From positions 1-64,000 of the forward strand of contig JANQKZ010000006.1 in assembly GCA_028280845.1 (NCBI GenBank): DNA of 64,000 bases. The letters are read 5' to 3'. The notes below the pieces were generated by a model. The model had not been told where the DNA came from, did no database searches, and saw nothing but the letters and a program-made list of their open reading frames with translations. Position numbers and translations under genes: made by a program. The stretch comes from Opitutales bacterium. Lineage in GTDB: Bacteria; Verrucomicrobiota; Verrucomicrobiia; Opitutales; JABSRG01. Shown piece by piece: positions 1-64,000 of the stretch. Each line of letters opens with the position of its first letter. Position 1 is the first letter of the stretch.

Positions 1-289
1 GCCGAAGGATGCTCGGCGTCGCTCGCTATGCGAGCTATGCCGCAGCACGCTTGTTTCTGGCCCCGCTGAAGCGGCGAGAAACAAGGTGGTGCTCAGGGCG
101 GGACTTGTTCCGAGCGTAGCGACAAGACCGGGTCACGCAGATGCGGGAAACCGGACCACCGCAGGTGAAAGGCCCGCCCGCAGCCGAAGGATGCTCGGCG
201 TCGCTCGCCATGCGAGCTATGCCGTAGCACGCTTGTTTCTGGCCCCGCTCAAGCGACGAGAAACAAGGTGGTGCTCAGGGCGGGACTTG
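1..289. repeat. 107-bp direct duplication including the tRNA-Leu 3' end
   Basis: Positions 1-107 and 183-289 are near-identical at a constant offset of 182 bp, with only a handful of substitutions visible. Each copy carries a hairpin with arms CTTGTTTCT/AGAAACAAG and then the CCA end plus acceptor and T-arm bases of tRNA-Leu. Copy 2 is the working tRNA; copy 1 keeps only 21 nt of it (87-107) and then diverges. The left copy may extend beyond the window. This could be a local tandem duplication or an attachment-site duplication; no integrase is visible. Confidence 0.85.
232..267 (-). terminator. hairpin just downstream of tRNA-Leu
   Basis: A 9-bp perfect inverted repeat (CTTGTTTCT at 232-240, AGAAACAAG at 259-267) with a second GC-rich pairing inside starts two bases after the tRNA CCA on the minus strand. 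It lacks a clear U tract, so it may be a 3' processing or termination structure. The same hairpin is present at 50-85 in the duplicated copy. Confidence 0.45.
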
Positions 290-354
290 AACCCGCACGC
301 CCAAAGGGCACTGCCCCCTCAAGACAGCGTGTCTGCCAATTCCACCACCTGAGC
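269..354 (-). tRNA. tRNA-Leu(GAG)
   Basis: On the minus strand the acceptor arms GCTCAGG (354-348) and CCTGAGC pair and an encoded CCA ends at 269. The D-arm context GGTGGAATTGGCAGAC is typical of leucine tRNAs. The anticodon stem-loop reads CTGTC-TTGAGGG-GGCAG, giving anticodon GAG, and is followed by a long variable arm and the T-arm GGGTTCAAGTCCC. Length with CCA is 86 nt, normal for the long-variable-arm class. It decodes CUC/CUU leucine codons. Its 3' end is partly duplicated 182 bp downstream. Confidence 0.95.
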
Positions 355-708
355 ATGTAGATAAAAGTTGCGTGGCGCTCCAGGGAGTGCAATCGGCAGG
401 GATTGCCAAGAGTCCTAGCCTGTTCGGGCTGAACCACTACCTGAGCAAACAGGGGAAGCGATGAACTTGAAGAAGCGGGTAATCCCTGTCAACCCATCAA
501 TGGGTCATTTCTCAAGTCTACCGTTGGACAAGTCTCCTGGCCACAGAGGAAGGTGAAGCCAACTCCTTTCCTGTAGAACTCATTCTACTTTCAGAGCAGG
601 CTGCTTCTCATTGCCTAACCCCACAAAGCTAAGCGGCATCTTGCACATTGCGGTTGAGCGAGAAGCTGCGAATCATCAAGCAGGGAGATTACCTAGATCT
701 AGGTAATA
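355..708. other. gene-free interval between tRNA-Leu and lipase
   Basis: About 350 bp with no convincing ORF. Short ORFs overlapping it lack family features. It presumably contains the tRNA promoter (read leftward) and the lipase promoter (read rightward). I see no confident -10/-35 pair or terminator here. Confidence 0.5.
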
Positions 709-1644
709 TTGAGTTTTCATTGTTTGTCAGGGAAAGCGTTAGGGTCCGAATCACCAAAATGTTTGGTGCCTCTCAAAAAAAACGCTCGAATCTACTACCT
801 CGTCCGCCTCATGGCTCTCCCGGATCGCCTTACCGCGCTTACCTGTTGCAACCTCATTGATACGGCTTATGAAATGCTCGACGACTGGCTTGAAGAGCAG
901 AAGCCGGATGAGGACAACTTTTTGTGGACCTTGTATGACAAAGCCCCTCCGATGTCGCTATGGAGTGATCCGATCTGGGGCATGACCCGGGTGCGCCGCC
1001 GCCGAAAAGGTCCCCGGCATAAGCACAAATTCAAATGGGTCTACGAATGGTCACCACTCGTCCTCCTGTCCATCGATGATAACAATACGCTCTTTGTCAC
1101 CTCACGGGGAACCCGGCTCGGCAATGAATGGGATCAAAACTTCCGTTTCCCGGCGCGCCCCTTTGAAACAGGAGGAGAAATCGTAGGATCGGTCCACCAG
1201 GGCTTTGGCGATTCCTTTGCCTCCATCGAAGCGGATCTCTTTGAAGAGCTGGCCGAAATCATCACCCGGTCCGGCACCCAACCCAGTCAAATCGTGGTGA
1301 CCGGGCACAGCCTCGGGGGCGCTGTCGCTACGCTCATGGTCACTGCCATTGCCAAAAGCGACTGGTTAAACACGGTGGGAACCCCCCCACTCTCCTGCGT
1401 CACCTTCGCCGCTCCCCGCGCCGCCACCCCATCCTTTCAGGAACAATTCGACGCCCTGGGAATCCCTTTCTGGCGGGTCGAAAACACCGACGACCTCGTC
1501 CCTGACGTTCCCCCCAAACAAATCCTCCTCTGCGAATATACCCACCTCGGCCAGCTCATCGAATTCAACGGCAACAAGGGCAGCCTCGGTGGCAACCACT
1601 CCATGGTGACCTACCGGGAGGCGGTGGAAAAGAGTCTCACCTAA
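709..1644 (+). CDS. class 3 lipase (alpha/beta hydrolase)
   Basis: The 311-residue protein carries the Lipase_3 nucleophile elbow GHSLGGA with Ser201. A downstream DDLVPDVPP segment supplies the likely catalytic Asp (D262), and GGNHSMVTY supplies His297, so the triad is complete and in the family's usual order. No signal peptide is obvious; an internal stretch of Arg/Lys (RRRRKGPRHKHK) precedes the hydrolase core. The start is uncertain: the longest reading uses TTG at 709, while ATG at 811 would remove a poorly typical N-terminus. Base composition matches the GC-rich flanks, unlike the next six genes, so it may not belong with them. The predicted role is ester or lipid hydrolysis; the substrate is unknown. 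Confidence 0.8.
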   Translation: MSFHCLSGKALGSESPKCLVPLKKNARIYYLVRLMALPDRLTALTCCNLIDTAYEMLDDWLEEQKPDEDNFLWTLYDKAPPMSLWSDPIWGMTRVRRRRKGPRHKHKFKWVYEWSPLVLLSIDDNNTLFVTSRGTRLGNEWDQNFRFPARPFETGGEIVGSVHQGFGDSFASIEADLFEELAEIITRSGTQPSQIVVTGHSLGGAVATLMVTAIAKSDWLNTVGTPPLSCVTFAAPRAATPSFQEQFDALGIPFWRVENTDDLVPDVPPKQILLCEYTHLGQLIEFNGNKGSLGGNHSMVTYREAVEKSLT

Positions 1645-1658
1645 AGCTCGATTGAGAA

Positions 1659-2237
1659 ATGGAGGAAACTGCCCCAGTAAAAGAATCTCTAAGGGTCGCT
1701 TTTTTTCGTATCCTTTTCATCACAATTATTGGCTTTCTGGTTTTTGGACTTCTGGTTGCCTTTAGCGCTCTATATTACCCGACAAGTAGGACCATTTATA
1801 CAGGAGAATCGCTCGGGGATGTTCTCCCCATCATAATTCTAGTAGCTCTATTAATGGAGCGGTCTACTGACTCACTCCTCTACTTCTTTTTTGTTAAAGA
1901 ATCGCCTCTAAGCGTAAATAGGAAGGGAGTCATTTCAAAGCAGGCTACCTCTTATATTTTAGGTGTTTCTCAAGGAGTGATCATATCCATCGTCGGTGTC
2001 AGGATACTCGACAAAATAATTGTCGCTCCTACATCACCGCAGAATGAATCCATCTTCATTTTAGTAGATGTGGTGTTTACCTCTCTCGTTTTGGCCTCTG
2101 GATCTGAAGGGATTCACCACGCAGCAAAAGCTTATAAAGCCTTAACGCAACGAGTCACTACATCAAATACCAAAAAGCAGGAGCCAAGCCCTTTGCCCCA
2201 AATGGATGAACCAGAGGACATAAACAGACCAAATTAA
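1659..2237 (+). CDS. four-TM membrane protein of unknown function
   Basis: The 192-residue protein has four hydrophobic segments at about residues 14-37, 54-75, 94-117 and 130-148. A charged patch (LLMERSTDSLL) lies inside the second, a GSEGIHHAAKAY motif directly follows the last, and there is a Pro/Gln-rich hydrophilic tail. It begins 14 bp after the lipase stop and ends 10 bp before the next gene, so co-transcription is likely. It is the first gene of the AT-rich cassette. I recognise no enzymatic domain; the glycine/histidine motif after TM4 is the most family-specific feature to search with. Confidence 0.7.
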   Translation: MEETAPVKESLRVAFFRILFITIIGFLVFGLLVAFSALYYPTSRTIYTGESLGDVLPIIILVALLMERSTDSLLYFFFVKESPLSVNRKGVISKQATSYILGVSQGVIISIVGVRILDKIIVAPTSPQNESIFILVDVVFTSLVLASGSEGIHHAAKAYKALTQRVTTSNTKKQEPSPLPQMDEPEDINRPN

Positions 2238-2247
2238 TACTTAAATT

Positions 2248-2658
2248 ATGGAAATCGAAATCATTAAAAGCCTTCCCGAGATAGACTTAGACATCTCAAC
2301 TGATCCAGATCATTACGCCCGCTACAAGTTTTTCCTTTGGAAAAAGCTTTCCAATGGAAAATGGGGTAAAGTGCAGGACAAAATTCTCCCCAATAAGGCA
2401 GATACCGCTTGGCCGGAACTACATGATCTCCTTCTAACCCCTGGACAATTAAAGGATCACTGCATCTCAGTTTCCCTGTCCGCGACGAGCTTAGTAGAAA
2501 ATGCCTCCAATCTGGAATTAAACTTAATCGTTAACCAGCAAGCAAGTGGTCCGGACGAGACCAGTAAAACAAAGCACTATAGATTCGGTAGGATCGAGCC
2601 CATCAGTAAAGGCTATATCTATAAGGAGAAGAAAACCTTTACCTTCAAATTCGTATAA
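2248..2658 (+). CDS. hypothetical small soluble protein
   Basis: The 136-residue protein has no signal peptide or membrane segment. Its alternating hydrophobic pattern and Lys-rich C-terminus (YIYKEKKTFTFKFV) suggest a mainly beta fold. It sits 10 bp after the four-TM gene, and its stop overlaps the next start in a TAATG arrangement, which implies translational coupling to the outer-membrane-like protein. I do not recognise the family. Composition is AT-rich like its neighbours. Confidence 0.65.
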   Translation: MEIEIIKSLPEIDLDISTDPDHYARYKFFLWKKLSNGKWGKVQDKILPNKADTAWPELHDLLLTPGQLKDHCISVSLSATSLVENASNLELNLIVNQQASGPDETSKTKHYRFGRIEPISKGYIYKEKKTFTFKFV

Positions 2659-4169
2659 TGAGGAAGTATTTTATCTGCTTGAGTATAGTTGCCCTGTCAA
2701 CGTGTGCAAATGGCGAATCCCTTCAAATAACTGGGACACCTGCTGGTATTCAGTTTAATGACAGTGTCATTGAATTTTCTTTTGCTATCACCCAAATCCC
2801 GGAAATCACATCAGAGAGAGTAAACCTAAATTGGAGTACAACTGGAAATGTAGTTACCATAACGGCTACTTTTTCTAAACCGCCTAAGTTTCAATCCTCC
2901 AATGGAGCGTTTAGTTTTATAGTTGATAAAGAAGCTGAACCAGCGCCGAAAAGGCCTCAAGTGAGAGAGGAATTTCTTGGACCTCGGGTTCCCGATGGCG
3001 GATCAGACCAAACGAATTCTGACTCTAATCCTACGGTGGATTCAGGAAATGACGCAGAGGCAGAATTAGATCCAAACTCCATGACAACCCTTGAGATTGT
3101 CAACCACATCCTGAATTCAGAGGAGATCAAAGTCGTAACGGAAGAGTCCTTGCAAGCTAGGGAGTTCGCCAAGGATACAGCCATCCCAGAATCACCGGCA
3201 GCAGCTGTTATTCCTAATTCAAGCAGGTTGATTAGATTAAATACAGCCAAGGATTTTCAGAGCAGCGTAATCAACTTTTTGGATAAAGATGGTAGGATAA
3301 AGACTGGAGGCAGTTTTGCCCTACGCCCATTTCGAGTATTCGCCAGACCCACTTTGACCGAATACCTGTATGGAAATAGCGAGGGAAACGATCTCAGGGA
3401 TGGTTATTGGGTCCGCTTTATGTCCAGAATGGATCTTTCGTTTGCAGCTACCTTAGATCAACAATCAGGTGAATCTAGTGGCAGCACTTTGGCGTTTGGA
3501 TTGTCTGGATACATTTTTGATAAATCTGATGCCCGGGTCGCGATTTTCTCCGATCAAAGTATCAAATCTACACTCGATGGAATTCTCGAAGTCGATGAGG
3601 ATGACCAACCTTTCAATGATTCCTCAAGCTATGCATCCTCAAATCCTTTGATTCAATTCCATAATGATCTGGATAGTGAGTTGTGGAACAATTCATATTG
3701 GGCTTTCGGCTTTGCGCCTAGATTTAATAGTCCAGATGGTTTTATGACTAATTTAGATGCAGACGGAGGCAGCCTTTGGACGACCCTAAATTATGGATTT
3801 GAAAATATCTCAATCCTTGAAAACACCTCACAGTTCCTCCTTCACTTAAATTATCGGGACAATCTCAGTTTTACAGACCCTAACAACGATTCTCTTACTA
3901 TTCAAGAGGACGTTTGGTCAGCCGTAGGTCAACTTCGCATAGGATCAAAATTCTTCAATGGTTTCGCTGAATTAGGTTTTGAAAAACATAACCCTGGAGG
4001 ACGGCAAGACTATGACGTTTTCACTTACAGGGTAGGTATCGATAAGCGGTTGTACAATAATCTCTGGTTGGTCATCGACATAGGCAGTGAAGATTCAGAA
4101 ACCATGGATCAGGACCTTTCAATCAATACCGCACTAAATTATGCGTTCGGTGATTCGATCTCTAAATAA
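2658..4169 (+). CDS. exported protein with probable outer-membrane beta-barrel C-terminus
   Basis: 503 residues. An N-terminal signal peptide (about 1-19, cut near TCANGES) is followed by a beta-rich domain to about residue 95. A Pro/Asp/Asn-rich linker follows (about 95-150). From about residue 210 to the end come many short amphipathic strands separated by Asp/Asn/Gly-rich turns, ending in NYAFGDS. That layout suits an outer-membrane barrel or autotransporter-like protein. Its ATG overlaps the stop of the preceding gene. No porin family is recognised. It could link cytoplasmic cassette products to the envelope, but that is inference. Confidence 0.65.
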   Translation: MRKYFICLSIVALSTCANGESLQITGTPAGIQFNDSVIEFSFAITQIPEITSERVNLNWSTTGNVVTITATFSKPPKFQSSNGAFSFIVDKEAEPAPKRPQVREEFLGPRVPDGGSDQTNSDSNPTVDSGNDAEAELDPNSMTTLEIVNHILNSEEIKVVTEESLQAREFAKDTAIPESPAAAVIPNSSRLIRLNTAKDFQSSVINFLDKDGRIKTGGSFALRPFRVFARPTLTEYLYGNSEGNDLRDGYWVRFMSRMDLSFAATLDQQSGESSGSTLAFGLSGYIFDKSDARVAIFSDQSIKSTLDGILEVDEDDQPFNDSSSYASSNPLIQFHNDLDSELWNNSYWAFGFAPRFNSPDGFMTNLDADGGSLWTTLNYGFENISILENTSQFLLHLNYRDNLSFTDPNNDSLTIQEDVWSAVGQLRIGSKFFNGFAELGFEKHNPGGRQDYDVFTYRVGIDKRLYNNLWLVIDIGSEDSETMDQDLSINTALNYAFGDSISK

Positions 4170-4368
4170 GAGAATCCAACTCTCAAATAAAAAAAGATTA
4201 AAAAGTTATATCAAAGAATTAGACTACTGAAAATTAATTAACTACCGAACCCTAAAATCAAATTCATTACTTCAAGAGACAGCCGACCATTCCTCTAATT
4301 CATAATTTAAAGATAAAACGCTCGAGGTCATAAATATCACTACAGCATAAGTATTTGTTTAAGATTAA

Positions 4369-4827
4369 ATGAAAGTTATTCCTTCTATACTATTATTATA
4401 TATTGGCTTATCAGGGGTTGCGTTTTCAAATAATCCCATAGGATTCGATATCTCAAGAAGTTTTCGATCCGCTCAAATTGAAGCATTGCACCATAGAAAC
4501 CTGAACCCACTAATGGGATTTGAGACGGAAAGCAGAACCTTACAGCTTAGTAAAGATTGGACGCTGTTTGTAGCAGAAAACTTAATCAGTGCAGAAATAC
4601 GTGTAACTGCTATTTGTGGAATGCTCATTGGAGATTCCATAAATAGGGCAGCAATAAGAACTATCGGTGATCCAGCATATGAATCAAAAAGGGGCCAAAC
4701 AAGGGAGGTGCTCGGAACTTTCACAAAGGAGTTAATTGAGGTCGGAAGTGATGGAGGTTTGTTAAACGAAAAGACCTTTGGAAGAGTATTGTGGAATCTA
4801 TGCCCCTTATTTCCAATTTGTGATTAG
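4369..4827 (+). CDS. secreted hypothetical protein
   Basis: The 152-residue protein starts with a signal peptide (about 1-20, ending near GVAFSNN). The mature part is about 130 residues and contains Cys residues at ICGMLIG and in the terminal LCPLFPICD, which could form disulfides in the periplasm. It follows a 199-bp very AT-rich spacer that may hold its own promoter, and ends 8 bp before the three-TM gene. No domain is recognised. Confidence 0.65.
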   Translation: MKVIPSILLLYIGLSGVAFSNNPIGFDISRSFRSAQIEALHHRNLNPLMGFETESRTLQLSKDWTLFVAENLISAEIRVTAICGMLIGDSINRAAIRTIGDPAYESKRGQTREVLGTFTKELIEVGSDGGLLNEKTFGRVLWNLCPLFPICD

Positions 4828-4835
4828 AAATTGAA

Positions 4836-5252
4836 ATGACCGAGATTTTTGTTAGTTCAGTCAGTGATTTGACCAAACAACTGATGACTATTTCATCTGG
4901 TATGATCGCTCTTAGCATTACCTTTTTAAATGATATCTTTAAGTCATCCCCAACTAATAGAAACTGGGCTTTAAAAGCTTGTTGGCTTTTCTACCTTATG
5001 ACAATAGTTTTTGGTTTTTGGACACTGATGGGTTTAACTGGGGGAGTCTCCCGATTGATGTCGGATCCAAATGCTGATGGTGCATTTGAAATGAACGTGA
5101 AGTTTCCCGCATTCCTTCAGATTCTATCTTTTCTGCTAGGAACTGTATTTCTGATTATTTTTGGAATTAGGTCCTTAAACTTCCTATCAAACAAGGAATC
5201 GGCAGTATCTCAACCTCTGGATGAAAAGGTTCCGGAGGATTCACCAAGCTAA
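4836..5252 (+). CDS. three-TM protein, likely partner of the pYEATS-like protein
   Basis: The 138-residue protein has three hydrophobic segments, at about residues 18-32, 49-68 and 88-109. The first carries a Ser/Gly-rich ISSGMIALSITFLNDIF motif and there is a short polar tail. It begins 8 bp after the secreted-protein gene and lies 57 bp before the pYEATS-like gene. Small three-TM proteins encoded beside prokaryotic YEATS-domain proteins are, to my recollection, a recurrent pair in conflict-type bacterial loci. That link is inference here, resting on order and topology. Confidence 0.65.
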   Translation: MTEIFVSSVSDLTKQLMTISSGMIALSITFLNDIFKSSPTNRNWALKACWLFYLMTIVFGFWTLMGLTGGVSRLMSDPNADGAFEMNVKFPAFLQILSFLLGTVFLIIFGIRSLNFLSNKESAVSQPLDEKVPEDSPS

Positions 5253-5309
5253 CACAGACTAGCACACAAACATCCAATTCAAGGAAACCCCTCCAATCAT
5301 TATGTCATT

Positions 5310-5849
5310 ATGACTATCAAGGATTATATTGATTCGTTCCTTAAATTAATTGAGATCATAGCCTCTTGGCCTGTTTTACTCTTAGTTTCAGCAGTCGTGT
5401 TTTATCCCCAAATCAAACCGGCGTTACCTGAACTACTAAGTAGGCTTAGAAAAGCCCCTGGTGGTTGGGAATTCGATGAACTTAAAGAGGTAAAACAGGA
5501 AATTGCTGACTTAGCTAATACCAGCCAAATTCAAATCGACCGTGGAATTGCAAACCTGAAATTCGACCCAAACGCAGTCAAACTTTCGCATTCAGCGAAA
5601 GCTGTGGATGCAAAATATTGGCGTGTTCGTGTCCGCCTAGACGCCCCAGATGAATTTCTAACGGAAGTAAAGCAAGTGATTTTTGAAAGACACCCAACAT
5701 TCAGGAATAGATTTAAAGAGGTAAATAATGCCCCCTTTGAAGACTCGTTCAAATGCTGGGGTGCATTTACTATACGGGCAGAGATAAAGTTAGAGAATGG
5801 TCAAGTATTAAAGAGACAACGATTTTTAACTCTTGAATCCCAAGATTAA
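5310..5849 (+). CDS. membrane-anchored prokaryotic YEATS-like (pYEATS) protein
   Basis: The 179-residue protein has one N-terminal TM segment (about 18-34) and a short helical linker with coiled-coil character (about 50-85). Its C-terminal beta-rich domain (about 100-175) reads WRVRVRLDAP, then VIFERHPTF, then CWGAFTIRAEI. The LDAP start, the hHPTF strand and the WGxFxI strand are the marks by which I recognise the prokaryotic YEATS-like fold. YEATS domains are ligand-reading beta sandwiches, acyl-lysine readers in eukaryotes; the bacterial ligand is unknown. It ends the AT-rich cassette and the next gene is convergent. Confidence 0.65.
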   Translation: MTIKDYIDSFLKLIEIIASWPVLLLVSAVVFYPQIKPALPELLSRLRKAPGGWEFDELKEVKQEIADLANTSQIQIDRGIANLKFDPNAVKLSHSAKAVDAKYWRVRVRLDAPDEFLTEVKQVIFERHPTFRNRFKEVNNAPFEDSFKCWGAFTIRAEIKLENGQVLKRQRFLTLESQD

Positions 5850-5956
5850 ACATCTTCGCAGACTAGGCTCATGCAACGGAGCTTTCCCAATTAATACAAT
5901 CAGCTTCTGAAAATAAGCCTAGATAAAGGAGAAGTTGTAACGTTATGCAATAGGTT

Positions 5957-7015
5957 TTAGGGAATCCCATCTTCCCCTTCCCCTGGATTCCCCCCCATCA
6001 AGACAGCGATCCAGCGCGTAGCCTCGACACTTTCGAGGGCGATCTTAAGCGCCATGGTGAGGGGGATGGAGAGCAGCATACCGATCGGGCCGAGGACCCA
6101 ACCCCAGAAGATCAGGGAGAGGATGACGACAAGGGTGGAGAGTCCCAGGCCACGGCCCATAAATCGGGGTTCCACAAAGTTGCCTATGCCCACGTTGATG
6201 CAGACATAGCCGATAGCGGTGATGACAGCCGGGCCTAATCCCTCCTTATCCAATAAAGCCAGCAAGACGCCGGGGATAGCCGCCATGAACGAGCCGATGT
6301 TGGGGACATAATTCAGCAGGAAGGCCGTGGTCCCTAACAGGAGGGCGTAATCAATCCCCATCACTGTCAGGAGAATGAAGACCAATACCCCCGTAATCAG
6401 GCTCATGATCGTCTTGATTCCCATATAGCTCCGGACATCCAGGACCGAGCGTTCCAGCTGTTTGTAGATCTCCGGGGTAACGTCAGGTAAACTCCGAATC
6501 TTTTTCGGCATGATCGAGGCCTCAAACAACATGAAGATGACGATCAATAGCACGATGGCCGACTGGCCCAGGATGCCCGTTACCGATGAGACCAGGGTGC
6601 CGGTAAACTGAAATAAGGCCGATGGGTTGAGCTGGTTCAGGACTTCCTCCTGGTTGATTTCCATGCCATGACCATTCAACCAGTCAATCACTCGAATAGC
6701 ATCCTCACGAAATTTGATCTGGTATCCAGGCAGCTTTCGCGCGAAGTCGCGGAGGGACTGGTTAATCAGCGACCCGCCCATGAACGAGATCACACCCAGT
6801 GTGACAAACATGATGAGGAGAGCCAGGACGCTGTGCACCCCTTTACGCTTCAACCAGAAGAACACCGGGGTCACAATGATTGTGATAAACAGAGCCAGCA
6901 GGAAAGGAACCAGGATCCCTGTAGCGGCTCGCAAACCCGCCAGGATGATCACCATACAGGCAGCGCCTACCAAAAAATGGAGGACAAATTGAGCACCTCT
7001 TTCTCGATTCGACAT
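5957..7015 (-). CDS. AI-2E family transporter (PerM/YdiK-like)
   Basis: A 352-residue polytopic inner-membrane protein. N-terminal paired TM segments (LVGAACMVIILAG; LVPFLLALFITIIV) are followed by an amphipathic soluble insert (about 85-140). The family signatures NYVPNIGSFMAAIPGVLLALL and FVEPRFMGRGLGLSTLVVIL are present, the latter near the C-terminus. Members are predicted exporters of small molecules; some export autoinducer-2 or act as Na+/H+ antiporters, so the substrate cannot be named. It lies 60 bp downstream of the RND pump gene on the same strand and may share its transcript. Confidence 0.85.
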   Translation of the reverse strand: MSNRERGAQFVLHFLVGAACMVIILAGLRAATGILVPFLLALFITIIVTPVFFWLKRKGVHSVLALLIMFVTLGVISFMGGSLINQSLRDFARKLPGYQIKFREDAIRVIDWLNGHGMEINQEEVLNQLNPSALFQFTGTLVSSVTGILGQSAIVLLIVIFMLFEASIMPKKIRSLPDVTPEIYKQLERSVLDVRSYMGIKTIMSLITGVLVFILLTVMGIDYALLLGTTAFLLNYVPNIGSFMAAIPGVLLALLDKEGLGPAVITAIGYVCINVGIGNFVEPRFMGRGLGLSTLVVILSLIFWGWVLGPIGMLLSIPLTMALKIALESVEATRWIAVLMGGNPGEGEDGIP

Positions 7016-7075
7016 ATGGATGGGGCGGACTTCGCCCTGACTTTCAATCGTTTTTCTTAAATTTTCAATTCAACC

Positions 7076-10000
7076 TCAGGCCTCCGCTGGCTCAGGGTCC
7101 GGATCGGCAGGAGGCACCGGCTTCTCCGCAGCTGGCTTGGAGGGAAAGAGCTTTTCCTGAATGGATTGGATGACGTAGTAAAGCATGGGGACCACGCAGA
7201 GGCTCACAACGGTAGCGACCACCATCCCCCCGAATACAATCGTTCCCAGGATCTTGCGGCTCTCAGCCCCAGCTCCCGAGGCCACCATCAGGGGCAATAC
7301 TCCCAGAATAAAGCTGAAGGCCGTCATGAGCACCGCACGGAATCGGATTTTCAAGGCCGTGATAGCCGCATCAAAAATACTTAAGCCCGATTCCCGCTGC
7401 ACCTTGGCAAATTCCACGATCAAGATGGCACTCTTAGTCGACAAGCCGATCAGCAACACGATACCGATTTGTGTATAGACATTGTTATCGAACTCACGAA
7501 GGAGGGCGGCGATAACGGCCCCTAACAGGGCGGTAGGGACGGATAACACTACCGAGATCGGTATGGTCCAGCTTTCATATTGAGCCGACAAGACCAGGTA
7601 AACCATGACCACGGCAAAAATGAGAACAAAGGTCATCCCGCCCCCGGACGCCTGTTTTTCCTGGTAGGAGAGCTCGGACCAGGCAAAACCCATGGAGGCG
7701 GGCAGCTTCTGGGCGGCCATGCTTTCCATGATCTCCAGGGCTTGACCGGAGCTGTAGCCCGGAGCGGCATTCCCCAGGATTTTCATTGCCGGATAAGCGT
7801 TGAAGCGGGTGACGGATTGAGGGCCAAAGATCTCCTCAATCGTAATGACCGCCCCCAGCGGCACCATATCTCCATTACGATTTCGGATTTCCAAATTACG
7901 AATTTGGTCCGCCGTGGCCCGGTACTGCCCATCGGCCTGCATATTCACCTGAAAAATCCTTCCGAAGTAGGTGAAATCATTAATGTAAATCTGGCCTAGA
8001 TTCGCTTGTAGGGCAGTGAAAACTTCCTGCGGCGAAATCCCCATATTTTGCAGCTGTTCACGATCCAAATCGATAAAGAGCTGGGGGTTGTTGGCCCGAA
8101 ATGGAGAGTTCAGCCCCTGAAGCCCGGTTTGCGCATTGCCATCCTCGATCATTTCCCGGCCGACCTGCTGCAATTGCTGGAGCCCAACACCTCCCCGATC
8201 CTGAAGCATCATGGTGAAGCCTCCGGAAATACCGATCCCCGGAAGCGATGGCATGGGAAAGGCGAAGGCTGTCGCCTCACGTAAGCCGAACAGTCGGGCA
8301 TTGATCGACTGTATGATCTGATCCTGGTGAATATCGGGACGTTCTTTCCAATTGTCGAACGCGACCACGGCAAAGCCGGCATTGGCCGCGGCCGATCCAT
8401 CAAGAATGGAAAATCCTGTGATATTTAACCAGCTCCGGACCCCTGGAGTCTGCCCCACCACGGAATCGACCTCCAGGGCAACTTCTCGTGTACGCTGGAT
8501 CGAAGAACCGTTGGGCAATTGATAGACTGCCATGGTGAAGCCTTCATCTTCCTGGGGAACAAAGCCGGTCGGCAAGGAGGTGAATCCCATGACCGCGGCC
8601 ACCACTAAGCCGGCAAAAACAACCACGGCAATAACACTGAGGCGGATGACCTTTTCAACAATCCCTGCATAAACATTGGTCGTGCCCTCCAAGGTTTTAT
8701 TAAACCATACAAAGGGCCCCGGGAGCTTTTTGGACGAGGGTTTCAACAACACCCCGCACAGCGCGGGGCTCAACGTGAGGGCGTTTATCGAGCTGAAGAC
8801 CACAGCGATGGAAATCGTGACTCCAAACTGCTTAAACATCGTTCCCGTGATTCCCTGCAGAAAGATGGTGGGCACAAACACAGCCAACAAAACCAGGGTT
8901 GTCGCGATCACGGGGCCTGTCACCTCGATCATCGTTTTCTTAGCGGCATCCTTGGGAGACAGCCCCTCATCATCCATCAAGCGGGTACAGTTCTCCACCA
9001 CAACAATGGCATCATCCACCACGATCCCGATAACCAGGACCAACCCAAACATGGTCAAGGTATTGATGGAATACCCCATGAACGACATCATGAAAAAAGT
9101 ACCGACGAGGGATACGGGAATCGTCACCGCCGGAACCAGGGTGGCCCGGAAACTCTGCAAGAACATGTAGACCGTTAACACCACCAACACGAGGGTGATT
9201 AACAAAGTCGTGATCACCTCCTGAATAGAAGCCGTGACCACCTCGGTGGCGTCATAGACCAATTCGTAAGCAAAGCCCTCGGGAAAGCTCGGTTCCAACT
9301 CCTCCAGCTTTTTCCGTATCCCCGCCATCGTATTGAGGAGGTTCTCCCCCGGAATCTGATAAATTGCTATGGTGGCCGCTGGTTGGCCCCGAAAGGTGGA
9401 GGAGAAGGTATAGGTTTTCGATCCCAATTCGACACGCCCGATATCGCGAATTCGAAGCACCGCCCCACTTTCTGAAGTACGGATGATAATGTTTTCAAAC
9501 TCATCTGTCGTCAGTAAGCGGCCCCGTATATTCACCGTATATTCAAAAGCCTGGCCGACCGGTGCAGGTTCTCCTCCAATTTTTCCTGCCGCCACTTGAA
9601 CGTTTTGGGCCCGAACGGCGTTCATGACGTCTGTCACGGTCACCTTCCGGACTTTCATTTTTTCCGGATCCAACCAAATCCGCATGCTGTAATCCCCCGT
9701 TCCGTAAACAAATACATCCCCAACCCCGGGAACCCGAGCAATCTCGTCCTTAATCCGCAGGGTCATATAATTGGAAAGGAAGAGATCGTCGTAGCGGCCA
9801 TCGGGTGAATAAAAAGCCACGAATCCTGCGGTGTCAGTAGAACGCTTTTTCACCGTGACCCCCGTCCGCTTGACTTCCTCCGGAAGCTTGGCGGTGGCGA
9901 CCGAAACCCGGTTCTGGACTAACACGTTGGCCGTGTCCAGATTGGTTCCCGGTGCAAAGGTCACCGTGATGGAGCAGTTTCCGTCGTTGGAAGAGACGGA

Positions 10001-10240
10001 ACTCATATAAATCATGTTCTCTACCCCATTGATTTCTAACTCAAGGGGGGTGGCTACTGTCTCCGCCACCGTTTTTGCATCCGCACCCGGGTAAAACGCA
10101 GTCACGTTAATTGTGGGGGGAGCCAATTCAGGGTAGCGGGAAACGGGAAGCGCGAGCAGGGCGATCAGGCCCAAAATCACGATAACAATCGATATAACCG
10201 AGGCGAAAATCGGACGGTTAATGAAAATATGGCTAAACAT
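7076..10240 (-). CDS. RND efflux pump inner-membrane subunit (AcrB/MexB, HAE1 type)
   Basis: The 1054-residue protein opens with the HAE1 N-terminus (FINRPIFASVISIVIVILGL). It contains the TM4 proton-relay pair Asp409-Asp410 in GIVVDDAIVVVEN and has two repeats of a large periplasmic domain, matching the roughly 1040-residue family norm. It is a proton-driven tripartite exporter of hydrophobic drugs, detergents or metabolites. The adaptor gene ends 18 bp upstream, so the two form an operon. No outer-membrane factor is in this operon; a TolC-type gene lies 11 kb away at 22421-23686. Confidence 0.95.
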   Translation of the reverse strand: MFSHIFINRPIFASVISIVIVILGLIALLALPVSRYPELAPPTINVTAFYPGADAKTVAETVATPLELEINGVENMIYMSSVSSNDGNCSITVTFAPGTNLDTANVLVQNRVSVATAKLPEEVKRTGVTVKKRSTDTAGFVAFYSPDGRYDDLFLSNYMTLRIKDEIARVPGVGDVFVYGTGDYSMRIWLDPEKMKVRKVTVTDVMNAVRAQNVQVAAGKIGGEPAPVGQAFEYTVNIRGRLLTTDEFENIIIRTSESGAVLRIRDIGRVELGSKTYTFSSTFRGQPAATIAIYQIPGENLLNTMAGIRKKLEELEPSFPEGFAYELVYDATEVVTASIQEVITTLLITLVLVVLTVYMFLQSFRATLVPAVTIPVSLVGTFFMMSFMGYSINTLTMFGLVLVIGIVVDDAIVVVENCTRLMDDEGLSPKDAAKKTMIEVTGPVIATTLVLLAVFVPTIFLQGITGTMFKQFGVTISIAVVFSSINALTLSPALCGVLLKPSSKKLPGPFVWFNKTLEGTTNVYAGIVEKVIRLSVIAVVVFAGLVVAAVMGFTSLPTGFVPQEDEGFTMAVYQLPNGSSIQRTREVALEVDSVVGQTPGVRSWLNITGFSILDGSAAANAGFAVVAFDNWKERPDIHQDQIIQSINARLFGLREATAFAFPMPSLPGIGISGGFTMMLQDRGGVGLQQLQQVGREMIEDGNAQTGLQGLNSPFRANNPQLFIDLDREQLQNMGISPQEVFTALQANLGQIYINDFTYFGRIFQVNMQADGQYRATADQIRNLEIRNRNGDMVPLGAVITIEEIFGPQSVTRFNAYPAMKILGNAAPGYSSGQALEIMESMAAQKLPASMGFAWSELSYQEKQASGGGMTFVLIFAVVMVYLVLSAQYESWTIPISVVLSVPTALLGAVIAALLREFDNNVYTQIGIVLLIGLSTKSAILIVEFAKVQRESGLSIFDAAITALKIRFRAVLMTAFSFILGVLPLMVASGAGAESRKILGTIVFGGMVVATVVSLCVVPMLYYVIQSIQEKLFPSKPAAEKPVPPADPDPEPAEA

Positions 10241-10258
10241 CGAAAATCCGGAAAGAGG

Positions 10259-11389
10259 TTATTCAGTAGCGGGGGCGTCAGCTGGAACCGGAGTGACGGG
10301 AGATCCCGGTCGTGCTCGAGTTAAGCCATCTACAATGATCAACTCCTCAGGATCCAAGCCTTCCAGAATGATTCGTTCTGCTCCAATCTGTTCTCCCAGC
10401 TCGACGTAATTGGCCTCAACCACATTGTTAGCCCCTACCGACATGACAAAAGTTCCGGCAAGATCCCGTTGAATGGCCCGCTCCGGGACGATGATGGAAT
10501 CCGGGTTCTCGAGGGGCAGGAGGACGTTGGCAAACTGCCCGGGTAGCATGGTCAGTTCCGGATTGGGAAAGATCGCCCGGATCTCAATCGTGCCCGTAGA
10601 TTGGTCCACACGGTTATCGACAAAATCAACGACCCCATCCACATCTTGCCGCCCTCCATCTGCCATCTCGAGGAACACCTTGGCATTGGGGTCTCCGCCT
10701 CGTTCGGTTCGACTGGGATACTCCCGCTGTAGGGCCAACAGAATCCGTTCACTGACATTGAAGTAAACATAGATCGGATCGACATTGACCACGGTGGTCA
10801 AAACACGGCCCTGTCCAGATCCAACCAAATTCCCCTGGGTTACGGCCTCCCTCGACACTCGCCCGCTGATCGGGCTGCTGATCGTGGTAAAATCGAGATT
10901 GATCTGGGCTGAAAGCAGGGTTGCCTCGGCTTGCAGGACTGCGGCCTGGGAAGCATCCCGCTCCGCCTTGGCTACTTCCAGGTCCAGCTGAGAAATGGCA
11001 TCGCGTACATAAAGCTCTTCCTGCTTCTGATAGGTAGACTCACCTAAGGCCGCGGCGGCCTGAGCCTGGGCAAGGGACGCTTTTGCAGCTTCTACCGCTG
11101 CCTGATACTCACTGGGATCAATCTGAAACAACAAGTCGCCTTGCTCTACCATTTCACCGGCCTGAAAATCCACTGACATCAGATAGCCACGCACCCGCGC
11201 CTGAACCCCAACTTGCTGGTTTGCATCCAGTCGCCCCGGGAAGGTGCGGAAGGTGGTGACATCGCGCACCTCAGGTTTGGCCACTGTAACCGGTGGAGGC
11301 GGGGGGGCCTGGAATTCGTTTTTGGGGCGACATCCAGTCGCAAAAATTAAAATCGAAAAAAGAGAGATCCAGAAGAAACGATTTTTCAT
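10259..11389 (-). CDS. RND efflux periplasmic adaptor (AcrA/MexA type) lipoprotein
   Basis: I take ATG 11389 as the start because it begins a clean lipoprotein signal (SLFSILIFATGC, lipidated Cys20) with an AGGA-like site about 12 nt upstream; a longer frame reaches 11470. The 376-residue protein has a Pro-rich tether, the biotinyl-lipoyl-like domain (GYLMSVDFQAGEMVEQGDLLFQIDP), an Ala/Gln-rich alpha hairpin (about 85-145), and beta-barrel and membrane-proximal domains. It bridges the inner-membrane pump encoded immediately downstream to an outer-membrane channel. Confidence 0.93.
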   Translation of the reverse strand: MKNRFFWISLFSILIFATGCRPKNEFQAPPPPPVTVAKPEVRDVTTFRTFPGRLDANQQVGVQARVRGYLMSVDFQAGEMVEQGDLLFQIDPSEYQAAVEAAKASLAQAQAAAALGESTYQKQEELYVRDAISQLDLEVAKAERDASQAAVLQAEATLLSAQINLDFTTISSPISGRVSREAVTQGNLVGSGQGRVLTTVVNVDPIYVYFNVSERILLALQREYPSRTERGGDPNAKVFLEMADGGRQDVDGVVDFVDNRVDQSTGTIEIRAIFPNPELTMLPGQFANVLLPLENPDSIIVPERAIQRDLAGTFVMSVGANNVVEANYVELGEQIGAERIILEGLDPEELIIVDGLTRARPGSPVTPVPADAPATE

Positions 11390-11554
11390 GGTAGGGAGTT
11401 TCCTAGGATGAAGCCTCCCTTCTAACCTGCAACGCTTAAAATCCAACAGGCGATGATGTAGGCAAATCATGCCAGGAGCTTTTTACATGATTACACGCCA
11501 ACCGCATTGCCGGAAAACCGATCCCTCTGTAGGAACACGGCCTATCATGCCTGC

Positions 11555-11677
11555 TTACTTCTTCTTTTTACGAGGTGGTCCACACCAAATCACCAGGTGC
11601 CTTACCGCTACCCCGTTTGTCTCCTTTGGACGCTTCTTATCCTGCTCCCAGTTAGGATACAGCCAACGAAATGACAT
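11555..11677 (-). CDS. candidate 40-residue basic protein downstream of chrA
   Basis: A 40-codon ORF starts with ATG 19 bp after the chrA stop and is preceded by GGAG at about 8 nt spacing, one of the better ribosome sites in this window. The product starts MSFRWLYPNWEQDKK, has a middle RHLVIWCGPP motif, and ends in five basic residues (RKKKK). Three Trp and the basic tail make chance coding less likely. It may be a small RNA-binding or membrane-surface protein, but I do not recognise it. The alternative is non-coding 3' sequence of the chrA transcript. Confidence 0.5.
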   Translation of the reverse strand: MSFRWLYPNWEQDKKRPKETNGVAVRHLVIWCGPPRKKKK

Positions 11678-11696
11678 TTAGTCTCCGGTCTTTTTA

Positions 11697-12845
11697 TCAG
11701 AGGCTCATTCCCCACCCTGCCAAGCCAAAGACAAAGATAACGGGAAGAATGGGCACTTTCATCCATCTCACGAGGAATAAACCGATCAGCACCAAGGCCA
11801 TATCCAGGCCGTGGTGAACGGCGCTTACAAAAACCGGTGTATACAAGGCAGCCGTCAAGAACCCAACTACCGTAGCATTAATTCCCCAAATAGCGGAGGC
11901 TACCCCTTTCCGATTGGCCACGGATTCCCAGCTTTCATGCAATCCGATAACCAGGAGAAAGCCTGGAAGAAAAATACCTGCGGTCGCTAAACCCGCCCCA
12001 ACTATCCGTTGACCGGGGAGGAGTTCAGCGCCCAGGAAGGCGGCCAGGGAAAACATCGGCCCGGGGATCGCCTGGGCCGCAGCATAACCAGCCAGGAACC
12101 GGTCTTGCGGTATGTCGTCCCCGACGAGTTGCTCCAATAAAGGGAGTACCACATGGCCGCCTCCGAACACCAGGCTACCGGCCTGGTAAAAGTCACCCCA
12201 TAGAGCTAGCGGGGCGGGACCCATCATCAACACGGGAAACAGGGCCAGGAGGAGAAAAAACAGGACGAGGGCCCAGCGGTTGAGGCGACCCGGTTTGGGT
12301 TCAACCGGCGGAGCAACCGACCCGAACTTGAACCCGACGAGGGCCCCCACGACAATCATCCCCATTTGTGTCCAGATTGTTGGAAGAATCCACAGGAAAA
12401 CTGCCGTTCCCCCTGCCAAACCAATCGCGAGCGTGTTGGTGCAAAACGACTTCCCCAGCTTGATCGTGGCATCTGCAACGACAACGACGGCAAACAGCTT
12501 TAAACCATGAATAAGCCCACCCACCCCTATCATGAAAGATCCCTCCGCCTGAAGTCCGGAAAGGAGAAATAAGAGAATGAACGAGGGGATGGTAAAGCCG
12601 AGGAATGCCGCAATCCCTCCCAGCAACCCCGCCCGCTTCAGCCCGATAGCAAATCCAATCTGGCTGGACCCGGGCCCCGGCAAAAACTGACTGAGTGCGA
12701 TCAGGCCCGAATAGGCCGTATCATCCAACCACTTCAGTTTCTCCACAAAAGCTCGGTGGAAGTATCCTATATGGGCCGCAGGCCCCCCAAAGCTCATACA
12801 GCCCAGGACGAGGAATCGCCAGAAGATCTCCAGGACTTTAGTCAT
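11697..12845 (-). CDS. chrA: chromate transporter ChrA
   Basis: A 382-residue long-chain CHR family protein. Two homologous halves each carry the family motif: FxxLGCMSFGGPAAHIGYFH with LSQFLPGPGSSQIGFAIG in the N-half, and FGGGHVVLPLLEQLV with AAQAIPGPMFSLAAFLG in the C-half. About ten TM segments are visible. Family members export chromate, or act as anion/proton carriers in organisms not facing chromate. It lies downstream of ppk2 and a small ORF on the same strand, with spacings that suggest one transcript. Confidence 0.92.
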   Translation of the reverse strand: MTKVLEIFWRFLVLGCMSFGGPAAHIGYFHRAFVEKLKWLDDTAYSGLIALSQFLPGPGSSQIGFAIGLKRAGLLGGIAAFLGFTIPSFILLFLLSGLQAEGSFMIGVGGLIHGLKLFAVVVVADATIKLGKSFCTNTLAIGLAGGTAVFLWILPTIWTQMGMIVVGALVGFKFGSVAPPVEPKPGRLNRWALVLFFLLLALFPVLMMGPAPLALWGDFYQAGSLVFGGGHVVLPLLEQLVGDDIPQDRFLAGYAAAQAIPGPMFSLAAFLGAELLPGQRIVGAGLATAGIFLPGFLLVIGLHESWESVANRKGVASAIWGINATVVGFLTAALYTPVFVSAVHHGLDMALVLIGLFLVRWMKVPILPVIFVFGLAGWGMSL

Positions 12846-12848
12846 TCC

Positions 12849-13073
12849 TCAATCCGCCCCCTTTCTGTTGGTACGATCGAAATCGTTATCCTCCGGTTTA
12901 CAAGCCGCCGATTCCTCCTCGACCGGATATCCTCGATCACCCGACTGCACTGATTGCTCAAAAACCCGGTCTACATATCGAAAGGGCCGCTGGTTGACCT
13001 TCAATTTCTCATGCCCTGACGCCATATTCGATTTCGATTTGGAGCGCGATTTCGATGTAGAATTGAACCGCAT
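12849..13073 (-). CDS. possible small polar protein between ppk2 and chrA
   Basis: A 74-residue ORF whose ATG overlaps the ppk2 stop (TGATG) and whose stop lies 3 bp before the chrA start, so it fills the gap exactly. The product is polar and charged (SKSRSKSKSN near the N-terminus, many Asp/Glu at the C-terminus) with no membrane segment. The tight packing argues for a gene; the lack of a recognisable family and the repetitive Ser-Lys N-terminus argue for spacer sequence that happens to be open. Confidence 0.35.
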   Translation of the reverse strand: MRFNSTSKSRSKSKSNMASGHEKLKVNQRPFRYVDRVFEQSVQSGDRGYPVEEESAACKPEDNDFDRTNRKGAD

Positions 13074-14005
13074 CAATATTTCTGGGGAACAATGACATCT
13101 TGTGGAACGGGGTGCCGTTTATAATCATCATGGCGGCGGCGTGGAGGCAATTTCACCTGCTTATGCTCCACTTCCTCATAGGGAACCATGCCCAACAGAT
13201 GATTGATACAATTCAGGCGTGCTTTCTTTTTGTTGTCAGCCGGAACGACCCACCAGGGCGAGCGATCGGTATGGGTTCGACGAAACATGTCTTCTTTGGC
13301 CAGGGTGTAATCTTCCCAACGCCGTCGAGACTCCAAGTCCATCGGGCTCAATTTCCAACGCTTCAACGGATCGTGTATCCTGGCTTTAAAGCGGTAAACC
13401 TGTTCGAGATCAGAAAGAGAGAACCAATATTTGATCAGTTGCACACCTGAGCCCATGAGCATATCTTCAAAGGATCCCACCGTGCGGAAAAACTCCTCGA
13501 GTTCTTCATCTGTGCAAAACCCCATGACGCGCTCGACCCCTGCCCGGTTATACCAGCTCCGGTCAAACAACACAATCTCACCGGCCGAGGGCAGGTGGCT
13601 CGTATAACGCTGGAAATACCATTGCGATTTTTCCCGATCGCTTGGCGCAGGCAGAGCAGCCACACGACATACCCGAGGATTCAGGCGCTGCGTGATCCTG
13701 GAGATTACCCCCCCTTTCCCTGCCGAATCACGACCTTCAAACACGACCACCAGTTTATGCCCGGTCGCCACCACCCAATCCTGTAATTTGACGAGTTCCT
13801 TTTGTAAGCGGTGTAACTCCTTAAAGTATACCTTTCGAAAGGCACGAATCGCCTCGGTTGACGAGGTCTGAGATTCCGAATCCTCATCCGGCTCCATCGC
13901 GTAGAGCTCGATCTCCTCGTCGAGGTGATCGATAAATTCATCCCTCACACTTGAGAGAAAATTCGGGGGTAATTCCAATTGTTCTTCCGATTCCGACTGT
14001 CCCAT
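13073..14005 (-). CDS. ppk2: polyphosphate kinase 2 (PPK2 family)
   Basis: The 310-residue protein carries the PPK2 Walker A motif FEGRDSAGKGG (89-99), the Walker B/lid motif LFDRSWYNRAGVERV (147-161) and the C-terminal DNKKKARLNCINHLL segment. A long acidic N-terminal extension (about 1-50) precedes the kinase domain. PPK2 enzymes transfer phosphate between polyphosphate and nucleoside di- or monophosphates, making GTP/ATP from stored polyphosphate. The single-domain size fits class I. Gene spacing with the two downstream genes suggests co-transcription. Confidence 0.93.
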   Translation of the reverse strand: MGQSESEEQLELPPNFLSSVRDEFIDHLDEEIELYAMEPDEDSESQTSSTEAIRAFRKVYFKELHRLQKELVKLQDWVVATGHKLVVVFEGRDSAGKGGVISRITQRLNPRVCRVAALPAPSDREKSQWYFQRYTSHLPSAGEIVLFDRSWYNRAGVERVMGFCTDEELEEFFRTVGSFEDMLMGSGVQLIKYWFSLSDLEQVYRFKARIHDPLKRWKLSPMDLESRRRWEDYTLAKEDMFRRTHTDRSPWWVVPADNKKKARLNCINHLLGMVPYEEVEHKQVKLPPRRRHDDYKRHPVPQDVIVPQKY

Positions 14006-14062
14006 AGCAAGTTTGAGGCAATCGAAACCACTGAAAAACGCAACTATTGGATTGGAGGCGCC

Positions 14063-15316
14063 TTACCCTCGCGGGTTTAAATCTGCCAGAGGACGCGCTT
14101 TGCCCGGACGAATATCGTCTGCTTGCTTTTTCCACCACTCGGATAGCTCGGCCCGATACGCGGTACGGTCCCAATCGAAATGGTAACCGCTGACAGCCGC
14201 TTCAAGGGAGTGAAATCCCGGCATTTGTCGAAATTGCTCCATATCCCCATGCTCAGCCAAGGCCAACCAGGATTGAGTCTCCCGGTATATGTCCCGTGCG
14301 TCCCCCTCAGGAATGCGGTGAAGTAGCGTCCGAAAGAGGGTTTCCAGGTTGGGCTCCGATTTGGATTCTTTACCGGCCAGCTTCCCCCGAAACCACAGGA
14401 GTAAAGCGACTCCCATGAGAAAGGAAACCAGAAGGGACCATCCCCATTTTTCCAGGACACCTTCGCCGGAATCCGAACTCATCGATCCAGCAGAGCCGAT
14501 CGCCAGAGCACCCGGAATGACTTCGAAACCGGCGGCCGGGAGGGTTTCCACCTCCAGGGCGTTCTGCCGGGAGTTCCACCAGCGCAACGAAAGCGGAGCC
14601 AGCTCATACGATCCGGGTTGCTCAAACACATAGGTCAGCACTTCCTCCCGTGTGCCTGTTAAGCTCCCTCGTCCGGTTTTGTCTTCCACCCGGGGGGGAT
14701 CCCGATAGACCCGGAGCCCTGCCATCTGTACTTCCGGTACCACAGGAAAAACCATCCCCATCACATTGCTAGCCTCCATCACGATCGTCCGAGTAAAGGC
14801 ATCACCGACTTTAGCCTCCCCTGGCTTCGGGTCCCAGCTTTCGGTTACCGTCAATTGAGGTGAAACAATTAGAGGGCCATCCCCTTCCACCCCAGAAGGG
14901 AAAACAGCTTCAAGGGTGACGGCGGGGGATGCTATGGAAACGTCCTCGGGCGCTCCCCCCGGATTCGCCACCTGGGCCCGAACCAAGCCGGCAGGGATTT
15001 CATAGACACCCGGGGCTAGAGCAAAGAGAACAAACTCCTTCCGGTGAGTAGTATAGGTTTCCCCGTTGATTCGGGCGGTCCCGTTTATGCCGAAAGTCTC
15101 GAGCTGTCCAAGAATAGCTCCATCCATGCCGGGAGCGACCATCTCGATCGGTCCGCTGAACCAGGTATCCGTCTGGATCTCCATATAATACGATACCCGC
15201 TCCCCAACCCAAACAGGTCCTTCCGTGCTCACCCCTGCAAGGACACGCACATCCGCAGCCCGGAGGAACGAAACCCAGCTGGAAACAAAAAACACTACAT
15301 AAACAATGCACTTCAC
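14063..15316 (-). CDS. BatD-like exported protein
   Basis: The 417-residue protein has a signal peptide (about 1-20, ending FLRAAD). Extended beta-rich extracytoplasmic repeats follow, including VRVLAGVSTEGPVWVGERVSYYMEI and the later YVFEQPGSYELAPLSLRWWN, and one TM helix lies at about residues 310-328 (SLLVSFLMGVALLLWF). A cytoplasmic helical tail ends the protein. This matches the BatD architecture. It overlaps the upstream TPR gene by 4 bp (ATGA) and is the last gene of the MoxR-Bat operon. Bat operons are linked to envelope stress tolerance, but the molecular role is unknown. Confidence 0.8.
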   Translation of the reverse strand: MKCIVYVVFFVSSWVSFLRAADVRVLAGVSTEGPVWVGERVSYYMEIQTDTWFSGPIEMVAPGMDGAILGQLETFGINGTARINGETYTTHRKEFVLFALAPGVYEIPAGLVRAQVANPGGAPEDVSIASPAVTLEAVFPSGVEGDGPLIVSPQLTVTESWDPKPGEAKVGDAFTRTIVMEASNVMGMVFPVVPEVQMAGLRVYRDPPRVEDKTGRGSLTGTREEVLTYVFEQPGSYELAPLSLRWWNSRQNALEVETLPAAGFEVIPGALAIGSAGSMSSDSGEGVLEKWGWSLLVSFLMGVALLLWFRGKLAGKESKSEPNLETLFRTLLHRIPEGDARDIYRETQSWLALAEHGDMEQFRQMPGFHSLEAAVSGYHFDWDRTAYRAELSEWWKKQADDIRPGKARPLADLNPRG

Positions 15317-16011
15317 AAGCCACCGCCTTCCCGGGCCTGGAAGGCGAATTTATATTTCAGAAAATCCGCCGGCCGCGTTTGCACCCGCCGGAGCCAAAGC
15401 GCCCGCATCTCCTCGTTGGAAAGCGCTTCGCCACCCATTTCAACTGCTTGCTCTTCGGCACGAGGGCCGGGGTTGGGTCGGTCCCCGAACACGATTTCAT
15501 CGGCCTCCAGTTTCCCACCAGTCCCTCCCGCATCATCGTCTGGCAGGGCAAGGGCCAGTAAGCGAGCCTCACAGATCTGGATATTCCACTGGGGATCCTT
15601 CCAACCCGGATTAAACTCCAGAGCTCTTGTGTAAGCATCAATAGCCTCCTCATATTTCCCCTGGAAAGCCCGGGCGTTCCCTAGATTGAAAGCCGCCTCA
15701 GGAGCATTCAGACGCGAGAACTCCACCTCAGCCAATTTGAACTCGCCATTCTTATAATAGGCAAAACCCCGCTTAAACGGATCCCCGGACAACTGGATCG
15801 CCTCCTCAAAACTCCCTTGAATTAAGGCCTTATGAAAAGCCTGTTCCTCCGTCACCCACAATCGTTCCCATTCCCAATTGACTCCATTCAGTATCCATAA
15901 AAACGATACAGCAAACACCCCCACACCAGCGACTGCCCAACGACTATCCCGTATCCGGTATCCTACATTCTGTATTCTCACATTAGACATCTGAAACTGG
16001 ACACTCCTCAT
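15313..16011 (-). CDS. BatC-like TPR membrane protein
   Basis: 232 residues: one N-terminal TM helix (about 27-45, VAGVGVFAVSFLWIL) followed by tetratricopeptide-like helices (about 55-155, including AFNLGNARAFQGKYEEAIDAYTRALEF) and a Gly/Asp-rich tail. ATG 16011 directly follows the batB stop. A second ATG seven codons in is equally possible, and the first 25 codons look like translated intergenic repeat. The position between batB and batD, with overlaps on the BatD side, fixes its place as the TPR member of the Bat set. Confidence 0.8.
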   Translation of the reverse strand: MRSVQFQMSNVRIQNVGYRIRDSRWAVAGVGVFAVSFLWILNGVNWEWERLWVTEEQAFHKALIQGSFEEAIQLSGDPFKRGFAYYKNGEFKLAEVEFSRLNAPEAAFNLGNARAFQGKYEEAIDAYTRALEFNPGWKDPQWNIQICEARLLALALPDDDAGGTGGKLEADEIVFGDRPNPGPRAEEQAVEMGGEALSNEEMRALWLRRVQTRPADFLKYKFAFQAREGGGL

Positions 16012-16950
16012 TCAACTGTAATCCACATTCCACCCCGACCGGAACCACAGGAGGCTCCCTAAAACGAGAAAGGGGATCAGCCAGTAACCCATTTCGGCCC
16101 ACTGCTGCCCTTCCTGTGCTTCACCCACCAGGCCGATCTCGCTGCTCGCGATTTCCGCCACCAGTTGCATATCCCCGATATCGGGCTGTATCTCAACAAA
16201 AGCGCCACCCAGCTGCCGTGCCGCCTGTTGCAGGGTTCCCGGATTCCACGATCCCTCCACCTGATTGCCTATCCCGTAGATATGCACGATGACCCCGGTG
16301 TTCCGCTTCACCTCAAGCGCCTCCTCTAAATCCTGCGGAAGGATATCATCTGCGATGACTAGAATAGACCCCGTCTTTCCAGTTCGCTCCAATTCAGCTG
16401 CAGCTAACTCAATCGCTTGCCCAAGCCCGGATTCTCCAGGAGTGGGCATAATGGTGGGGTCCAGGGCCTGGACGAAACTTACAATGATGCCTGGGTCTTT
16501 TGTGATCGGCATCACCCGGTGTGCCGAGCCGGAGTAGGCTATCAATCCATGGTCGGTCCCCCTTCGAAATTCCATCAGATCCTCCACCTTTTGCTGGGCC
16601 CGCTTTAATCGACTCGGCTGAATATCCCGGACCTCCATCGACTCTGATACCTTCATCACGATGACCAGGGCAGAGCTTTCCTCCGCCAGCGGCGAGGGGA
16701 TCAATTTCCACGTAGGACCCGCCATGACTCCAATCATGACTACCCACATGAAGCTCAACACATGGATCGGTTTGAGCACGGCCTGGTCTCCTTCTGGTTT
16801 TACCTCAAGGGCGGCAAACAACTCAGGATCCATTACCTCGCTCCACCCATCCGGCACCCGGGACCGGCGAATCAACGCCAGGATGAGCCATACCGCGGGC
16901 AGCAGGGCCAACAACCACCAGGGCCGGATAAAATGGAAGTCCCCTATCAT
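16012..16950 (-). CDS. BatB-like VWA membrane protein with broken MIDAS
   Basis: A 312-residue protein: two N-terminal TM helices (about 12-27 and 64-80), a von Willebrand A domain (about 92-280) and a C-terminal TM helix (WLIPFLVLGSLLWF). The MIDAS DxSxS motif, normally metal-binding, reads K100-V-S-E-S here. The usual GT motif reads PGESGLGQAIELA and the later TDG-type motif reads IADDI. Its neighbour BatA keeps an intact motif. Loss of the first Asp suggests metal-independent or purely structural function. It overlaps batA by 4 bp. Confidence 0.82.
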   Translation of the reverse strand: MIGDFHFIRPWWLLALLPAVWLILALIRRSRVPDGWSEVMDPELFAALEVKPEGDQAVLKPIHVLSFMWVVMIGVMAGPTWKLIPSPLAEESSALVIVMKVSESMEVRDIQPSRLKRAQQKVEDLMEFRRGTDHGLIAYSGSAHRVMPITKDPGIIVSFVQALDPTIMPTPGESGLGQAIELAAAELERTGKTGSILVIADDILPQDLEEALEVKRNTGVIVHIYGIGNQVEGSWNPGTLQQAARQLGGAFVEIQPDIGDMQLVAEIASSEIGLVGEAQEGQQWAEMGYWLIPFLVLGSLLWFRSGWNVDYS

Positions 16951-17990
16951 CGCACCCTCTCTATCTCCACGTCATTGCGATCCCGCGTCTGCGGGGAAAG
17001 CAATCTCGATTTTGAATTTCGAATTTGTTCCTGGGCCAGCAAGCATGCATGAAACGCCATCCAGGCAAGAAGAAGCAGCCCGATCGGGTAGATAAACAAA
17101 TCATACCGCGGCCGGTATCCCACCGTTTCCACCTGCCGGGTTTCGATCTGGTTCAGGGTATCATAGATCCCTTCAAGCTCTTCCCGGTCGTATCCATGAA
17201 AATACTGTCCACCAGTCGTCTCTGCCATCGCTCTCAAGGTCTGTTCATCCATGGCTGATTCCCCAACTGACGCCGGGTCACCCATGGCGACAACATGAAG
17301 CACAATGCCCCGGTCGCGAGCCACCTTCGCAGCCTCTACTGGCGGCATCTTACTCCCCGTATCATTCCCATCTGTGAGAAGGATGACTGTACGATTTTCC
17401 AGTTCACTGGCTTCGAAGGTATGGATCGCTAGCCCGATCGCATCCCCCAGCATGGTCTGGGGTCCGGCCATGCGGACTTGGGCTTCCTGGAGCAGCTGTT
17501 GGATAACATCCAGGTCATCGGTAAAAGGGGCCTGGATAAAGGGGGCAGTCCCAAAAAACAACAGGCCGACCCGATCCCCATCCCGCTGGTTCAGGAAATC
17601 GGATAAAACGGTCTTCAAGGCGTCCAAACGACTGATTTTTTCCCCGTCCCCATTCTCAAAGTCTGTTGTTTCCATAGACCCGGAAAGATCCACCCCCAGC
17701 AGCAGGTCTCGCATAGGAAGATCCTTTTCAATCGGATCATCAATCCACTGTGGTCGGGCCAATGCTGTCAGACACAGGAGAAAGATCAACGGGTTCAACC
17801 AGCGTTGCAAGGCGATCGGTTTTATGACAACCGCCCCGCTATCTGGCTGATTCCCTGACAACTCCGCCAGTTGCTTCATAAACGGAACATACACGGCCCG
17901 TCGTGACTCCCGGTGAGCCTTCACCAATCGTCGGAAAATCCACGGAAGTGGAATCACAAGAAATACCCACGGATAGAGAAAAGTAATCAT
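16947..17990 (-). CDS. BatA-like VWA membrane protein
   Basis: ATG 17990 is chosen because it overlaps the preceding stop as ATGA; a longer frame begins at 18026. The 347-residue protein has two TM helices near the N-terminus (3-19 and 64-79), a VWA domain with an intact MIDAS motif GVDLSGSME (D101, S103, S105), TDG at the expected place (LLTDGNDTG), and a C-terminal TM helix (FIYPIGLLLLAWMAFHACLL). VWA domains bind partner proteins through a divalent cation. It is the metal-competent partner of the adjacent degenerate BatB. Confidence 0.85.
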   Translation of the reverse strand: MITFLYPWVFLVIPLPWIFRRLVKAHRESRRAVYVPFMKQLAELSGNQPDSGAVVIKPIALQRWLNPLIFLLCLTALARPQWIDDPIEKDLPMRDLLLGVDLSGSMETTDFENGDGEKISRLDALKTVLSDFLNQRDGDRVGLLFFGTAPFIQAPFTDDLDVIQQLLQEAQVRMAGPQTMLGDAIGLAIHTFEASELENRTVILLTDGNDTGSKMPPVEAAKVARDRGIVLHVVAMGDPASVGESAMDEQTLRAMAETTGGQYFHGYDREELEGIYDTLNQIETRQVETVGYRPRYDLFIYPIGLLLLAWMAFHACLLAQEQIRNSKSRLLSPQTRDRNDVEIERVR

Positions 17991-18454
17991 GTCCGACGCC
18001 TTTCTTCCTCGTGGTGGAGGATCCAATTCCTTGCAGATTCCAGTAAGGCCTCCCGACTGGCAGAGTCTTGGTTAGATCCACCGTAAACCCCAGCGTAAGC
18101 TCTCTCAATAGGGGCGAGGTCCAGCCCATCCCCGGTACTTTGCAAAAACTGAATCCACGCATCACCGGAGAGCCCCGCGGCCACTTCCCGGCCATAGGTC
18201 GTGATGGCCACCCGTTTCAAAACCTCAAACAAGCTGCCGATGGAGACATCGGGCCCATTGAGAAGGGCCAAGGCCTCCCGCCGATAAGCATTTGCTTTCC
18301 ACCTCGCCCAAGCCCTCCAAGCAAAAACCGTCACCCCAACAAGAAGGATAGCCCCGACCCAGTACCATCCCGGCGCAAAAGGCCAGAGCCCCGCGGCCTC
18401 GGGCGGAACAAGGTCTTTGAGCTGACTGATTTCGGTGGGGGGAGCTGAATCCAT
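17987..18454 (-). CDS. DUF4381 family protein
   Basis: A 155-residue protein from ATG 18454; a TTG at 18475 would add seven residues and overlap the upstream gene. It has a short N-terminal Pro-rich stretch (DLVPPEAAGLWPFAPGWYW), one TM helix (about 29-46), a basic RAWARWKANAYRREAL segment, and a helical cytoplasmic domain. The N-terminal I-x-x-PxxAGLWPxAPGWW-like signature is typical of DUF4381 genes, which sit between DUF58 and BatA genes in MoxR operons, as here. Function unknown. Confidence 0.8.
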   Translation of the reverse strand: MDSAPPTEISQLKDLVPPEAAGLWPFAPGWYWVGAILLVGVTVFAWRAWARWKANAYRREALALLNGPDVSIGSLFEVLKRVAITTYGREVAAGLSGDAWIQFLQSTGDGLDLAPIERAYAGVYGGSNQDSASREALLESARNWILHHEEERRRT

Positions 18455-18461
18455 GGCCAGT

Positions 18462-19400
18462 CTATCGAGTCCCAATCAAGCGACGAACCTGGTCGGCCAC
18501 TGCTTCCTGATTGTGTATGGGCAGCACAGGGATCCCGTGCTTTTTTAATGTGTTTTGGGCATGCTCCAAGCGCTCCTGAAACAGGCTGTGATGGATCTTC
18601 CGAAGCTTTGGATGCCGGGTTTGTACTTCCACCTGCAAGCGAGCATCACTCGCTACCAGACGTCCCACATCCGGAAGGGTTTCCTCCATCTGATCATATA
18701 CGAAAAGGGAAATCACATCATTGCGCTGTCCCAGTCGAGTCAGCAGTCGGGTCGTCTCATCGTCAGCCCCGCCAAAGTCGCTGATGACCGCGATCAGCCA
18801 ATCATGTTGAGCCACGAGCCGGGCTTTCCGGAGCATCGCATTCAACATGCCGGGCTTGCCTTCCCGGGAATCATTCACTTTCAGCTCACGATTAAATCGC
18901 TCAATAACCCCGAATATCCGCATCAGGTTGGCCCGGCTGCGCTGGGCCGGAACAAGTTCATACGAAGCATCATTAAAGACCAGGGCCCCCGGCCGGTCCT
19001 TCACCCCAAACACCCGCCATGCACTCAACGCAGCCGCTTCGGCCGCGGTCACCGATTTCAACCGCTTCCGGGTTCCAAAAAACATGGATTGCCGCTGGTC
19101 CACCAATACCAGAGCGGATCGGTCACGCTCCTCCGTGTACACCCGCACATGCGGTTTCTTCAACCGATTGGTCACCTTCCAGTCGATATTGCGCACATCA
19201 TCGCCGGGCAGGTAGCGACGAATCTCCTCAAAATTCAATCCCCTCCCCCGCAACCGTGATGCATGCCGTCCCGCGAGTAGCGAGTGTATCGGCTGTTTGG
19301 GTAAAAATGAAAATCCCGTTCCTTGCCCCTCGAGGCGGATCAAGTCCCGCAGGGACGTATAGACGCCTTTGTCAGGCTGGAGACTGGAGGCTGAAGGCAT
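18462..19400 (-). CDS. DUF58 domain protein
   Basis: The 312-residue protein contains the DUF58 signature around LNFEEIRRYLPGDDVRNIDWKVTNRLKKP (about residues 56-85, quoted here only in part as YLPGDDVRNIDWKVTNR), followed by VRVYTEERDRSALVLVDQRQSMFFG, a VWA-like strand. No TM helix is evident, so it is probably cytoplasmic. In MoxR operons DUF58 proteins accompany the AAA ATPase and VWA proteins and probably help couple ATPase action to membrane substrates. A four-helix-bundle gene separates it from moxR, which is unusual. Confidence 0.88.
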   Translation of the reverse strand: MPSASSLQPDKGVYTSLRDLIRLEGQGTGFSFLPKQPIHSLLAGRHASRLRGRGLNFEEIRRYLPGDDVRNIDWKVTNRLKKPHVRVYTEERDRSALVLVDQRQSMFFGTRKRLKSVTAAEAAALSAWRVFGVKDRPGALVFNDASYELVPAQRSRANLMRIFGVIERFNRELKVNDSREGKPGMLNAMLRKARLVAQHDWLIAVISDFGGADDETTRLLTRLGQRNDVISLFVYDQMEETLPDVGRLVASDARLQVEVQTRHPKLRKIHHSLFQERLEHAQNTLKKHGIPVLPIHNQEAVADQVRRLIGTR

Positions 19401-19414
19401 TTTTTCAGGAAGGA

Positions 19415-19705
19415 TTAATGAATGAAAGGCGCACAGTCGATTTGCTGTGCCTCATGACATACTTTGAAGCCAGATACTGATTCTCCAAGCGACCCCAAGG
19501 TAGAATACAAAAACTGTATAGACTCACGAATCCCTCTCCAAGAGTAAGCTTCCGCTATCGTTCGATGAGTGGAATCCAAAGAGGCAAGCTTACTCAATTC
19601 AAACGGTAATCCTCGAAACACCTTTGCAGCGACCACATATAGCCAAATCGGATCCTGGCGAAGCTTCAGCTTTTGATTACCTCGAGTTCTATTAACCCTA
19701 TTCAT
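19415..19705 (-). CDS. four-helix-bundle protein (23S rRNA-intervening-sequence family)
   Basis: A 96-residue ORF with the motif HRTIAEAYSWRGIRESIQFL followed by GSLGESVSGFKVCHEAQQI. These match the family pattern NIAEG-x-R-x-(S)-x-x-EYxxFL-x-xxGSLxE. Members were first seen as ORFs inside 23S rRNA intervening sequences and also occur as dispersed chromosomal copies; function is unknown. The Gly of IAEG is Ala here. It sits between moxR and the DUF58 gene on the same strand, 28 and 14 bp from its neighbours, apparently inserted into the operon without breaking it. Confidence 0.6.
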   Translation of the reverse strand: MNRVNRTRGNQKLKLRQDPIWLYVVAAKVFRGLPFELSKLASLDSTHRTIAEAYSWRGIRESIQFLYSTLGSLGESVSGFKVCHEAQQIDCAPFIH

Positions 19706-19733
19706 CGTTCAATTCATCCCTCCAGCCTGTGCT

Positions 19734-20705
19734 TTACACGACCGCTACCTGCCGGAGTAATTCATCTATCGCCGCATCCTTCGTCACCCCATCTGCTTGA
19801 GCTTCGTAGCTCAGGATAATTCGGTGCCGCAGGCAATCGTGGAGGATGGCTTGGATATCCGAGGGAAGTACATGGTCCCGCCCCCGCATGAAAGCATAGG
19901 CCCGGGAAACCCGATCGAGTGCAATGCTACCCCGAGGGCTAGCGCCCGTGAGTATCCAATCTTTCAATACACCCTCGTAACGCTCCGGATAGCGCGTTGC
20001 ATAAATCAGATCGATCAAGTATTGCTCTACGGTTTCGGACATCTTTACTTCCTGGACGGCGGATCTTGCCTCGAAAATGGCGGACTGGGGCAAGGGATCC
20101 TTGGGCATCGAGTATCCAAACCCGGATTTGTCTTCTCCGCGGACGAGGTGCAGGACCCTCGCCTCCGATTCCTCATCTACATAGGTGATCACCACATGCA
20201 TGAGAAAGCGATCCATCTGTGCTTCAGGCAGCGGATAAGTCCCTTCCTGCTCGATCGGGTTCTGGGTGGACAGCACCATGTAGAGTGGATCCATCTTGTG
20301 CGTTTCACCAGCCACGGTGACCTGGCGTTCTTCCATAGCCTCCAATAGGGCGGCTTGGACTTTAGCCGGAGCCCGGTTGATCTCATCCCCGAGAATCAGG
20401 TTGCCAAAAATAGGTCCTTTCTTGAATTCAAACTTCCCCCCTTCCGATGTTTCTACATACACCTCAGAGCCCGTGATATCGGCCGGCAGGAGATCCGGAG
20501 TGAATTGGATCCGGCTGAAGACCGACTCCAGGTTTTTGGCCAGGCTTTTGATCGCCCGGGTTTTCGCCAGGCCGGGCAGGCCTTCCATCAGGACATTGCC
20601 ATTGGCTAACAGAGCCAGGAGCAGGCGCTCCACCACGGCCTTCTGACCGATGATGGATTGGCCCATACGCTCTTTCAGTTCAAGGATGGGGTCTAGAGCT
20701 TTCAT
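19734..20705 (-). CDS. MoxR-type AAA+ ATPase
   Basis: ATG 20705 gives 323 residues; an upstream frame to 20756 adds an atypical N-terminus. Walker A is EGLPGLAKT (41-49), Walker B is LGDEINRAP, sensor-type segments include LSTQNPIEQEGTYPLPEAQMDRF, and the helical lid follows (TGASPRGSIAL). MoxR ATPases act as chaperones that remodel or activate VWA-protein complexes. This is the promoter-proximal gene of the eight-gene Bat operon, divergent from an AI-2E family gene across 123 bp that must hold both promoters. Confidence 0.92.
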   Translation of the reverse strand: MKALDPILELKERMGQSIIGQKAVVERLLLALLANGNVLMEGLPGLAKTRAIKSLAKNLESVFSRIQFTPDLLPADITGSEVYVETSEGGKFEFKKGPIFGNLILGDEINRAPAKVQAALLEAMEERQVTVAGETHKMDPLYMVLSTQNPIEQEGTYPLPEAQMDRFLMHVVITYVDEESEARVLHLVRGEDKSGFGYSMPKDPLPQSAIFEARSAVQEVKMSETVEQYLIDLIYATRYPERYEGVLKDWILTGASPRGSIALDRVSRAYAFMRGRDHVLPSDIQAILHDCLRHRIILSYEAQADGVTKDAAIDELLRQVAVV

Positions 20706-20828
20706 AGAGTGGCGGGATGAGGGTGCAGGAAAAACTAAAAGCCAGACCGCGGGCATTCAAGCTCCTCCTCGCTGAATCCATAGACTTTTACCTAGCTCAT
20801 TTTGCGAAACACTTCATAATCCCGATCA

Positions 20829-22034
20829 ATGAAAACCGGGAGCTTTTTAATCAGGGTATCGATCGTCGTTGGTATTATCCTCGGTCTGCTGCTGACCTGG
20901 AACATCAGGTCTATTCTGATCATGGCATTTGCATCTACCGTTATCGCCATAGCGGTGTCGATTCCCATGCATTGGCTCCAGGGAAAAGGTTGGCCCAGGA
21001 TGGCAGCCCTGGGAGGATCTGTCGCTGCCACCTTCCTCGTCTGTTCCCTCATCGTTATCTACATCCTGCCCACGCTCTTCATCGGGGTCCTGGAATTGCT
21101 GGAAGAATTACCTGCTGCCTATCAAACACTCAAGACACTCTACACCGACTGGTGGACGGCAAATCCAAGATTCCAGACGGTGTTTCCCGCCCCGGATGGA
21201 TATTGGGAGAATATTCAACTCGACCCGGAATCCGTCAAAAACTCGCTTATCTGGCTTGGAGAAACCGGGATGGCTCTCGTCCCCAGCGTTTTTGGGGGAG
21301 TCGGCTTTTTTGCGGGAGTGCTGATCAACTTAGGACTCATTTTGCTCATCGCCCTGTTTTTTCTTTTGGACCCGGGCGAGTATGTCAAAGGGAGTCTCTA
21401 CCTGTTCCCCGAACCCATGCATGAACGGGTATTGGAGGTGTGGAATGAGCTTTATCGAACAATCAAGAAATGGCTTACGGTTCAGTGTTTCTCGATCACG
21501 GTGATTCTCATCGGAGTGTGGGTCATTCTCGGCGTGTTTATGGGCATGCCCAAAGCCAGTGTCGTGGCCCTATTCGCCGGACTCGCCACTTTCATTCCAA
21601 ATATTGGGGCAATCTTACCAGTGATCCCTATTGTCATTTTCACCCTAGCCTATGGGGAACCTCACGAGGTGCTAATTTACGTTCCGACATACCTGGTGAT
21701 TCAGGCCACTGAGAGCAACGTCATCACTCCCAGTTTCGTCAAATCGTCGATGTCTATCCCCGCAGGACTCCTCATGCTGTTTCAAGTCGTCATCGCCATG
21801 GCCTTGGGTGCGCTCGGGTTGATTCTCGCGGTTCCCCTCCTTGCTACCTTGATCACTCTAGTGCGCGAGGTATATTCCTACGATTTACTCAATCTGAGAT
21901 CGGTGTCGGTTCAACTTGCGGGAGATCCGGGAGGGGGATTTCAACTGGTCCCACCCGAGCCCATTGGAGCAACCCGGGAGGACCCCGAAGAGGCATTACC
22001 TGAAGACCTGCCCGGGAATGAAGGCAAGGCCTAG
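20829..22034 (+). CDS. AI-2E family transporter, second copy
   Basis: A 401-residue polytopic membrane protein with an N-terminal TM pair (VSIVVGIILGLLLTW; SILIMAFASTVIAIAVSI) and a central soluble insert (about 90-150). The family signatures are ATFIPNIGAILPVIPIVIF and the C-terminal ESNVITPSFVKSSMSIP and LGALGLILAVPLLATLI. The Pro/Glu-rich tail (from about 370) is longer than in the copy at 5957-7015, and the two share only family-level similarity. It is a predicted small-molecule exporter of unknown substrate. It is divergent from moxR and stands as a single-gene plus-strand unit. Confidence 0.85.
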   Translation: MKTGSFLIRVSIVVGIILGLLLTWNIRSILIMAFASTVIAIAVSIPMHWLQGKGWPRMAALGGSVAATFLVCSLIVIYILPTLFIGVLELLEELPAAYQTLKTLYTDWWTANPRFQTVFPAPDGYWENIQLDPESVKNSLIWLGETGMALVPSVFGGVGFFAGVLINLGLILLIALFFLLDPGEYVKGSLYLFPEPMHERVLEVWNELYRTIKKWLTVQCFSITVILIGVWVILGVFMGMPKASVVALFAGLATFIPNIGAILPVIPIVIFTLAYGEPHEVLIYVPTYLVIQATESNVITPSFVKSSMSIPAGLLMLFQVVIAMALGALGLILAVPLLATLITLVREVYSYDLLNLRSVSVQLAGDPGGGFQLVPPEPIGATREDPEEALPEDLPGNEGKA

Positions 22035-22036
22035 AC

Positions 22037-22399
22037 CTATTCAGTTATCCAGGCCTGGGCGGCTTCGAACCCCATGAGGGGAAACACCCTGGTCTCCGCC
22101 GGCATCAGAAAACCAAAAGCTTTCACGAAGTTTTGGATCCATAGGGTATCACATACAACTGCAATACGCTGAAAATCAAAGAAGTGCTCCAGGCCGATCT
22201 TGGCATCACTCCACATGGCAGCCATATCGAAGCCTTCCAGATCGTCCGCCAAGAGATAGATCAGATTAACTTTCTCAGTCTTCTTGAAGGCTGTCTCTAA
22301 AGCAGGGATAAGCACGCGCTCATAGTCCTCTCCCGTAATTTTTCCAGAAGCCCGCAGACCAACAACATGGTCCGGTAAATCATGGATGAGTTCGATCAT
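22037..22399 (-). CDS. SpoIIAA-like (STAS-fold) protein
   Basis: A 120-residue protein with no signal. It starts IELIHDLPDHVVGLRASGKIT, carries LIYLLADDLEGFDMAAMWSD and KIGLEHFFDFQRIAVVCD, and ends with an acidic helix, the layout of the SpoIIAA-like (DUF3478) family. These resemble anti-sigma antagonist or sulfate-transporter STAS domains but have unknown roles, sometimes linked to membrane stress. It lies 21 bp upstream of the efflux outer-membrane factor gene on the minus strand in reading order after it. A short fragment of a related gene is visible at 30530-30611. Confidence 0.8.
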   Translation of the reverse strand: MIELIHDLPDHVVGLRASGKITGEDYERVLIPALETAFKKTEKVNLIYLLADDLEGFDMAAMWSDAKIGLEHFFDFQRIAVVCDTLWIQNFVKAFGFLMPAETRVFPLMGFEAAQAWITE

Positions 22400-22420
22400 G
22401 GATAGAGTATTGAAGAGAAA

Positions 22421-23686
22421 TTACAGGGAAAAGCCACCCCCCAGAGCCAAAAACAGATCGATCCGTTCCTGCAGTCGCTGGTTGCGAATGTTGTGCAAAT
22501 TGATCTGATCCGAGAGCACCTCGGTCCGGAAACGAATAAGTTCCCCCTCCGCTATCTGTCCTTGTCTGAACCGGAATTCCGCCTCCGCCAAGTCTGCTTT
22601 CGATTGCGTAAAATCTGTCAAAAGCGTCTGCTCCGCCTCTTTTAAAACCACTTCCTTAACCAGCTCGTCATGCACCTCTCTAAAGGCAACAGGCGGGATG
22701 GACCTGAAGCCTTCCTCTTGCGCTTCGACCCGCTGCGTTAAGATCTCAGACGGCCCTCCATTTGGCCCCGCCAAATTTAAAACTTCCATGGGAGTTCCAT
22801 CCGGCAATTGTCGAATATCCGGCCTCCTTAACAAGACCTCCGCTGACAGGTCCCGGGGGATGGCTATCAAACTGATCATTGATTCTTCCTCCCCCACAGG
22901 GAAGCTACCAGGCAAACGTCCAATCACCATATCAATGGACCGTATCGCCAGATTACGCGCTGAGGTAAATTCGCGAAGGGCCGCCCTGGCCTGAGAGACG
23001 CGCGCAGTGGCATAGGATACTTCTTTCTGGGTTCCCACCCCGGAATCAAAAGCCTGCTGGGCCAGCTCCAGGGACCGGATGTGGAGATCCATATCCGCTC
23101 GGGCGTCACGGATCTGGTATTCCGTTTCGGCGATGAGGAAGTAGGCTTTCAATGCTTGAGCTGCCAAAGAAAAGTAGAGCCCCTCCAGTTGAAGGCTGGT
23201 GAGGTCGACCCTGCTATCAGCTTCCTGCACCTGGGCCTGGAAATAATTCCAGAGAGCGATCTCCCATGAAATGTTTAAAGCCGCGCCTGTGGAAGTAAGC
23301 TGCCGGGCACCGCCAGAACCGCTGTCCCTCGGGGTACCTTTTCCAGCCAGAACCACCGCTGGTTTTAAATCCCCGCTGGCCTGAATGGCTAGGGCACTCG
23401 CTTTCTGGAGTCTGGCCAGGGAGGACTGTAGATTCAGGTTGTTCTGGATGGCACGCTCAATGATGAGGGACACGTTGGGATCCGCAAAACTGTCAGCCCA
23501 GGTCGCATTGGCCTCTGCCAAGACCTTGTCGGCAATGACCTGAAAATCCTCCTCCTCCAGAACATCCCCACCCGGAAAAGCGATTATGGGTGGCGGGGGG
23601 GCTTTGGTCGTCGAGGTCGTACACCCTGTAAAGAGCGCGTAGCCAAAGGCAGCAAGGAATGTAAATAAAAGCCGAAATAAAGACAT
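22421..23686 (-). CDS. TolC/NodT-type outer-membrane efflux lipoprotein
   Basis: The 421-residue protein begins with a lipoprotein signal (LAAFGYALFTGC, Cys22) and contains two long helical repeats typical of outer-membrane efflux factors: ERAIQNNLNLQSSLARLQKAS, then AYFLIAETEYQIRDARADM, and later DFTQSKADLAEAEFRFRQGQIAEGELIRFRTEV (positions about 340-400). The DLRRPDIRQ-type signature is present as LLRRPDIRQ. It could supply the outer channel for the RND pump at 7076-11389, which lacks one in its own operon; that pairing is inferred. At 421 residues it is slightly short for the family. Confidence 0.85.
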   Translation of the reverse strand: MSLFRLLFTFLAAFGYALFTGCTTSTTKAPPPPIIAFPGGDVLEEEDFQVIADKVLAEANATWADSFADPNVSLIIERAIQNNLNLQSSLARLQKASALAIQASGDLKPAVVLAGKGTPRDSGSGGARQLTSTGAALNISWEIALWNYFQAQVQEADSRVDLTSLQLEGLYFSLAAQALKAYFLIAETEYQIRDARADMDLHIRSLELAQQAFDSGVGTQKEVSYATARVSQARAALREFTSARNLAIRSIDMVIGRLPGSFPVGEEESMISLIAIPRDLSAEVLLRRPDIRQLPDGTPMEVLNLAGPNGGPSEILTQRVEAQEEGFRSIPPVAFREVHDELVKEVVLKEAEQTLLTDFTQSKADLAEAEFRFRQGQIAEGELIRFRTEVLSDQINLHNIRNQRLQERIDLFLALGGGFSL

Positions 23687-23780
23687 GAGTTTCCCCCAGA
23701 AAATAGCCTAAAATCCGGACGCAGCAAGCCTCCGTCCCCACACAGACCACAATATAGACACGCGGGCTGACGGCGGCGAC

Positions 23781-23808
23781 AAAAGGGGGCTCCAACTGGA
23801 GCCCCTTT
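23781..23808 (-). terminator. rho-independent-like terminator of the sulfatase gene
   Basis: Between the sulfatase stop (23832) and the efflux-factor start (23686), the minus strand forms a strong GC hairpin with arms AAAGGGGCTCC and GGAGCCCCCTTT around a four-base loop, one base bulged, followed by T residues. Its position 24 bp after the sulfatase stop suits termination of that transcript. Confidence 0.75.
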
Positions 23809-23831
23809 GAAAGATACGGTTCGGGTCGACT

Positions 23832-25412
23832 TTATCGCTCACCCGGTGTGCTCAATTTCTCCATGACCTGGTCCAGGGAGAAACTGGCAGCCTTCTGTCG
23901 AGGAGGATACTCTTTAAACGTTTCGAGGAACCTCCCCACATAAGCTTGGGCCGGCACTAACAGATAGGCCCGGTCCAACAGCCAGTCGTAATAAGTATTG
24001 GAAGTGATAGATGCACGCTCATACGGATCCCGGCGTAAGTGGAAGATTAATGGGAGGCGAAGCGGTACAAAGGGCTCGATCCATGCCTGCAAGGTCGCTT
24101 CGGCACGTTGCTCCATGAAGATCAACTTCCAATCTTCATAACGGAGGGCAGTCAGGTCGCCATCATCCGAAAAGTAAAAGATTTCCTTCCGGGGGCTGGG
24201 CGTGCCCTCGGGATCCATCAAATGTTCCGTCAAGTCATACCCGTCGAGATGGACCTTGTAACTGCGACCCAGAGCTCTGGACGTATAGCCGTCGAGAAGA
24301 TCAGTCTTAATGTCACCGCCACCGGCAGCGCGCACCCAGGTAGGTAGCCAGTCCATGTGATGGACGATCCCGTTGCTTACAGAGCCTGGCTTTACCTTTC
24401 CGGGCCAACGCAAGGCGCAAGGTACCCGCCAGCCACCTTCCCAGTTGGTATTCTTTTCTCCGCGAAAGGGAGTCGCTGCCGCGTCGGGCCAGGTGTTGTA
24501 GTGGGGACCATTGTCCGTGGAGTAGTGCACGATGGTATTATCGGCGATCCCCAGTTCATCCAGCAGATCGAGGAACTGACCAATATGCATGTCATGCTCC
24601 AGCATGCCCACGGTGTATTCATCCGCGTTGGGATATTTTTCCTTAAACATGGCCATGCGCTCATCACTTACGTGCGTCCGAAAGTGCATCCGGGTGCCAC
24701 TCCACCAAACGAAAAACGGCTTTCCCGCAGCGTGGGCACGTTTGATGAAATCCATGGCGGCGGCAGCGGTATCATCATCGACCGTCTCCATCCGCTTTTT
24801 GGTGAGGGGTCCCGTATCTTCGATGCGGCCATCCGCATAGCTGCGAATCACCCCGCGAGGGCCAAACCGCTCCCGGAATGTCCGGCCATCGGCCGTCACC
24901 ATGTCCCCGGGATAATCATAATGTTCAGGTTCCTCCTCCGCATTTAAGTGATAGAGGTTACCATAGAACTCATCGAATCCATGGTTAGTCGGCAGGTGTT
25001 CGTCTTTATCACCCAGGTGGTTCTTTCCAAACTGCCCCGTCATATAGCCCTGGTCCTTCATGAAGACCGCAATCGTAGGGTCTGCTTCCTGCATGCCCAG
25101 GTCGGCACCCGGCAGGCCAACCTTGGAAAGGCCCGTCCGGAACACGCTCTGACCCATGATAAATGAGGAGCGGCCGGCGGTACAACTTTGCTCACCATAA
25201 TAATCGGTAAAGAGGATGCCTTCATTCGCGATTCGATCGATATTGGGGGTGTGATACCCCATCATGCCCCGTGAGTAGGCGCTGATGTTAGTTTGACCCA
25301 CGTCATCACCCCAGATGACCAGGATGTTGGGTTTTTCGTCTTGGGCGGCGCTTAAGGAAATCGCAAGAGCAACCAACAACCCAAGCGGTAGGTAGTGTTT
25401 GAGGGTTTTCAT
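23832..25412 (-). CDS. secreted arylsulfatase-like sulfatase (Cys type)
   Basis: A 526-residue protein from ATG 25412, with a signal peptide ending near ISLSAAQDE. The alkaline-phosphatase-superfamily metal motif is NILVIWGDDVGQTNIS. The sulfatase signature SCTAGRSSF has Cys77, which must be oxidised to formylglycine by an activating enzyme not seen in this window, and GQFGKNHLGD follows. The NGPHYNTWPDAAATPFRGEK segment is typical of arylsulfatase A-like enzymes. It is predicted to remove sulfate from an aryl or polysaccharide ester in the periplasm. It stands alone with its own terminator, not in a polysaccharide-degradation cluster. Confidence 0.9.
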   Translation of the reverse strand: MKTLKHYLPLGLLVALAISLSAAQDEKPNILVIWGDDVGQTNISAYSRGMMGYHTPNIDRIANEGILFTDYYGEQSCTAGRSSFIMGQSVFRTGLSKVGLPGADLGMQEADPTIAVFMKDQGYMTGQFGKNHLGDKDEHLPTNHGFDEFYGNLYHLNAEEEPEHYDYPGDMVTADGRTFRERFGPRGVIRSYADGRIEDTGPLTKKRMETVDDDTAAAAMDFIKRAHAAGKPFFVWWSGTRMHFRTHVSDERMAMFKEKYPNADEYTVGMLEHDMHIGQFLDLLDELGIADNTIVHYSTDNGPHYNTWPDAAATPFRGEKNTNWEGGWRVPCALRWPGKVKPGSVSNGIVHHMDWLPTWVRAAGGGDIKTDLLDGYTSRALGRSYKVHLDGYDLTEHLMDPEGTPSPRKEIFYFSDDGDLTALRYEDWKLIFMEQRAEATLQAWIEPFVPLRLPLIFHLRRDPYERASITSNTYYDWLLDRAYLLVPAQAYVGRFLETFKEYPPRQKAASFSLDQVMEKLSTPGER

Positions 25413-25546
25413 ATGTAGCATGTAGGAGGTGAGTAGTGATTGATATTTCGCAATGGGGCATTCCCCTCACATTTCACAATCACAAATCATCGGGTTTTCG
25501 TTCTGAGAGGGAACGATACGCGAAAGTCCTGAATAAGCAAATCGGC

Positions 25547-25762
25547 TTACCAGTATGGCCTGCCGTAGTAGCCACCGCTGGAATAGCCTACGCTCATTGA
25601 TCCATGTCGCCCGTAGGGTCCATCCGACATGCCGAGGCTGTAGCTCATTCCGGTGCTGGAATCGTAGCGGCTCATCCCCACCCCGACTTGCATATTTTCA
25701 CAGCCGGTGAAACCGAGGAGGCCAAGGATCAACAGCCCCAATAAGAGTAATTTCTTAATCAT
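25547..25762 (-). CDS. small Gly/Ser/Tyr-rich lipoprotein
   Basis: A 71-residue protein with a lipoprotein signal (LLILGLLGFTGC, Cys21) and a mature part of about 50 residues rich in Gly, Ser, Tyr and Met. It contains two related units, GVGMSRYDSSTGMSYSLGMS and GYSSGGYYGRPYW. No domain is recognised. It is probably an envelope surface peptide. It lies between the sulfatase and VOC lipoprotein genes on the same strand, 33 bp after the latter. Confidence 0.7.
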   Translation of the reverse strand: MIKKLLLLGLLILGLLGFTGCENMQVGVGMSRYDSSTGMSYSLGMSDGPYGRHGSMSVGYSSGGYYGRPYW

Positions 25763-25795
25763 AATGTCTGATAGTTGGTTGCTGACCTGGGGGTT

Positions 25796-26674
25796 CTAAT
25801 TGTCGAAATCAAACTCCTGAACCACAATCGGTTCTCCCGTGGGTGCTTGCAGCAACCCCACCCTGCCGTCGCGCACCCCTTCCTGGGGCGCAATGAGCAC
25901 CACAGCACCCAACGCCTCTGCGCGTTTCACCGTAGCATGAACATCTTCAACCCGAATGAAGGGAACCCAGTGGGGACGCACATCCTCCAGGTCCATTTGA
26001 ACGATGCCAGCCAGAGGTTTGTCCTGTTTCGTCAGAACGTAGTAGCGACCGGGTTCTGCCGCCTCAATTTTCCGTGTGCCATAGCCAAAGATGGATGAAT
26101 ACAGCTCAAAGGCGGCTGGCGCGTCGTTGGCCCACAACTCGTTCCACAGCCAGCTGTTAAAGGGAATCGTCTCCTTCACGGGTGGATCCCCGGAGGATGA
26201 CTCGGTTACAATCAGGAACGCTTTCTGAGGATCCTGAATAAACGCTGAACGTCCCCGGTCCGGAGCATCGCGAGGTTCACCCCGGATGATGGATCCGGCT
26301 GACTCAAAGGCTGCGGCCGTGGCGTCCACGTCGTCCGTAGACAGATTGATGAGCCACTCGCCGAAAGGATTCGCTTTTTCATCTTCTTCGAAGAGGAACA
26401 TCCCCCCGATCGGTTCACCATCATGGAAAACCTGGGTGTATTTCCTGGGACCATTGCGGGCCGAACTAAAAGTCCAACCAAACATCTCACCGTAAAACGC
26501 CTTGGCGCGATCTATATCCATGGTAGCGAGGTCATGCCAGATAACCTGTCCGGGATTGCTGAGACCAGTCGGAGTTTGCGAAATAGGCGGTAAGGTCAGC
26601 GGGGCTTGGGAAGCGCATCCGGCAAAAAGGAGACAAGCCGTCGCGAGCGGGAGGAGGGGTTTGCTTCGCATCAT
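25796..26674 (-). CDS. two-domain VOC (glyoxalase-fold) lipoprotein
   Basis: From ATG 26674 the protein is 292 residues, with a lipoprotein signal (LATACLLFAGCAS). Two VOC domains follow: one starting at VIWHDLATMDIDRAKAFYGEMFGW, the other at NELWANDAPAAFELYSSIFGY. The pattern D-x-x-x-A-x-x-FYxxxFGW is the family signature. VOC proteins include metal-dependent dioxygenases, isomerases and antibiotic-binding proteins, almost always cytosolic; the apparent export of this one is unusual. ATG 26671 is an equally good start. It is divergent from the multiheme cytochrome gene. Confidence 0.82.
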   Translation of the reverse strand: MMRSKPLLPLATACLLFAGCASQAPLTLPPISQTPTGLSNPGQVIWHDLATMDIDRAKAFYGEMFGWTFSSARNGPRKYTQVFHDGEPIGGMFLFEEDEKANPFGEWLINLSTDDVDATAAAFESAGSIIRGEPRDAPDRGRSAFIQDPQKAFLIVTESSSGDPPVKETIPFNSWLWNELWANDAPAAFELYSSIFGYGTRKIEAAEPGRYYVLTKQDKPLAGIVQMDLEDVRPHWVPFIRVEDVHATVKRAEALGAVVLIAPQEGVRDGRVGLLQAPTGEPIVVQEFDFDN

Positions 26675-26851
26675 CAGAAAAATGAGGATCATGGGGTAGA
26701 ACGCAAGGCGAACTACACATTTTATATCGACCCCGTATTAATTACTTAAATCAAAATCTGATCCTCTGCTTATAGGAGAAAAATGTTTTTGGGGTATGTC
26801 TGGACGCAGTGTCTTAAGTTCTTCATGGTCAAGATACTGTTATCTATCGAT

Positions 26852-29173
26852 ATGCGACCCGCGCTGAAAATCTATCTGGGGCTGATCGTCCTGTTTACCC
26901 TCCTTGTCTTTAGCTTTGGGTGCAAACCCAAGGGCACTCGGGGTTCCTCATCCCCAGTTGCCGGGAAAGGTGTATTTAGAGAATCCGATCATATCGTCCC
27001 GGATACCGAGCATCTGCGCTCCTTTGCCTGTAAAGCTTGCCACGAGGATGCCCACGCGGACTGGGCAGTGTCCCACCATGCCCATGCCAACCGCCTCATG
27101 GATGCAGCCCTGGATGATCCGGCGTTCATGGCAGCTGTCCATGAGGGATATGCCGGGTTCAGCTCTACATTCACCAAGGACAAAGATGGATACACCATTC
27201 GAACCGAAGGCCCTGAAGGTTTACCCACCGACTTTCAACCGGACATGGCCTTCGGTTACACGCCCCTCGTCCAATACCTGATTCCCTTTGGAGACGGGCG
27301 CTGGCAGAGCACTCAAATTGCATGGGATCCGGAGCATGAAGAGTGGTTCGATGTGTATGGGGATGCACGTTACGCCGGCGAGTGGGGACACTGGACTGGT
27401 CGCGGCATGAACTGGAACAGCCAGTGCGCTTGGTGTCATATGTCCGGTTACGACAAAAACTACGACCCGGTGGCTGACGCCTATGCCGCCACCTGGGTGG
27501 AACAAGGCGTCTCTTGCATCGCCTGCCATGGTACCCTGCCGGGTCACGCAGAATATCATGCCCCGGGAGGGCCTGGTTCCAGAAACCCCAATTACGGTTT
27601 GGAGCCGGATCCCACCGTCCCCCCCATGTCCGACATCCAGGTCCTCCATAATTGCGCGACCTGTCACAGCCGCCGTGAAGAACTTTCGGAAAACTTTAAG
27701 CCTGGAGATAACTTCCACGATCATTTCCGTCTTCAACTTCATGATGACCCCAATCTGTATTACCCGGATGGCCAGATCAGAGATGAGGTTTATGTATTTG
27801 GATCCTTTATCCAAACCAAGATGCACGCCGCTGGCGTCTTGTGTAAGGATTGCCATGAACCGCATACCGGACAGCTGAAATTCCCCGAGACCAACAACAT
27901 GATCTGCCAGACCTGCCACGGCCCCCAGGGAAACAACCGACCGCTCAAAACGGAAGCTCCGGTCATTGAGCCGCTCGACCACAGTTTCCACCCGGCTGAT
28001 AGTACCGGTAACCTTTGTGTAGAGTGTCACATGCATCAGACCGTCTATATGGCCCGGGATCCTCGCCGAGATCATGGGTACCATATACCAGATCCACTGT
28101 TAACCAAAGAGCTGGGTATTCCCAACGCCTGCAACCGCTGTCATACCGATGAGACCGTGGATTGGGCCATCGAATGGGTAGACTTCTGGTATGGGGATAA
28201 AATGAAACGTCCGGAACGCGAACGCACCCGCGCCCTGGCCGCCGCTCAGCGTGGAGAACCCGAATCCTGGCGTGAACTGTTGGTCCAGCTGGACCTTCAA
28301 ACCATTCCCATGTGGGAGGCAGCCCTCTTAAATCGTCTGGGGGATTGGGCATATCTCCCGGAAATCCAGGAGGCCGCCAGGACCCGGATCGAGCATGAAG
28401 ATCCGCTGGTTCGATCAACCGCAGTCCGTTTACTCGGATTAAATCCCGCCAATGCCGCAACCATTCGATCTGCTCTCGAGGACCCCACGCGCGTCGTCCG
28501 GCACGCCGCATCCTGGGCGCTCCAGCCGGAGCTCAAGCCTGACATGGCCACCTATAAGGAATACCGGGATTACTTGCTCCTTCACACCGATCAACCGGCA
28601 GGAGCTGCATCTTACGGGCAGTTTCTTTTTTACCAGAACCGCGGGGAAGAGGCCATTTACTGGCTGTCCCGGGCCATCCAATATGACCCCAACTCAGTCC
28701 CCCTCTACCGCGATCTGGCCATGATTCAAAACGCCAACGGAGATCCCGAGGGGGCCATTGCCAACTTTGAGAAGGCAGCTGAACTTGAACCCATCAATCC
28801 CGAATTCCCCTACTCTGCCGCCTTGATTCATGCCGAAGCAGGAAACCTTGAGTTAGCCATCCCCTTACTGGAAAGGACCGTAGAAATCGATCCAAGCTTC
28901 GACCGGGCCCAATACAACCTGGGCCTTGCCCTATCCCAGACAGGCAAATACCTCAGCGCCTTGAAGGCCATGGAAGCCGCTATTCAGGTCAGACCCGACA
29001 ACCCGGACTATTACTACGCTGCCGCCACCATATACTATCAGATCGGCCAAATGGATAAAGCCCAGGAGTATGCCGTCTCCGCGCTGCAGATCAACCAACA
29101 GTATCAACCTGCAATGGGCCTGTTGCGACAAATCATGCAACAGCAGGGGCCCCCGGCAGCTCCAACTCCCTAG
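26852..29173 (+). CDS. octaheme c-type cytochrome with HEAT-like and TPR repeats
   Basis: From ATG 26852 (773 residues; the longest frame begins at 26783), the protein has a lipoprotein-like signal (LLVFSFGC). Eight CxxCH haem motifs follow: CKACH, CAWCH, CIACH, CATCH, CKDCH, CQTCH, CVECH and CNRCH. Then come a HEAT-like helical region (LVRSTAVRLLG; VVRHAASWAL) and at least four TPR units to the C-terminus. It is probably an envelope electron carrier or haem-rich reductase whose repeats dock partners. It is monocistronic; the next gene starts 143 bp on. Confidence 0.85.
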   Translation: MRPALKIYLGLIVLFTLLVFSFGCKPKGTRGSSSPVAGKGVFRESDHIVPDTEHLRSFACKACHEDAHADWAVSHHAHANRLMDAALDDPAFMAAVHEGYAGFSSTFTKDKDGYTIRTEGPEGLPTDFQPDMAFGYTPLVQYLIPFGDGRWQSTQIAWDPEHEEWFDVYGDARYAGEWGHWTGRGMNWNSQCAWCHMSGYDKNYDPVADAYAATWVEQGVSCIACHGTLPGHAEYHAPGGPGSRNPNYGLEPDPTVPPMSDIQVLHNCATCHSRREELSENFKPGDNFHDHFRLQLHDDPNLYYPDGQIRDEVYVFGSFIQTKMHAAGVLCKDCHEPHTGQLKFPETNNMICQTCHGPQGNNRPLKTEAPVIEPLDHSFHPADSTGNLCVECHMHQTVYMARDPRRDHGYHIPDPLLTKELGIPNACNRCHTDETVDWAIEWVDFWYGDKMKRPERERTRALAAAQRGEPESWRELLVQLDLQTIPMWEAALLNRLGDWAYLPEIQEAARTRIEHEDPLVRSTAVRLLGLNPANAATIRSALEDPTRVVRHAASWALQPELKPDMATYKEYRDYLLLHTDQPAGAASYGQFLFYQNRGEEAIYWLSRAIQYDPNSVPLYRDLAMIQNANGDPEGAIANFEKAAELEPINPEFPYSAALIHAEAGNLELAIPLLERTVEIDPSFDRAQYNLGLALSQTGKYLSALKAMEAAIQVRPDNPDYYYAAATIYYQIGQMDKAQEYAVSALQINQQYQPAMGLLRQIMQQQGPPAAPTP

Positions 29174-29316
29174 CCCTGCGCGTGCTTGCCAGAACTGCTC
29201 TACCAAATATTCATCGATAGGATAAATTCATCCTCCTTTCACCCCTCCTCTCTTACCTTCACCTCAACCTCCCCCAGACCGCCCTAGTCTCGCGCGAAGG
29301 AGACTCATCACCACGA

Positions 29317-30276
29317 ATGCCCCTCCCTATTCTCGCCCTCCGGATCGATCCAGCTTCAGTCGCCCCCAGCAAGCTGGATCAACTTCGATCCTTGATCAAA
29401 GGTCGCTATGACCTGTTTTTCTACCAGGAGGATGCCTCGCTCAAACCCGTTATCGAGCGCGTCGAAATTCTCCTGGGATGGCCGTTTCCGCATTTTTTCC
29501 AACAAGCCACCGCATTGAAGTGGCTGCAAAATAGTGGGGCGGGCACCGATTGGATGCTGCATCCAGAATACCGGCCCCCGGACAGTGTCAGAATAACGAG
29601 TGCTGTCGGCATTCACGGTAAGCAGATATCAGAGCACATTCTCGCCTTCCTTTTATCCTGGACCCGCCGCTTCCATGATGCCTATTGCGATCAGACATAT
29701 AAAGCGTATAATAAGGTAAACTACGACACGGTAGATGACCTGGATGGCAAAACCATGTTGATTATGGGATGCGGCCATATCGGAAAACAGACAGCAAGGA
29801 TAGCCCAGGCCTTCGGCATGCAGGTCTGGGGAATCCGCAGAAACCCCAGGGGCCTTCCGAAAACCCTCGACCGCACCGGCAGCCCTGACGACCTACACAC
29901 CTGGTTACCCCATGCAGATGTCGTCGTGAATATTTTACCCTACACCCCGGAAACCCATGCCCTGTTTGACCGCCACGCATTTCAGGCCATGAAACCCACA
30001 GCCTTCTTCATTAATGTGGGACGAGGCAAGACTGTCAACGAACCCGACCTGATCCAGGCCCTCCAAACGAAAACGATTGCCGGAGCCGGGCTCGATGTCT
30101 TCGAAACCGAACCCCTGCCTCAGGATTCCCCCTTGTGGGATTTAGACAATGTCATCCTGACCGCCCACTACTCGGGCCGAACCCAACGCTACTGGGACCG
30201 GCTGATGGGGCTTTTTCTCCAAAACCTGGAGCGCTTCTTAAGCAGCGAATCCCTGCTGAACGAGCTGGACAAATAG
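29317..30276 (+). CDS. D-2-hydroxyacid dehydrogenase
   Basis: The 319-residue protein has the NAD-binding Rossmann motif MGCGHIGKQTARIA (150-163). Catalytic Arg236 lies in NVGRG, Glu265 in VFETEPLP, and His284 in LTAHYSG. The residue spacing from Glu to His matches the family. It reduces 2-oxoacids to D-2-hydroxyacids; the substrate (glyoxylate, hydroxypyruvate or other) cannot be read from the sequence. It is a single gene followed by a GC hairpin. Confidence 0.9.
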   Translation: MPLPILALRIDPASVAPSKLDQLRSLIKGRYDLFFYQEDASLKPVIERVEILLGWPFPHFFQQATALKWLQNSGAGTDWMLHPEYRPPDSVRITSAVGIHGKQISEHILAFLLSWTRRFHDAYCDQTYKAYNKVNYDTVDDLDGKTMLIMGCGHIGKQTARIAQAFGMQVWGIRRNPRGLPKTLDRTGSPDDLHTWLPHADVVVNILPYTPETHALFDRHAFQAMKPTAFFINVGRGKTVNEPDLIQALQTKTIAGAGLDVFETEPLPQDSPLWDLDNVILTAHYSGRTQRYWDRLMGLFLQNLERFLSSESLLNELDK

Positions 30277-30302
30277 AGCCTATCCCAAATTACGTAAGAG
30301 CC

Positions 30303-30337
30303 AAGGGGGGCCGAACCTAACATCCAGCCCCCCCCTT
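30303..30337 (+). terminator. GC-rich hairpin after hydroxyacid dehydrogenase
   Basis: Arms AAGGGGGGC and GCCCCCCCCTT enclose a 15-nt loop, 27 bp after the dehydrogenase stop, and pyrimidine-rich CCTTTCCTTCC follows. It is plausible as a terminator although the trailing tract is mixed C/T. Confidence 0.5.
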
Positions 30338-30796
30338 CCTTTCCTTCCTTCTGGCCCCAGGTTACTCCTGTAGCCCATTGCGCTCAGTCCGTTCCGTTTC
30401 CGTCTCGAACCTGGTTGCATGCTAAGCTTCGGTCCAGCACTCCTGCACCTTGGGCTGGTCCGAAATTCACGTAGTCCCCGCCCCCATCCTGGCCCTGGGT
30501 GTTATGGTGTTCAGCTTTGTCTTTCTCTTGGCGAGAATCAAAGAAGTGCTCCAGTGATATCTTATTGATCAGGTAATCCCCTAAGGGAGACTCTAACTCA
30601 TGAGCCATCACAGTTGGTAATAAGTCGGTTTAAAATGCGAGTGTAAGCGACCTAGCCATTTCCTCAAACGGGCTCAAGTAGACAGTGATGAACTACGGGT
30701 AAACACGTAGGGCTATTGACTTCCCTTTAGGGTTATCAGCTGAAGGAACATGCCCTGGACTCGTCTTAGAAGTCAGAGTCGGTTGCGCGTCACTTC
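30338..30796. other. gene-poor interval with a decayed SpoIIAA-like remnant
   Basis: About 460 bp without a complete gene. It holds the SpoIIAA-like fragment described at 30530-30611; the remainder shows no recognisable coding signal on either strand. The left border is the terminator-like hairpin and the right border is the stop of the LuxR-type regulator. Confidence 0.5.
30530..30611 (-). pseudogene. SpoIIAA-like gene fragment
   Basis: A minus-strand frame reads KISLEHFFDS, matching KIGLEHFFDF of the intact SpoIIAA-like protein at 22037-22399. The DNA shares a 19-nt exact stretch (30536-30554 against 22174-22192), and the flanks are partly similar. Beyond this patch the frame loses similarity (QEKDKAEHHN in place of QRIAVV). 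It is best read as the decayed centre of a duplicate gene. Confidence 0.4.
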
Positions 30797-31507
30797 TCAG
30801 ACAAACCGGGTTCGTGCCAAAATCCCCTGCACGATGGCTGCCTTCCGATTCTCTACCCCAATTTTCTGAAAAATGTTCTGACAATGTTTTTCCACCGTCC
30901 GGGGGCTGATATCGAGGATGATGGCGATTTCCTCGTTAGTCTTTCCCTGGCAAATCCAGTGGTATACCTCGTTTTCTCGCGTGGTGAGCGGGTCTACCGA
31001 TAGATCCCGGTTGTTCGACCCCGATATTGCGAGTTTCACAGTGACCTCATCTTCCACCGACTGGAAAATCTGCCACATCCGGTGCACCCGGCCCTCGAGC
31101 CACTTTATCCGCGTAGTGCCCACCACAAAGATAGGACCGCTTTTCCCCCGAAGCCCGGGGTAATCTTCCCGCGCTACTCCTCGAGAGGACCAGTGAACGG
31201 TCACCTCATCCTTGTCAGGAAACAATTGATGGATATTCCAGATTATGTCTTTCAGCCCTACACGGGCGACTTCGAGTACGTCTCGGAAAGCTTGGATTCC
31301 CCTTGCAGTTTCAGGCAAGGAAGGATCGTAATACACAACATCAGGGCAAACCCATTGGTCTACGAGTTCCATCGGAACCGGATCAGGCCGACCTGGAATC
31401 GTTCCCAGAAACGATTTCAAATAGTCAATCACGCGCTGACAGTTGTGCTGTTCTTCCCCTGTTAAATCGCGTTGGGTTTCAATCGTAGGTTTTTCCTCCA
31501 AAATCAA
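30797..31507 (-). CDS. SnoaL-like domain fused to LuxR-type HTH regulator
   Basis: 236 residues. Residues about 24-155 show a SnoaL/ester-cyclase-like alpha+beta layout (VIDYLKSFLG; GIQAFRDVLEVARVGLKDI; VEVHW-like EVTVHWSSRG). Residues 174-228 form a LuxR (GerE) helix-turn-helix: LTTRENEVYHWICQGKTNEE and ISPRTVEKHCQNIFQKIGV. A SnoaL-like pocket could sense a small lipophilic ligand in place of the usual receiver or autoinducer domain. It is divergent from the cbb3 oxidase operon across about 330 bp, so control of that operon is plausible but unproven. Confidence 0.8.
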   Translation of the reverse strand: MILEEKPTIETQRDLTGEEQHNCQRVIDYLKSFLGTIPGRPDPVPMELVDQWVCPDVVYYDPSLPETARGIQAFRDVLEVARVGLKDIIWNIHQLFPDKDEVTVHWSSRGVAREDYPGLRGKSGPIFVVGTTRIKWLEGRVHRMWQIFQSVEDEVTVKLAISGSNNRDLSVDPLTTRENEVYHWICQGKTNEEIAIILDISPRTVEKHCQNIFQKIGVENRKAAIVQGILARTRFV

Positions 31508-31837
31508 CCGGCCTCTCTATAAATAGGTTAACACTGAAAATAACGGTTTTATATATATTCTATGCTCGACTCAAGACCTTGTCTAACTCTCTGTTGAGTT
31601 GCGCTCATTTCACACATTTCGCTTTAACTGAATTCAATAACCATTTGGAGGTTAGGGAATTACGCGCTTAATGAGACCCGTCCTCATTAGCATTAGCGAA
31701 ATTGATCACATCTGCTACTTTTCATTATTATTTATTTTTTTTAATCCCCTGACTTGAAATTTTGAATAGCCTTTTCTGCAAGGAATCCTAATGTCAGTCA
31801 TCAGCCCAACCACGGGTAATTGCTGTTCAAAACGACC
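31508..31837. promoter_or_regulatory. divergent promoter region of LuxR-type regulator and cco operon
   Basis: A 330-bp AT-rich interval with no gene. It must carry promoters for both divergent units. A perfect inverted repeat TAATGAG-N7-CTCATTA lies at 31669-31689, and a shorter AACTC-N6-GAGTT lies near 31585. No good FNR box is present; a TTGATCACATC stretch near 31701 matches only half of one. No clear -10/-35 pair could be fixed by eye. Confidence 0.5.
31669..31689. promoter_or_regulatory. candidate operator palindrome
   Basis: A perfect 7-bp inverted repeat, TAATGAG and CTCATTA, is separated by 7 bp, giving a 14-bp centre-to-centre distance that suits a dimeric HTH protein. It is nearly midway between the regulator start (31507) and the ccoS-like start (31838). 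It could equally be a chance AT-rich palindrome. Confidence 0.4.
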
Positions 31838-32041
31838 ATGAGTATCCTGTTTCTCACAGTTTTCCTCAGTTTATGCCTCGCAGTCCTGTTCATGGTCTTT
31901 TTCCTCATTGACCGACGCGACCAGGAGAAGCGGAGCCCGGAGCAAAATGCCCTCCTTCCTTTTGCTGATGAAACCCCGGAAACCGAGGCGCCGGCGTCGG
32001 CCAACCCCTCTAGCAGCGCTTCACCCGTCAATCATTCGTAA
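31838..32041 (+). CDS. ccoS: CcoS-like cbb3 oxidase assembly protein
   Basis: From ATG 31838 the product is 67 residues: one N-terminal TM helix (SILFLTVFLSLCLAVLFMVFFL), a short basic stretch, then a disordered Glu/Pro/Ser/Ala-rich tail. The size, N-terminal MSILFL start and place in the operon match CcoS, which is needed for cofactor insertion into cbb3 oxidase. The usual G-QFDD motif after the helix is not seen, so assignment rests mostly on context. The ccoNO ATG follows 4 bp after the stop. Confidence 0.6.
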   Translation: MSILFLTVFLSLCLAVLFMVFFLIDRRDQEKRSPEQNALLPFADETPETEAPASANPSSSASPVNHS

Positions 32042-32045
32042 TCCC

Positions 32046-34421
32046 ATGCTCTTAAAAGCTTCGACCAAAGAGGCCATCAAACCTCACAAGGTAACTATCG
32101 AATACGAAGACGCGACCGTTCGCATGTTCATGATCGCCTCCATCATCTGGGGGGCTGTCGGCATGCTGGTCGGCGTTCTGGTTGCCTTCCAGTTAAACTT
32201 TCACCAACTGAATCTGGGATTGGAGTGGTTGAATTTCGGTCGCTTACGGCCGCTTCACACGAATGGGGCCATCTTCGCCTTCGTCGGCAATATGATGTTC
32301 GCCGGGGTCTATCACTCGACGCAGCGCCTCTGCAAATGCCGTACGGCTTCCAAGACCTTATCCCTCATCCATTTCTGGGGTTGGCAGCTCATCATCGTTG
32401 GCGCAGCCATCACCCTTCCGATGGGGATCACCCAGAGCAAAGAATACGCTGAGTTGATCTGGCCCCTCGACATCATGGTCGCTGTCATTTGGGTCATCTT
32501 CGGCATCAACTTTTTCTGGACGCTGGCCAAGCGCAATGAGCCCAGCCTCTACGTCGCAATCTGGTTCTACATCGCCACCATCGTAACCGTCGCGATGTTG
32601 TATGTGGTCAACAACCTACAGCTGCCGACCAGCATCATGCATGGCTACTCAATTTATGCCGGGGTCCAGGACGCCCTTGTGCAGTGGTGGTACGGGCATA
32701 ATGCCGTAGCTTTCTTCCTCACCACCCCGATCCTCGGGATCATGTATTATTACATGCCAAAGGCCGCGAATCGCCCGGTCTATTCTTACCGGCTCTCCGT
32801 AGTTCACTTCTGGTCGCTGGTGTTCATCTATATCTGGGCCGGCCCTCACCATTTGCTCAACACCGCCCTGCCCCCCTGGCTTCAGGCCCTCGGAATGCTC
32901 TTCAGCCTCATGCTGTGGGCCCCCTCCTGGGGCGGTATGCTCAATGGCCTACTCACCCTTCGCGGCGCATGGGATAAGCTTCGCGAAGACCCCGTCCTCA
33001 AGTTCCTGGCCGCAGGAGTAACCTTTTATGGCATGGCTACGTTTGAAGGCCCCCTGCTTTCCATCAAGTCGGTCAATGCGCTCTCCCACTACTCGGATTG
33101 GACGATCGGCCACGTCCATGGTGGCACCCTGGGATGGAACGGGTTTATGGCGGCTGGCATGTTCTACTGGCTAGCTCCCCGCTTGTGGAAAACTAAGCTC
33201 TACTCAGTTGGCATGGCTAACCTGCACTTCTGGCTCAGCATGGTCGGCATCCTCCTGTACGTCGCCTCTATGTGGGTTTCCGGAATCACGCAAGGGTTGA
33301 TGTTGAACGCAACCGAAGCCGATGGCGCCCTCCTCAAATACCCGGACTTTGTTGAGACCCTGAATGCCATCCGGCCCATGATGCTGACCCGCGCAGTTGG
33401 CGGAACCCTCTACCTCATTGGGTGGTTCATGCTCATCTTCAATATCTTCAAAACCATCATGGGTAAGGAACCGGTAACGGAGAAGATCGACGTTATGGTG
33501 AGCGAAGACACGCTCTACCGCTCCTCCACGGTACGCGGCCTCATCAACTGGCCCCTCACCTACAGCCTCCTGCTCATCCTCTTTTCCACAGTCTGGTTCC
33601 TTGCGGATGGTCTCCTCATGATCCTCTCCCTCATGGCGAGTTTCGCGGTTGTCCTCATAGCTATCGTCCACTTCCAGTTTTCCGGAAAAAAGTGGGCCGA
33701 CTGGTACGACCGTTTCCTGGAAAACTCCATGGTCTTTACTGTCGTCACCTTCCTGGCCGTCGTCATTGGGGGCGCGGTACAAATCATTCCGTCCCTCACG
33801 ATCAATGCAGATAAAGTCATCATGGCGGAGGGACGGGTCCAGGGCTTGTACACTCCACTCGAACTGGCTGGCCGCGACATATATATCTCAGAAGGGTGTT
33901 ATAACTGCCATTCTCAAATGGTCCGTACCATGGTGCCCGACGTCCTCCGTTACGGAGACGGCGAGCGCTATTCCAAGATCGGGGATTCCATTTATGATCA
34001 TCCATTCCAGTGGGGGTCTAAACGCACCGGGCCCGATCTGGCCTTCGAGGGCGGAAAACGTCCGGATGTCTGGCATTACAACCACTTCCTGGACCCACGT
34101 TCCACGTCCCCTGGATCTAATATGCCGGCCTATCCATGGTTGTTTAAGCAGAAATTGAATGTAAATCAGCTCCCGTCCAAAATCAATACCCTGCGCATCC
34201 TCGGCAACCCCTACCCCGAAATGGACGATGAAACGATCATCACCCTCGCCCAGGAACAAGCTATGGAAATCACCCAGCGCCTCCTGCGGGATGGGGCCAT
34301 CGCCGATCCCGACACCAAAGTCATCGCCCTCATCGCCTATATGCAAAAACTGGGCAGCTACGAACAACCCTCCTTTGTCCCCGGCGCCAACGCCGACTCC
34401 TCCGTAGCGGCCCATGAGTAG
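32046..34421 (+). CDS. ccoNO: fused cbb3 cytochrome oxidase subunits I and II (CcoNO)
   Basis: ATG 32046 gives 791 residues. The first 480 or so are CcoN: a twelve-TM haem-copper core with His-rich motifs RLRPLHTNGAIFAF, WWYGHNAVAFFLTTP, WAGPHHLLNTALP and TIGHVHGGTLGWNGF. A further pair of TM helices joins it to CcoO, a membrane-anchored monohaem cytochrome c with GCYNCHSQMVRTM (Cys618) and the distal Met region GSNMPAYPWLF. The oxidase reduces O2 with high affinity. Separate ccoN and ccoO genes are the rule; a single frame spans both here with no stop. Confidence 0.95.
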   Translation: MLLKASTKEAIKPHKVTIEYEDATVRMFMIASIIWGAVGMLVGVLVAFQLNFHQLNLGLEWLNFGRLRPLHTNGAIFAFVGNMMFAGVYHSTQRLCKCRTASKTLSLIHFWGWQLIIVGAAITLPMGITQSKEYAELIWPLDIMVAVIWVIFGINFFWTLAKRNEPSLYVAIWFYIATIVTVAMLYVVNNLQLPTSIMHGYSIYAGVQDALVQWWYGHNAVAFFLTTPILGIMYYYMPKAANRPVYSYRLSVVHFWSLVFIYIWAGPHHLLNTALPPWLQALGMLFSLMLWAPSWGGMLNGLLTLRGAWDKLREDPVLKFLAAGVTFYGMATFEGPLLSIKSVNALSHYSDWTIGHVHGGTLGWNGFMAAGMFYWLAPRLWKTKLYSVGMANLHFWLSMVGILLYVASMWVSGITQGLMLNATEADGALLKYPDFVETLNAIRPMMLTRAVGGTLYLIGWFMLIFNIFKTIMGKEPVTEKIDVMVSEDTLYRSSTVRGLINWPLTYSLLLILFSTVWFLADGLLMILSLMASFAVVLIAIVHFQFSGKKWADWYDRFLENSMVFTVVTFLAVVIGGAVQIIPSLTINADKVIMAEGRVQGLYTPLELAGRDIYISEGCYNCHSQMVRTMVPDVLRYGDGERYSKIGDSIYDHPFQWGSKRTGPDLAFEGGKRPDVWHYNHFLDPRSTSPGSNMPAYPWLFKQKLNVNQLPSKINTLRILGNPYPEMDDETIITLAQEQAMEITQRLLRDGAIADPDTKVIALIAYMQKLGSYEQPSFVPGANADSSVAAHE

Positions 34422-34523
34422 CTGCTGAACCTGTCAGGTGAGGAGATCCCCCTCGACCGCTCCGCCCGCCCCATATTTTACATTCACAATTCACCTTTCC
34501 GAGACCCCAGACACTTTCTCCAT

Positions 34524-34712
34524 ATGTTCAAACGACTCATCCTCGAAGAATGGCAACAGTTCCTCCCCCTCCTCGGGTTTGCGATTGCCTTCATGGTGTT
34601 CGTCTTTCTTTCCATCCGCGCGATTCTCATGAAAAAGAGTGACGCCCAACGGATGGCTAACCTTCCCCTGGAAGATACCAACTCCCCATCGGAATCCAAA
34701 ACCCATGGCTGA
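34524..34712 (+). CDS. ccoQ: CcoQ/FixQ-like cbb3 small subunit
   Basis: A 62-residue protein with one TM helix (FLPLLGFAIAFMVFVFLSIRAILM) and a polar C-terminus ending in an Asn/Ser/Pro-rich tail. Its location between ccoNO and ccoP, and its size, fit CcoQ, which stabilises the oxidase complex. Its stop overlaps the ccoP start by 8 bp. A 102-bp spacer upstream contains short CATTCACAATTCAC-type repeats. Confidence 0.75.
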   Translation: MFKRLILEEWQQFLPLLGFAIAFMVFVFLSIRAILMKKSDAQRMANLPLEDTNSPSESKTHG

Positions 34713-35268
34713 TACTCCTCAACCTCCACGGCTCAAACGCGGACAAGTGGTCCTCCGGGAACACTCCTATGACGGGATTCAGGAATTTGACCAAAAGCTG
34801 CCCAACTGGTGGCTCTACACCCTCTACGGGGCCATCGTCTTTTCCATCGTTTACTGGTTCATTCTGTTTCAGGCCAATAACGGTCAGCATGATATTAATG
34901 ATATCGAAAACGCTATCAGCGACATTCAGGCTGCCCGCCTGGCCGCCCTGGGTTCTTTCGATGATCCAACCCTCTGGCAAATGAGCCAGAATCCCACCCT
35001 CATCGCCCGCGGAGAAGCGACCTACGTGACCCATTGCCAGGCCTGCCACCTGGCCTCCCTCAAAGGGAAAGATGAACCGGGCGGTATCGGGGAAAATCTG
35101 GTCGATGGCACCTGGAAATACGGCGGCACGCCCACCGAGGTCATGCATATCGTCCTCAAAGGTTCGCCAGATAAAGCCTCCGGTATGCAAGCCTGGGAAT
35201 CGCAGCTCGGGGCGGTCGCCTCTGCCGAGGTCGTCGCATACATCATGAGTCACCATACGGCGCCGTAG
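34705..35268 (+). CDS. ccoP: cbb3 oxidase subunit III (CcoP), single-haem form
   Basis: From ATG 34705 the product is 187 residues. It has the FixP N-terminal domain (SYDGIQEFDQKLPNWWLYTLY) and TM helix (GAIVFSIVYWFILF). A linker and then only one cytochrome c domain follow, with CQACH (Cys111) and axial-Met region SPDKASGMQAW. Canonical CcoP has two CxxCH haem sites and about 290-300 residues; the second is absent without any sign of a downstream remnant. The start overlaps ccoQ. It passes electrons to the CcoO haem. Confidence 0.9.
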   Translation: MADTPQPPRLKRGQVVLREHSYDGIQEFDQKLPNWWLYTLYGAIVFSIVYWFILFQANNGQHDINDIENAISDIQAARLAALGSFDDPTLWQMSQNPTLIARGEATYVTHCQACHLASLKGKDEPGGIGENLVDGTWKYGGTPTEVMHIVLKGSPDKASGMQAWESQLGAVASAEVVAYIMSHHTAP

Positions 35269-35376
35269 GCGCCGCCCGGTGTCTAGGGCCGAGTGCCTAG
35301 TGTCTAGGGCGATAATCGCAAAGCCTAAGACATGAGCCTTAGACCAAATCCAAAGATGCGCACGCCTTACCCGTCA

Positions 35377-35404
35377 CTAGACACCAGATACTAGACACCA
35401 GATA
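35377..35404. repeat. two tandem copies of CTAGACACCAGATA
   Basis: Two exact 14-bp units lie immediately upstream of ccoG. Inverted partial copies (GTGTCTAGGG, GTGCCTAGTGTCTAGGG) lie 100 bp before, just after ccoP. A related TAGACAC cluster sits upstream of ccoI at 39057-39094. Confidence 0.8.
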
Positions 35405-35413
35405 CCTTCCCTC

Positions 35414-36862
35414 ATGGCGCGACGAAGCCCCAACATCGATTCTGTCACGACCATCGCAGATGATGGCTCGAGAAATTTTCTGCATCCTCACGATGTGAAG
35501 GGAAATTTTACGAATGCCCGCCGGGCTTTCGCTCTCATACTGATCGGGATTTACTTTTCCCTACCCTTCATTCCCATTAACGGATACCCCGCCGTCTTTC
35601 TCGATGTCATGAACCGGCGATTCCACCTCTTCGGCCTCACTTTTGCCGCACAGGACCTCTGGCTCGCCTTTTTCTTCATTTCAGGCCTCGGTTTCTTCTT
35701 GTTTTTCATAACATCGCTGCTCGGACGGCTCTGGTGTGGATGGGCCTGTCCGCATAGCGTATTCCTCGAACAGGTCTATCGCCCCATCGAACGCCTCTTC
35801 GAAGGACCCGCCGCCCAGCAGAAGAAGCTGGATCAACTTCCATGGACCAATGGTGAGAAACTGGCGAAACGTGGCTCCAAGATCCTCGTCTTTTTTCTCC
35901 TTTCGACGGTCATTGCCCACTTCTTCCTGGCCTACTTTTTATCCATTCCACAGCTCTGGAGTTGGATCGCCCAGGGCCCTGTCGCCCATCCTCAGTCATT
36001 TATCTTTGTTACGGTTTCTACTGCCATCATCGCCTTCAACTTCACCTGGTTCCGGGAACAGCTTTGCATCGTCATTTGTCCCTATGGCCGCTTTCAATCC
36101 GCCCTCATCGACGATGACACCATGGTCATCGGATACGATGAAACGCGGGGGGAACCTCGTGGAAAGTCAAATAAGGACCCCCAGAAATTCGGAGACTGTA
36201 TTGCCTGCAATCGATGTGTCCAGGTCTGCCCGACAGGCATCGATATCCGCCAGGGCCTCCAGCTGGAATGTATTGGCTGCGCCAACTGCATTGATGCCTG
36301 CAATGAGATCATGGACCACGAGGGCAAGCCGAGAGGGCTCGTGCGCTACGACTCCCTGAACGGTTTAAAAGGCAAGAAGCGACAGTTCATCCGGCCCCGC
36401 TTGTTCCTCTACGCTTTTCTCCTCCTGCTCGGTGTTGGCGTCATGACCTTCTCCTTTACCAAGCTGCGCCCAGCCAACATGCAGGTCATGCGGATGCAGG
36501 GCATGCCCTACTACCTGACCGACGATTACCTTCGAAACCAATTTCAGGTTCGGGTCATCAACAAGAAAACAGAACCCATTCAGATTGGAGTCTCGGTGGA
36601 TAGCGATATCCAGAATATGGAAATCACGGGTTTGGTCGGAGACATCACCCTTGCTCCTGAAACCGAAGATGTCCGGACTCTCATTCTGCTGGTTCCCAGA
36701 GGCGAGTGGGCCGGGAAATTCCCTGCTACGGTCAATCTGGCCGGAATCAGTCCCAATGGAAACACCTTTAACATCTCAAAAGACATCGAATTCCTCGGCC
36801 CCGATCCGGAGCTCCTGAAGCGATTGGACGCCCAGGAGACGCAAACCAATCCTTCGGATTGA
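35414..36862 (+). CDS. ccoG: cytochrome oxidase accessory protein CcoG (FixG)
   Basis: The 482-residue protein has about five TM helices, the membrane motif GRLWCGWACPHSVFLEQVYRP, and two ferredoxin-like cysteine clusters, CIACNRCVQVCP and CIGCANCIDACN, for two [4Fe-4S] centres. A periplasmic Ig-like C-terminal domain runs from about residue 340. CcoG reduces copper for insertion into cbb3 oxidase. It is part of the cco operon, 145 bp after ccoP across the TAGACAC repeat spacer. Confidence 0.93.
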   Translation: MARRSPNIDSVTTIADDGSRNFLHPHDVKGNFTNARRAFALILIGIYFSLPFIPINGYPAVFLDVMNRRFHLFGLTFAAQDLWLAFFFISGLGFFLFFITSLLGRLWCGWACPHSVFLEQVYRPIERLFEGPAAQQKKLDQLPWTNGEKLAKRGSKILVFFLLSTVIAHFFLAYFLSIPQLWSWIAQGPVAHPQSFIFVTVSTAIIAFNFTWFREQLCIVICPYGRFQSALIDDDTMVIGYDETRGEPRGKSNKDPQKFGDCIACNRCVQVCPTGIDIRQGLQLECIGCANCIDACNEIMDHEGKPRGLVRYDSLNGLKGKKRQFIRPRLFLYAFLLLLGVGVMTFSFTKLRPANMQVMRMQGMPYYLTDDYLRNQFQVRVINKKTEPIQIGVSVDSDIQNMEITGLVGDITLAPETEDVRTLILLVPRGEWAGKFPATVNLAGISPNGNTFNISKDIEFLGPDPELLKRLDAQETQTNPSD

Positions 36863-36974
36863 AAAAACCTGGATCATAAATTGTGATGGGGTGCTGGTTC
36901 TCCCCTTCATTTATCCTCACATCCTATAATTCACATTTTCTTACATCTGATTTCCGGTTCCTGACCCCTGTAAA

Positions 36975-37109
36975 ATGAACCCCTTTAAAAAACGCCCGTG
37001 GCTTTGGGTCGTGGTCGCCTTCATCCTTCTCATCGCGGCCTGGACTACCCTGATTACCATCTCCGTTAAAAACCAGCCGGAGATGGTAGAAATAGACGCC
37101 GGACCTTAG
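36975..37109 (+). CDS. miniature CcoH/FixH-like single-TM protein
   Basis: A 44-residue ORF between ccoG and the TauE/DsbD-like gene, where ccoH normally lies. It reads MNPFKKRPWLWVVV at the N-terminus, has one TM helix (about 9-30) and a short ISVKNQPEMVEIDAGP periplasmic tail. FixH/CcoH proteins are usually about 150 residues with an N-terminal helix and a large periplasmic domain. Here only the helix segment remains, ending in a proper TAG. Basic residues before the helix suit an N-in topology. Name given by position and topology only. Confidence 0.6.
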   Translation: MNPFKKRPWLWVVVAFILLIAAWTTLITISVKNQPEMVEIDAGP

Positions 37110-37198
37110 GGGTGTTTTCAGATATCAGAACCTCGACACTAGCATCCAGTATCCAGCAACTGACTCACCGCACATCGACCACCGGCCCCCTTCACCCC

Positions 37199-37894
37199 AT
37201 GTATTCTATCGACACCCTCAACAATGGACTCATGGCCCTCATCGCGGGCCTGATCATTAGTCCCCATTGTATCGGGATGTGCGGCCCCTTGGTGTGCTCT
37301 ATACTTCCCTTGAAAGCAGGAACCGGCCATATGGAAACCAGTAAGGCTCTTTACCACTTGGGACGAGCCTTGTCCTATACCTTGATCGGCGCCCTCGCCG
37401 GAAGCATTGGTCTGGGCCTGGTCTCTGCCTTCGGTTTACAACCTATCCGGTATTTTCCCTGGGTGCTGCTCGTGTTTTTCCTGCTCTTCGCCTTTGGCCT
37501 GGATAGATGGCTACCCGCCGTTCCCGGCTTAAAATCCGGCCTGTCCCGAATAAACCGGTGGATTCACCAGATTGCTGGTCCCATGCGGGGCTTGGGTCTT
37601 GGCCTGGCAACGCCCGCCCTGCCCTGTGCCCCCCTCTACAGTGTATTCTGGGTCGCCATGGTCTCCGGCTCCCCTCTACTGGGAGCGGAGATTGCCCTCG
37701 GGTTCGCCCTCGGCACGATTCCCCTTCTGTGGGTCAGCCAGCACGCCTATCAACGGTTCCGAGATAAGCTGGGGCGCCGGTGGCTTATCCTCCTCCAACG
37801 GGGTTTTGCCCTGATCGCGGCGGGCCTCATCTTCTTCCGCGTCCTCGTAGCCGGCGGAGATCCTCTCGCCGTAGAACTCTGCACCTTCGGCTGA
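37199..37894 (+). CDS. TauE/SafE (DsbD-like) membrane protein of the cco cluster
   Basis: ATG 37199 gives 231 residues; the frame extends to 37112 but that part is not membrane-like. About six TM helices are visible. The conserved ISPHCIGMCGPLVCSILP at residues 22-39 and GLGLATPALPCAPLYSVFW are the marks of the DsbD_2/sulfite-exporter-like family often found next to ccoGH. Members are implicated in copper or thiol traffic for cbb3 assembly. The conserved cysteines of GMCGP are present. Confidence 0.85.
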   Translation: MYSIDTLNNGLMALIAGLIISPHCIGMCGPLVCSILPLKAGTGHMETSKALYHLGRALSYTLIGALAGSIGLGLVSAFGLQPIRYFPWVLLVFFLLFAFGLDRWLPAVPGLKSGLSRINRWIHQIAGPMRGLGLGLATPALPCAPLYSVFWVAMVSGSPLLGAEIALGFALGTIPLLWVSQHAYQRFRDKLGRRWLILLQRGFALIAAGLIFFRVLVAGGDPLAVELCTFG

Positions 37895-38183
37895 CCCCCC
37901 CCGGCAGAGATAAAAGAAATCAAAAGAAAACTCGTGCTCGCGACCTGCCGGAACAGCCGATAGTGCGGGCCTGTGATTGAGGGACCCTCGATTGAATCCA
38001 GTCACGCGCAAGCCGCCTCTCCAGGTCATTAGGATTGAATTTCGGTTTGCTCCGCCATCACCGCGGCACTCCATCTATTTAGAGACCGGGGATGAGCAAG
38101 AAGTCCAACGCCAGTCCGTCGGAACCTCCAGCAAAAGAGAAGGCAGCATCCGCTATCCCGGATCCTGCCTCCCGTATCGAGAT

Positions 38184-38843
38184 TCAAACTCCTCCTGCCA
38201 TGGCTCGAGCCCAGGCCAACCGTTGGTCGCCGACACCCTCCACCGTTTCCAGCCGTAGCTGCCTGAGAACATTCAGAGCCTTTGGCTCTCCAAGGCCCAG
38301 GTAGAGCAGGAAGGCAAATGTGATGTAACCTGTCCGGTGTATGCCGGCTGAGCAGTGCAAGTAATACTGGCCCCCCTTATCAAGATTGGATTGCCACTCC
38401 GCAAAAACGGCTCTCAGGGTGTGGAGTCGATCCGGATCCAGTTGTTTTGCGGAATCCATCGGAAACCAATCCCAATACATGCCAACAGCGTCTACGATTG
38501 ATTTCACCTGCAAAGCCCCTTCACTTTCAGCCAGCAGAGTAACGACATGGGTGCAGCCCTGTTTCTTCAAGTCACCCACCAATTTCTTTCCAGGGCGATG
38601 ACCAATGGCAAAATATCCGCCTCCTATCTTAACCCAATCCACAAACTCCATCGCCTTTACCTGGCTAAGTACCTTTCGGAGCGCCCCGATGAGGCTACCC
38701 AGCTCTTTTCTCTGATCAGGGTTCCGTTTCAACGCAACTTGCAGGTCCTCGTGCAACGCTTCTCCCTCTCGCAAAAAAGCGGCAGGGTCACCTGTAACGC
38801 TGGCAGCGGACAGATCGGCGATACGTTGTTCAAATTCAGTCAT
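38184..38843 (-). CDS. dual-specificity-type protein tyrosine phosphatase
   Basis: The 219-residue protein has an N-terminal helical region (about 1-65) and a phosphatase domain with the P-loop HCSAGIHRTG (Cys164, Arg170). A DxxxK-like candidate general acid Asp130 lies in WFPMDSA. Cysteine-dependent phosphatases of this type dephosphorylate phosphotyrosine or phosphoserine, or sometimes phosphoinositides or RNA 5' ends. It is encoded on the opposite strand between the cco accessory gene and ccoI, which it separates. It may be an insertion into the cluster. Confidence 0.85.
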   Translation of the reverse strand: MTEFEQRIADLSAASVTGDPAAFLREGEALHEDLQVALKRNPDQRKELGSLIGALRKVLSQVKAMEFVDWVKIGGGYFAIGHRPGKKLVGDLKKQGCTHVVTLLAESEGALQVKSIVDAVGMYWDWFPMDSAKQLDPDRLHTLRAVFAEWQSNLDKGGQYYLHCSAGIHRTGYITFAFLLYLGLGEPKALNVLRQLRLETVEGVGDQRLAWARAMAGGV

Positions 38844-39056
38844 AGCTCTGTGGGATGAAGACCAATAGTATTCGCTTAAACGGTTTCAAACCCGGACCTT
38901 GCATCGCGGATCATAAATTCCATTTACAGCTGCAGGGCCTGCGCTTGATTCACCTAAGGTATACCCCAACGTAGGCCCTACAAATCAATTTGGAGGCTGA
39001 ACAAGGGAACAATCGGCATCCAGAATCCGTAGCTTTATGAAGAATGGGTCCCCCTA

Positions 39057-39094
39057 CTAGACACTAGACACCAGGCAGCAGACACTAGACACTA
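39057..39094. repeat. CTAGACA-type repeat cluster upstream of ccoI
   Basis: The segment CTAGACACTAGACACCAGG, a CAGCAGACACTAGACACTA continuation and the same core as at 35377-35404 lie 13 bp before the ccoI start. Such clusters occur before two genes of the same cluster in this window. Confidence 0.7.
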
Positions 39095-39106
39095 TTTCAT
39101 TCCTCA

Positions 39107-41476
39107 ATGCCCATTCTGAACCAAGCCACCTGCCAACATTGCGGCACCCCGTATACTCCGAAATCAGCAGATTCGGGGTTCTGCTGTAATGGATGCGAAT
39201 ATGTTTACCAGTTGATCAATGAGGAACACCTGGAGCGCTATTATGATTTAAAGGATAAAACGACCGCCCCGATCAAATCTTCCGTATTTCAACCACAGGA
39301 TTATCAGTGGTTGCGCGAAGCCCAGCAGAGGGCGGAAGCCTCAGCCAGCGGTTCCATTGCCAGCCTCAACCTGGACCTCCAGGGTATCTCCTGCATCGGT
39401 TGCGTCTGGTTGATCGAAAAACTTTATCTCCGCCACCCGGGCAGCGCCAAAATCAACCTCAATCCGCAACTCGGTCTCGTAGAGCTCTATTGGAAGACCG
39501 GATCTCTGGACCTCGTCGAAGTGGCCGAGGAAGTCCAGCAATTCGGCTACCTGCTTGGCCCCACAAAAGGAAAACCACCCTCAGAGGCCCGCCAGCTCAC
39601 TTTGAAAATCGGCCTCACTGGCGCCTTCGTCCTCAACGCCATGCTCTTCACCCTGCCCCGTTATCTGGGCATGGAGGCCGACTTTGCCCTGGCCGATCTC
39701 TTTGAGTTGCTCACCTTGCTCTTTGCCTCGCTCAGTATGGCAATCGGCGGATCCTACTTCATAAAACGGGCCGCCCAGAGCCTGCGACTCGGTGTCCTGC
39801 ATATCGACTTCCCCATTGCATTGGGAATCTGTGCGGCCTATCTCGGCAGTGTCTATGGCTGGATCGTGCGAAACCCAGCCTTTCTCTATTTTGATTTTGT
39901 TGCCCTTTTCATCTTCCTCATGCTCGTGGGACGCTATGCCCAGGAATGGGCCTTGGAAAAAAACCGGAATAACCTCCTTTCTGCCCGACCACAGGCTCAA
40001 CCCGTTCGTCTCCCTGATGGCGAAGAACAATCCGCAGAGGACCTGAAGAAAGGCCTCCATTACGAAATTGCGCCCGGGCAACAAGTGCCGGTCTCAAGCT
40101 CCATGGAATCTCCCGAGGGCATTTTCAGCTTCGAATGGATCACGGGGGAGTCCGAACCCCATTTAAGGAAAACCGCCCAACCGCTCCCCAGTGGCGCCCG
40201 CAATCTGGGGAACCAACCCGTTCGTTTAAAAGCAGAAGAGGACTGGACTGACTCCCTCTTATCCCGGCTCACGCGTTTTGATGAAGAGGAACAGTTTCGC
40301 GACCTGCGCTTCGAGAAGATCCTCAAACTCTACATCATCGTGGTGTTGATACTGGCCAGCCTAGGTCTGCTCGCCTGGGCCTTCTGGCTCAACAATCCAA
40401 TACAGGGCTTTCAGACCGCCATTTCCCTGCTCGTCGTGTCCTGTCCCTGTGCCCTCGGAGTCGCGCTTCCCCTGGCCCATGAAATGGCTACGGCCCATCT
40501 TCGCTGGAAAGGCATCTTCCTTCGGTCTCCCGCCATATGGCCTCGCCTGTCTAAGGTGTCCCAGCTTATTTTTGATAAAACCGGAACCCTCACTTATGAC
40601 AATCCTGAGCTTCAGCAGGCCGAGCGGCTCAAAGAACTGTCGGACCTCGAATCCAGCGTCCTGTATCATATGGTCGCCGTAAGCTACCATCCCATTAGCC
40701 GTACACTGAAAGAACACCTGCTTACCTTGTACCCGAGCCTGCGACGCGAGCGTCCCCCGCCCGATTTAGAAATCGCCGAAATTGTGGGACAGGGCATGCA
40801 GGCGACCTCGAAGGGCGACCTTTATCGACTCGGTCGACCTTCCTGGGCCTATCCGCCCGATCAGGATCAGGTCGATACCGCCTTTTCGCTGAATGGGGAA
40901 CGCATCAGCGGTTTTCGCTTCTCCGATGCCGTTCGGGAAAATGCCAAGGAGGAAATCGAGCAACTCGCCCGAAAGGGTTACGGGATCTGGGTGCTCAGCG
41001 GAGATCGAAAGTCCAAGGTGCTGGAAATGGCTGACTGGCTCACATTGGATCCCGCCCGCTTTCTTTTCGAACAAAAGCCGGAAGATAAAGCCGATTGGAT
41101 TCGAAAACATGCCCCCAATTCTGCGATGATGATTGGAGATGGCGCTAACGATGCCCTCGCCTTCGAGGTCGCCCAGGTTACCGCCACCCCCGTGATCGAC
41201 AAAAACCTGCTCGAACAACGCTGCGACTTTTACTTTTTGGGAAGAGGCCTCGATGCCATTCGCACCTTATTGACCACGCACACGGGCAAACAGAAACTCC
41301 AACGGCGCGTGTTTCGTTTCACGCTCATATACAATCTCCTGGCCGCGGCTCTTTGTCTTGCAGGGGAGATGGAGCCCTTGCTCGCCGCCATCCTTATGCC
41401 CATTAGTTCACTCATCTCCCTCGCTATGGTTGTGCTTCACTTTAAATGGAATTCCTCTAAACAGGAGTTCTCTTAA
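39107..41476 (+). CDS. ccoI: copper-transporting P-type ATPase of the cbb3 cluster (CcoI/FixI)
   Basis: The 789-residue protein begins with a Cys-rich domain (CQHCGTPYTPKSADSGFCC, CNGCEYVY) and a heavy-metal-associated fold (GISCIGCVWLIEKL). P1B ATPase motifs follow: TGESEP, metal-binding SCPCALG (Cys446, Cys448), phosphorylated Asp490 in DKTGTLT, the HP motif (VSYHPISRTL), and GDGANDA. CcoI delivers copper for the cbb3 active site. The repeat cluster and inverted phosphatase gene separate it from the rest of the operon. Confidence 0.93.
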   Translation: MPILNQATCQHCGTPYTPKSADSGFCCNGCEYVYQLINEEHLERYYDLKDKTTAPIKSSVFQPQDYQWLREAQQRAEASASGSIASLNLDLQGISCIGCVWLIEKLYLRHPGSAKINLNPQLGLVELYWKTGSLDLVEVAEEVQQFGYLLGPTKGKPPSEARQLTLKIGLTGAFVLNAMLFTLPRYLGMEADFALADLFELLTLLFASLSMAIGGSYFIKRAAQSLRLGVLHIDFPIALGICAAYLGSVYGWIVRNPAFLYFDFVALFIFLMLVGRYAQEWALEKNRNNLLSARPQAQPVRLPDGEEQSAEDLKKGLHYEIAPGQQVPVSSSMESPEGIFSFEWITGESEPHLRKTAQPLPSGARNLGNQPVRLKAEEDWTDSLLSRLTRFDEEEQFRDLRFEKILKLYIIVVLILASLGLLAWAFWLNNPIQGFQTAISLLVVSCPCALGVALPLAHEMATAHLRWKGIFLRSPAIWPRLSKVSQLIFDKTGTLTYDNPELQQAERLKELSDLESSVLYHMVAVSYHPISRTLKEHLLTLYPSLRRERPPPDLEIAEIVGQGMQATSKGDLYRLGRPSWAYPPDQDQVDTAFSLNGERISGFRFSDAVRENAKEEIEQLARKGYGIWVLSGDRKSKVLEMADWLTLDPARFLFEQKPEDKADWIRKHAPNSAMMIGDGANDALAFEVAQVTATPVIDKNLLEQRCDFYFLGRGLDAIRTLLTTHTGKQKLQRRVFRFTLIYNLLAAALCLAGEMEPLLAAILMPISSLISLAMVVLHFKWNSSKQEFS

Positions 41477-41523
41477 TCGCGCTATAACTGCAACAAACCC
41501 CGCTTTTTGCTTTCCATAAACCT

Positions 41524-42993
41524 ATGGCCTGCAAGGTGAAACCACATCTCCTATTCGTCCTCCCTGTCCTCCTTTGGGCCGGCATGGCGGGGTGTAGGAC
41601 CACGCCTTCGGGCCCCCGGGTATACCGCGCGGAATCGCCATACCTCGAACAGGTGAATCAGCAGGTCGGCATTTATGATGATGAAACCATTATCGACTAC
41701 CTGGACGCCATCAAGGCTCGCCTGCTCCAGGGGTACAACCAGGACCCCCGGGAGATCGATATCTATCTCATCGATAATCCCATGCCCAATGCCTACGCCG
41801 CCCCGGACAAAACCATTTTCATCTCCCGGGGTATGCTCAGCCTGGCCAGCACCGAGGATGATATCGCAGCGGTTATCGCGCACGAACTGGTCCATATTCT
41901 CAACAAACACCACGTCAAGCAGTCCCGACGCCGCATCCTCCCCGGCTTACTTTCGCTTCCGGGTAAGGCGGTCGGCAAAGTCGTCAACGAAGATATAGGC
42001 AACCTGGTCAATGCCCCCATCGAAGGGATTGGCATGCTCTACCTGGCCGACTATTCCCGAGACCAGGAGGAAGAGGCCGATATCGATGGAGTAGGCATGC
42101 TGGCCAAGGCAGGTTACGACCCCAGGTCCATGGCTCGCATTTTGGAACAGCTGGAGGAAACCTCCACCTTGCTCAGAGGGGAATATGCGACCCCGAGTTT
42201 TTACGACACGCACCCATCCACCCCTGACCGGATCGTCAATATTTACGCAGAAATAGTTAAATTGGAAAAAGCGGAAAACCAGGCGTTTCCCGGCCCTGGT
42301 GAGGTGAATGCCTACCTCTCCCTCGTCGATGGCATGATCTTTGGCGTGAACCCGGCTCAAGGGGTTTTTGAAGAGAGCCGCTTTATCCACCCCGACCTGA
42401 ATTTCTCTTTGCAATTCCCCAAAGATTGGACCCCCTTCAATACTCCGATGGCCGCTGGGGCCCTTTCCCCCAAAGGAGACGGGGCCCTCTTCATCGGCAA
42501 CGCTGGCTATGGCCCCGATCCCGATCCTTATGCCCGCCGCCTGCGTCAATCCTTTTACGACGAATTTGGCATCCACCCGATTAAGGAAGAGATCATCAAC
42601 CTGGAAGGCAATGAAGCCTACATCCTCGCTTACCGGGACCGATCTTCCGAGATCCCCGCCATCATCTACTTTCTCTGGGTATCCCATGACGGCCGGGTTT
42701 ACCAACTCATCGGCCTCTGCAAAGACCAGGGGACCCAGGAAATCGAATCTTCACTCATGAGCTTCCGCCCCCTGCGCCTCGAGGAGCGGGAGTCCATCAC
42801 TGTGCTACGCATCCGCAAGGCCGAAGCGCTCCCCGGGGAAACCCTCCACCAACTCAGCCAGCGCACCGCCAACCGCTGGACCGACCGCGTCACCTCCATC
42901 GCTAACCGCGTGGAAGAAAACCATCGCTTCGCCGGCGGAGAGATCCTCAAAATCGTGAAGGAAGAACCGTATTGGGATTCAGTGGAACTATAG
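41524..42993 (+). CDS. M48-family metalloprotease lipoprotein
   Basis: 489 residues, with a lipoprotein signal (LLWAGMAGC, Cys24). The zinc motif is HELVH (120-124) in AAVIAHELVHILNKHH, with the third-ligand region RDQEEEADIDGVGMLAKAGYDP. A helix-rich region follows, then a C-terminal part (about 290-485) with strands and a GETLHQLSQRTANRW motif like LysM-type tails found in envelope M48 proteases. It is likely a periplasmic quality-control protease related to BepA or LoiP. It starts 47 bp after ccoI on the same strand. Confidence 0.88.
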   Translation: MACKVKPHLLFVLPVLLWAGMAGCRTTPSGPRVYRAESPYLEQVNQQVGIYDDETIIDYLDAIKARLLQGYNQDPREIDIYLIDNPMPNAYAAPDKTIFISRGMLSLASTEDDIAAVIAHELVHILNKHHVKQSRRRILPGLLSLPGKAVGKVVNEDIGNLVNAPIEGIGMLYLADYSRDQEEEADIDGVGMLAKAGYDPRSMARILEQLEETSTLLRGEYATPSFYDTHPSTPDRIVNIYAEIVKLEKAENQAFPGPGEVNAYLSLVDGMIFGVNPAQGVFEESRFIHPDLNFSLQFPKDWTPFNTPMAAGALSPKGDGALFIGNAGYGPDPDPYARRLRQSFYDEFGIHPIKEEIINLEGNEAYILAYRDRSSEIPAIIYFLWVSHDGRVYQLIGLCKDQGTQEIESSLMSFRPLRLEERESITVLRIRKAEALPGETLHQLSQRTANRWTDRVTSIANRVEENHRFAGGEILKIVKEEPYWDSVEL

Positions 42994-43074
42994 GGCGTAC
43001 ATCTTACCTGGTCCCCAGTCCATCGTGGGAAAATTTTGAGTGAGAAAGCTATCGACGAAGTATGACCTACGCCT

Positions 43075-43614
43075 TCAGTCCTTCAGGGCTGAAACAAACT
43101 CGAGGAACCCCTTCGCCTGGTTTTCCAGGCGGTCGTGCACGTCCATATCCTGCAACTCGCCCTCACCGTCGAACAATTCGTAGGCCGAGCCGAAAAAGGC
43201 GCGCTTCGGATAAATCAACGCATTGCGGTAGCCAAAGACCCCCTGCATGTGCTCCACCGGCCGCAGCCCTGCCCACTGCCCGGCGGCAATCCCAATAAAG
43301 GCGACACACCGGTTTTCAAAAGCCTGAGGAAAGGGTAGCATATCAATAAAGTACTTCAGCGCACCCGGGTAACTCCCATTATACTCTGGAACCAACACCA
43401 CCAGGCCCCTCGCATTCAGCACGGAATCCCGATATGGAATAAACGCCTCCGGCTTCTCTTTATACGCCTCCGGTAAATACAGCTCCGCAGGCATAGCCCC
43501 TAAATCAATCAGCGTTGTTTCCTCCTCCAGCGATTGATAAATCTCCTCCACATGCTTTGCCAGCTTCAGCGTGTTGCTCCCCGGGCGATTCGTCCCTGAA
43601 ATTATCGTTATCAT
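43075..43614 (-). CDS. NAD(P)H-dependent FMN reductase
   Basis: The 179-residue protein shows the flavodoxin-like motif ISGTNRPGSNTLKLA near residue 4. The second FMN motif is LVPEYNGSYPGALKYFIDML and a third is GIAAGQWAGLRPVEHMQ, typical of the NADPH-dependent FMN reductase family. The reaction is NAD(P)H-dependent reduction of FMN or quinone-like substrates. It stands alone; the next gene on this strand is uvrA, whose stop is 97 bp upstream of the reductase start. Confidence 0.88.
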   Translation of the reverse strand: MITIISGTNRPGSNTLKLAKHVEEIYQSLEEETTLIDLGAMPAELYLPEAYKEKPEAFIPYRDSVLNARGLVVLVPEYNGSYPGALKYFIDMLPFPQAFENRCVAFIGIAAGQWAGLRPVEHMQGVFGYRNALIYPKRAFFGSAYELFDGEGELQDMDVHDRLENQAKGFLEFVSALKD

Positions 43615-43710
43615 GCAAAACCCTTAGCCCATTTCCGTTATTTTTTCAATATTAAATAAATATTTTTCTTTAATTAATCAAAGGGGAAAAATCCCTTCAG
43701 CTACCAGTTC

Positions 43711-46560
43711 TCACCGCGACAAACACCGCCCCGTCGGCGTATTCACCCCGCGTAAAAACTCTGGACCCTGCCCCTGGAAAACAATCTCCCCACCGGCTTC
43801 TCCACCGCCCGGACCGAGCTCGATGATCCAATCGGCCAGGCGGATAACGTCGAGGTTGTGCTCGATGATAATGATGGTATTCCCGGCCTCCCGAAGTTTA
43901 AACAAGAGGTCCATGAGGCGTTGAATATCCATCCAGTGCAAACCGGTGGTGGGCTCATCGAGGAGGTAAAGCGTACTCCCCTGTTGACGCTTGCTCAGCT
44001 CAAGTGACAGCTTGATCCGTTGGGCTTCCCCGCCGGACAGAGTGGGCGCGGGTTGACCAAGTCGCAGGTAACCCAGACCAACTGCATGGAGAGTATCCAG
44101 TTTTTCGATGATGCGTGGATGTTTAGCAAAGAGTTTCATCGCCTCACTGACCGACATCTCGAGGACATCGGCGATGTTGTGTCCACGATACTGGACCTCC
44201 AGAGTTTCGCGGTTGTAGCGTTTGCCATGGCAGCTGGGGCAGTCGACGTAGACATCCCCTAAAAACTGCATATCGAGTTGGATGACGCCATCGCCTTTGC
44301 ATCGCTCGCAGCGACCCCCAGCTACATTGAAGCTGAAACGGTTCGGTTTATAACCCCGGACTTTGGCCAGAGAAGTCTTGGAAAACAAATCCCTCAGCTG
44401 ATCAAAGAGTTTTACAAAGGTGGCAGGGTTAGATCGCGGGCTGCGCCCAATGGGAGACTGGTCGACTCGCACGACGCGATTGAAGTGCAATAAACCATCC
44501 AGGCTTACATGAAGCCCGGGCAAGGTTTTGGCTTTGTTCAATTTAAAAGCAGCCGCGTTCCCCAATACATCATTCACCAGGGTACTTTTTCCCGAACCGG
44601 ATACGCCACATACGGCGGTGAGGAGTCCCACAGGAAACTTTGTATCTACCTGTTTCAGGTTATGCTCCGAAGCACCGGTAAGGGTTAACCAATTTCCTGT
44701 AGGCTCAATGGCCGGCCCCTCCCGTTCCACTTTGGTTTCACCAGAGAGGTATGACCCTGAGAGCGACCTGCTGTCTGCCTTCATTTCCGCGGGCGTCCCT
44801 TCAAAGATAAGGCGCCCGCCAGATTCCCCTGCGCCGGGGCCCAACTCGTAAAGCCGGTCCGCCGCTTCCATTGTTTCCGCATCGTGCTCTACGACCAGGA
44901 CTGTATTTCCTCGGTCACGTAACCCGACCAAGGTTTCAATCAGTTTACGGTTATCGACTGGATGTAGCCCCACACTGGGTTCATCCAATACATAGGTTAC
45001 TCCGACCAGGCCCATGCCCAGTTGCGTGGCCAAACGCACCCGCTGCGTCTCCCCCCCACTGAGCGTGGAATACTCCCGGTCTAGCGTCAGGTATCCCAGC
45101 CCCACCTCATTCAGGAAGAATAACCGCTGCTCTAAGCCGGTCACCGCTTCGCTTAAATGATCGTACTGAGTATCCCCAATCAGGGCTTGTCGGACCCACT
45201 CGAGAGCCTCTCGAGCTGACATCTGCATGAAGTCTGAAAAAGAGAGATCTCCTAGCAGCGCTGCCCGCGAGTAGGCATTCAATCGCTTGCCTTTGCAATC
45301 GGGGCACAACTCACTCGTCTGAAAAGCCATCAGACGGGCGCGCAGACCATCGCTCGAAGTCGTTCGCCGGGTCTCGATCAAGTCCTTCACCACTCCCTCC
45401 CACTTCATGACCTCCGGGGCACTGTTCCCTCGCTTCAGCTTAAAGGAAAACTCACGATCCCCGGCCCCATGAAGGATGGCCTGTTGCACCTCCAGGGCCA
45501 AATCCTTCCACGGCGTTTTGGGATCAAAAGGGTATTGCTCAGCCAGCTGCTTCAGGATCGCATTGCGCTTAATGATCATCGCCTTGGACCCATATCGCCA
45601 GGCTTTGACTGCGCCGTTCTTCACGCCCTTATCCGGATCGGGAATGAGAAGCTCATCGCGAAACTGCAACGTCTGCCCCACCCCTCCACAGGTTTCACAG
45701 GCACCTTCCGGGTGATTCCAGGAGAAATGGCGTGGCGTCAGCTCATCGTAGACTTCCCCGCATATTTCGCAGGCCAAGTGCTGGCTGACCTTAAACTCTG
45801 TCCAGGGCGCGTCCCTGGATACCTGGCTCATGATGATGGCCTGATCCCCTCCTTCCCGGAAAGCCAGCTCCAGGGAGTCCGCCAAGCGACTGCGTTGGTC
45901 CGGTTTGAGTACGATCCGATCAACGACTACGTCCACCTGAATCCGTTTCGCTGAAGAATCGATCAAGTGGGGATCGTCCAGAGTAAACAATTCACCATTC
46001 ATCCGAACACGATGAAACCCCTTTTGCCGCAATCCAGGTATTTCCTCACGCAGAACCGCAGGCTTAGCCTCCAGCACGGGAGCCAACAGCATCAGCCGAC
46101 TGCCTTCCGGTTCCTGAAAAATGCGGTTCAGGCAATCATCCAGACTCCGTCTTACGACCTTTCCCCCATCCTTGGGGCAATACGGTTGGCTTTCTACCGA
46201 CCAGAGCAGGCGAGAATAATCGGCAATCTCGGTCACCGTTGCCACGGTGCTCCGTGGATTGGCTCCTCCTCCGGTGCGCTGCTCAATGGCGATCACTGGA
46301 GACAGTCCATGAATAAAATCCACCTCCGGCCGCTTCATCTGCTCCAGGTATTGGCGCGCTCGAGACGACAGGCTATCGATATACTTCCGATACCCCTCCG
46401 CATAAATCGTATCAAAGGCCAATGAGCTCTTTCCGGATCCGCTCACCCCGGTAATAACCGACAATTGCCCACGCGGAATCCGGAGCTCCAAATTCTTCAA
46501 ATTGTGCTCCCGCGCCCCTTTCAGGTGAATCACCGCTTCGCTGTCTCCCGGTGTTGGCAT
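43711..46560 (-). CDS. uvrA: excinuclease ABC subunit A (UvrA)
   Basis: 949 residues, the typical UvrA size. Two ABC ATPase halves have Walker [20 protein letters not shown] (about residue 40) and [17 protein letters not shown] (about residue 640). Zinc modules are [19 protein letters not shown] and [19 protein letters not shown]. The signature motifs [12 protein letters not shown] and [15 protein letters not shown] are also present. UvrA finds bulky DNA lesions and loads UvrB in nucleotide excision repair. It is a single gene, divergent from the glutaredoxin gene over about 200 bp. Confidence 0.97.
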
Positions 46561-46763
46561 AAACTGAAAAGCGTAAGTAGATTTGTTCTCACCGCAAGTT
46601 CAGTGGGAGTAGGCTTGACCCGCGGGTCATTACGGCCATGTGCCAGCGCGGACCCTACAAAACACAGGCAGGCTCCAGGTAAGGCGCAAATTCGTATCTC
46701 CGACTTCTCGAACATAGCGGATTTTCATTTCCAATCTTCCATTTTCAATTTTCAATTCCACCC

Positions 46764-47042
46764 ATGTCACTCCCAATCCTTTATATTAAGTCCGGTTGCC
46801 CCTGGTGTCGTGAAGCGCTCATCTTTTTTGATGAACATGGCATCGGTGTTGAAGTAATAGACGTCCTCGAAGATGAGGATGCTATGAACCGCATGGTATC
46901 CATCAGCGGCCAGACCAAAACCCCCACCTTTGAATACGAAGATTTTGTCGTCAAAGACTTCAGCGTGGATGAATTCCGGGCCACCCTTGACCTCCGGCCC
47001 GACATCCAGCTGAAACTCGGCCTCGCCGACGAAGAAGACTAA
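46764..47042 (+). CDS. glutaredoxin
   Basis: A 92-residue thioredoxin-fold protein with active site SGCPWC (Cys12, Cys15), the cis-Pro region QTKTPTFEY, and a typical beta-alpha-beta layout. Two-cysteine glutaredoxins reduce protein disulfides and ribonucleotide reductase using glutathione. The acidic C-terminus (LADEED) is slightly extended. The spacer before the gene is a run of CATTTTCAATTTTCAATTCC-type repeats; no Shine-Dalgarno site is evident. Confidence 0.88.
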   Translation: MSLPILYIKSGCPWCREALIFFDEHGIGVEVIDVLEDEDAMNRMVSISGQTKTPTFEYEDFVVKDFSVDEFRATLDLRPDIQLKLGLADEED

Positions 47043-47169
47043 ACCCGGGCGGAGCTTGGGAAACATGGAAAAGCGGAAAACGAAAGTTAGCTTTTTCTAA
47101 ACTTAGCGGTTTTCAATGAGGCCGGAGTAATCGTCAGGAGCTCCCTCGCTTCCACCAGCAGGGATCTGC

Positions 47170-47334
47170 CTAGTGTTGGAATGCATGTTCCTCTCCGAAA
47201 TCATCTCTAACATTAGCAGCTATGGCGGTCCCCGACCGACTCAACTGATTCGCGACGATTCGTCCACTGGTCGACTTGGGAAGCTCATCCACCAGATCCT
47301 GTACCTTTATGGCAAACTGCTTCGTATGCCGCAT
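47170..47334 (-). pseudogene. truncated four-helix-bundle protein gene
   Basis: A 54-codon minus-strand frame reads MRHTKQFAIKVQDLVDELPK, then a central NQLSRSGTAIAANVRDDFGE, and stops soon after at TAG (47170-47172). The pattern KxFAIxVxxLVxxLP...RSGTxIxANxRxx is the N-terminal half of the four-helix-bundle (rRNA intervening sequence) family, which normally runs to about 120 residues. The C-terminal half is missing, and the frame is open upstream of the ATG (EFM..), so this is a truncated or decayed copy. The rest of 47043-47418 shows nothing coding. Confidence 0.65.
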
Positions 47335-47418
47335 GAACTCCGCGCTCCTAGTCCCCCCAACTTTAAAATATTAACTTACGGTTTCCATCTTCAATTTCCT
47401 GTTTTCGATCTAGGAATT

Positions 47419-48615
47419 TCATAGATCAGCACAAAATTCCTTGAGCCGTGCTGCACCCTTTTCAATCACCTCGTCCGACGTCGCGTAGCTGAGCCGTATG
47501 TAGCCGGGAGCCCCGAAGCCTTCACCAGGGACAACGGCTACGAGCTTCTCTTCAAGGACACAGGTGGCAAACTCAGTGGCCGCCATATCGAAAGCCGAAA
47601 TATCGGCGAAGAGGTAAAACGCCCCCTGAGCCCGAGGGCAATCTACGCCTTCAATGGCATTCAATCCATTGAGGAGCTTTAAGCGCCTGCGGTCAAAGTG
47701 GGTCAACATCTCCTTGACCACAGCCATGGCCTGGTCCCACCGCTCCATGGCCGCGAGAGCCCCGTACTGTGCAAAAGTGTTAGGCCCGGAAGTGGTTTGA
47801 CTCTGTAAACTCGTGCACGCCTTGGCCACAGATGGAGAGGCAACAAGCGTCCCCAAGCGCCAGCCTGTCATGGAAAAAGTCTTGCTGAACCCACCAACCG
47901 TGATCGTGCGCGCAAAGGCTTCGTCGCTGAAGGAGGCCGGGCTGACATGCTCCACCCCGTCGTAGAGTAAATACTCGTAGATCTCATCCGAGAGTATGTA
48001 GAGCCCCAACTCGAGGGCAACCTCCACAATCGCTTCCATTTCTTCGCGGTTGTAGACGGCACCCGTCGGATTGGAAGGGCTATTCAGGATCAACAGCTTG
48101 GACTTTTCCGTCGCCGCCGCTCTCAACTGCTCCGGAGTAATCTTAAAACCCTGTTCTTTTCCCGCAAACAGGATAACCGGAACCCCTCCCGCCAGTTTCA
48201 CCATCTCCGGGTAACTGACCCAGAAGGGTGCTGGGATGATCACTTCATCGCCAGGGCTGACGACTGCCTGAATTCCCAAAGTGCAGGAGTACTTGCCGCC
48301 GGGACTCACCACCACTTGGGTGGCATGGACCCCGGCAACCTCATTGTCTCGTGCATACTTGGCAGCTATGGATTCCCGCAGCGGCATAAGACCGGCCGCA
48401 GGTCCATACTTGGTTTTTCCATCGCGGATGGCCTGAATGCAAGCCTCCTTGATAAAGTCCGGAGTATCAAAGTCCGGCTCCCCGGCCCCAAACCCGCAGA
48501 CATCCTTGCCTTCGGCCTTGAGGGCCTTGGCCTTGGCGTCCACCGCGAGCGTCGGAGAGGGAGAGATGTTCGTTGCCCAGGAAGATAGTTCTGGAGAAGG
48601 CGGTACCATTTTCAC
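47419..48615 (-). CDS. PLP-dependent aminotransferase, aspartate type
   Basis: The 398-residue fold-type I aminotransferase has Lys245 in [15 protein letters not shown] as the PLP lysine. The substrate region [10 protein letters not shown], the [12 protein letters not shown] motif with Asn binding PLP, and [11 protein letters not shown] with Asp-Tyr are also present. The sequence is closest to class Ib aspartate/prephenate aminotransferases. It is predicted to interconvert aspartate and oxaloacetate. It is monocistronic on the minus strand. A second, more distant aminotransferase lies at 57441. Confidence 0.92.
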
Positions 48616-48713
48616 GCCATGAATTATGACGCTAAACGGACTCCCGCCAACTCCATAATTGGCAACTAAGTTTGGGCCGTCAAAAAGCTAGCTCTGCTCG
48701 AAGAAGAGGAAAA

Positions 48714-49487
48714 TTATTTCTTCTTTTTCTTAGCTGCAGGCTTCTTTTTCGCAACCTTCTTGGCTGCCTTTTTGACTGCTTTCTTCTTAGCCGGAGCCTT
48801 TTTGGCTACCTTCTTGACCGCCTTTTTCTTCGGGGCGGCTTTCTTCACAACCTTCTTTTTAGCCGGAGCCTTCTTTGCTACCTTTTTCTTAGGAGCGGCT
48901 TTCTTGACCGCCTTTTTAGCAGGCTTCTTTGCTACTTTCTTAGCTGCCTTTTTGACTGCTTTCTTTTTAGCCGGAGCTTTTTTCTTAGCGGCCTTCTTAG
49001 GGGCTGCCTTCTTCGCTACCTTTTTCGCTACCTTTTTCTTAGGAGCGGCTTTCTTGACCGTCTTCTTAGCAGGCTTCTTTGCTACTTTTTTGACGGGCTT
49101 CTTGGCAACCTTCTTAGGGGCTGCTTTCTTTTTGGTTTTTTTAGTCGCCATAGTGCTATCGGTATTATCAGTGGTTAGTTCCTGAGGAGGGTTATCAGGA
49201 AGATCTTCTAAAGCTGCGCGCAAGAGTTCCCCGACACTCACTTTTTTCTTCTTCGAATATTTAACCAGGCGAATTTTCAGTGGCATCGGAAGGCGAACTG
49301 AAATTTGTTTGTGAGGCTGGTTGGTCGTGCTGTAACCGTCAAAATTAAAGCTTTCTAAAGCGTATCGAATGATGGCGCTGGTAGAACGTTGTCCCAGGAT
49401 TTTTTCATATGCCTTGAGCTTGTGCTGAAGACTTTGACCCAGATCAAAGGTGAGGGGTGCACTAGTCGGCTTAGAGGGAGTGGCCAT
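48714..49487 (-). CDS. RHH-type domain fused to histone H1-like Lys/Ala-rich tail
   Basis: 257 residues. Residues about 12-97 hold a region with helix-type DNA-binding character: LQHKLKAYEKILGQRSTSAI and then KQISVRLPMPLKIRLVKYSK with VSVGELLRAALEDL, the strand-helix-helix layout of ribbon-helix-helix proteins. From residue 113 to the end the chain is almost only Lys, Ala, Pro and Val in AAPKKK, KKVAKKPAKK and related repeats, like eukaryotic H1 C-terminal tails and bacterial Hc1-type proteins. An internal Met113 (ATG at 49151) could make a free H1-like tail. It is probably a nucleoid protein. Confidence 0.82.
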   Translation of the reverse strand: MATPSKPTSAPLTFDLGQSLQHKLKAYEKILGQRSTSAIIRYALESFNFDGYSTTNQPHKQISVRLPMPLKIRLVKYSKKKKVSVGELLRAALEDLPDNPPQELTTDNTDSTMATKKTKKKAAPKKVAKKPVKKVAKKPAKKTVKKAAPKKKVAKKVAKKAAPKKAAKKKAPAKKKAVKKAAKKVAKKPAKKAVKKAAPKKKVAKKAPAKKKVVKKAAPKKKAVKKVAKKAPAKKKAVKKAAKKVAKKKPAAKKKKK

Positions 49488-49689
49488 GCCTGCGGAAGAG
49501 TTAAGGTTAGTATCTTGGGTCTAAAAGAACCAATGTCATGAAATTGTCAATACAATTGATTCATCTTCAAGGTTTTGACGAATTTTAAAAACTTTTTTAG
49601 AGCAACCCCTGACGAATCCTTAGCCAGCTTTTGCTTTTCTAAGGGAGCGTCCTGCACTAAAGCTTAAGCTAGCAACGCACAGGGACAAC

Positions 49690-50817
49690 ATGGCTAAAGT
49701 AACCTTTCAGGGAGTAATCAAGCGATACAATGATCGCGACCCGCATCCTGTCGTAGCGGTGGACAAGATGAACCTGGTTGTCGAAGACCGTGAGTTCATG
49801 GTCATCGTAGGGCCATCGGGTTGCGGCAAGTCAACCACCTTGCGCATGATTGCGGGCTTAGAGGACGTGTCTGAAGGTAGCATTACCTTTGATCATAAGG
49901 AGATGAACCTGATGCCCCCTGGAGACCGCGGGATAGCCATGGTATTTCAAAACTATGCCCTGTATCCGCATCTTAGCGTATATAAAAATATGGCCTTTGG
50001 TTTGAACTTGCTGAAGCTACCAAAGGAAAAAATTGATCGCCGCGTTCAAGACGCTGCACAAATCCTGGGCATCTCCGATTTGCTGGACCGGAAACCTGCG
50101 CAATTATCCGGGGGGCAGCGCCAACGCGTTGCGCTGGGACGAGCCATCGCCCGAAAGCCCAAGGTCTTCCTCCTCGATGAGCCCCTTTCTAACCTTGATG
50201 CTAAATTGCGATCCAGCATGCGGATCGAGATTTCAAAGCTACATACTCGCCTGGGCACGACCATGATCTATGTCACACATGATCAAACCGAAGCGATGAC
50301 GATGGGGGACCGAATCACCGTCATGAACAAGGGAAAGATTATGCAGATTGCCGATCCGCTGACTCTGTATAACCAGCCGGCCAACATGTTTGTCGCAGGT
50401 TTCATCGGGAACCCGCCCATGAACTTTCTCCACGGCAAGATAGAGAGCCGTTTCGATGCTCTTTGCTTTATCGAAGAAAGCCTGAGTGACACGCGGCTGG
50501 TCATTCCGCTCAATGACCATCTCGCCCAACAAGCTAGCCCCTTCCGGGATCAGGCGATCGTGTTCGGTATTCGCCCGGAAGGCATCCGTGTAAAGGACAA
50601 CACACTGGTCAGTCCCCACATTCAACCGGCCGAAGCTTTAGTGGAAGTCGTTGAACCGATGGGGCATGAGTTCTATATCTACCTCAGCTCCGGAGCCCAA
50701 TCCTTTATCGCTCGATCTCGAAGAGCACTAAGGTATTCAGTGAACGAGCCAATCCCTATCTTTTTCGACCTCGACCAAGCTCACCTCTTCGATCCGAAAA
50801 CAGAAGCGGTGCTCTAG
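49690..50817 (+). CDS. sugar-type ABC transporter ATP-binding protein (UgpC/MalK/MsmK-like)
   Basis: 375 residues: Walker [15 protein letters not shown]-loop [17 protein letters not shown], signature [14 protein letters not shown], Walker [17 protein letters not shown]-loop VTHDQ, and a C-terminal TOBE/OB region (from about 245) as in the MalK class. It powers import of oligosaccharides or glycerol-phosphate-type substrates. No permease or binding-protein gene is within the window, so it is an orphan subunit. It is divergent from the RHH-H1 gene over about 200 bp. Confidence 0.93.
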
Positions 50818-50850
50818 CATCATTTGATTCCAACCTACAGGTCCTCCCCT

Positions 50851-50973
50851 TCGCGACGTAAAGTCGTTCCCACAAAAAACAATCCGCAGGAGGGCGCGGC
50901 TCTACATCGTCCCAAACCGCCCCATCACCTCGGATATCTGACCACACCTCGTAGGAGCAACCTTACGTCGCGA
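50851..50973. repeat. inverted pair of 23-bp REP-like sequences
   Basis: TCGCGACGTAAAGTCGTTCCC at 50851-50873 (first 21 bases quoted in part) and its partner at 50951-50973 (GTAGGAGCAACCTTACGTCG, then CGA) are inverted copies that agree in 19 of 23 positions, with 77 bp between them. They lie between convergent genes (ABC ATPase stop at 50817, LolA-like stop at 51008). The arrangement looks like a REP/BIME-type or MITE-type palindrome and may serve as a bidirectional terminator. Confidence 0.65.
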
Positions 50974-51007
50974 TCCCCCGCGCACATCCATCGCAAGACC
51001 CCCCGCC

Positions 51008-51916
51008 TCAAAGCGGCTCGAAGGACTCCCCGGGTGGAAGGTCCAGGGGTTCCAATAAGCCACCTTTGGCTAGCCCTTTCGCATTGAGGTTCAGACCCAG
51101 GGCGGCAGCCAGAACACGCAGGCGGGTTTTATCGCGATCCAGGTCATTGACGAGATCGATGGTCTTGATGATCCATTCCTCACTCACTTTCTTGAAGTTG
51201 AGAACACGAAAGGACTTGTAGACCGTATCTTCCTGGTTGATCAATTCCACCCGCAGCAGCGCATTGTAATCGTTATCCAGCGCCATGCGGACGGCATACA
51301 AATTGGGATTGGCGGCTTTAACCTTGTCGGGAGGATACATCAGGAACAAATGCGCGGGTCGTCCCTTCACACGTTGGGATCCCTCATAGGCGAATTCATC
51401 CCAGAAAATGAACGGCATTTGCAGATCAAAAGCGGAGTAGGTCAGGCCAGGTAAAACGGGTTCAAATAGATCGGCGGATTCCACAACTTCAATCGGTCCC
51501 CCATTTATCCGGCGCTCGACCCATCGTTCCCGTCCGTTTTGCACCAGAAGCTGAAACGATTTCATGGCCTCTAAAGCTTCACCGCCCACTTCCGGTGATT
51601 CCGTATTCGTCACGGTCACATCCATACGGGTGACCGGGCCGATATCGTTCCAAGTCCCACTCAACGAGCCCAGATAGACCTCGTCTTCCCCACTCCGTGG
51701 CATATATCGCAATTCAAAATCAAAAATATAATCTCCGCGCAACCGCGAGTTTCGAAAACTCTCTATGCGCCGCACCCCCTCTTCCTGGTCAATTTCATTG
51801 ACCCGGATCTCCCCTAACCGCCGGCTGGGAGGTTGGCCGACAAGCTCCCCCAAAACAAGGCAGGTCAATCCTAAGACGAAACCGAATCTCGGAGAAAGGA
51901 TCGACCTGAAGACCAC
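51008..51916 (-). CDS. LolA-like outer-membrane lipoprotein-sorting protein
   Basis: The 302-residue protein has a signal peptide (about 1-27, ending LGELVGQPP) and a beta-rich body: YIFDFELRYMPRSGEDEVYLG, then AFDLQMPFIFWDEFAYEGSQRVKGRPAH, then FRVLNFKKVSEEWIIKTIDLVN. This fits the LolA/LppX-like family annotated as outer-membrane lipoprotein-sorting proteins, which bind lipid in an unclosed barrel. It begins 17 bp after secG on the minus strand, so both concern envelope export and may be co-transcribed. Confidence 0.7.
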   Translation of the reverse strand: MVFRSILSPRFGFVLGLTCLVLGELVGQPPSRRLGEIRVNEIDQEEGVRRIESFRNSRLRGDYIFDFELRYMPRSGEDEVYLGSLSGTWNDIGPVTRMDVTVTNTESPEVGGEALEAMKSFQLLVQNGRERWVERRINGGPIEVVESADLFEPVLPGLTYSAFDLQMPFIFWDEFAYEGSQRVKGRPAHLFLMYPPDKVKAANPNLYAVRMALDNDYNALLRVELINQEDTVYKSFRVLNFKKVSEEWIIKTIDLVNDLDRDKTRLRVLAAALGLNLNAKGLAKGGLLEPLDLPPGESFEPL

Positions 51917-51933
51917 AAAGATTCCCTCGCGCT

Positions 51934-52344
51934 TTAGGGGTTCGGATTGGTTTCAACCGGAGCCTCTTCCGCAGTCTCGCCAGCAGTCGCCACGTCTGTG
52001 GGGACTTCCAGATTGACGTCACCTGCCTCGGTGGTAGCGCCTTCTATAGAGAGTACATCTGGTATCAATGGCGCGTCTTGCCCCATCTCATCACCGGAAC
52101 GGGCTTGAAACCCGAGATACAGGAGAAAAGCCAAAACAAAGAAGACAATTGTCGTAGTTTGGGTAGCCTTGGTCAAAACGGTCGCTGAATCCGCACCAAA
52201 TGCCTGGTCCGCGGCTCCGCCGCCGCCCATCGCCGCTCCCATACCGGGTTGCGTGCTCGACCGCTGCATCATGACGATCAAAATGGAAAACAGGCCAATC
52301 AGGACCAAAAGGACCAGAAATAAATTTAATAATACATCGATCAT
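51934..52344 (-). CDS. secG: preprotein translocase subunit SecG
   Basis: A 136-residue protein with two TM helices (about 5-26 and 64-80), the SecG motif IVMMQRSSTQPGMGAAMGGG, and KATQTTTIVFFVLAFLLYLGF. The C-terminus is a long acidic Glu/Thr/Pro-rich tail, common in Verrucomicrobiota-like SecG. SecG is an accessory subunit of the SecYEG channel. The gene follows parB after a gap of about 290 bp holding the 7-bp minisatellite. Confidence 0.88.
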   Translation of the reverse strand: MIDVLLNLFLVLLVLIGLFSILIVMMQRSSTQPGMGAAMGGGGAADQAFGADSATVLTKATQTTTIVFFVLAFLLYLGFQARSGDEMGQDAPLIPDVLSIEGATTEAGDVNLEVPTDVATAGETAEEAPVETNPNP

Positions 52345-52532
52345 TTAAAGAATCGTGGAAGGGTGGGATTGGAAAAAACGGTCCTTATTGCATGAGAAAC
52401 GGTCTGAGTTCAAGCCAATTAGTCGGTTTTTGCCGGGCCTTTGTTCCCTGGCTTCGCAACTTCAAAATTAAAATTCAAGGAGTCAGGTTTCAAATTGGAT
52501 AGCATTGACGGCAGACAATTTCACCTCCTGCC

Positions 52533-52637
52533 TCCCGACTTCCGTCTTCCGACCTCCGACCTCCGACCTCCGACTTCCGACTTCCGACTTCCGACTTCCG
52601 ACTTCCGACTTCCGACTTCCGACCTCCGACCTCCGCC
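52533..52637. repeat. 7-bp minisatellite downstream of parB
   Basis: About 15 tandem units of CTTCCGA, with scattered CCTCCGA variants, run directly up to the parB stop codon region (stop at 52639-52641). The opposite strand reads TCGGAAG/TCGGAGG and has regular GG runs. Near-perfect repetition in the middle and drift at the ends is typical of slippage-expanded repeats. Confidence 0.9.
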
Positions 52638-52638
52638 T

Positions 52639-53640
52639 TCATCCCAGACCAAGTTTTTCCAGGATGCGCTGCAAATCATCGTTGCCCTGGTATTCAATGA
52701 CAATCCGCCCCTTCTTCGGATGGTGTTTCAGGGAGACCCGAGTATTCAGCTCGTCCATCATGCGTTTCTCCAGAGCGAGGATTGCAGTGTGTTCGGCCGC
52801 CATTGCGGGAGCTGAGGTCATGGTTCCGGAAGAGCGTTTTACATTGTCCGTTAAACGCTTGAGCTCCATTTCGGTGGCCCGGACACTGAGCCCTTTCTCC
52901 AGAATCACTTTGGCCAAGAGCTTCTGGTGACCGACTTCAGGCAAACTGAGGAGCACCTTGGCATGACCGGTGGAAATCAATCCTTTGGAGAGGTATCCCT
53001 GAACTTCCGGGTCGAGATTTAATAACCGCAGGGAATTGGCGACCGTGGCTCGGCCCTTTCCTACCCGCTCGGCGGCGGCCTCTTGGGTGAGGTCAAAATC
53101 ACGAATCAAGGAAGCGTAACCGTGAGCCTCTTCAATGGGGTTCAAGCCTTCCCGCTGCAAATTCTCAATCAGGGCAAGAGAAGCTGAGGAGGAATCACTG
53201 GCTTCTACAATGCGGGCCGGGATGGTTTTGAGTTTTAAGTGTTGGAAAGCGCGCCAACGGCGCTCTCCGGCAATGAGTTGAAATATACCATCTCGCTGAC
53301 GAACCACAATGGGTTGTAAGAGTCCTTCGGCCCGAATACTGGCCGCCAACTCTTCTATGTAAGTGAGATTAAAGTCACTGCGCGGCTGGAACGGGTTGGG
53401 TTCTACCTGGCTCACCGGAATCTCTTTGTAACCGGGTGTCCCCCTCGGCTCTTCCCTGACCGGTCGGCTAGCTTTCGTTTTGGGTGCTGGAGCCCGGCTC
53501 TTCGTGATGACTTTTTTTGCCGCTTTCTTCTTCGGGGCAGGCTTGAGCGGGGATTCCCCGGAACTGTCCTTTCCGGGCGCAATCCCACCGGCAATTAAGC
53601 TTCCCAGGCCCCGGCCCAGACGTTTCTTGGATGATGCCAT
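52639..53640 (-). CDS. parB: chromosome partitioning protein ParB
   Basis: 333 residues. The N-terminal motif KKRLGRGLGSLIAGG is followed by a Lys/Ala/Pro-rich linker (about 28-70, H1-like), then the ParB nuclease-like domain with VEPNPFQPRSDF and AGERRWRAF. The HTH is TQEAAAERVGKGRATVANSL and a C-terminal dimerisation part follows. The CTPase motif region GERRWRA is intact. ParB binds parS and loads SMC. No parA gene or parS site lies in the window. The minisatellite begins immediately at its end. Confidence 0.93.
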   Translation of the reverse strand: MASSKKRLGRGLGSLIAGGIAPGKDSSGESPLKPAPKKKAAKKVITKSRAPAPKTKASRPVREEPRGTPGYKEIPVSQVEPNPFQPRSDFNLTYIEELAASIRAEGLLQPIVVRQRDGIFQLIAGERRWRAFQHLKLKTIPARIVEASDSSSASLALIENLQREGLNPIEEAHGYASLIRDFDLTQEAAAERVGKGRATVANSLRLLNLDPEVQGYLSKGLISTGHAKVLLSLPEVGHQKLLAKVILEKGLSVRATEMELKRLTDNVKRSSGTMTSAPAMAAEHTAILALEKRMMDELNTRVSLKHHPKKGRIVIEYQGNDDLQRILEKLGLG

Positions 53641-53673
53641 AGTTTATCTCCGTCGATTAAGGTGCGGAATCCC

Positions 53674-54288
53674 TTATTGTTTCTGTGGAACAAAAATGGT
53701 TTCGCCCGCCTTTAATTCCTGCGGGTCCGCTATCTTGTTCGCGTTTTGAATGTCTCGAACTGTGGAGTTATGCTTCCGCGCAATGCCGCTCAGCGTGTCC
53801 CCTGGCTTTACGGTGTAGGCAATCCCGTTTTTAGGAAATGAATTATCAAACTGGATATTCGGGGTCGTCGATGCCTCAAAGCCCACTACTTTGCCTAAGG
53901 CATCCAAAGCTTTCTTCGTCTGCTCGGCTAATACGGTCATCTGCTTACTGACCTCCCTGATGATGGCTTGCTTCTGTAACTCGTCGGCCTCGGCAAACTC
54001 TTTCTTTAATGCATTAATGTTGCTGGTGACCTTCAGATTTAAAGCATCCAATTGGGCGTCCAGACTCTGATTGCTGATCTGGCTGGTCCTCAGGGTTTGG
54101 TTCTCCCGCTCAAGCTGCTCAAGTCGGAGTTGGAGCTGACCGACCTGCTGGGACAGACGTCGGACATCCTGGGTTAAATTGGCAATTTGAATCCTGTAAT
54201 CCTGGGAGGCGGGGTAGTTCTGGGACCAGGCGAAGGTCTGGCAGAGAATAAAGATGAAGGGAATGGCAAACGTCCTAAACAATGGCAT
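53674..54288 (-). CDS. exported coiled-coil LysM protein
   Basis: The 204-residue protein has a signal peptide (about 1-22, ending QTFAWSQN). A long heptad-rich coiled coil (about 33-135; e.g. VRRLSQQVGQLQLRLEQLER) and a C-terminal LysM domain (GIAYTVKPGDTLSGIARKHN) for binding peptidoglycan follow. It is probably a periplasmic scaffold or cell-division accessory protein. It lies between parB and fmt on the minus strand with short gaps (33 bp before parB, 65 bp after fmt) and may belong to their transcript. Confidence 0.85.
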   Translation of the reverse strand: MPLFRTFAIPFIFILCQTFAWSQNYPASQDYRIQIANLTQDVRRLSQQVGQLQLRLEQLERENQTLRTSQISNQSLDAQLDALNLKVTSNINALKKEFAEADELQKQAIIREVSKQMTVLAEQTKKALDALGKVVGFEASTTPNIQFDNSFPKNGIAYTVKPGDTLSGIARKHNSTVRDIQNANKIADPQELKAGETIFVPQKQ

Positions 54289-54353
54289 GATGGTTCGATA
54301 TGGGGATTATGTTCAAAGGGCTCCAGAAAGAAGTCAAAAGAAACGAAACCGTC

Positions 54354-55355
54354 CTAAGTCTTCTTTTTATAAGGGAAGGGTTCAGATTGCACCCATGGTT
54401 TAGACGAAGCATATTCCAGTTTCGTTCCGGATTTTAAGGAAAAGCCCCTCTGGAAGCTCTCAGCATCCATCATTCTTCCCCCCGGCCGTTGCAGGGCTCC
54501 AATTCGGATAACCCCCGTTTCGCATTGAACCAGGACTCCATTGTCCTCCCGACGAAGCACCAGGATTCCCGCCTCCGCTGCCACCCTGCCCGGCTCCACA
54601 CTCAACGCGCTAACCTTGAGCCGGGTGCTTCCGTAATCCAGATAGCTGCCGGGCCAGGGATGGCAGGCTCGGCTCCGCGATTCAACGGCATGCGCGGGTA
54701 ATCCAAAATCCAGGCTTCCATCCCCCTTTTCCAGTTTCCGGCAGTAGGTGACGGCCTCCGGGTCCTGCGTGGCCAATTCCACTGCCCCTTCCAAGAGCGC
54801 GGGTAGATTGCGTTGGAGCAAGGGCACGCAAGCCGCAGCCATACGCTCTCGCATGGGCACTGCCGTGATCCCGGAAGGAATCGCGACTCGCTCCTGGTCG
54901 ACCATCGCCCCGGCATCCATTTTCAATACCATCTGCATGAGGGTCATTCCTGTCTCTGACCATCCTTCTGCAAGGGCAGTTTCGATCGGGGAAGCTCCAC
55001 GCAGGGCAGGAAGAAGGGATCCATGAAAATTCCACATGCCTAGCGCGGGGGCATCCAGGTGGTGCTGCTTAAGGATATGCCCATAGGCGATGACCAGCCC
55101 AAGATCGGTCCCTGCCTCGCGCATCCAATCGGATAGGGCCGTGTCCGGTTTCTCGGGCTGAAGGACGGTCACCCCGCCTGCTTTCGCCAAGCCTTTTATC
55201 GGACCTTCCACCACCCGCTTCCCTCGACCCATCGGACGATCAGGTTGGGTCACCACCGCAGCCACTTCCAGCTCGTCCTGCTGTATCAGGAGCCACTTCA
55301 AAAGAGGAACACCGATGGTGTCAGAACCAAAAAAGATCACCTTTCTCCGCGACAT
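54354..55355 (-). CDS. fmt: methionyl-tRNA formyltransferase
   Basis: 333 residues. The N-terminal formyl-transfer domain contains VIFFGSDTIGVPLLKWL, the QPDRPMGRGKRV loop, and the active region NFHGSLLPALRGASPIETAL (about residue 108) with Asn, His and later Asp essential in the family. The C-terminal OB-like domain follows. The enzyme formylates Met-tRNAi from 10-formyl-THF. It starts 4 bp after the der stop, so the two genes are one transcript. Confidence 0.93.
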   Translation of the reverse strand: MSRRKVIFFGSDTIGVPLLKWLLIQQDELEVAAVVTQPDRPMGRGKRVVEGPIKGLAKAGGVTVLQPEKPDTALSDWMREAGTDLGLVIAYGHILKQHHLDAPALGMWNFHGSLLPALRGASPIETALAEGWSETGMTLMQMVLKMDAGAMVDQERVAIPSGITAVPMRERMAAACVPLLQRNLPALLEGAVELATQDPEAVTYCRKLEKGDGSLDFGLPAHAVESRSRACHPWPGSYLDYGSTRLKVSALSVEPGRVAAEAGILVLRREDNGVLVQCETGVIRIGALQRPGGRMMDAESFQRGFSLKSGTKLEYASSKPWVQSEPFPYKKKT

Positions 55356-55359
55356 GCCC

Positions 55360-56862
55360 TTATTTGCTGGACGGTTTGCGTTTACGTTTCTCCTGTTCCG
55401 TGGCGGCCTTTTTCGCCTCTACCTGTCTTACCTTGGCCACCTCCCGGGTATCCTGGTGCTCGGGACCACTGAAGCGCTGTTCCTTACCCACGAGGTCAAA
55501 GAGAATGGGACACCCATCCAGATCAAACTTATCCATCACTCCGTGTTCGAGGTAACGGCGATAGGGCTCCTCCAGCCGCTGCTTTTGATTACAAAAGAGC
55601 CGGATTTTTACCGGTCGCTTCCCCGTTTGCACCGCATAAAACACTTTGAAGCGTTTTCTACCGGTCATTTTCGGGGATCGTTTTTCCATCAATTGCTGGA
55701 GGGTCCGGTTGAGCTCTCCAGTTGGAATTTCTTTTTCGATGACCTGATCGAGGTCTCTTGCTGTCTTTAATATGGTTTCTAAAGCCAATCCGGTTTTGGC
55801 AGAGACAAATAGAATCGGGGACTTGGGCAGGAAGAATAACTCGCGCCGAATGGCCGCCGCATAGCTCTTTCGAAACGCGTGTTCATCGGCATAGGCCTCC
55901 ATCTCTCCAGCTTGAAAGGATTCAAGGGCATAATCCCATTTATTGACCAGAATCACCAGGGGCTTACCCATTTCCAGGACTTCTCCGGCCAGGCGTTGGT
56001 CCTGGCGAGCCACGCCATCCCTGGCATCTAACACCAGGTAGACTACTTCCGACCGTTCGATTGAGTCCTGGGTGCGCACGGTCGAAAAGTACTCCACGGA
56101 GTGACTCACTTTCTTTTTCGTGCGAAGTCCGGCCGTATCCATGAGTTGGAAACGCCAGGTTTCACCACTGGCGTCATGATTATAATCCAGGTTCAGGGAG
56201 ACGGCATCCCGGGTCGTTCCCGGAACATCGCTGACAATGAGGCGTTCACTATCCAGCAGCGCGTTGGCCAGGGAAGATTTTCCCACGTTGGGCCGGCCGA
56301 TGAAGCTGATGGGGAGTCGCCGGTCTTCCCCCGATTTATCCCTTTCCGGAGCAGGGCCGAGCTGACTTAAAATCTCTGCGCGCAGGGCATCCACATTCCG
56401 GCCGTGTTCGGCCGACAAGAGAAAAGGATCTCCAAAGCCCAAGCGCACAAAAGGACCGTAGTCGATGCTTTCATCGACTTCATCATTGTCCATTTTATTA
56501 ACCACCAGAACGGGCCGGATTCCGATTCCTCGAAACTTCTCCGCAATACGCTCATCCAGCGGGGTCAGGTCGGTCCGCCCATCCGTGACAAACAACACCA
56601 CCGAGGCCGCCTGAATCGCAAATTCGACCTGGTCCTCTGCCGCCGAGGCGATGGCTTCCGGGGTCTGTTCCGGGGTTAACCCAATACCCCCCGTATCCAT
56701 CAGCGTATAGTCGCCGTCGATTTCCGCTGTCACCAAGTCCCGGGTGACCCCGGGCTGATCGTGGACAATGGATATGCGCGCCCCGGCCAAGCGGTTAAAC
56801 AACCGGCTTTTTCCAACATTAGGGCGACCGACCAAGGCCACAATTCGATCTGGATTTACCAT
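55360..56862 (-). CDS. der: ribosome-assembly GTPase Der (EngA)
   Basis: 500 residues with two tandem G domains: GRPNVGKSRLFN (about residue 12, then NKMD) and GRPNVGKSSLAN (about residue 190, then NKWD). A KH-like C-terminal domain and a Lys-rich tail (KKAATEQEKRKRKP) follow. Der acts in maturation of the 50S ribosomal subunit. It is followed 4 bp later by fmt and preceded by the Lrp-aminotransferase trio. Confidence 0.96.
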   Translation of the reverse strand: MVNPDRIVALVGRPNVGKSRLFNRLAGARISIVHDQPGVTRDLVTAEIDGDYTLMDTGGIGLTPEQTPEAIASAAEDQVEFAIQAASVVLFVTDGRTDLTPLDERIAEKFRGIGIRPVLVVNKMDNDEVDESIDYGPFVRLGFGDPFLLSAEHGRNVDALRAEILSQLGPAPERDKSGEDRRLPISFIGRPNVGKSSLANALLDSERLIVSDVPGTTRDAVSLNLDYNHDASGETWRFQLMDTAGLRTKKKVSHSVEYFSTVRTQDSIERSEVVYLVLDARDGVARQDQRLAGEVLEMGKPLVILVNKWDYALESFQAGEMEAYADEHAFRKSYAAAIRRELFFLPKSPILFVSAKTGLALETILKTARDLDQVIEKEIPTGELNRTLQQLMEKRSPKMTGRKRFKVFYAVQTGKRPVKIRLFCNQKQRLEEPYRRYLEHGVMDKFDLDGCPILFDLVGKEQRFSGPEHQDTREVAKVRQVEAKKAATEQEKRKRKPSSK

Positions 56863-56948
56863 ATAAAATGCAATCGGCGGTTTTCCGAACCCAGTAAGGC
56901 TGCAAAGCCTCTATAGGTAACGCAATGCCTAACCCACTACTGACCCGT

Positions 56949-57398
56949 CTACCCCTGAATATGCTGATAACCCTGATCTTCAAATCGCCGGAGCAGAAAG
57001 TGGGTAAAGCTGTGGCCAATGCCTGATATCTCCATGAGTTCATCGCGAACGATCAGGGCCATCTCGTGCACGCTCTGGCATTTGGCAAAAACCAGGACTT
57101 CCCGGTCGCCCATCCAGCGAAAACACTGATCGACCGAGGGAAGAGTCGAAATGTCCCGAGCCACGAGCTCAATGTGCTCCAGCCAATCCGGATGCAACGA
57201 GATCTCAATGACCGCGTTGAGGCCGGGACTCCCCTCCTCTTCCGGGTAATCCGAAGAACTCCAGCCGAGCAGTTGATCCGCCGCCCCCATGGATTCCAGG
57301 TCCAAATGGAGCTGCTCAGGATCGTGGTCCGCCAATTGAGAGAATTGACTGTGGTGGAGTTCGCCCCCGGATAGGATGCGAGACAGAAAATGCTTCAT
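56949..57398 (-). CDS. Lrp/AsnC-type protein lacking a typical HTH
   Basis: The 149-residue protein has an unusual N-terminal half (SGGELHHSQFSQLADHDPEQ then LESMGAADQLLGW) and a C-terminal ligand-binding Lrp/AsnC effector domain, AVIEISLHPDWLEHIELVAR through LIVRDELMEISGIGHSFTHFLLRRF. A longer partner of the same family lies at 58709, sharing the terminal SHFLLR-type motif. The pair brackets an aminotransferase gene. It may form heteromultimers with the partner and sense an amino acid. Confidence 0.75.
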   Translation of the reverse strand: MKHFLSRILSGGELHHSQFSQLADHDPEQLHLDLESMGAADQLLGWSSSDYPEEEGSPGLNAVIEISLHPDWLEHIELVARDISTLPSVDQCFRWMGDREVLVFAKCQSVHEMALIVRDELMEISGIGHSFTHFLLRRFEDQGYQHIQG

Positions 57399-57440
57399 AA
57401 AAGCTATTCACTTGAACACAAATTACCGGTAATTGCACGC

Positions 57441-58622
57441 TTATTCTGCGGGCGCACAATTTTCCAGGTAACGCTCGATCCGGTTGGCCGCTGTGATCAG
57501 ATTTTCATACCGGGTGCTGAAACTGGCCCGAATAAATCCTTCCCCATCGGGCCCAAAGGCGTTGCCGGGAACCACCGCCACATCTTCCGCCTCTAGCAGG
57601 CCTCGGGCGAAGAGGTCGGAGGTAATCCCGGATGCGGTAATGTTGGGAAACGCATAAAAGGTGGCCCGGGGTAAATGACAGGGCAGTCCCATCTCGTTAA
57701 AGCGACGAACGAGATAATCTCGGCGACGCTGATAGGCTTCCCGCATATGGAGCATCTGCTCCTTGCCATTGCGCATCGCCTCAATGGCGGCCTCTTGGCT
57801 GAGGATAGGAGCACACAGCATACTATACTGGTGGATGCGCACCATGGCATCGATGAGGGGCTTCGGCGCACAGGCGAATCCAATCCGGAAACCCGTCATG
57901 GCAAAAGCCTTGGATACACCATGAAGAAAAATGGTGCGGTCCTGCATCCCCGGAAGACTCGCGATACTGGTGTGCTCACCGTCGTAAGTCAGTTCGGCGT
58001 AAATCTCATCGCTGATCACGATCAAATCCTTTTCGCGGGCAAAGGCCGCAATCTTTTCCAGGTCCTGTTTCCGGACGGTCCCACCCGTCGGGTTGGTTGG
58101 AAAATTCAGGATGAGCGCTTTACACCCGGGTTCCCAGGCTTCCTCGAGGCGTTCCGGTCTCAAGACAAAGCCTTCCTCCGCCTTGGTGGGTACCGCAATG
58201 GCCTGCCCATGGCTCATGGTGACCCCGGGATGGTACGACACATAACAGGGCTCGTGGTAGAGCACCTTATCTCCCGGGTTGATGATGGCGCGCAAGGCGA
58301 GGTCCAACGCCTCTGATACCCCAACTGCTACCATGATTTCAGTATCGGGATGGTATGTAAGACCAAAAACCTTCTCAATATAACGGTTGATCTCGCGCCG
58401 GAGCTGAATGAGCCCGTAGTTGTCTGTATAGCTGGTCTTTCCACGCTCCAGTGCAAAAATGGCTGCCTCGCGAATATGCCACGGCGTGACAAAATCGGGT
58501 TCACCGATTCCCAGAGAGATGGCCTGGGGCCGCTTGGCCACGATTCCGAAAAATTCGCGAATGCCCGATGGAGGAAGCTGGGCAATGTGGTCAGCAACAA
58601 ACTTGGTTGAGTTATGATTCAC
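57441..58622 (-). CDS. class I/II aminotransferase, PLP-dependent
   Basis: The 393-residue protein carries Lys238 in HGVSKAFAMTGFRIG, NFPTNPTGGTVRK, DEIYAELTYDGEH and an N-terminal GEPDFVTPWHI segment. It resembles the aspartate/LL-diaminopimelate aminotransferase group but differs strongly from the copy at 47419. It lies between two Lrp/AsnC genes, all minus strand, with gaps of 86 bp and 42 bp, an arrangement that suggests amino-acid feedback on its own transcript. Confidence 0.9.
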   Translation of the reverse strand: MNHNSTKFVADHIAQLPPSGIREFFGIVAKRPQAISLGIGEPDFVTPWHIREAAIFALERGKTSYTDNYGLIQLRREINRYIEKVFGLTYHPDTEIMVAVGVSEALDLALRAIINPGDKVLYHEPCYVSYHPGVTMSHGQAIAVPTKAEEGFVLRPERLEEAWEPGCKALILNFPTNPTGGTVRKQDLEKIAAFAREKDLIVISDEIYAELTYDGEHTSIASLPGMQDRTIFLHGVSKAFAMTGFRIGFACAPKPLIDAMVRIHQYSMLCAPILSQEAAIEAMRNGKEQMLHMREAYQRRRDYLVRRFNEMGLPCHLPRATFYAFPNITASGITSDLFARGLLEAEDVAVVPGNAFGPDGEGFIRASFSTRYENLITAANRIERYLENCAPAE

Positions 58623-58708
58623 TGAAAAAAGAAATTTGAAGTTATTAAATGGAAATGACGAAAGTGAAATCCACTCTCACTTTCTCCGGTTCCGCTCGCT
58701 CCGCCGGC

Positions 58709-59191
58709 TTAAGCGCTAACGGGCGGCTTATCCGGATTGCCTTCACCTTTAACCAGTTGGAAGCCCTGTTCCTTGTAGGCCCTCAACAGGAAATGGGAAG
58801 CGGTCATCAGGACCCCTTCCATCGTGGCCAGCTTCTCCGATACAAAACTTGCAACCTGGTGGAGGTTTCTTCCCCGGGTGATCAGGAGAAGGTCATAGGC
58901 TCCCGACACCAGGTAGCAGGAATCGACCTCATCAAACTGGCTGATCCGCAGGGCCAACCGGTCGAAGCCGCCTTCGCGTTCAGGCCGTATCCTGACTTCA
59001 ATAATAGCCTGCACTTCTTCCTGGCTCATCCGCTCCGGATTGAGAATCGGGCGCCACCCCAGCAGGGTGTCTCCCGCCTCCATCGCTTCCAATGCGGCTG
59101 CTACGTCTTCCGGCTTCATATCAAGTATCTCCGACATCTGAGCCGTCGATAGCCGTTCACCTTCGAGTAGCATCTTGAGCAATTGATTCAT
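58709..59191 (-). CDS. Lrp/AsnC family transcriptional regulator
   Basis: ATG 59191 gives 160 residues; a much longer frame to 59488 looks non-coding. The N-terminal winged-helix part is LLEGERLSTAQMSEILDMKP followed by VAAALEAMEAGDTLLGWRPI. The C-terminal sensor domain has AIIEVRIRPEREGGFDRLAL and LLITRGRNLHQVASFVSEKL. It is the first gene of the lrp - aminotransferase - asnC trio and is likely an amino-acid-responsive regulator of it. Confidence 0.85.
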   Translation of the reverse strand: MNQLLKMLLEGERLSTAQMSEILDMKPEDVAAALEAMEAGDTLLGWRPILNPERMSQEEVQAIIEVRIRPEREGGFDRLALRISQFDEVDSCYLVSGAYDLLLITRGRNLHQVASFVSEKLATMEGVLMTASHFLLRAYKEQGFQLVKGEGNPDKPPVSA

Positions 59192-59581
59192 AACGCGCTC
59201 ATTTGGAGCAGGATTCCCCCACGTCTGCAATCCTAGAGCTTCGAAAAATATTCCCCTGGACAGATAGCTGCAAGGCCGGTGCGCTGGTCGCGCCACAGGT
59301 TTCGGGGGTGGTCGCGAGGAGCTGAAGCGGTAGACATACCCGACCGTGCGCAAGCGCGGGCCCTGCCCTTCCTCCACGCGAAAACCATCATCCCGGGAAT
59401 CCAACTCCCCGCATCTCGAAGCGAAGTGCAGACCTTGAGCCGGTAGTAGACTTGCCCCATACACCCTAACGCTGCCCACAAAAGTCACTTGCCATCTCCC
59501 TAACGCATTCTATGGTAGATTTAAGTTTTACTCATAGCAGCTAAAACTAAACCGACCAACAACCAACAACTACAGACCCCG
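59192..59581. other. gene-free interval between divergent units
   Basis: About 390 bp. A long minus-strand frame continues upstream of the lrp start but has no family-like features and many Arg/Pro/Gly residues. A GCGCAAGCGCGGGCCCTGCC segment near 59347 resembles GC-rich repeat spacers elsewhere in the window. Promoters for the lrp unit and the divergent cysteine hydrolase presumably lie here. Confidence 0.5.
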
Positions 59582-60160
59582 ATGGAACACCCCTATGCAA
59601 GCCTGCAACCCGCTTCGCCTTCATGCCTGATTGCCGTCGATATGCAGCATCAATTTCTGAATGCACACACACGGCACATCCTCCCCGGGGTTCAAGCACT
59701 CGTCGACCGTTTTGACTATGTTGTCTGCAGCCGATATGTGCACTTGGAGGGGGGACCGGTAGAACGTTTTAAAAAATGGGAGGGCGCTGGCGAAAATACC
59801 CTTGGGGCGCAGCTTGCCATCAACCTGGATGCGCGTCCGGGAAGCCGGACAAGGGTGTTAGAGAAGCATTATTTCGGCGCTTTTTCTCCTGAGGTGCGCG
59901 AGTGGGTCCTCAATCACGGCATTGAAGAAGTTTACGTCTGTGGCATGGATACCGATATTTGCGTGTTAAAGACCCTTTTTGATATTGTGGAGACCGGCCT
60001 GCGCCCCATTGTGCTCAAGGACCTGACGGCAACCTACGCGGGAGAACCGTGCTACTCCCACGGCATGCTGTCCATCAAGCGATTAGTAGGTCGGGAACAG
60101 ATCCTTGACGCCTCCGAGGTGGTCGCTGAATACCAATCAGAGCAGGCTTACCATATTTAG
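59582..60160 (+). CDS. isochorismatase-family cysteine hydrolase
   Basis: A 192-residue single-domain protein. The catalytic triad typical of the family is visible: Asp20 in LIAVDMQHQF, Lys95 in LEKHYFGAF and Cys127 in GMDTDICVLKT. Relatives include nicotinamidase, N-carbamoylsarcosine amidase and isochorismatase-like enzymes; the substrate cannot be assigned. It is convergent with UDG (28 bp apart). Confidence 0.85.
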   Translation: MEHPYASLQPASPSCLIAVDMQHQFLNAHTRHILPGVQALVDRFDYVVCSRYVHLEGGPVERFKKWEGAGENTLGAQLAINLDARPGSRTRVLEKHYFGAFSPEVREWVLNHGIEEVYVCGMDTDICVLKTLFDIVETGLRPIVLKDLTATYAGEPCYSHGMLSIKRLVGREQILDASEVVAEYQSEQAYHI

Positions 60161-60188
60161 GCGAAGGTGCATCTGGCTCTAGAGCACG

Positions 60189-61130
60189 CTATTGGAAGTA
60201 GCCACGCTGCTTTTCGCTGATCGGCATACTCAGTTTTTCCATAACCAGGAGCATGTCCTCCCAGACCTCCCGTTTCTTCGCCTTGGTCTGATTCCGCAGA
60301 AGGTAGGAGGGATGGTAGGTAATCATCAGGGGAGTCCCCTCGTAATCCTGCCATCTGCCCCGCAAATCGCCCATCCGGGGTGATCGGTCCAATCCCTGCA
60401 ATCCGCGGACGGCCGTGGCCCCCAACGCAACAATGACCTTGGGCTGTACAATGGCAATTTGAGCTTTCAGAAAAGGCAGGCAGAACGCCATCTCCTCTGC
60501 GGTCGGAGGCCGATTTCCGAATCCAGTCCCCGTGTCTGGCCTCCAGTTCATGATGTTGCCGATGTAGACATCACTCCGTTGAAACCCCATAGCCGCAATA
60601 ATTTTGGTCAGCAGCTGACCGGCAGGGCCCACGAATGGCTCTCCCTGCACTTCCTCATCGGCACCGGGGGCCTCTCCACAGAAAAAGACCTCTGCTTCCA
60701 CACTTCCGACCCCAAAAACGACTCGCTTCCCCGGCTTCACATGGCTCACGCAAATCGGGTTATTCAGGACTTGATCTCGGAGCCACTCCCACTGACTTGC
60801 TTTATCTCCATGGGGAAGATCGACGACGGGGGGTGCCGGTAATTCCGGTCTGGTTTCAGGTACCCCGGATGTATTCGCCGGAGCCGGAGTGGCCCTGGCT
60901 CGCTGCTTGGACGAAGCGTCCTCCATCACCATATCCAGGGTCATCCGTTCCCTCGGGGAAGCCGTGCCCATCTCCAAAGCCTTGCGGTCTGGCGGAAGAA
61001 AATGACTTCCCTCCCGTAACTGACCTAACAGGGCATAACTCTCATCACTGAGATAGACATCCGACTCGCCCTCTTTTTTCAGGCGCTTGAGTTCATCCAG
61101 AACGGTGGCTAAGGCTTCACGCTTATCCAT
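60189..61130 (-). CDS. uracil-DNA glycosylase family 4/5-like protein with incomplete FeS ligands
   Basis: From ATG 61130 (overlapping the ribE stop by 8 bp) the product is 313 residues. It has an N-terminal helical/linker part (about 1-105) and a UDG domain: motif [32 protein letters not shown], and motif [12 protein letters not shown]. Type 4 enzymes have four Cys ligands of a [4Fe-4S] cluster; here the first pair is CVSH and the KCRPP site is NWRPD, leaving only two. The domain core is otherwise intact. It is expected to excise uracil from DNA. Confidence 0.85.
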
Positions 61131-61746
61131 GTGCCGGGACATCGAGATCGGTATTCTTGGCGACCAGTTTTTCTACGTATTTAGCCAACAGATCAAACTC
61201 CAGGTTGACGATGCTTCCTGCTTTGCAGGCTTTCAGGTTGGTCACCTCCAGGGTATGGGGAATCAGCCAAACCGCGAGTCCAATTTCATCGACCTCCGCT
61301 ACGGTGAGAGATATCCCGTCGATTGCGATACTGCCTTTGTAGACCAGATACTGTTGAAATTCCGGTTTCACCTCCACGCGCATGTAAACGTCTTTCCCCC
61401 GCTCCTCAAACACCTCCACCGAACCGGTGCAATCAATATGGCCTGAGACGAAGTGCCCGCCCATTCGAGCAGTCGGGGTCAAACTGCGCTCCAGGTTGAC
61501 CAGACTTCCCTCCGACAGGGTATGAAACCCGGTTAGTCGCACGGTTTCTCCCAAGAGATCGAAACGAATGGTATTCGCCTCAACATCAATATCGGTTGCG
61601 GTCAGGCAGCATCCATTGACGGCTACACTATCTCCGGGTTTGAGGTCTCCTAGGACCACCGCTCCCTGGACGAGTAGTTCCCAGGACTGCTCGCCTTCCT
61701 GGAAGCGTTTTATGATACCGGTTTCTTCAACTATTCCTGTAAACAT
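61123..61746 (-). CDS. ribE: riboflavin synthase alpha subunit
   Basis: The 207-residue protein begins MFTGIVEETGIIKRFQ. It has two tandem lumazine-binding domains: one with SVAVNGCCLTATDI and LSEGSLVNLERSLTPTARMGGHFV, the second with IDGISLTVAEVDEIGLAVWL. The enzyme dismutates two 6,7-dimethyl-8-ribityllumazine to riboflavin. It overlaps the UDG gene and begins 8 bp after the PDZ-protein stop, so it sits inside an otherwise unrelated minus-strand transcript. No FMN riboswitch is visible. Confidence 0.95.
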   Translation of the reverse strand: MFTGIVEETGIIKRFQEGEQSWELLVQGAVVLGDLKPGDSVAVNGCCLTATDIDVEANTIRFDLLGETVRLTGFHTLSEGSLVNLERSLTPTARMGGHFVSGHIDCTGSVEVFEERGKDVYMRVEVKPEFQQYLVYKGSIAIDGISLTVAEVDEIGLAVWLIPHTLEVTNLKACKAGSIVNLEFDLLAKYVEKLVAKNTDLDVPAHG

Positions 61747-61753
61747 TTCAGGT

Positions 61754-63145
61754 CTATCCTATTTTGACTCGGAGGACCTGGGTTTCGTTATTCCGGCTAA
61801 TAAGAAGAACAAATTCTTCCCTGGATGGATCCTCCGTTATCGTTGTTATGAGGTGGATTGCATCATCGTAGGTGTTAACGGGGATCCCGTCAATTTCCTG
61901 TATCCAGTCACCCGGTAATAATCCGGCCGACGCGGTCGAACTGTTGGGACGCACAAATTGGGTGATTACTCCCGTATAATCAAGGGAAAGCACACGACGC
62001 CCAATCGCGTCGAACAGCGTGAAAGCACGCACACTGAACCCGAGATCACTGAAGTATTCGCGTGGAGCATCCCTCAGGTGCGTAGGGGCCTGCCCCACTT
62101 CAAAGGATAACTCCTCGCGGGCTCCCCCGTCTCCGCGAACCACAGCCAGGGTCACGGTATCCCCGGGACTTTTTTTCCGGAGGCGTTCTTCAAATTCACG
62201 AAGGACGATACTATCCGGCCGGAACTTGGGAAGTGGTTCACCGTCAACCCCGGTGACAATATCACGCCCGAGGAGCCCGGCGGCGGCAGCGGGTCCACCC
62301 TCAATCACATTACTGATCATGACCGCTCCCTGGTTTTCCAGTCCCAGAAACTCGGCCGCATCCTGGTCCACCGGTTGCATGCCCGCGATGCCGATCCAGG
62401 GTCGAGGGGAACCGGTGACCATTGCTGGCACCCGGAAGGCACGCTCCAAGAAATCAGCGGCATCATGAAAGACTCGGGTGCCTCTTGGACTGACCAGCCC
62501 CACCGAGTAGGACTCACGCCCCATATACATGATTTTATCCTCGGGAACACCTTGATTACCCCACCCTATAAAGTCTCCATGCATGTTGAAAATGGGTGCC
62601 CCGGGAGATGCTATATCCTGGTCCGTGAAATGCATACGGTGAGGCATGTCCCGGGTCAGGCCCAGGTAAGCCTTCAACAGACCAGGGGCAAAGTCATAAT
62701 CCTTGGGGAGGAGGGCAATCCCCCAGATGCTTTCTCCCAGTCGCGGTTCCGCCACCTCAAAGTTCTGAATAGCCATGACCTCTTCCAGGGCAGCCTCCTC
62801 GACCCGAATATAGTCCCACCCGGTCAGGTAGTCCTGTCCGAGATATTCTGCATCGTAGCCTTTGTGATCCTTTCCCGGGATATAGACCGTAAAGTCTTCA
62901 AATTTGGACACCGGGGTCCAGCTGGGTACCGTTCCCTCAGCCAGAATGATCAGGCCATTGTCGTCCAGAACCAGCCCGATAGTCTCCCGAGACTCCCGGT
63001 CGATTTCTTTCTGGATGAAGAACTCCACCGATACGACAGATTTAATCCGCTCTTCAAAGAGCGTGCTTAAATCCACCTCATTGGCACTTAAAGAAGCCAG
63101 CCCGACGATCAGGCTGGCTGCGAGAATGAGCGTGTTGCGATACAT
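61754..63145 (-). CDS. protease-dead HtrA-like protein with PDZ domains
   Basis: 463 residues with a signal peptide (about 1-21). The chymotrypsin-fold region about 28-230 resembles HtrA in layout but its catalytic motifs are gone. The Ser motif GNSGGP is replaced by ASPGAPIFN, no His of the TNxHV type is present (LIILAEGTV), and the Asp region reads GWDYIRV. Two PDZ domains follow (GAVMISNVIEGGPAAAAGLL; TASAGLLPGDWIQEIDG). It lies 5 bp after a true HtrA gene and probably is its non-catalytic paralogue or chaperone partner. Confidence 0.85.
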   Translation of the reverse strand: MYRNTLILAASLIVGLASLSANEVDLSTLFEERIKSVVSVEFFIQKEIDRESRETIGLVLDDNGLIILAEGTVPSWTPVSKFEDFTVYIPGKDHKGYDAEYLGQDYLTGWDYIRVEEAALEEVMAIQNFEVAEPRLGESIWGIALLPKDYDFAPGLLKAYLGLTRDMPHRMHFTDQDIASPGAPIFNMHGDFIGWGNQGVPEDKIMYMGRESYSVGLVSPRGTRVFHDAADFLERAFRVPAMVTGSPRPWIGIAGMQPVDQDAAEFLGLENQGAVMISNVIEGGPAAAAGLLGRDIVTGVDGEPLPKFRPDSIVLREFEERLRKKSPGDTVTLAVVRGDGGAREELSFEVGQAPTHLRDAPREYFSDLGFSVRAFTLFDAIGRRVLSLDYTGVITQFVRPNSSTASAGLLPGDWIQEIDGIPVNTYDDAIHLITTITEDPSREEFVLLISRNNETQVLRVKIG

Positions 63146-63150
63146 ATTGA

Positions 63151-64000
63151 TTAATTCGGTTGCATCACCTTGAGGGAAATCTGGTGATTCCGTGAGATCT
63201 CCAACAATACCTTGTTGGGATCCGACTCAAAGGATTCATAAATACTCTGAAGCTGGGTCAAGTCTTCCAGCGATTGCTGGTTTACTTTTGTAATAATGTC
63301 CCCGGGGTGCACCCCGGCGCGCGAGGCCGGAAACGCGGGCTGCGTCCCAATAATCATGACTCCATTGTCATTATCCAGTTGGCGCTCACGCGCAATCGCG
63401 CGCGAGACGTCGCGCACACTGAGTCCCCAGTCTTCAAACGCAAACTCTTCCCCCACCCGACTTTCCAGCCCTTCGGTCACGACCTCGATCACTTCCAGGG
63501 TGTCCCCGCGTTTGATCTCAAACCGGATAGGATCCCCCACCGGGGTGCTGGCGATAATATTACTGATCGGGGGCAGTTGCTCCGGAAACCGGCCATCCAC
63601 CGCTTGCCCATCGATCGACAAAACGATATCGCCCGGACGTAGACCGGCAAGCTTGGCTGGTGACCCCGGATCCACACTGTTGACGAGCATCCCCTGGTTC
63701 ACGTCCAGGTTGAAAAAGTCTTCCAGATCCTGTAGCGGCCCCGGTACGATCCCAACATAACTTCGCGTGATACGCTCAGAGTCCATCAAGGCATACATCA
63801 CATACCTTGCAGTATTGGCCGGAACAGCAAATCCCAGGTTATTGGAGCCGAGGTAGCCCCGGGTATTGATCCCCACCACATGACCATCGTCGGTTACGAG
63901 CGGGCCCCCACTGTTACCCGGGTTAATCGCCGCATCAGTTTGAAGCCAGGTGTTAAAGTGGCCGGTCTCATAGCCCCCAAATCCCAAGGCCCCCTCAAAA
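63151..64000 (-). CDS. HtrA/DegP-type serine protease, N-terminus beyond the window
   Basis: The frame is open to the window edge; the 283 residues visible begin inside the protease domain. The active Ser lies in DAAINPGNSGGPLV. Two PDZ domains follow (GMLVNSVDPGSPAKLAGLRPGDIVLSIDG and GVMIIGTQPAFPASRAGVHPGDIITKVNQQ; positions about 120-150 and 215-245). It cleaves or refolds misfolded envelope proteins. An apparent start at 63987 is internal. The next gene encodes its catalytically dead relative, 5 bp downstream. Confidence 0.9.
   Translation of the reverse strand, partial: FEGALGFGGYETGHFNTWLQTDAAINPGNSGGPLVTDDGHVVGINTRGYLGSNNLGFAVPANTARYVMYALMDSERITRSYVGIVPGPLQDLEDFFNLDVNQGMLVNSVDPGSPAKLAGLRPGDIVLSIDGQAVDGRFPEQLPPISNIIASTPVGDPIRFEIKRGDTLEVIEVVTEGLESRVGEEFAFEDWGLSVRDVSRAIARERQLDNDNGVMIIGTQPAFPASRAGVHPGDIITKVNQQSLEDLTQLQSIYESFESDPNKVLLEISRNHQISLKVMQPN

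Follow-up and report, generated by a model that had tools for sequence, protein, structure and literature searches.

A probably composite AT-rich gene patch near a tRNA-Leu gene of an Opitutales bacterium, with a candidate mobile two-gene membrane module and a membrane-anchored YEATS protein

The stretch at positions 1659–5849 of the window (the whole 64,000-nucleotide contig segment of an Opitutales bacterium that was analysed) is probably a patch in which AT-rich accessory genes, gained horizontally as separate units, have accumulated near a tRNA-Leu gene; among them are a candidate mobile module of two genes (D and E), so far undescribed, and a putative reader protein (F). The independent units would number two at the least and probably three, namely the A–B–C block, the D–E pair and F, and we consider it very likely that the six genes do not constitute one system. 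Side-by-side separate acquisitions in AT-rich patches are common in bacterial genomes. A doubtful six-gene system is hereby replaced by a smaller and testable one, D–E, which is the part of the patch that merits follow-up: it has a striking conserved Cys-Pro tail, falls outside the family libraries tried and moves among phage, plasmid and chromosome.

Composition and borders of the patch

Open reading frames A to F were all present at the coordinates that the first-pass annotation had given, consecutively and all on the plus strand, and its description of a GC content below that of both flanks was confirmed (0.405 for 1659–5849, against an average of 0.540 for the remaining window). Other segments of the same size (4191 bp) within the window never had a GC content below 0.506 (mean 0.540, sd 0.010), and the patch is the lowest-GC stretch of the window, at a distance of about 13 sd of equal-sized segments. 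The GC3 values of the six genes ranged from 0.32 to 0.50, compared with a mean of 0.62 in the other ORFs. The tight spacings reported earlier were measured at the same values, with 10 bp between A and B, a 1-bp overlap of B and C, and 8 bp between D and E, while C and D are separated by 199 bp and E and F by 57 bp. In promoter and terminator scans, the number of sites was not above that in shuffled sequence.

The first base of the window is also the first base of the contig, and the right flank of the patch carries genes coding for an AI-2E-type transporter and an RND-like efflux protein. On the left, ARAGORN located a tRNA-Leu (gag) at 269–354 on the minus strand. A 107-bp direct repeat (copies at 1–107 and 183–289, 96% identity) overlaps the 3' end of this tRNA gene at the contig edge and may mark a site of attachment type or a break in the assembly. 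A tRNA-integrated element was considered and rejected, given that the repeat is at the end of the tRNA gene that faces away from the patch and that the patch has no flanking second copy. No integrase was identified for the AT-rich patch, and no direct repeat flanking it was found that would mark an island edge; with neither at hand to define an element, all six genes may have come by one acquisition.

Only 14 bp upstream of A lies a gene coding for a class-3 lipase of the alpha/beta hydrolase type (811–1644, plus strand; PF01764, 5.6e-28), the GC content of which is like that of its surroundings (GC3 0.69). Membership of this gene in a module was rejected because of its host-like GC and because a relative in a genome of the same family (G001) occurs without the island genes, and the lipase probably lies outside the AT-rich insert. 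The G001 relative is split across two reading frames (L073:4276–4755 and nearby), probably because the gene is broken or the assembly is in error there.

By their spacing, A, B and C may form one unit, for which no recurrence elsewhere was seen. Gene A (1659–2237, plus strand) encodes a protein with four TM segments by hydropathy, as had been annotated; its single weak relative in the order (33% identity over 67 residues) is not accompanied by other island genes and has as a neighbour a DUF1353-like gene, identified by reading the sequence. The product of B (2248–2658, plus strand) is a small protein without TM segments, for which searches of genomes and viral contigs yielded no convincing relative; its partial matches in two genomes (G137 and G154) were marginal, came from loci unlike the A–F locus and were discounted, and the Cas6-like and PDC-S04 matches that PADLOC returned for B and D were below significance. 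Gene C (2658–4169, plus strand) codes for an exported protein, with no relative in the genomes, viral contigs or plasmids searched. It had been called barrel-like, and its C terminus (..ALNYAF-GDSISK) does resemble an outer-membrane strand signature; a barrel is possible by this sequence pattern only, with neither a family nor a relative to back it. Viral contigs likewise yielded no relatives of A or F, and plasmids none of A.

The D–E gene pair

Gene D (4369–4827, plus strand) encodes a small protein ending in LCPLFPICD, and gene E (4836–5252, plus strand) a 3-TM protein, of which two TM segments are strong by hydropathy and the first helix is weaker. An N-terminal hydrophobic stretch of D (residues 1–19, hydropathy) is absent from the other D proteins. 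Relatives of E were found in Halomonas (39% identity), Rhizobium, Piscinibacter and a viral contig. In four of four unrelated places, which are all the D–E pairs found (this genome, a Halomonas megareplicon, a Rhizobium plasmid and a phage contig), the two genes directly follow each other, D before E, at distances of 2–8 bp, and their DNA is AT-richer than the flanks, strongly so in three. The D proteins directly upstream of E end in (L/I)CPxxP(I/F)C in all four loci (..LCPLFPICD in the window, ..LCPIYPIC in Halomonas, ..LCPCWPICTA in Rhizobium and ..ICPLWPFC in the viral contig); outside the tail they are poorly conserved, with 18–29% identity. Among the 596 distinct ORFs of the examined loci, a small control with loci partly picked for E, a CPxxPxC at most a few residues from the C terminus was found in D proteins only, a restriction that is far from chance. 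Viral contigs were also searched with two degenerate DNA patterns representing the D tail, and the nine stretches returned were dismissed as chance hits: in none of them did an ORF of gene size end in the motif, which was seen only in a 48-residue fragment.

Searches of Pfam, NCBIfam, PHROGs and PADLOC gave nothing significant for D or E beyond a weak PycTM match of the Halomonas E (E-value 0.0015), and a structure model of D built from two sequences was uninformative (mean pLDDT 37). The wider E family consists of 3-TM proteins with other partners or none: in genome G104 (L020) the E relative stands alone, and on a Piscinibacter plasmid (L045:1910–4366) a phospholipase-D-like gene is followed by a different small secreted protein and then by the E relative. 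A, B, C and F were not found near E relatives. The viral contig is a phage: an SPP1-type portal gene lies 2.1 kb upstream of D, and D–E (L042:4663–5411) is located in the head-gene region of the contig, between the portal and scaffold-like genes and on the same strand. The pair is followed there by several small genes in the opposite orientation.

There is good reason to regard D–E as a real unit. As a mobile two-gene membrane module, it would have E as its membrane-acting part, and D would control E via its C-terminal Cys-Pro tail, which is likely the functional element of the pair and could serve as a redox, metal or docking element. Because one copy is placed inside a phage head-gene region, conflict or superinfection exclusion would be the likeliest role; the pair is small, membrane-located and mobile and has a copy in a phage, all of which points in this direction, and a conflict role is put forward as tentative. 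The fuller proposal is equally tentative, namely that D–E might be an undescribed and widely mobile membrane conflict module, in which the D tail controls a 3-TM effector and which occurs in phages, on plasmids and in AT-rich chromosomal patches of several phyla.

Two other accounts of the pair were weighed. D–E could be toxin–antitoxin-like, such that loss or modification of D would leave E free to damage the membrane, resulting in addiction or abortive infection. A small unit of two genes, carried by mobile replicons and by a phage, an E that is entirely a membrane protein and the weak similarity of the Halomonas E to PycTM, the membrane effector of Pycsar (0.0015), would fit such an arrangement, but the PycTM match is absent for the E of the window and no autoregulatory DNA-binding domain was recognised in D, and we regard it as rather unlikely. 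Lower still we place a phage-type exclusion or envelope-modifying moron that would change the host envelope against other phages without a toxic component: the position of the viral copy, on the same strand between portal and scaffold-like genes, is typical of morons, but for three of the four copies the sequence examined around them contains no phage genes, and the copy in the window resides on a chromosome-like contig.

Protein F and its relatives

Gene F (5310–5849, plus strand) encodes a single-TM pYEATS protein with the domain at about residues 92–173, in agreement with its annotation as TM-pYEATS. Residues 104–173 match PF20305 with 48.7 bits (cut-off 26.9) and residues 102–167 match the eukaryotic YEATS family PF03366 with 44 bits (cut-off 22), and one TM segment (residues 13–31, hydropathy) is followed by the basic residues RLRK. 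Modelled with AlphaFold2 from five natural sequences, the domain reached a pLDDT of about 86, and the top matches listed by Foldseek for this model were all YEATS (best Yaf9, 3.6e-6); this check of the C-terminal domain bore out the expected fold, and phmmer aligned F to solved YEATS domains. In Taf14, the acyl-lysine is held by T61, F62, W81 and G82 (PMC6212594), with which T130, F131, W150 and G151 of F align. The signatures H-x-(S/T)-F and (W/Y)-G-x-F are also present in other aligned pYEATS proteins of the phylum, in an alignment that leaves out one row (L025), the reading frame of which was wrong.

F combines a membrane anchor with a YEATS fold and has the conserved residues of the acyl-lysine pocket, and its best reading, as far as the aligned residues go, is that of a membrane-tethered reader of the acyl-lysine type. 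Since the basic RLRK follows the TM segment, F most likely has its N terminus outside and its YEATS domain in the cytoplasm, which argues against a chain of parts across both membranes. The domain would then bind acylated lysine or a similar acyl ligand at the inner membrane face, and F would act as a sensor or tether at the membrane.

A scan of 84,980 species genomes identified four relatives of F with 54–55% identity, three from Gammaproteobacteria and one from Planctomycetota, the latter truncated by a contig end. Their neighbours are not the same in Microbulbifer, in the Halothiobacillaceae-type lineage and in Planctomycetota (the MAG.318 locus has neighbours in common with that of Halothiobacillaceae, and the two were counted as one lineage), and tblastn searches with A–E against the flanks of the four loci gave nothing above chance. 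The Microbulbifer locus (L003:5117–10500) is itself an AT-rich patch with many small genes between GC-rich core genes; it holds a TM-pYEATS gene and a DUF3368 PIN-like pair and looks like a gene-capture hotspot.

Within the phylum of the window pYEATS proteins are rare (6 of 388 genomes), and they are either preceded immediately by a SLATT/DUF4231-like gene (G068 and G367, two genomes of the order) or found in TM-linked proteins (G346 and G256). The SLATT/DUF4231-like gene comes before the pYEATS gene in both G068 (L011:5752–6708) and G367 (L079:2783–3793), and this pairing may be a conflict unit. SLATT–pYEATS pairing is a theme of comparative-genomics work; the term pYEATS was not met in the literature searched. 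No product of the island matched SLATT/DUF4231 or an effector that could stand beside F, and the relatives of F share no common neighbour.

An analogous pairing of F with E, as membrane partner and pYEATS protein, is improbable: the two genes are neighbours, 57 bp apart, and G068 and G367 have a membrane gene just 5' of pYEATS, but F has a TM segment of its own, its closest relatives have no E-like neighbour and the relatives of E have no pYEATS neighbour. Equally improbable is the single sensing or defence system spanning both membranes that the first-pass annotation had suggested, here as a rare system sampled in this genome alone, for which the contiguity of the six genes on one strand, their uniformly low GC and the tight spacing inside A–B–C and D–E would speak, but relatives of F, E and A were found without the others, the genomes and viral contigs covered by the searches gave no convincing relative of B or C, D–E was the sole recurring pair, at least four of the six genes were never seen together in the loci examined, and the homologues of the pYEATS gene are scattered singly, which largely refutes such a system for F. 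We thus retain the reading of the patch as accreted from separate units.

Comparison with known systems

No known anti-phage system was significantly matched by the island proteins in PADLOC. The E protein resembles PycTM, the Pycsar effector, in being a small multi-TM protein, and the Halomonas E matches it weakly; unlike in Pycsar, no cyclase was matched among the neighbouring and island products, and the E of the window has no PycTM match. Phage morons and superinfection-exclusion membrane proteins are comparable to the D–E pair of the phage contig, which likewise consists of small membrane genes, AT-richer than their surroundings, among head genes; D–E differs from them in having two genes, a conserved Cys-Pro tail and copies outside phages too.

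With the pYEATS family (PF20305; TM-pYEATS and SLATT-pYEATS), F has in common the fold, the H-x-(S/T)-F and (W/Y)-G-x-F signatures and the membrane association, whereas its own TM segment and a conserved RLRKAPGGWEFDEL juxtamembrane stretch set it apart, and, in contrast to SLATT–pYEATS pairs, the products of its neighbouring genes contain no recognised SLATT or effector domain. The eukaryotic YEATS readers Yaf9, Taf14 and AF9 share with F the fold and the T-F and W-G pocket residues (PMC6212594), but F is bacterial and membrane-anchored, and its ligand need not be a histone. As F keeps the acyl-lysine-pocket residues, what it is that bacterial YEATS domains read can be put to a direct test.
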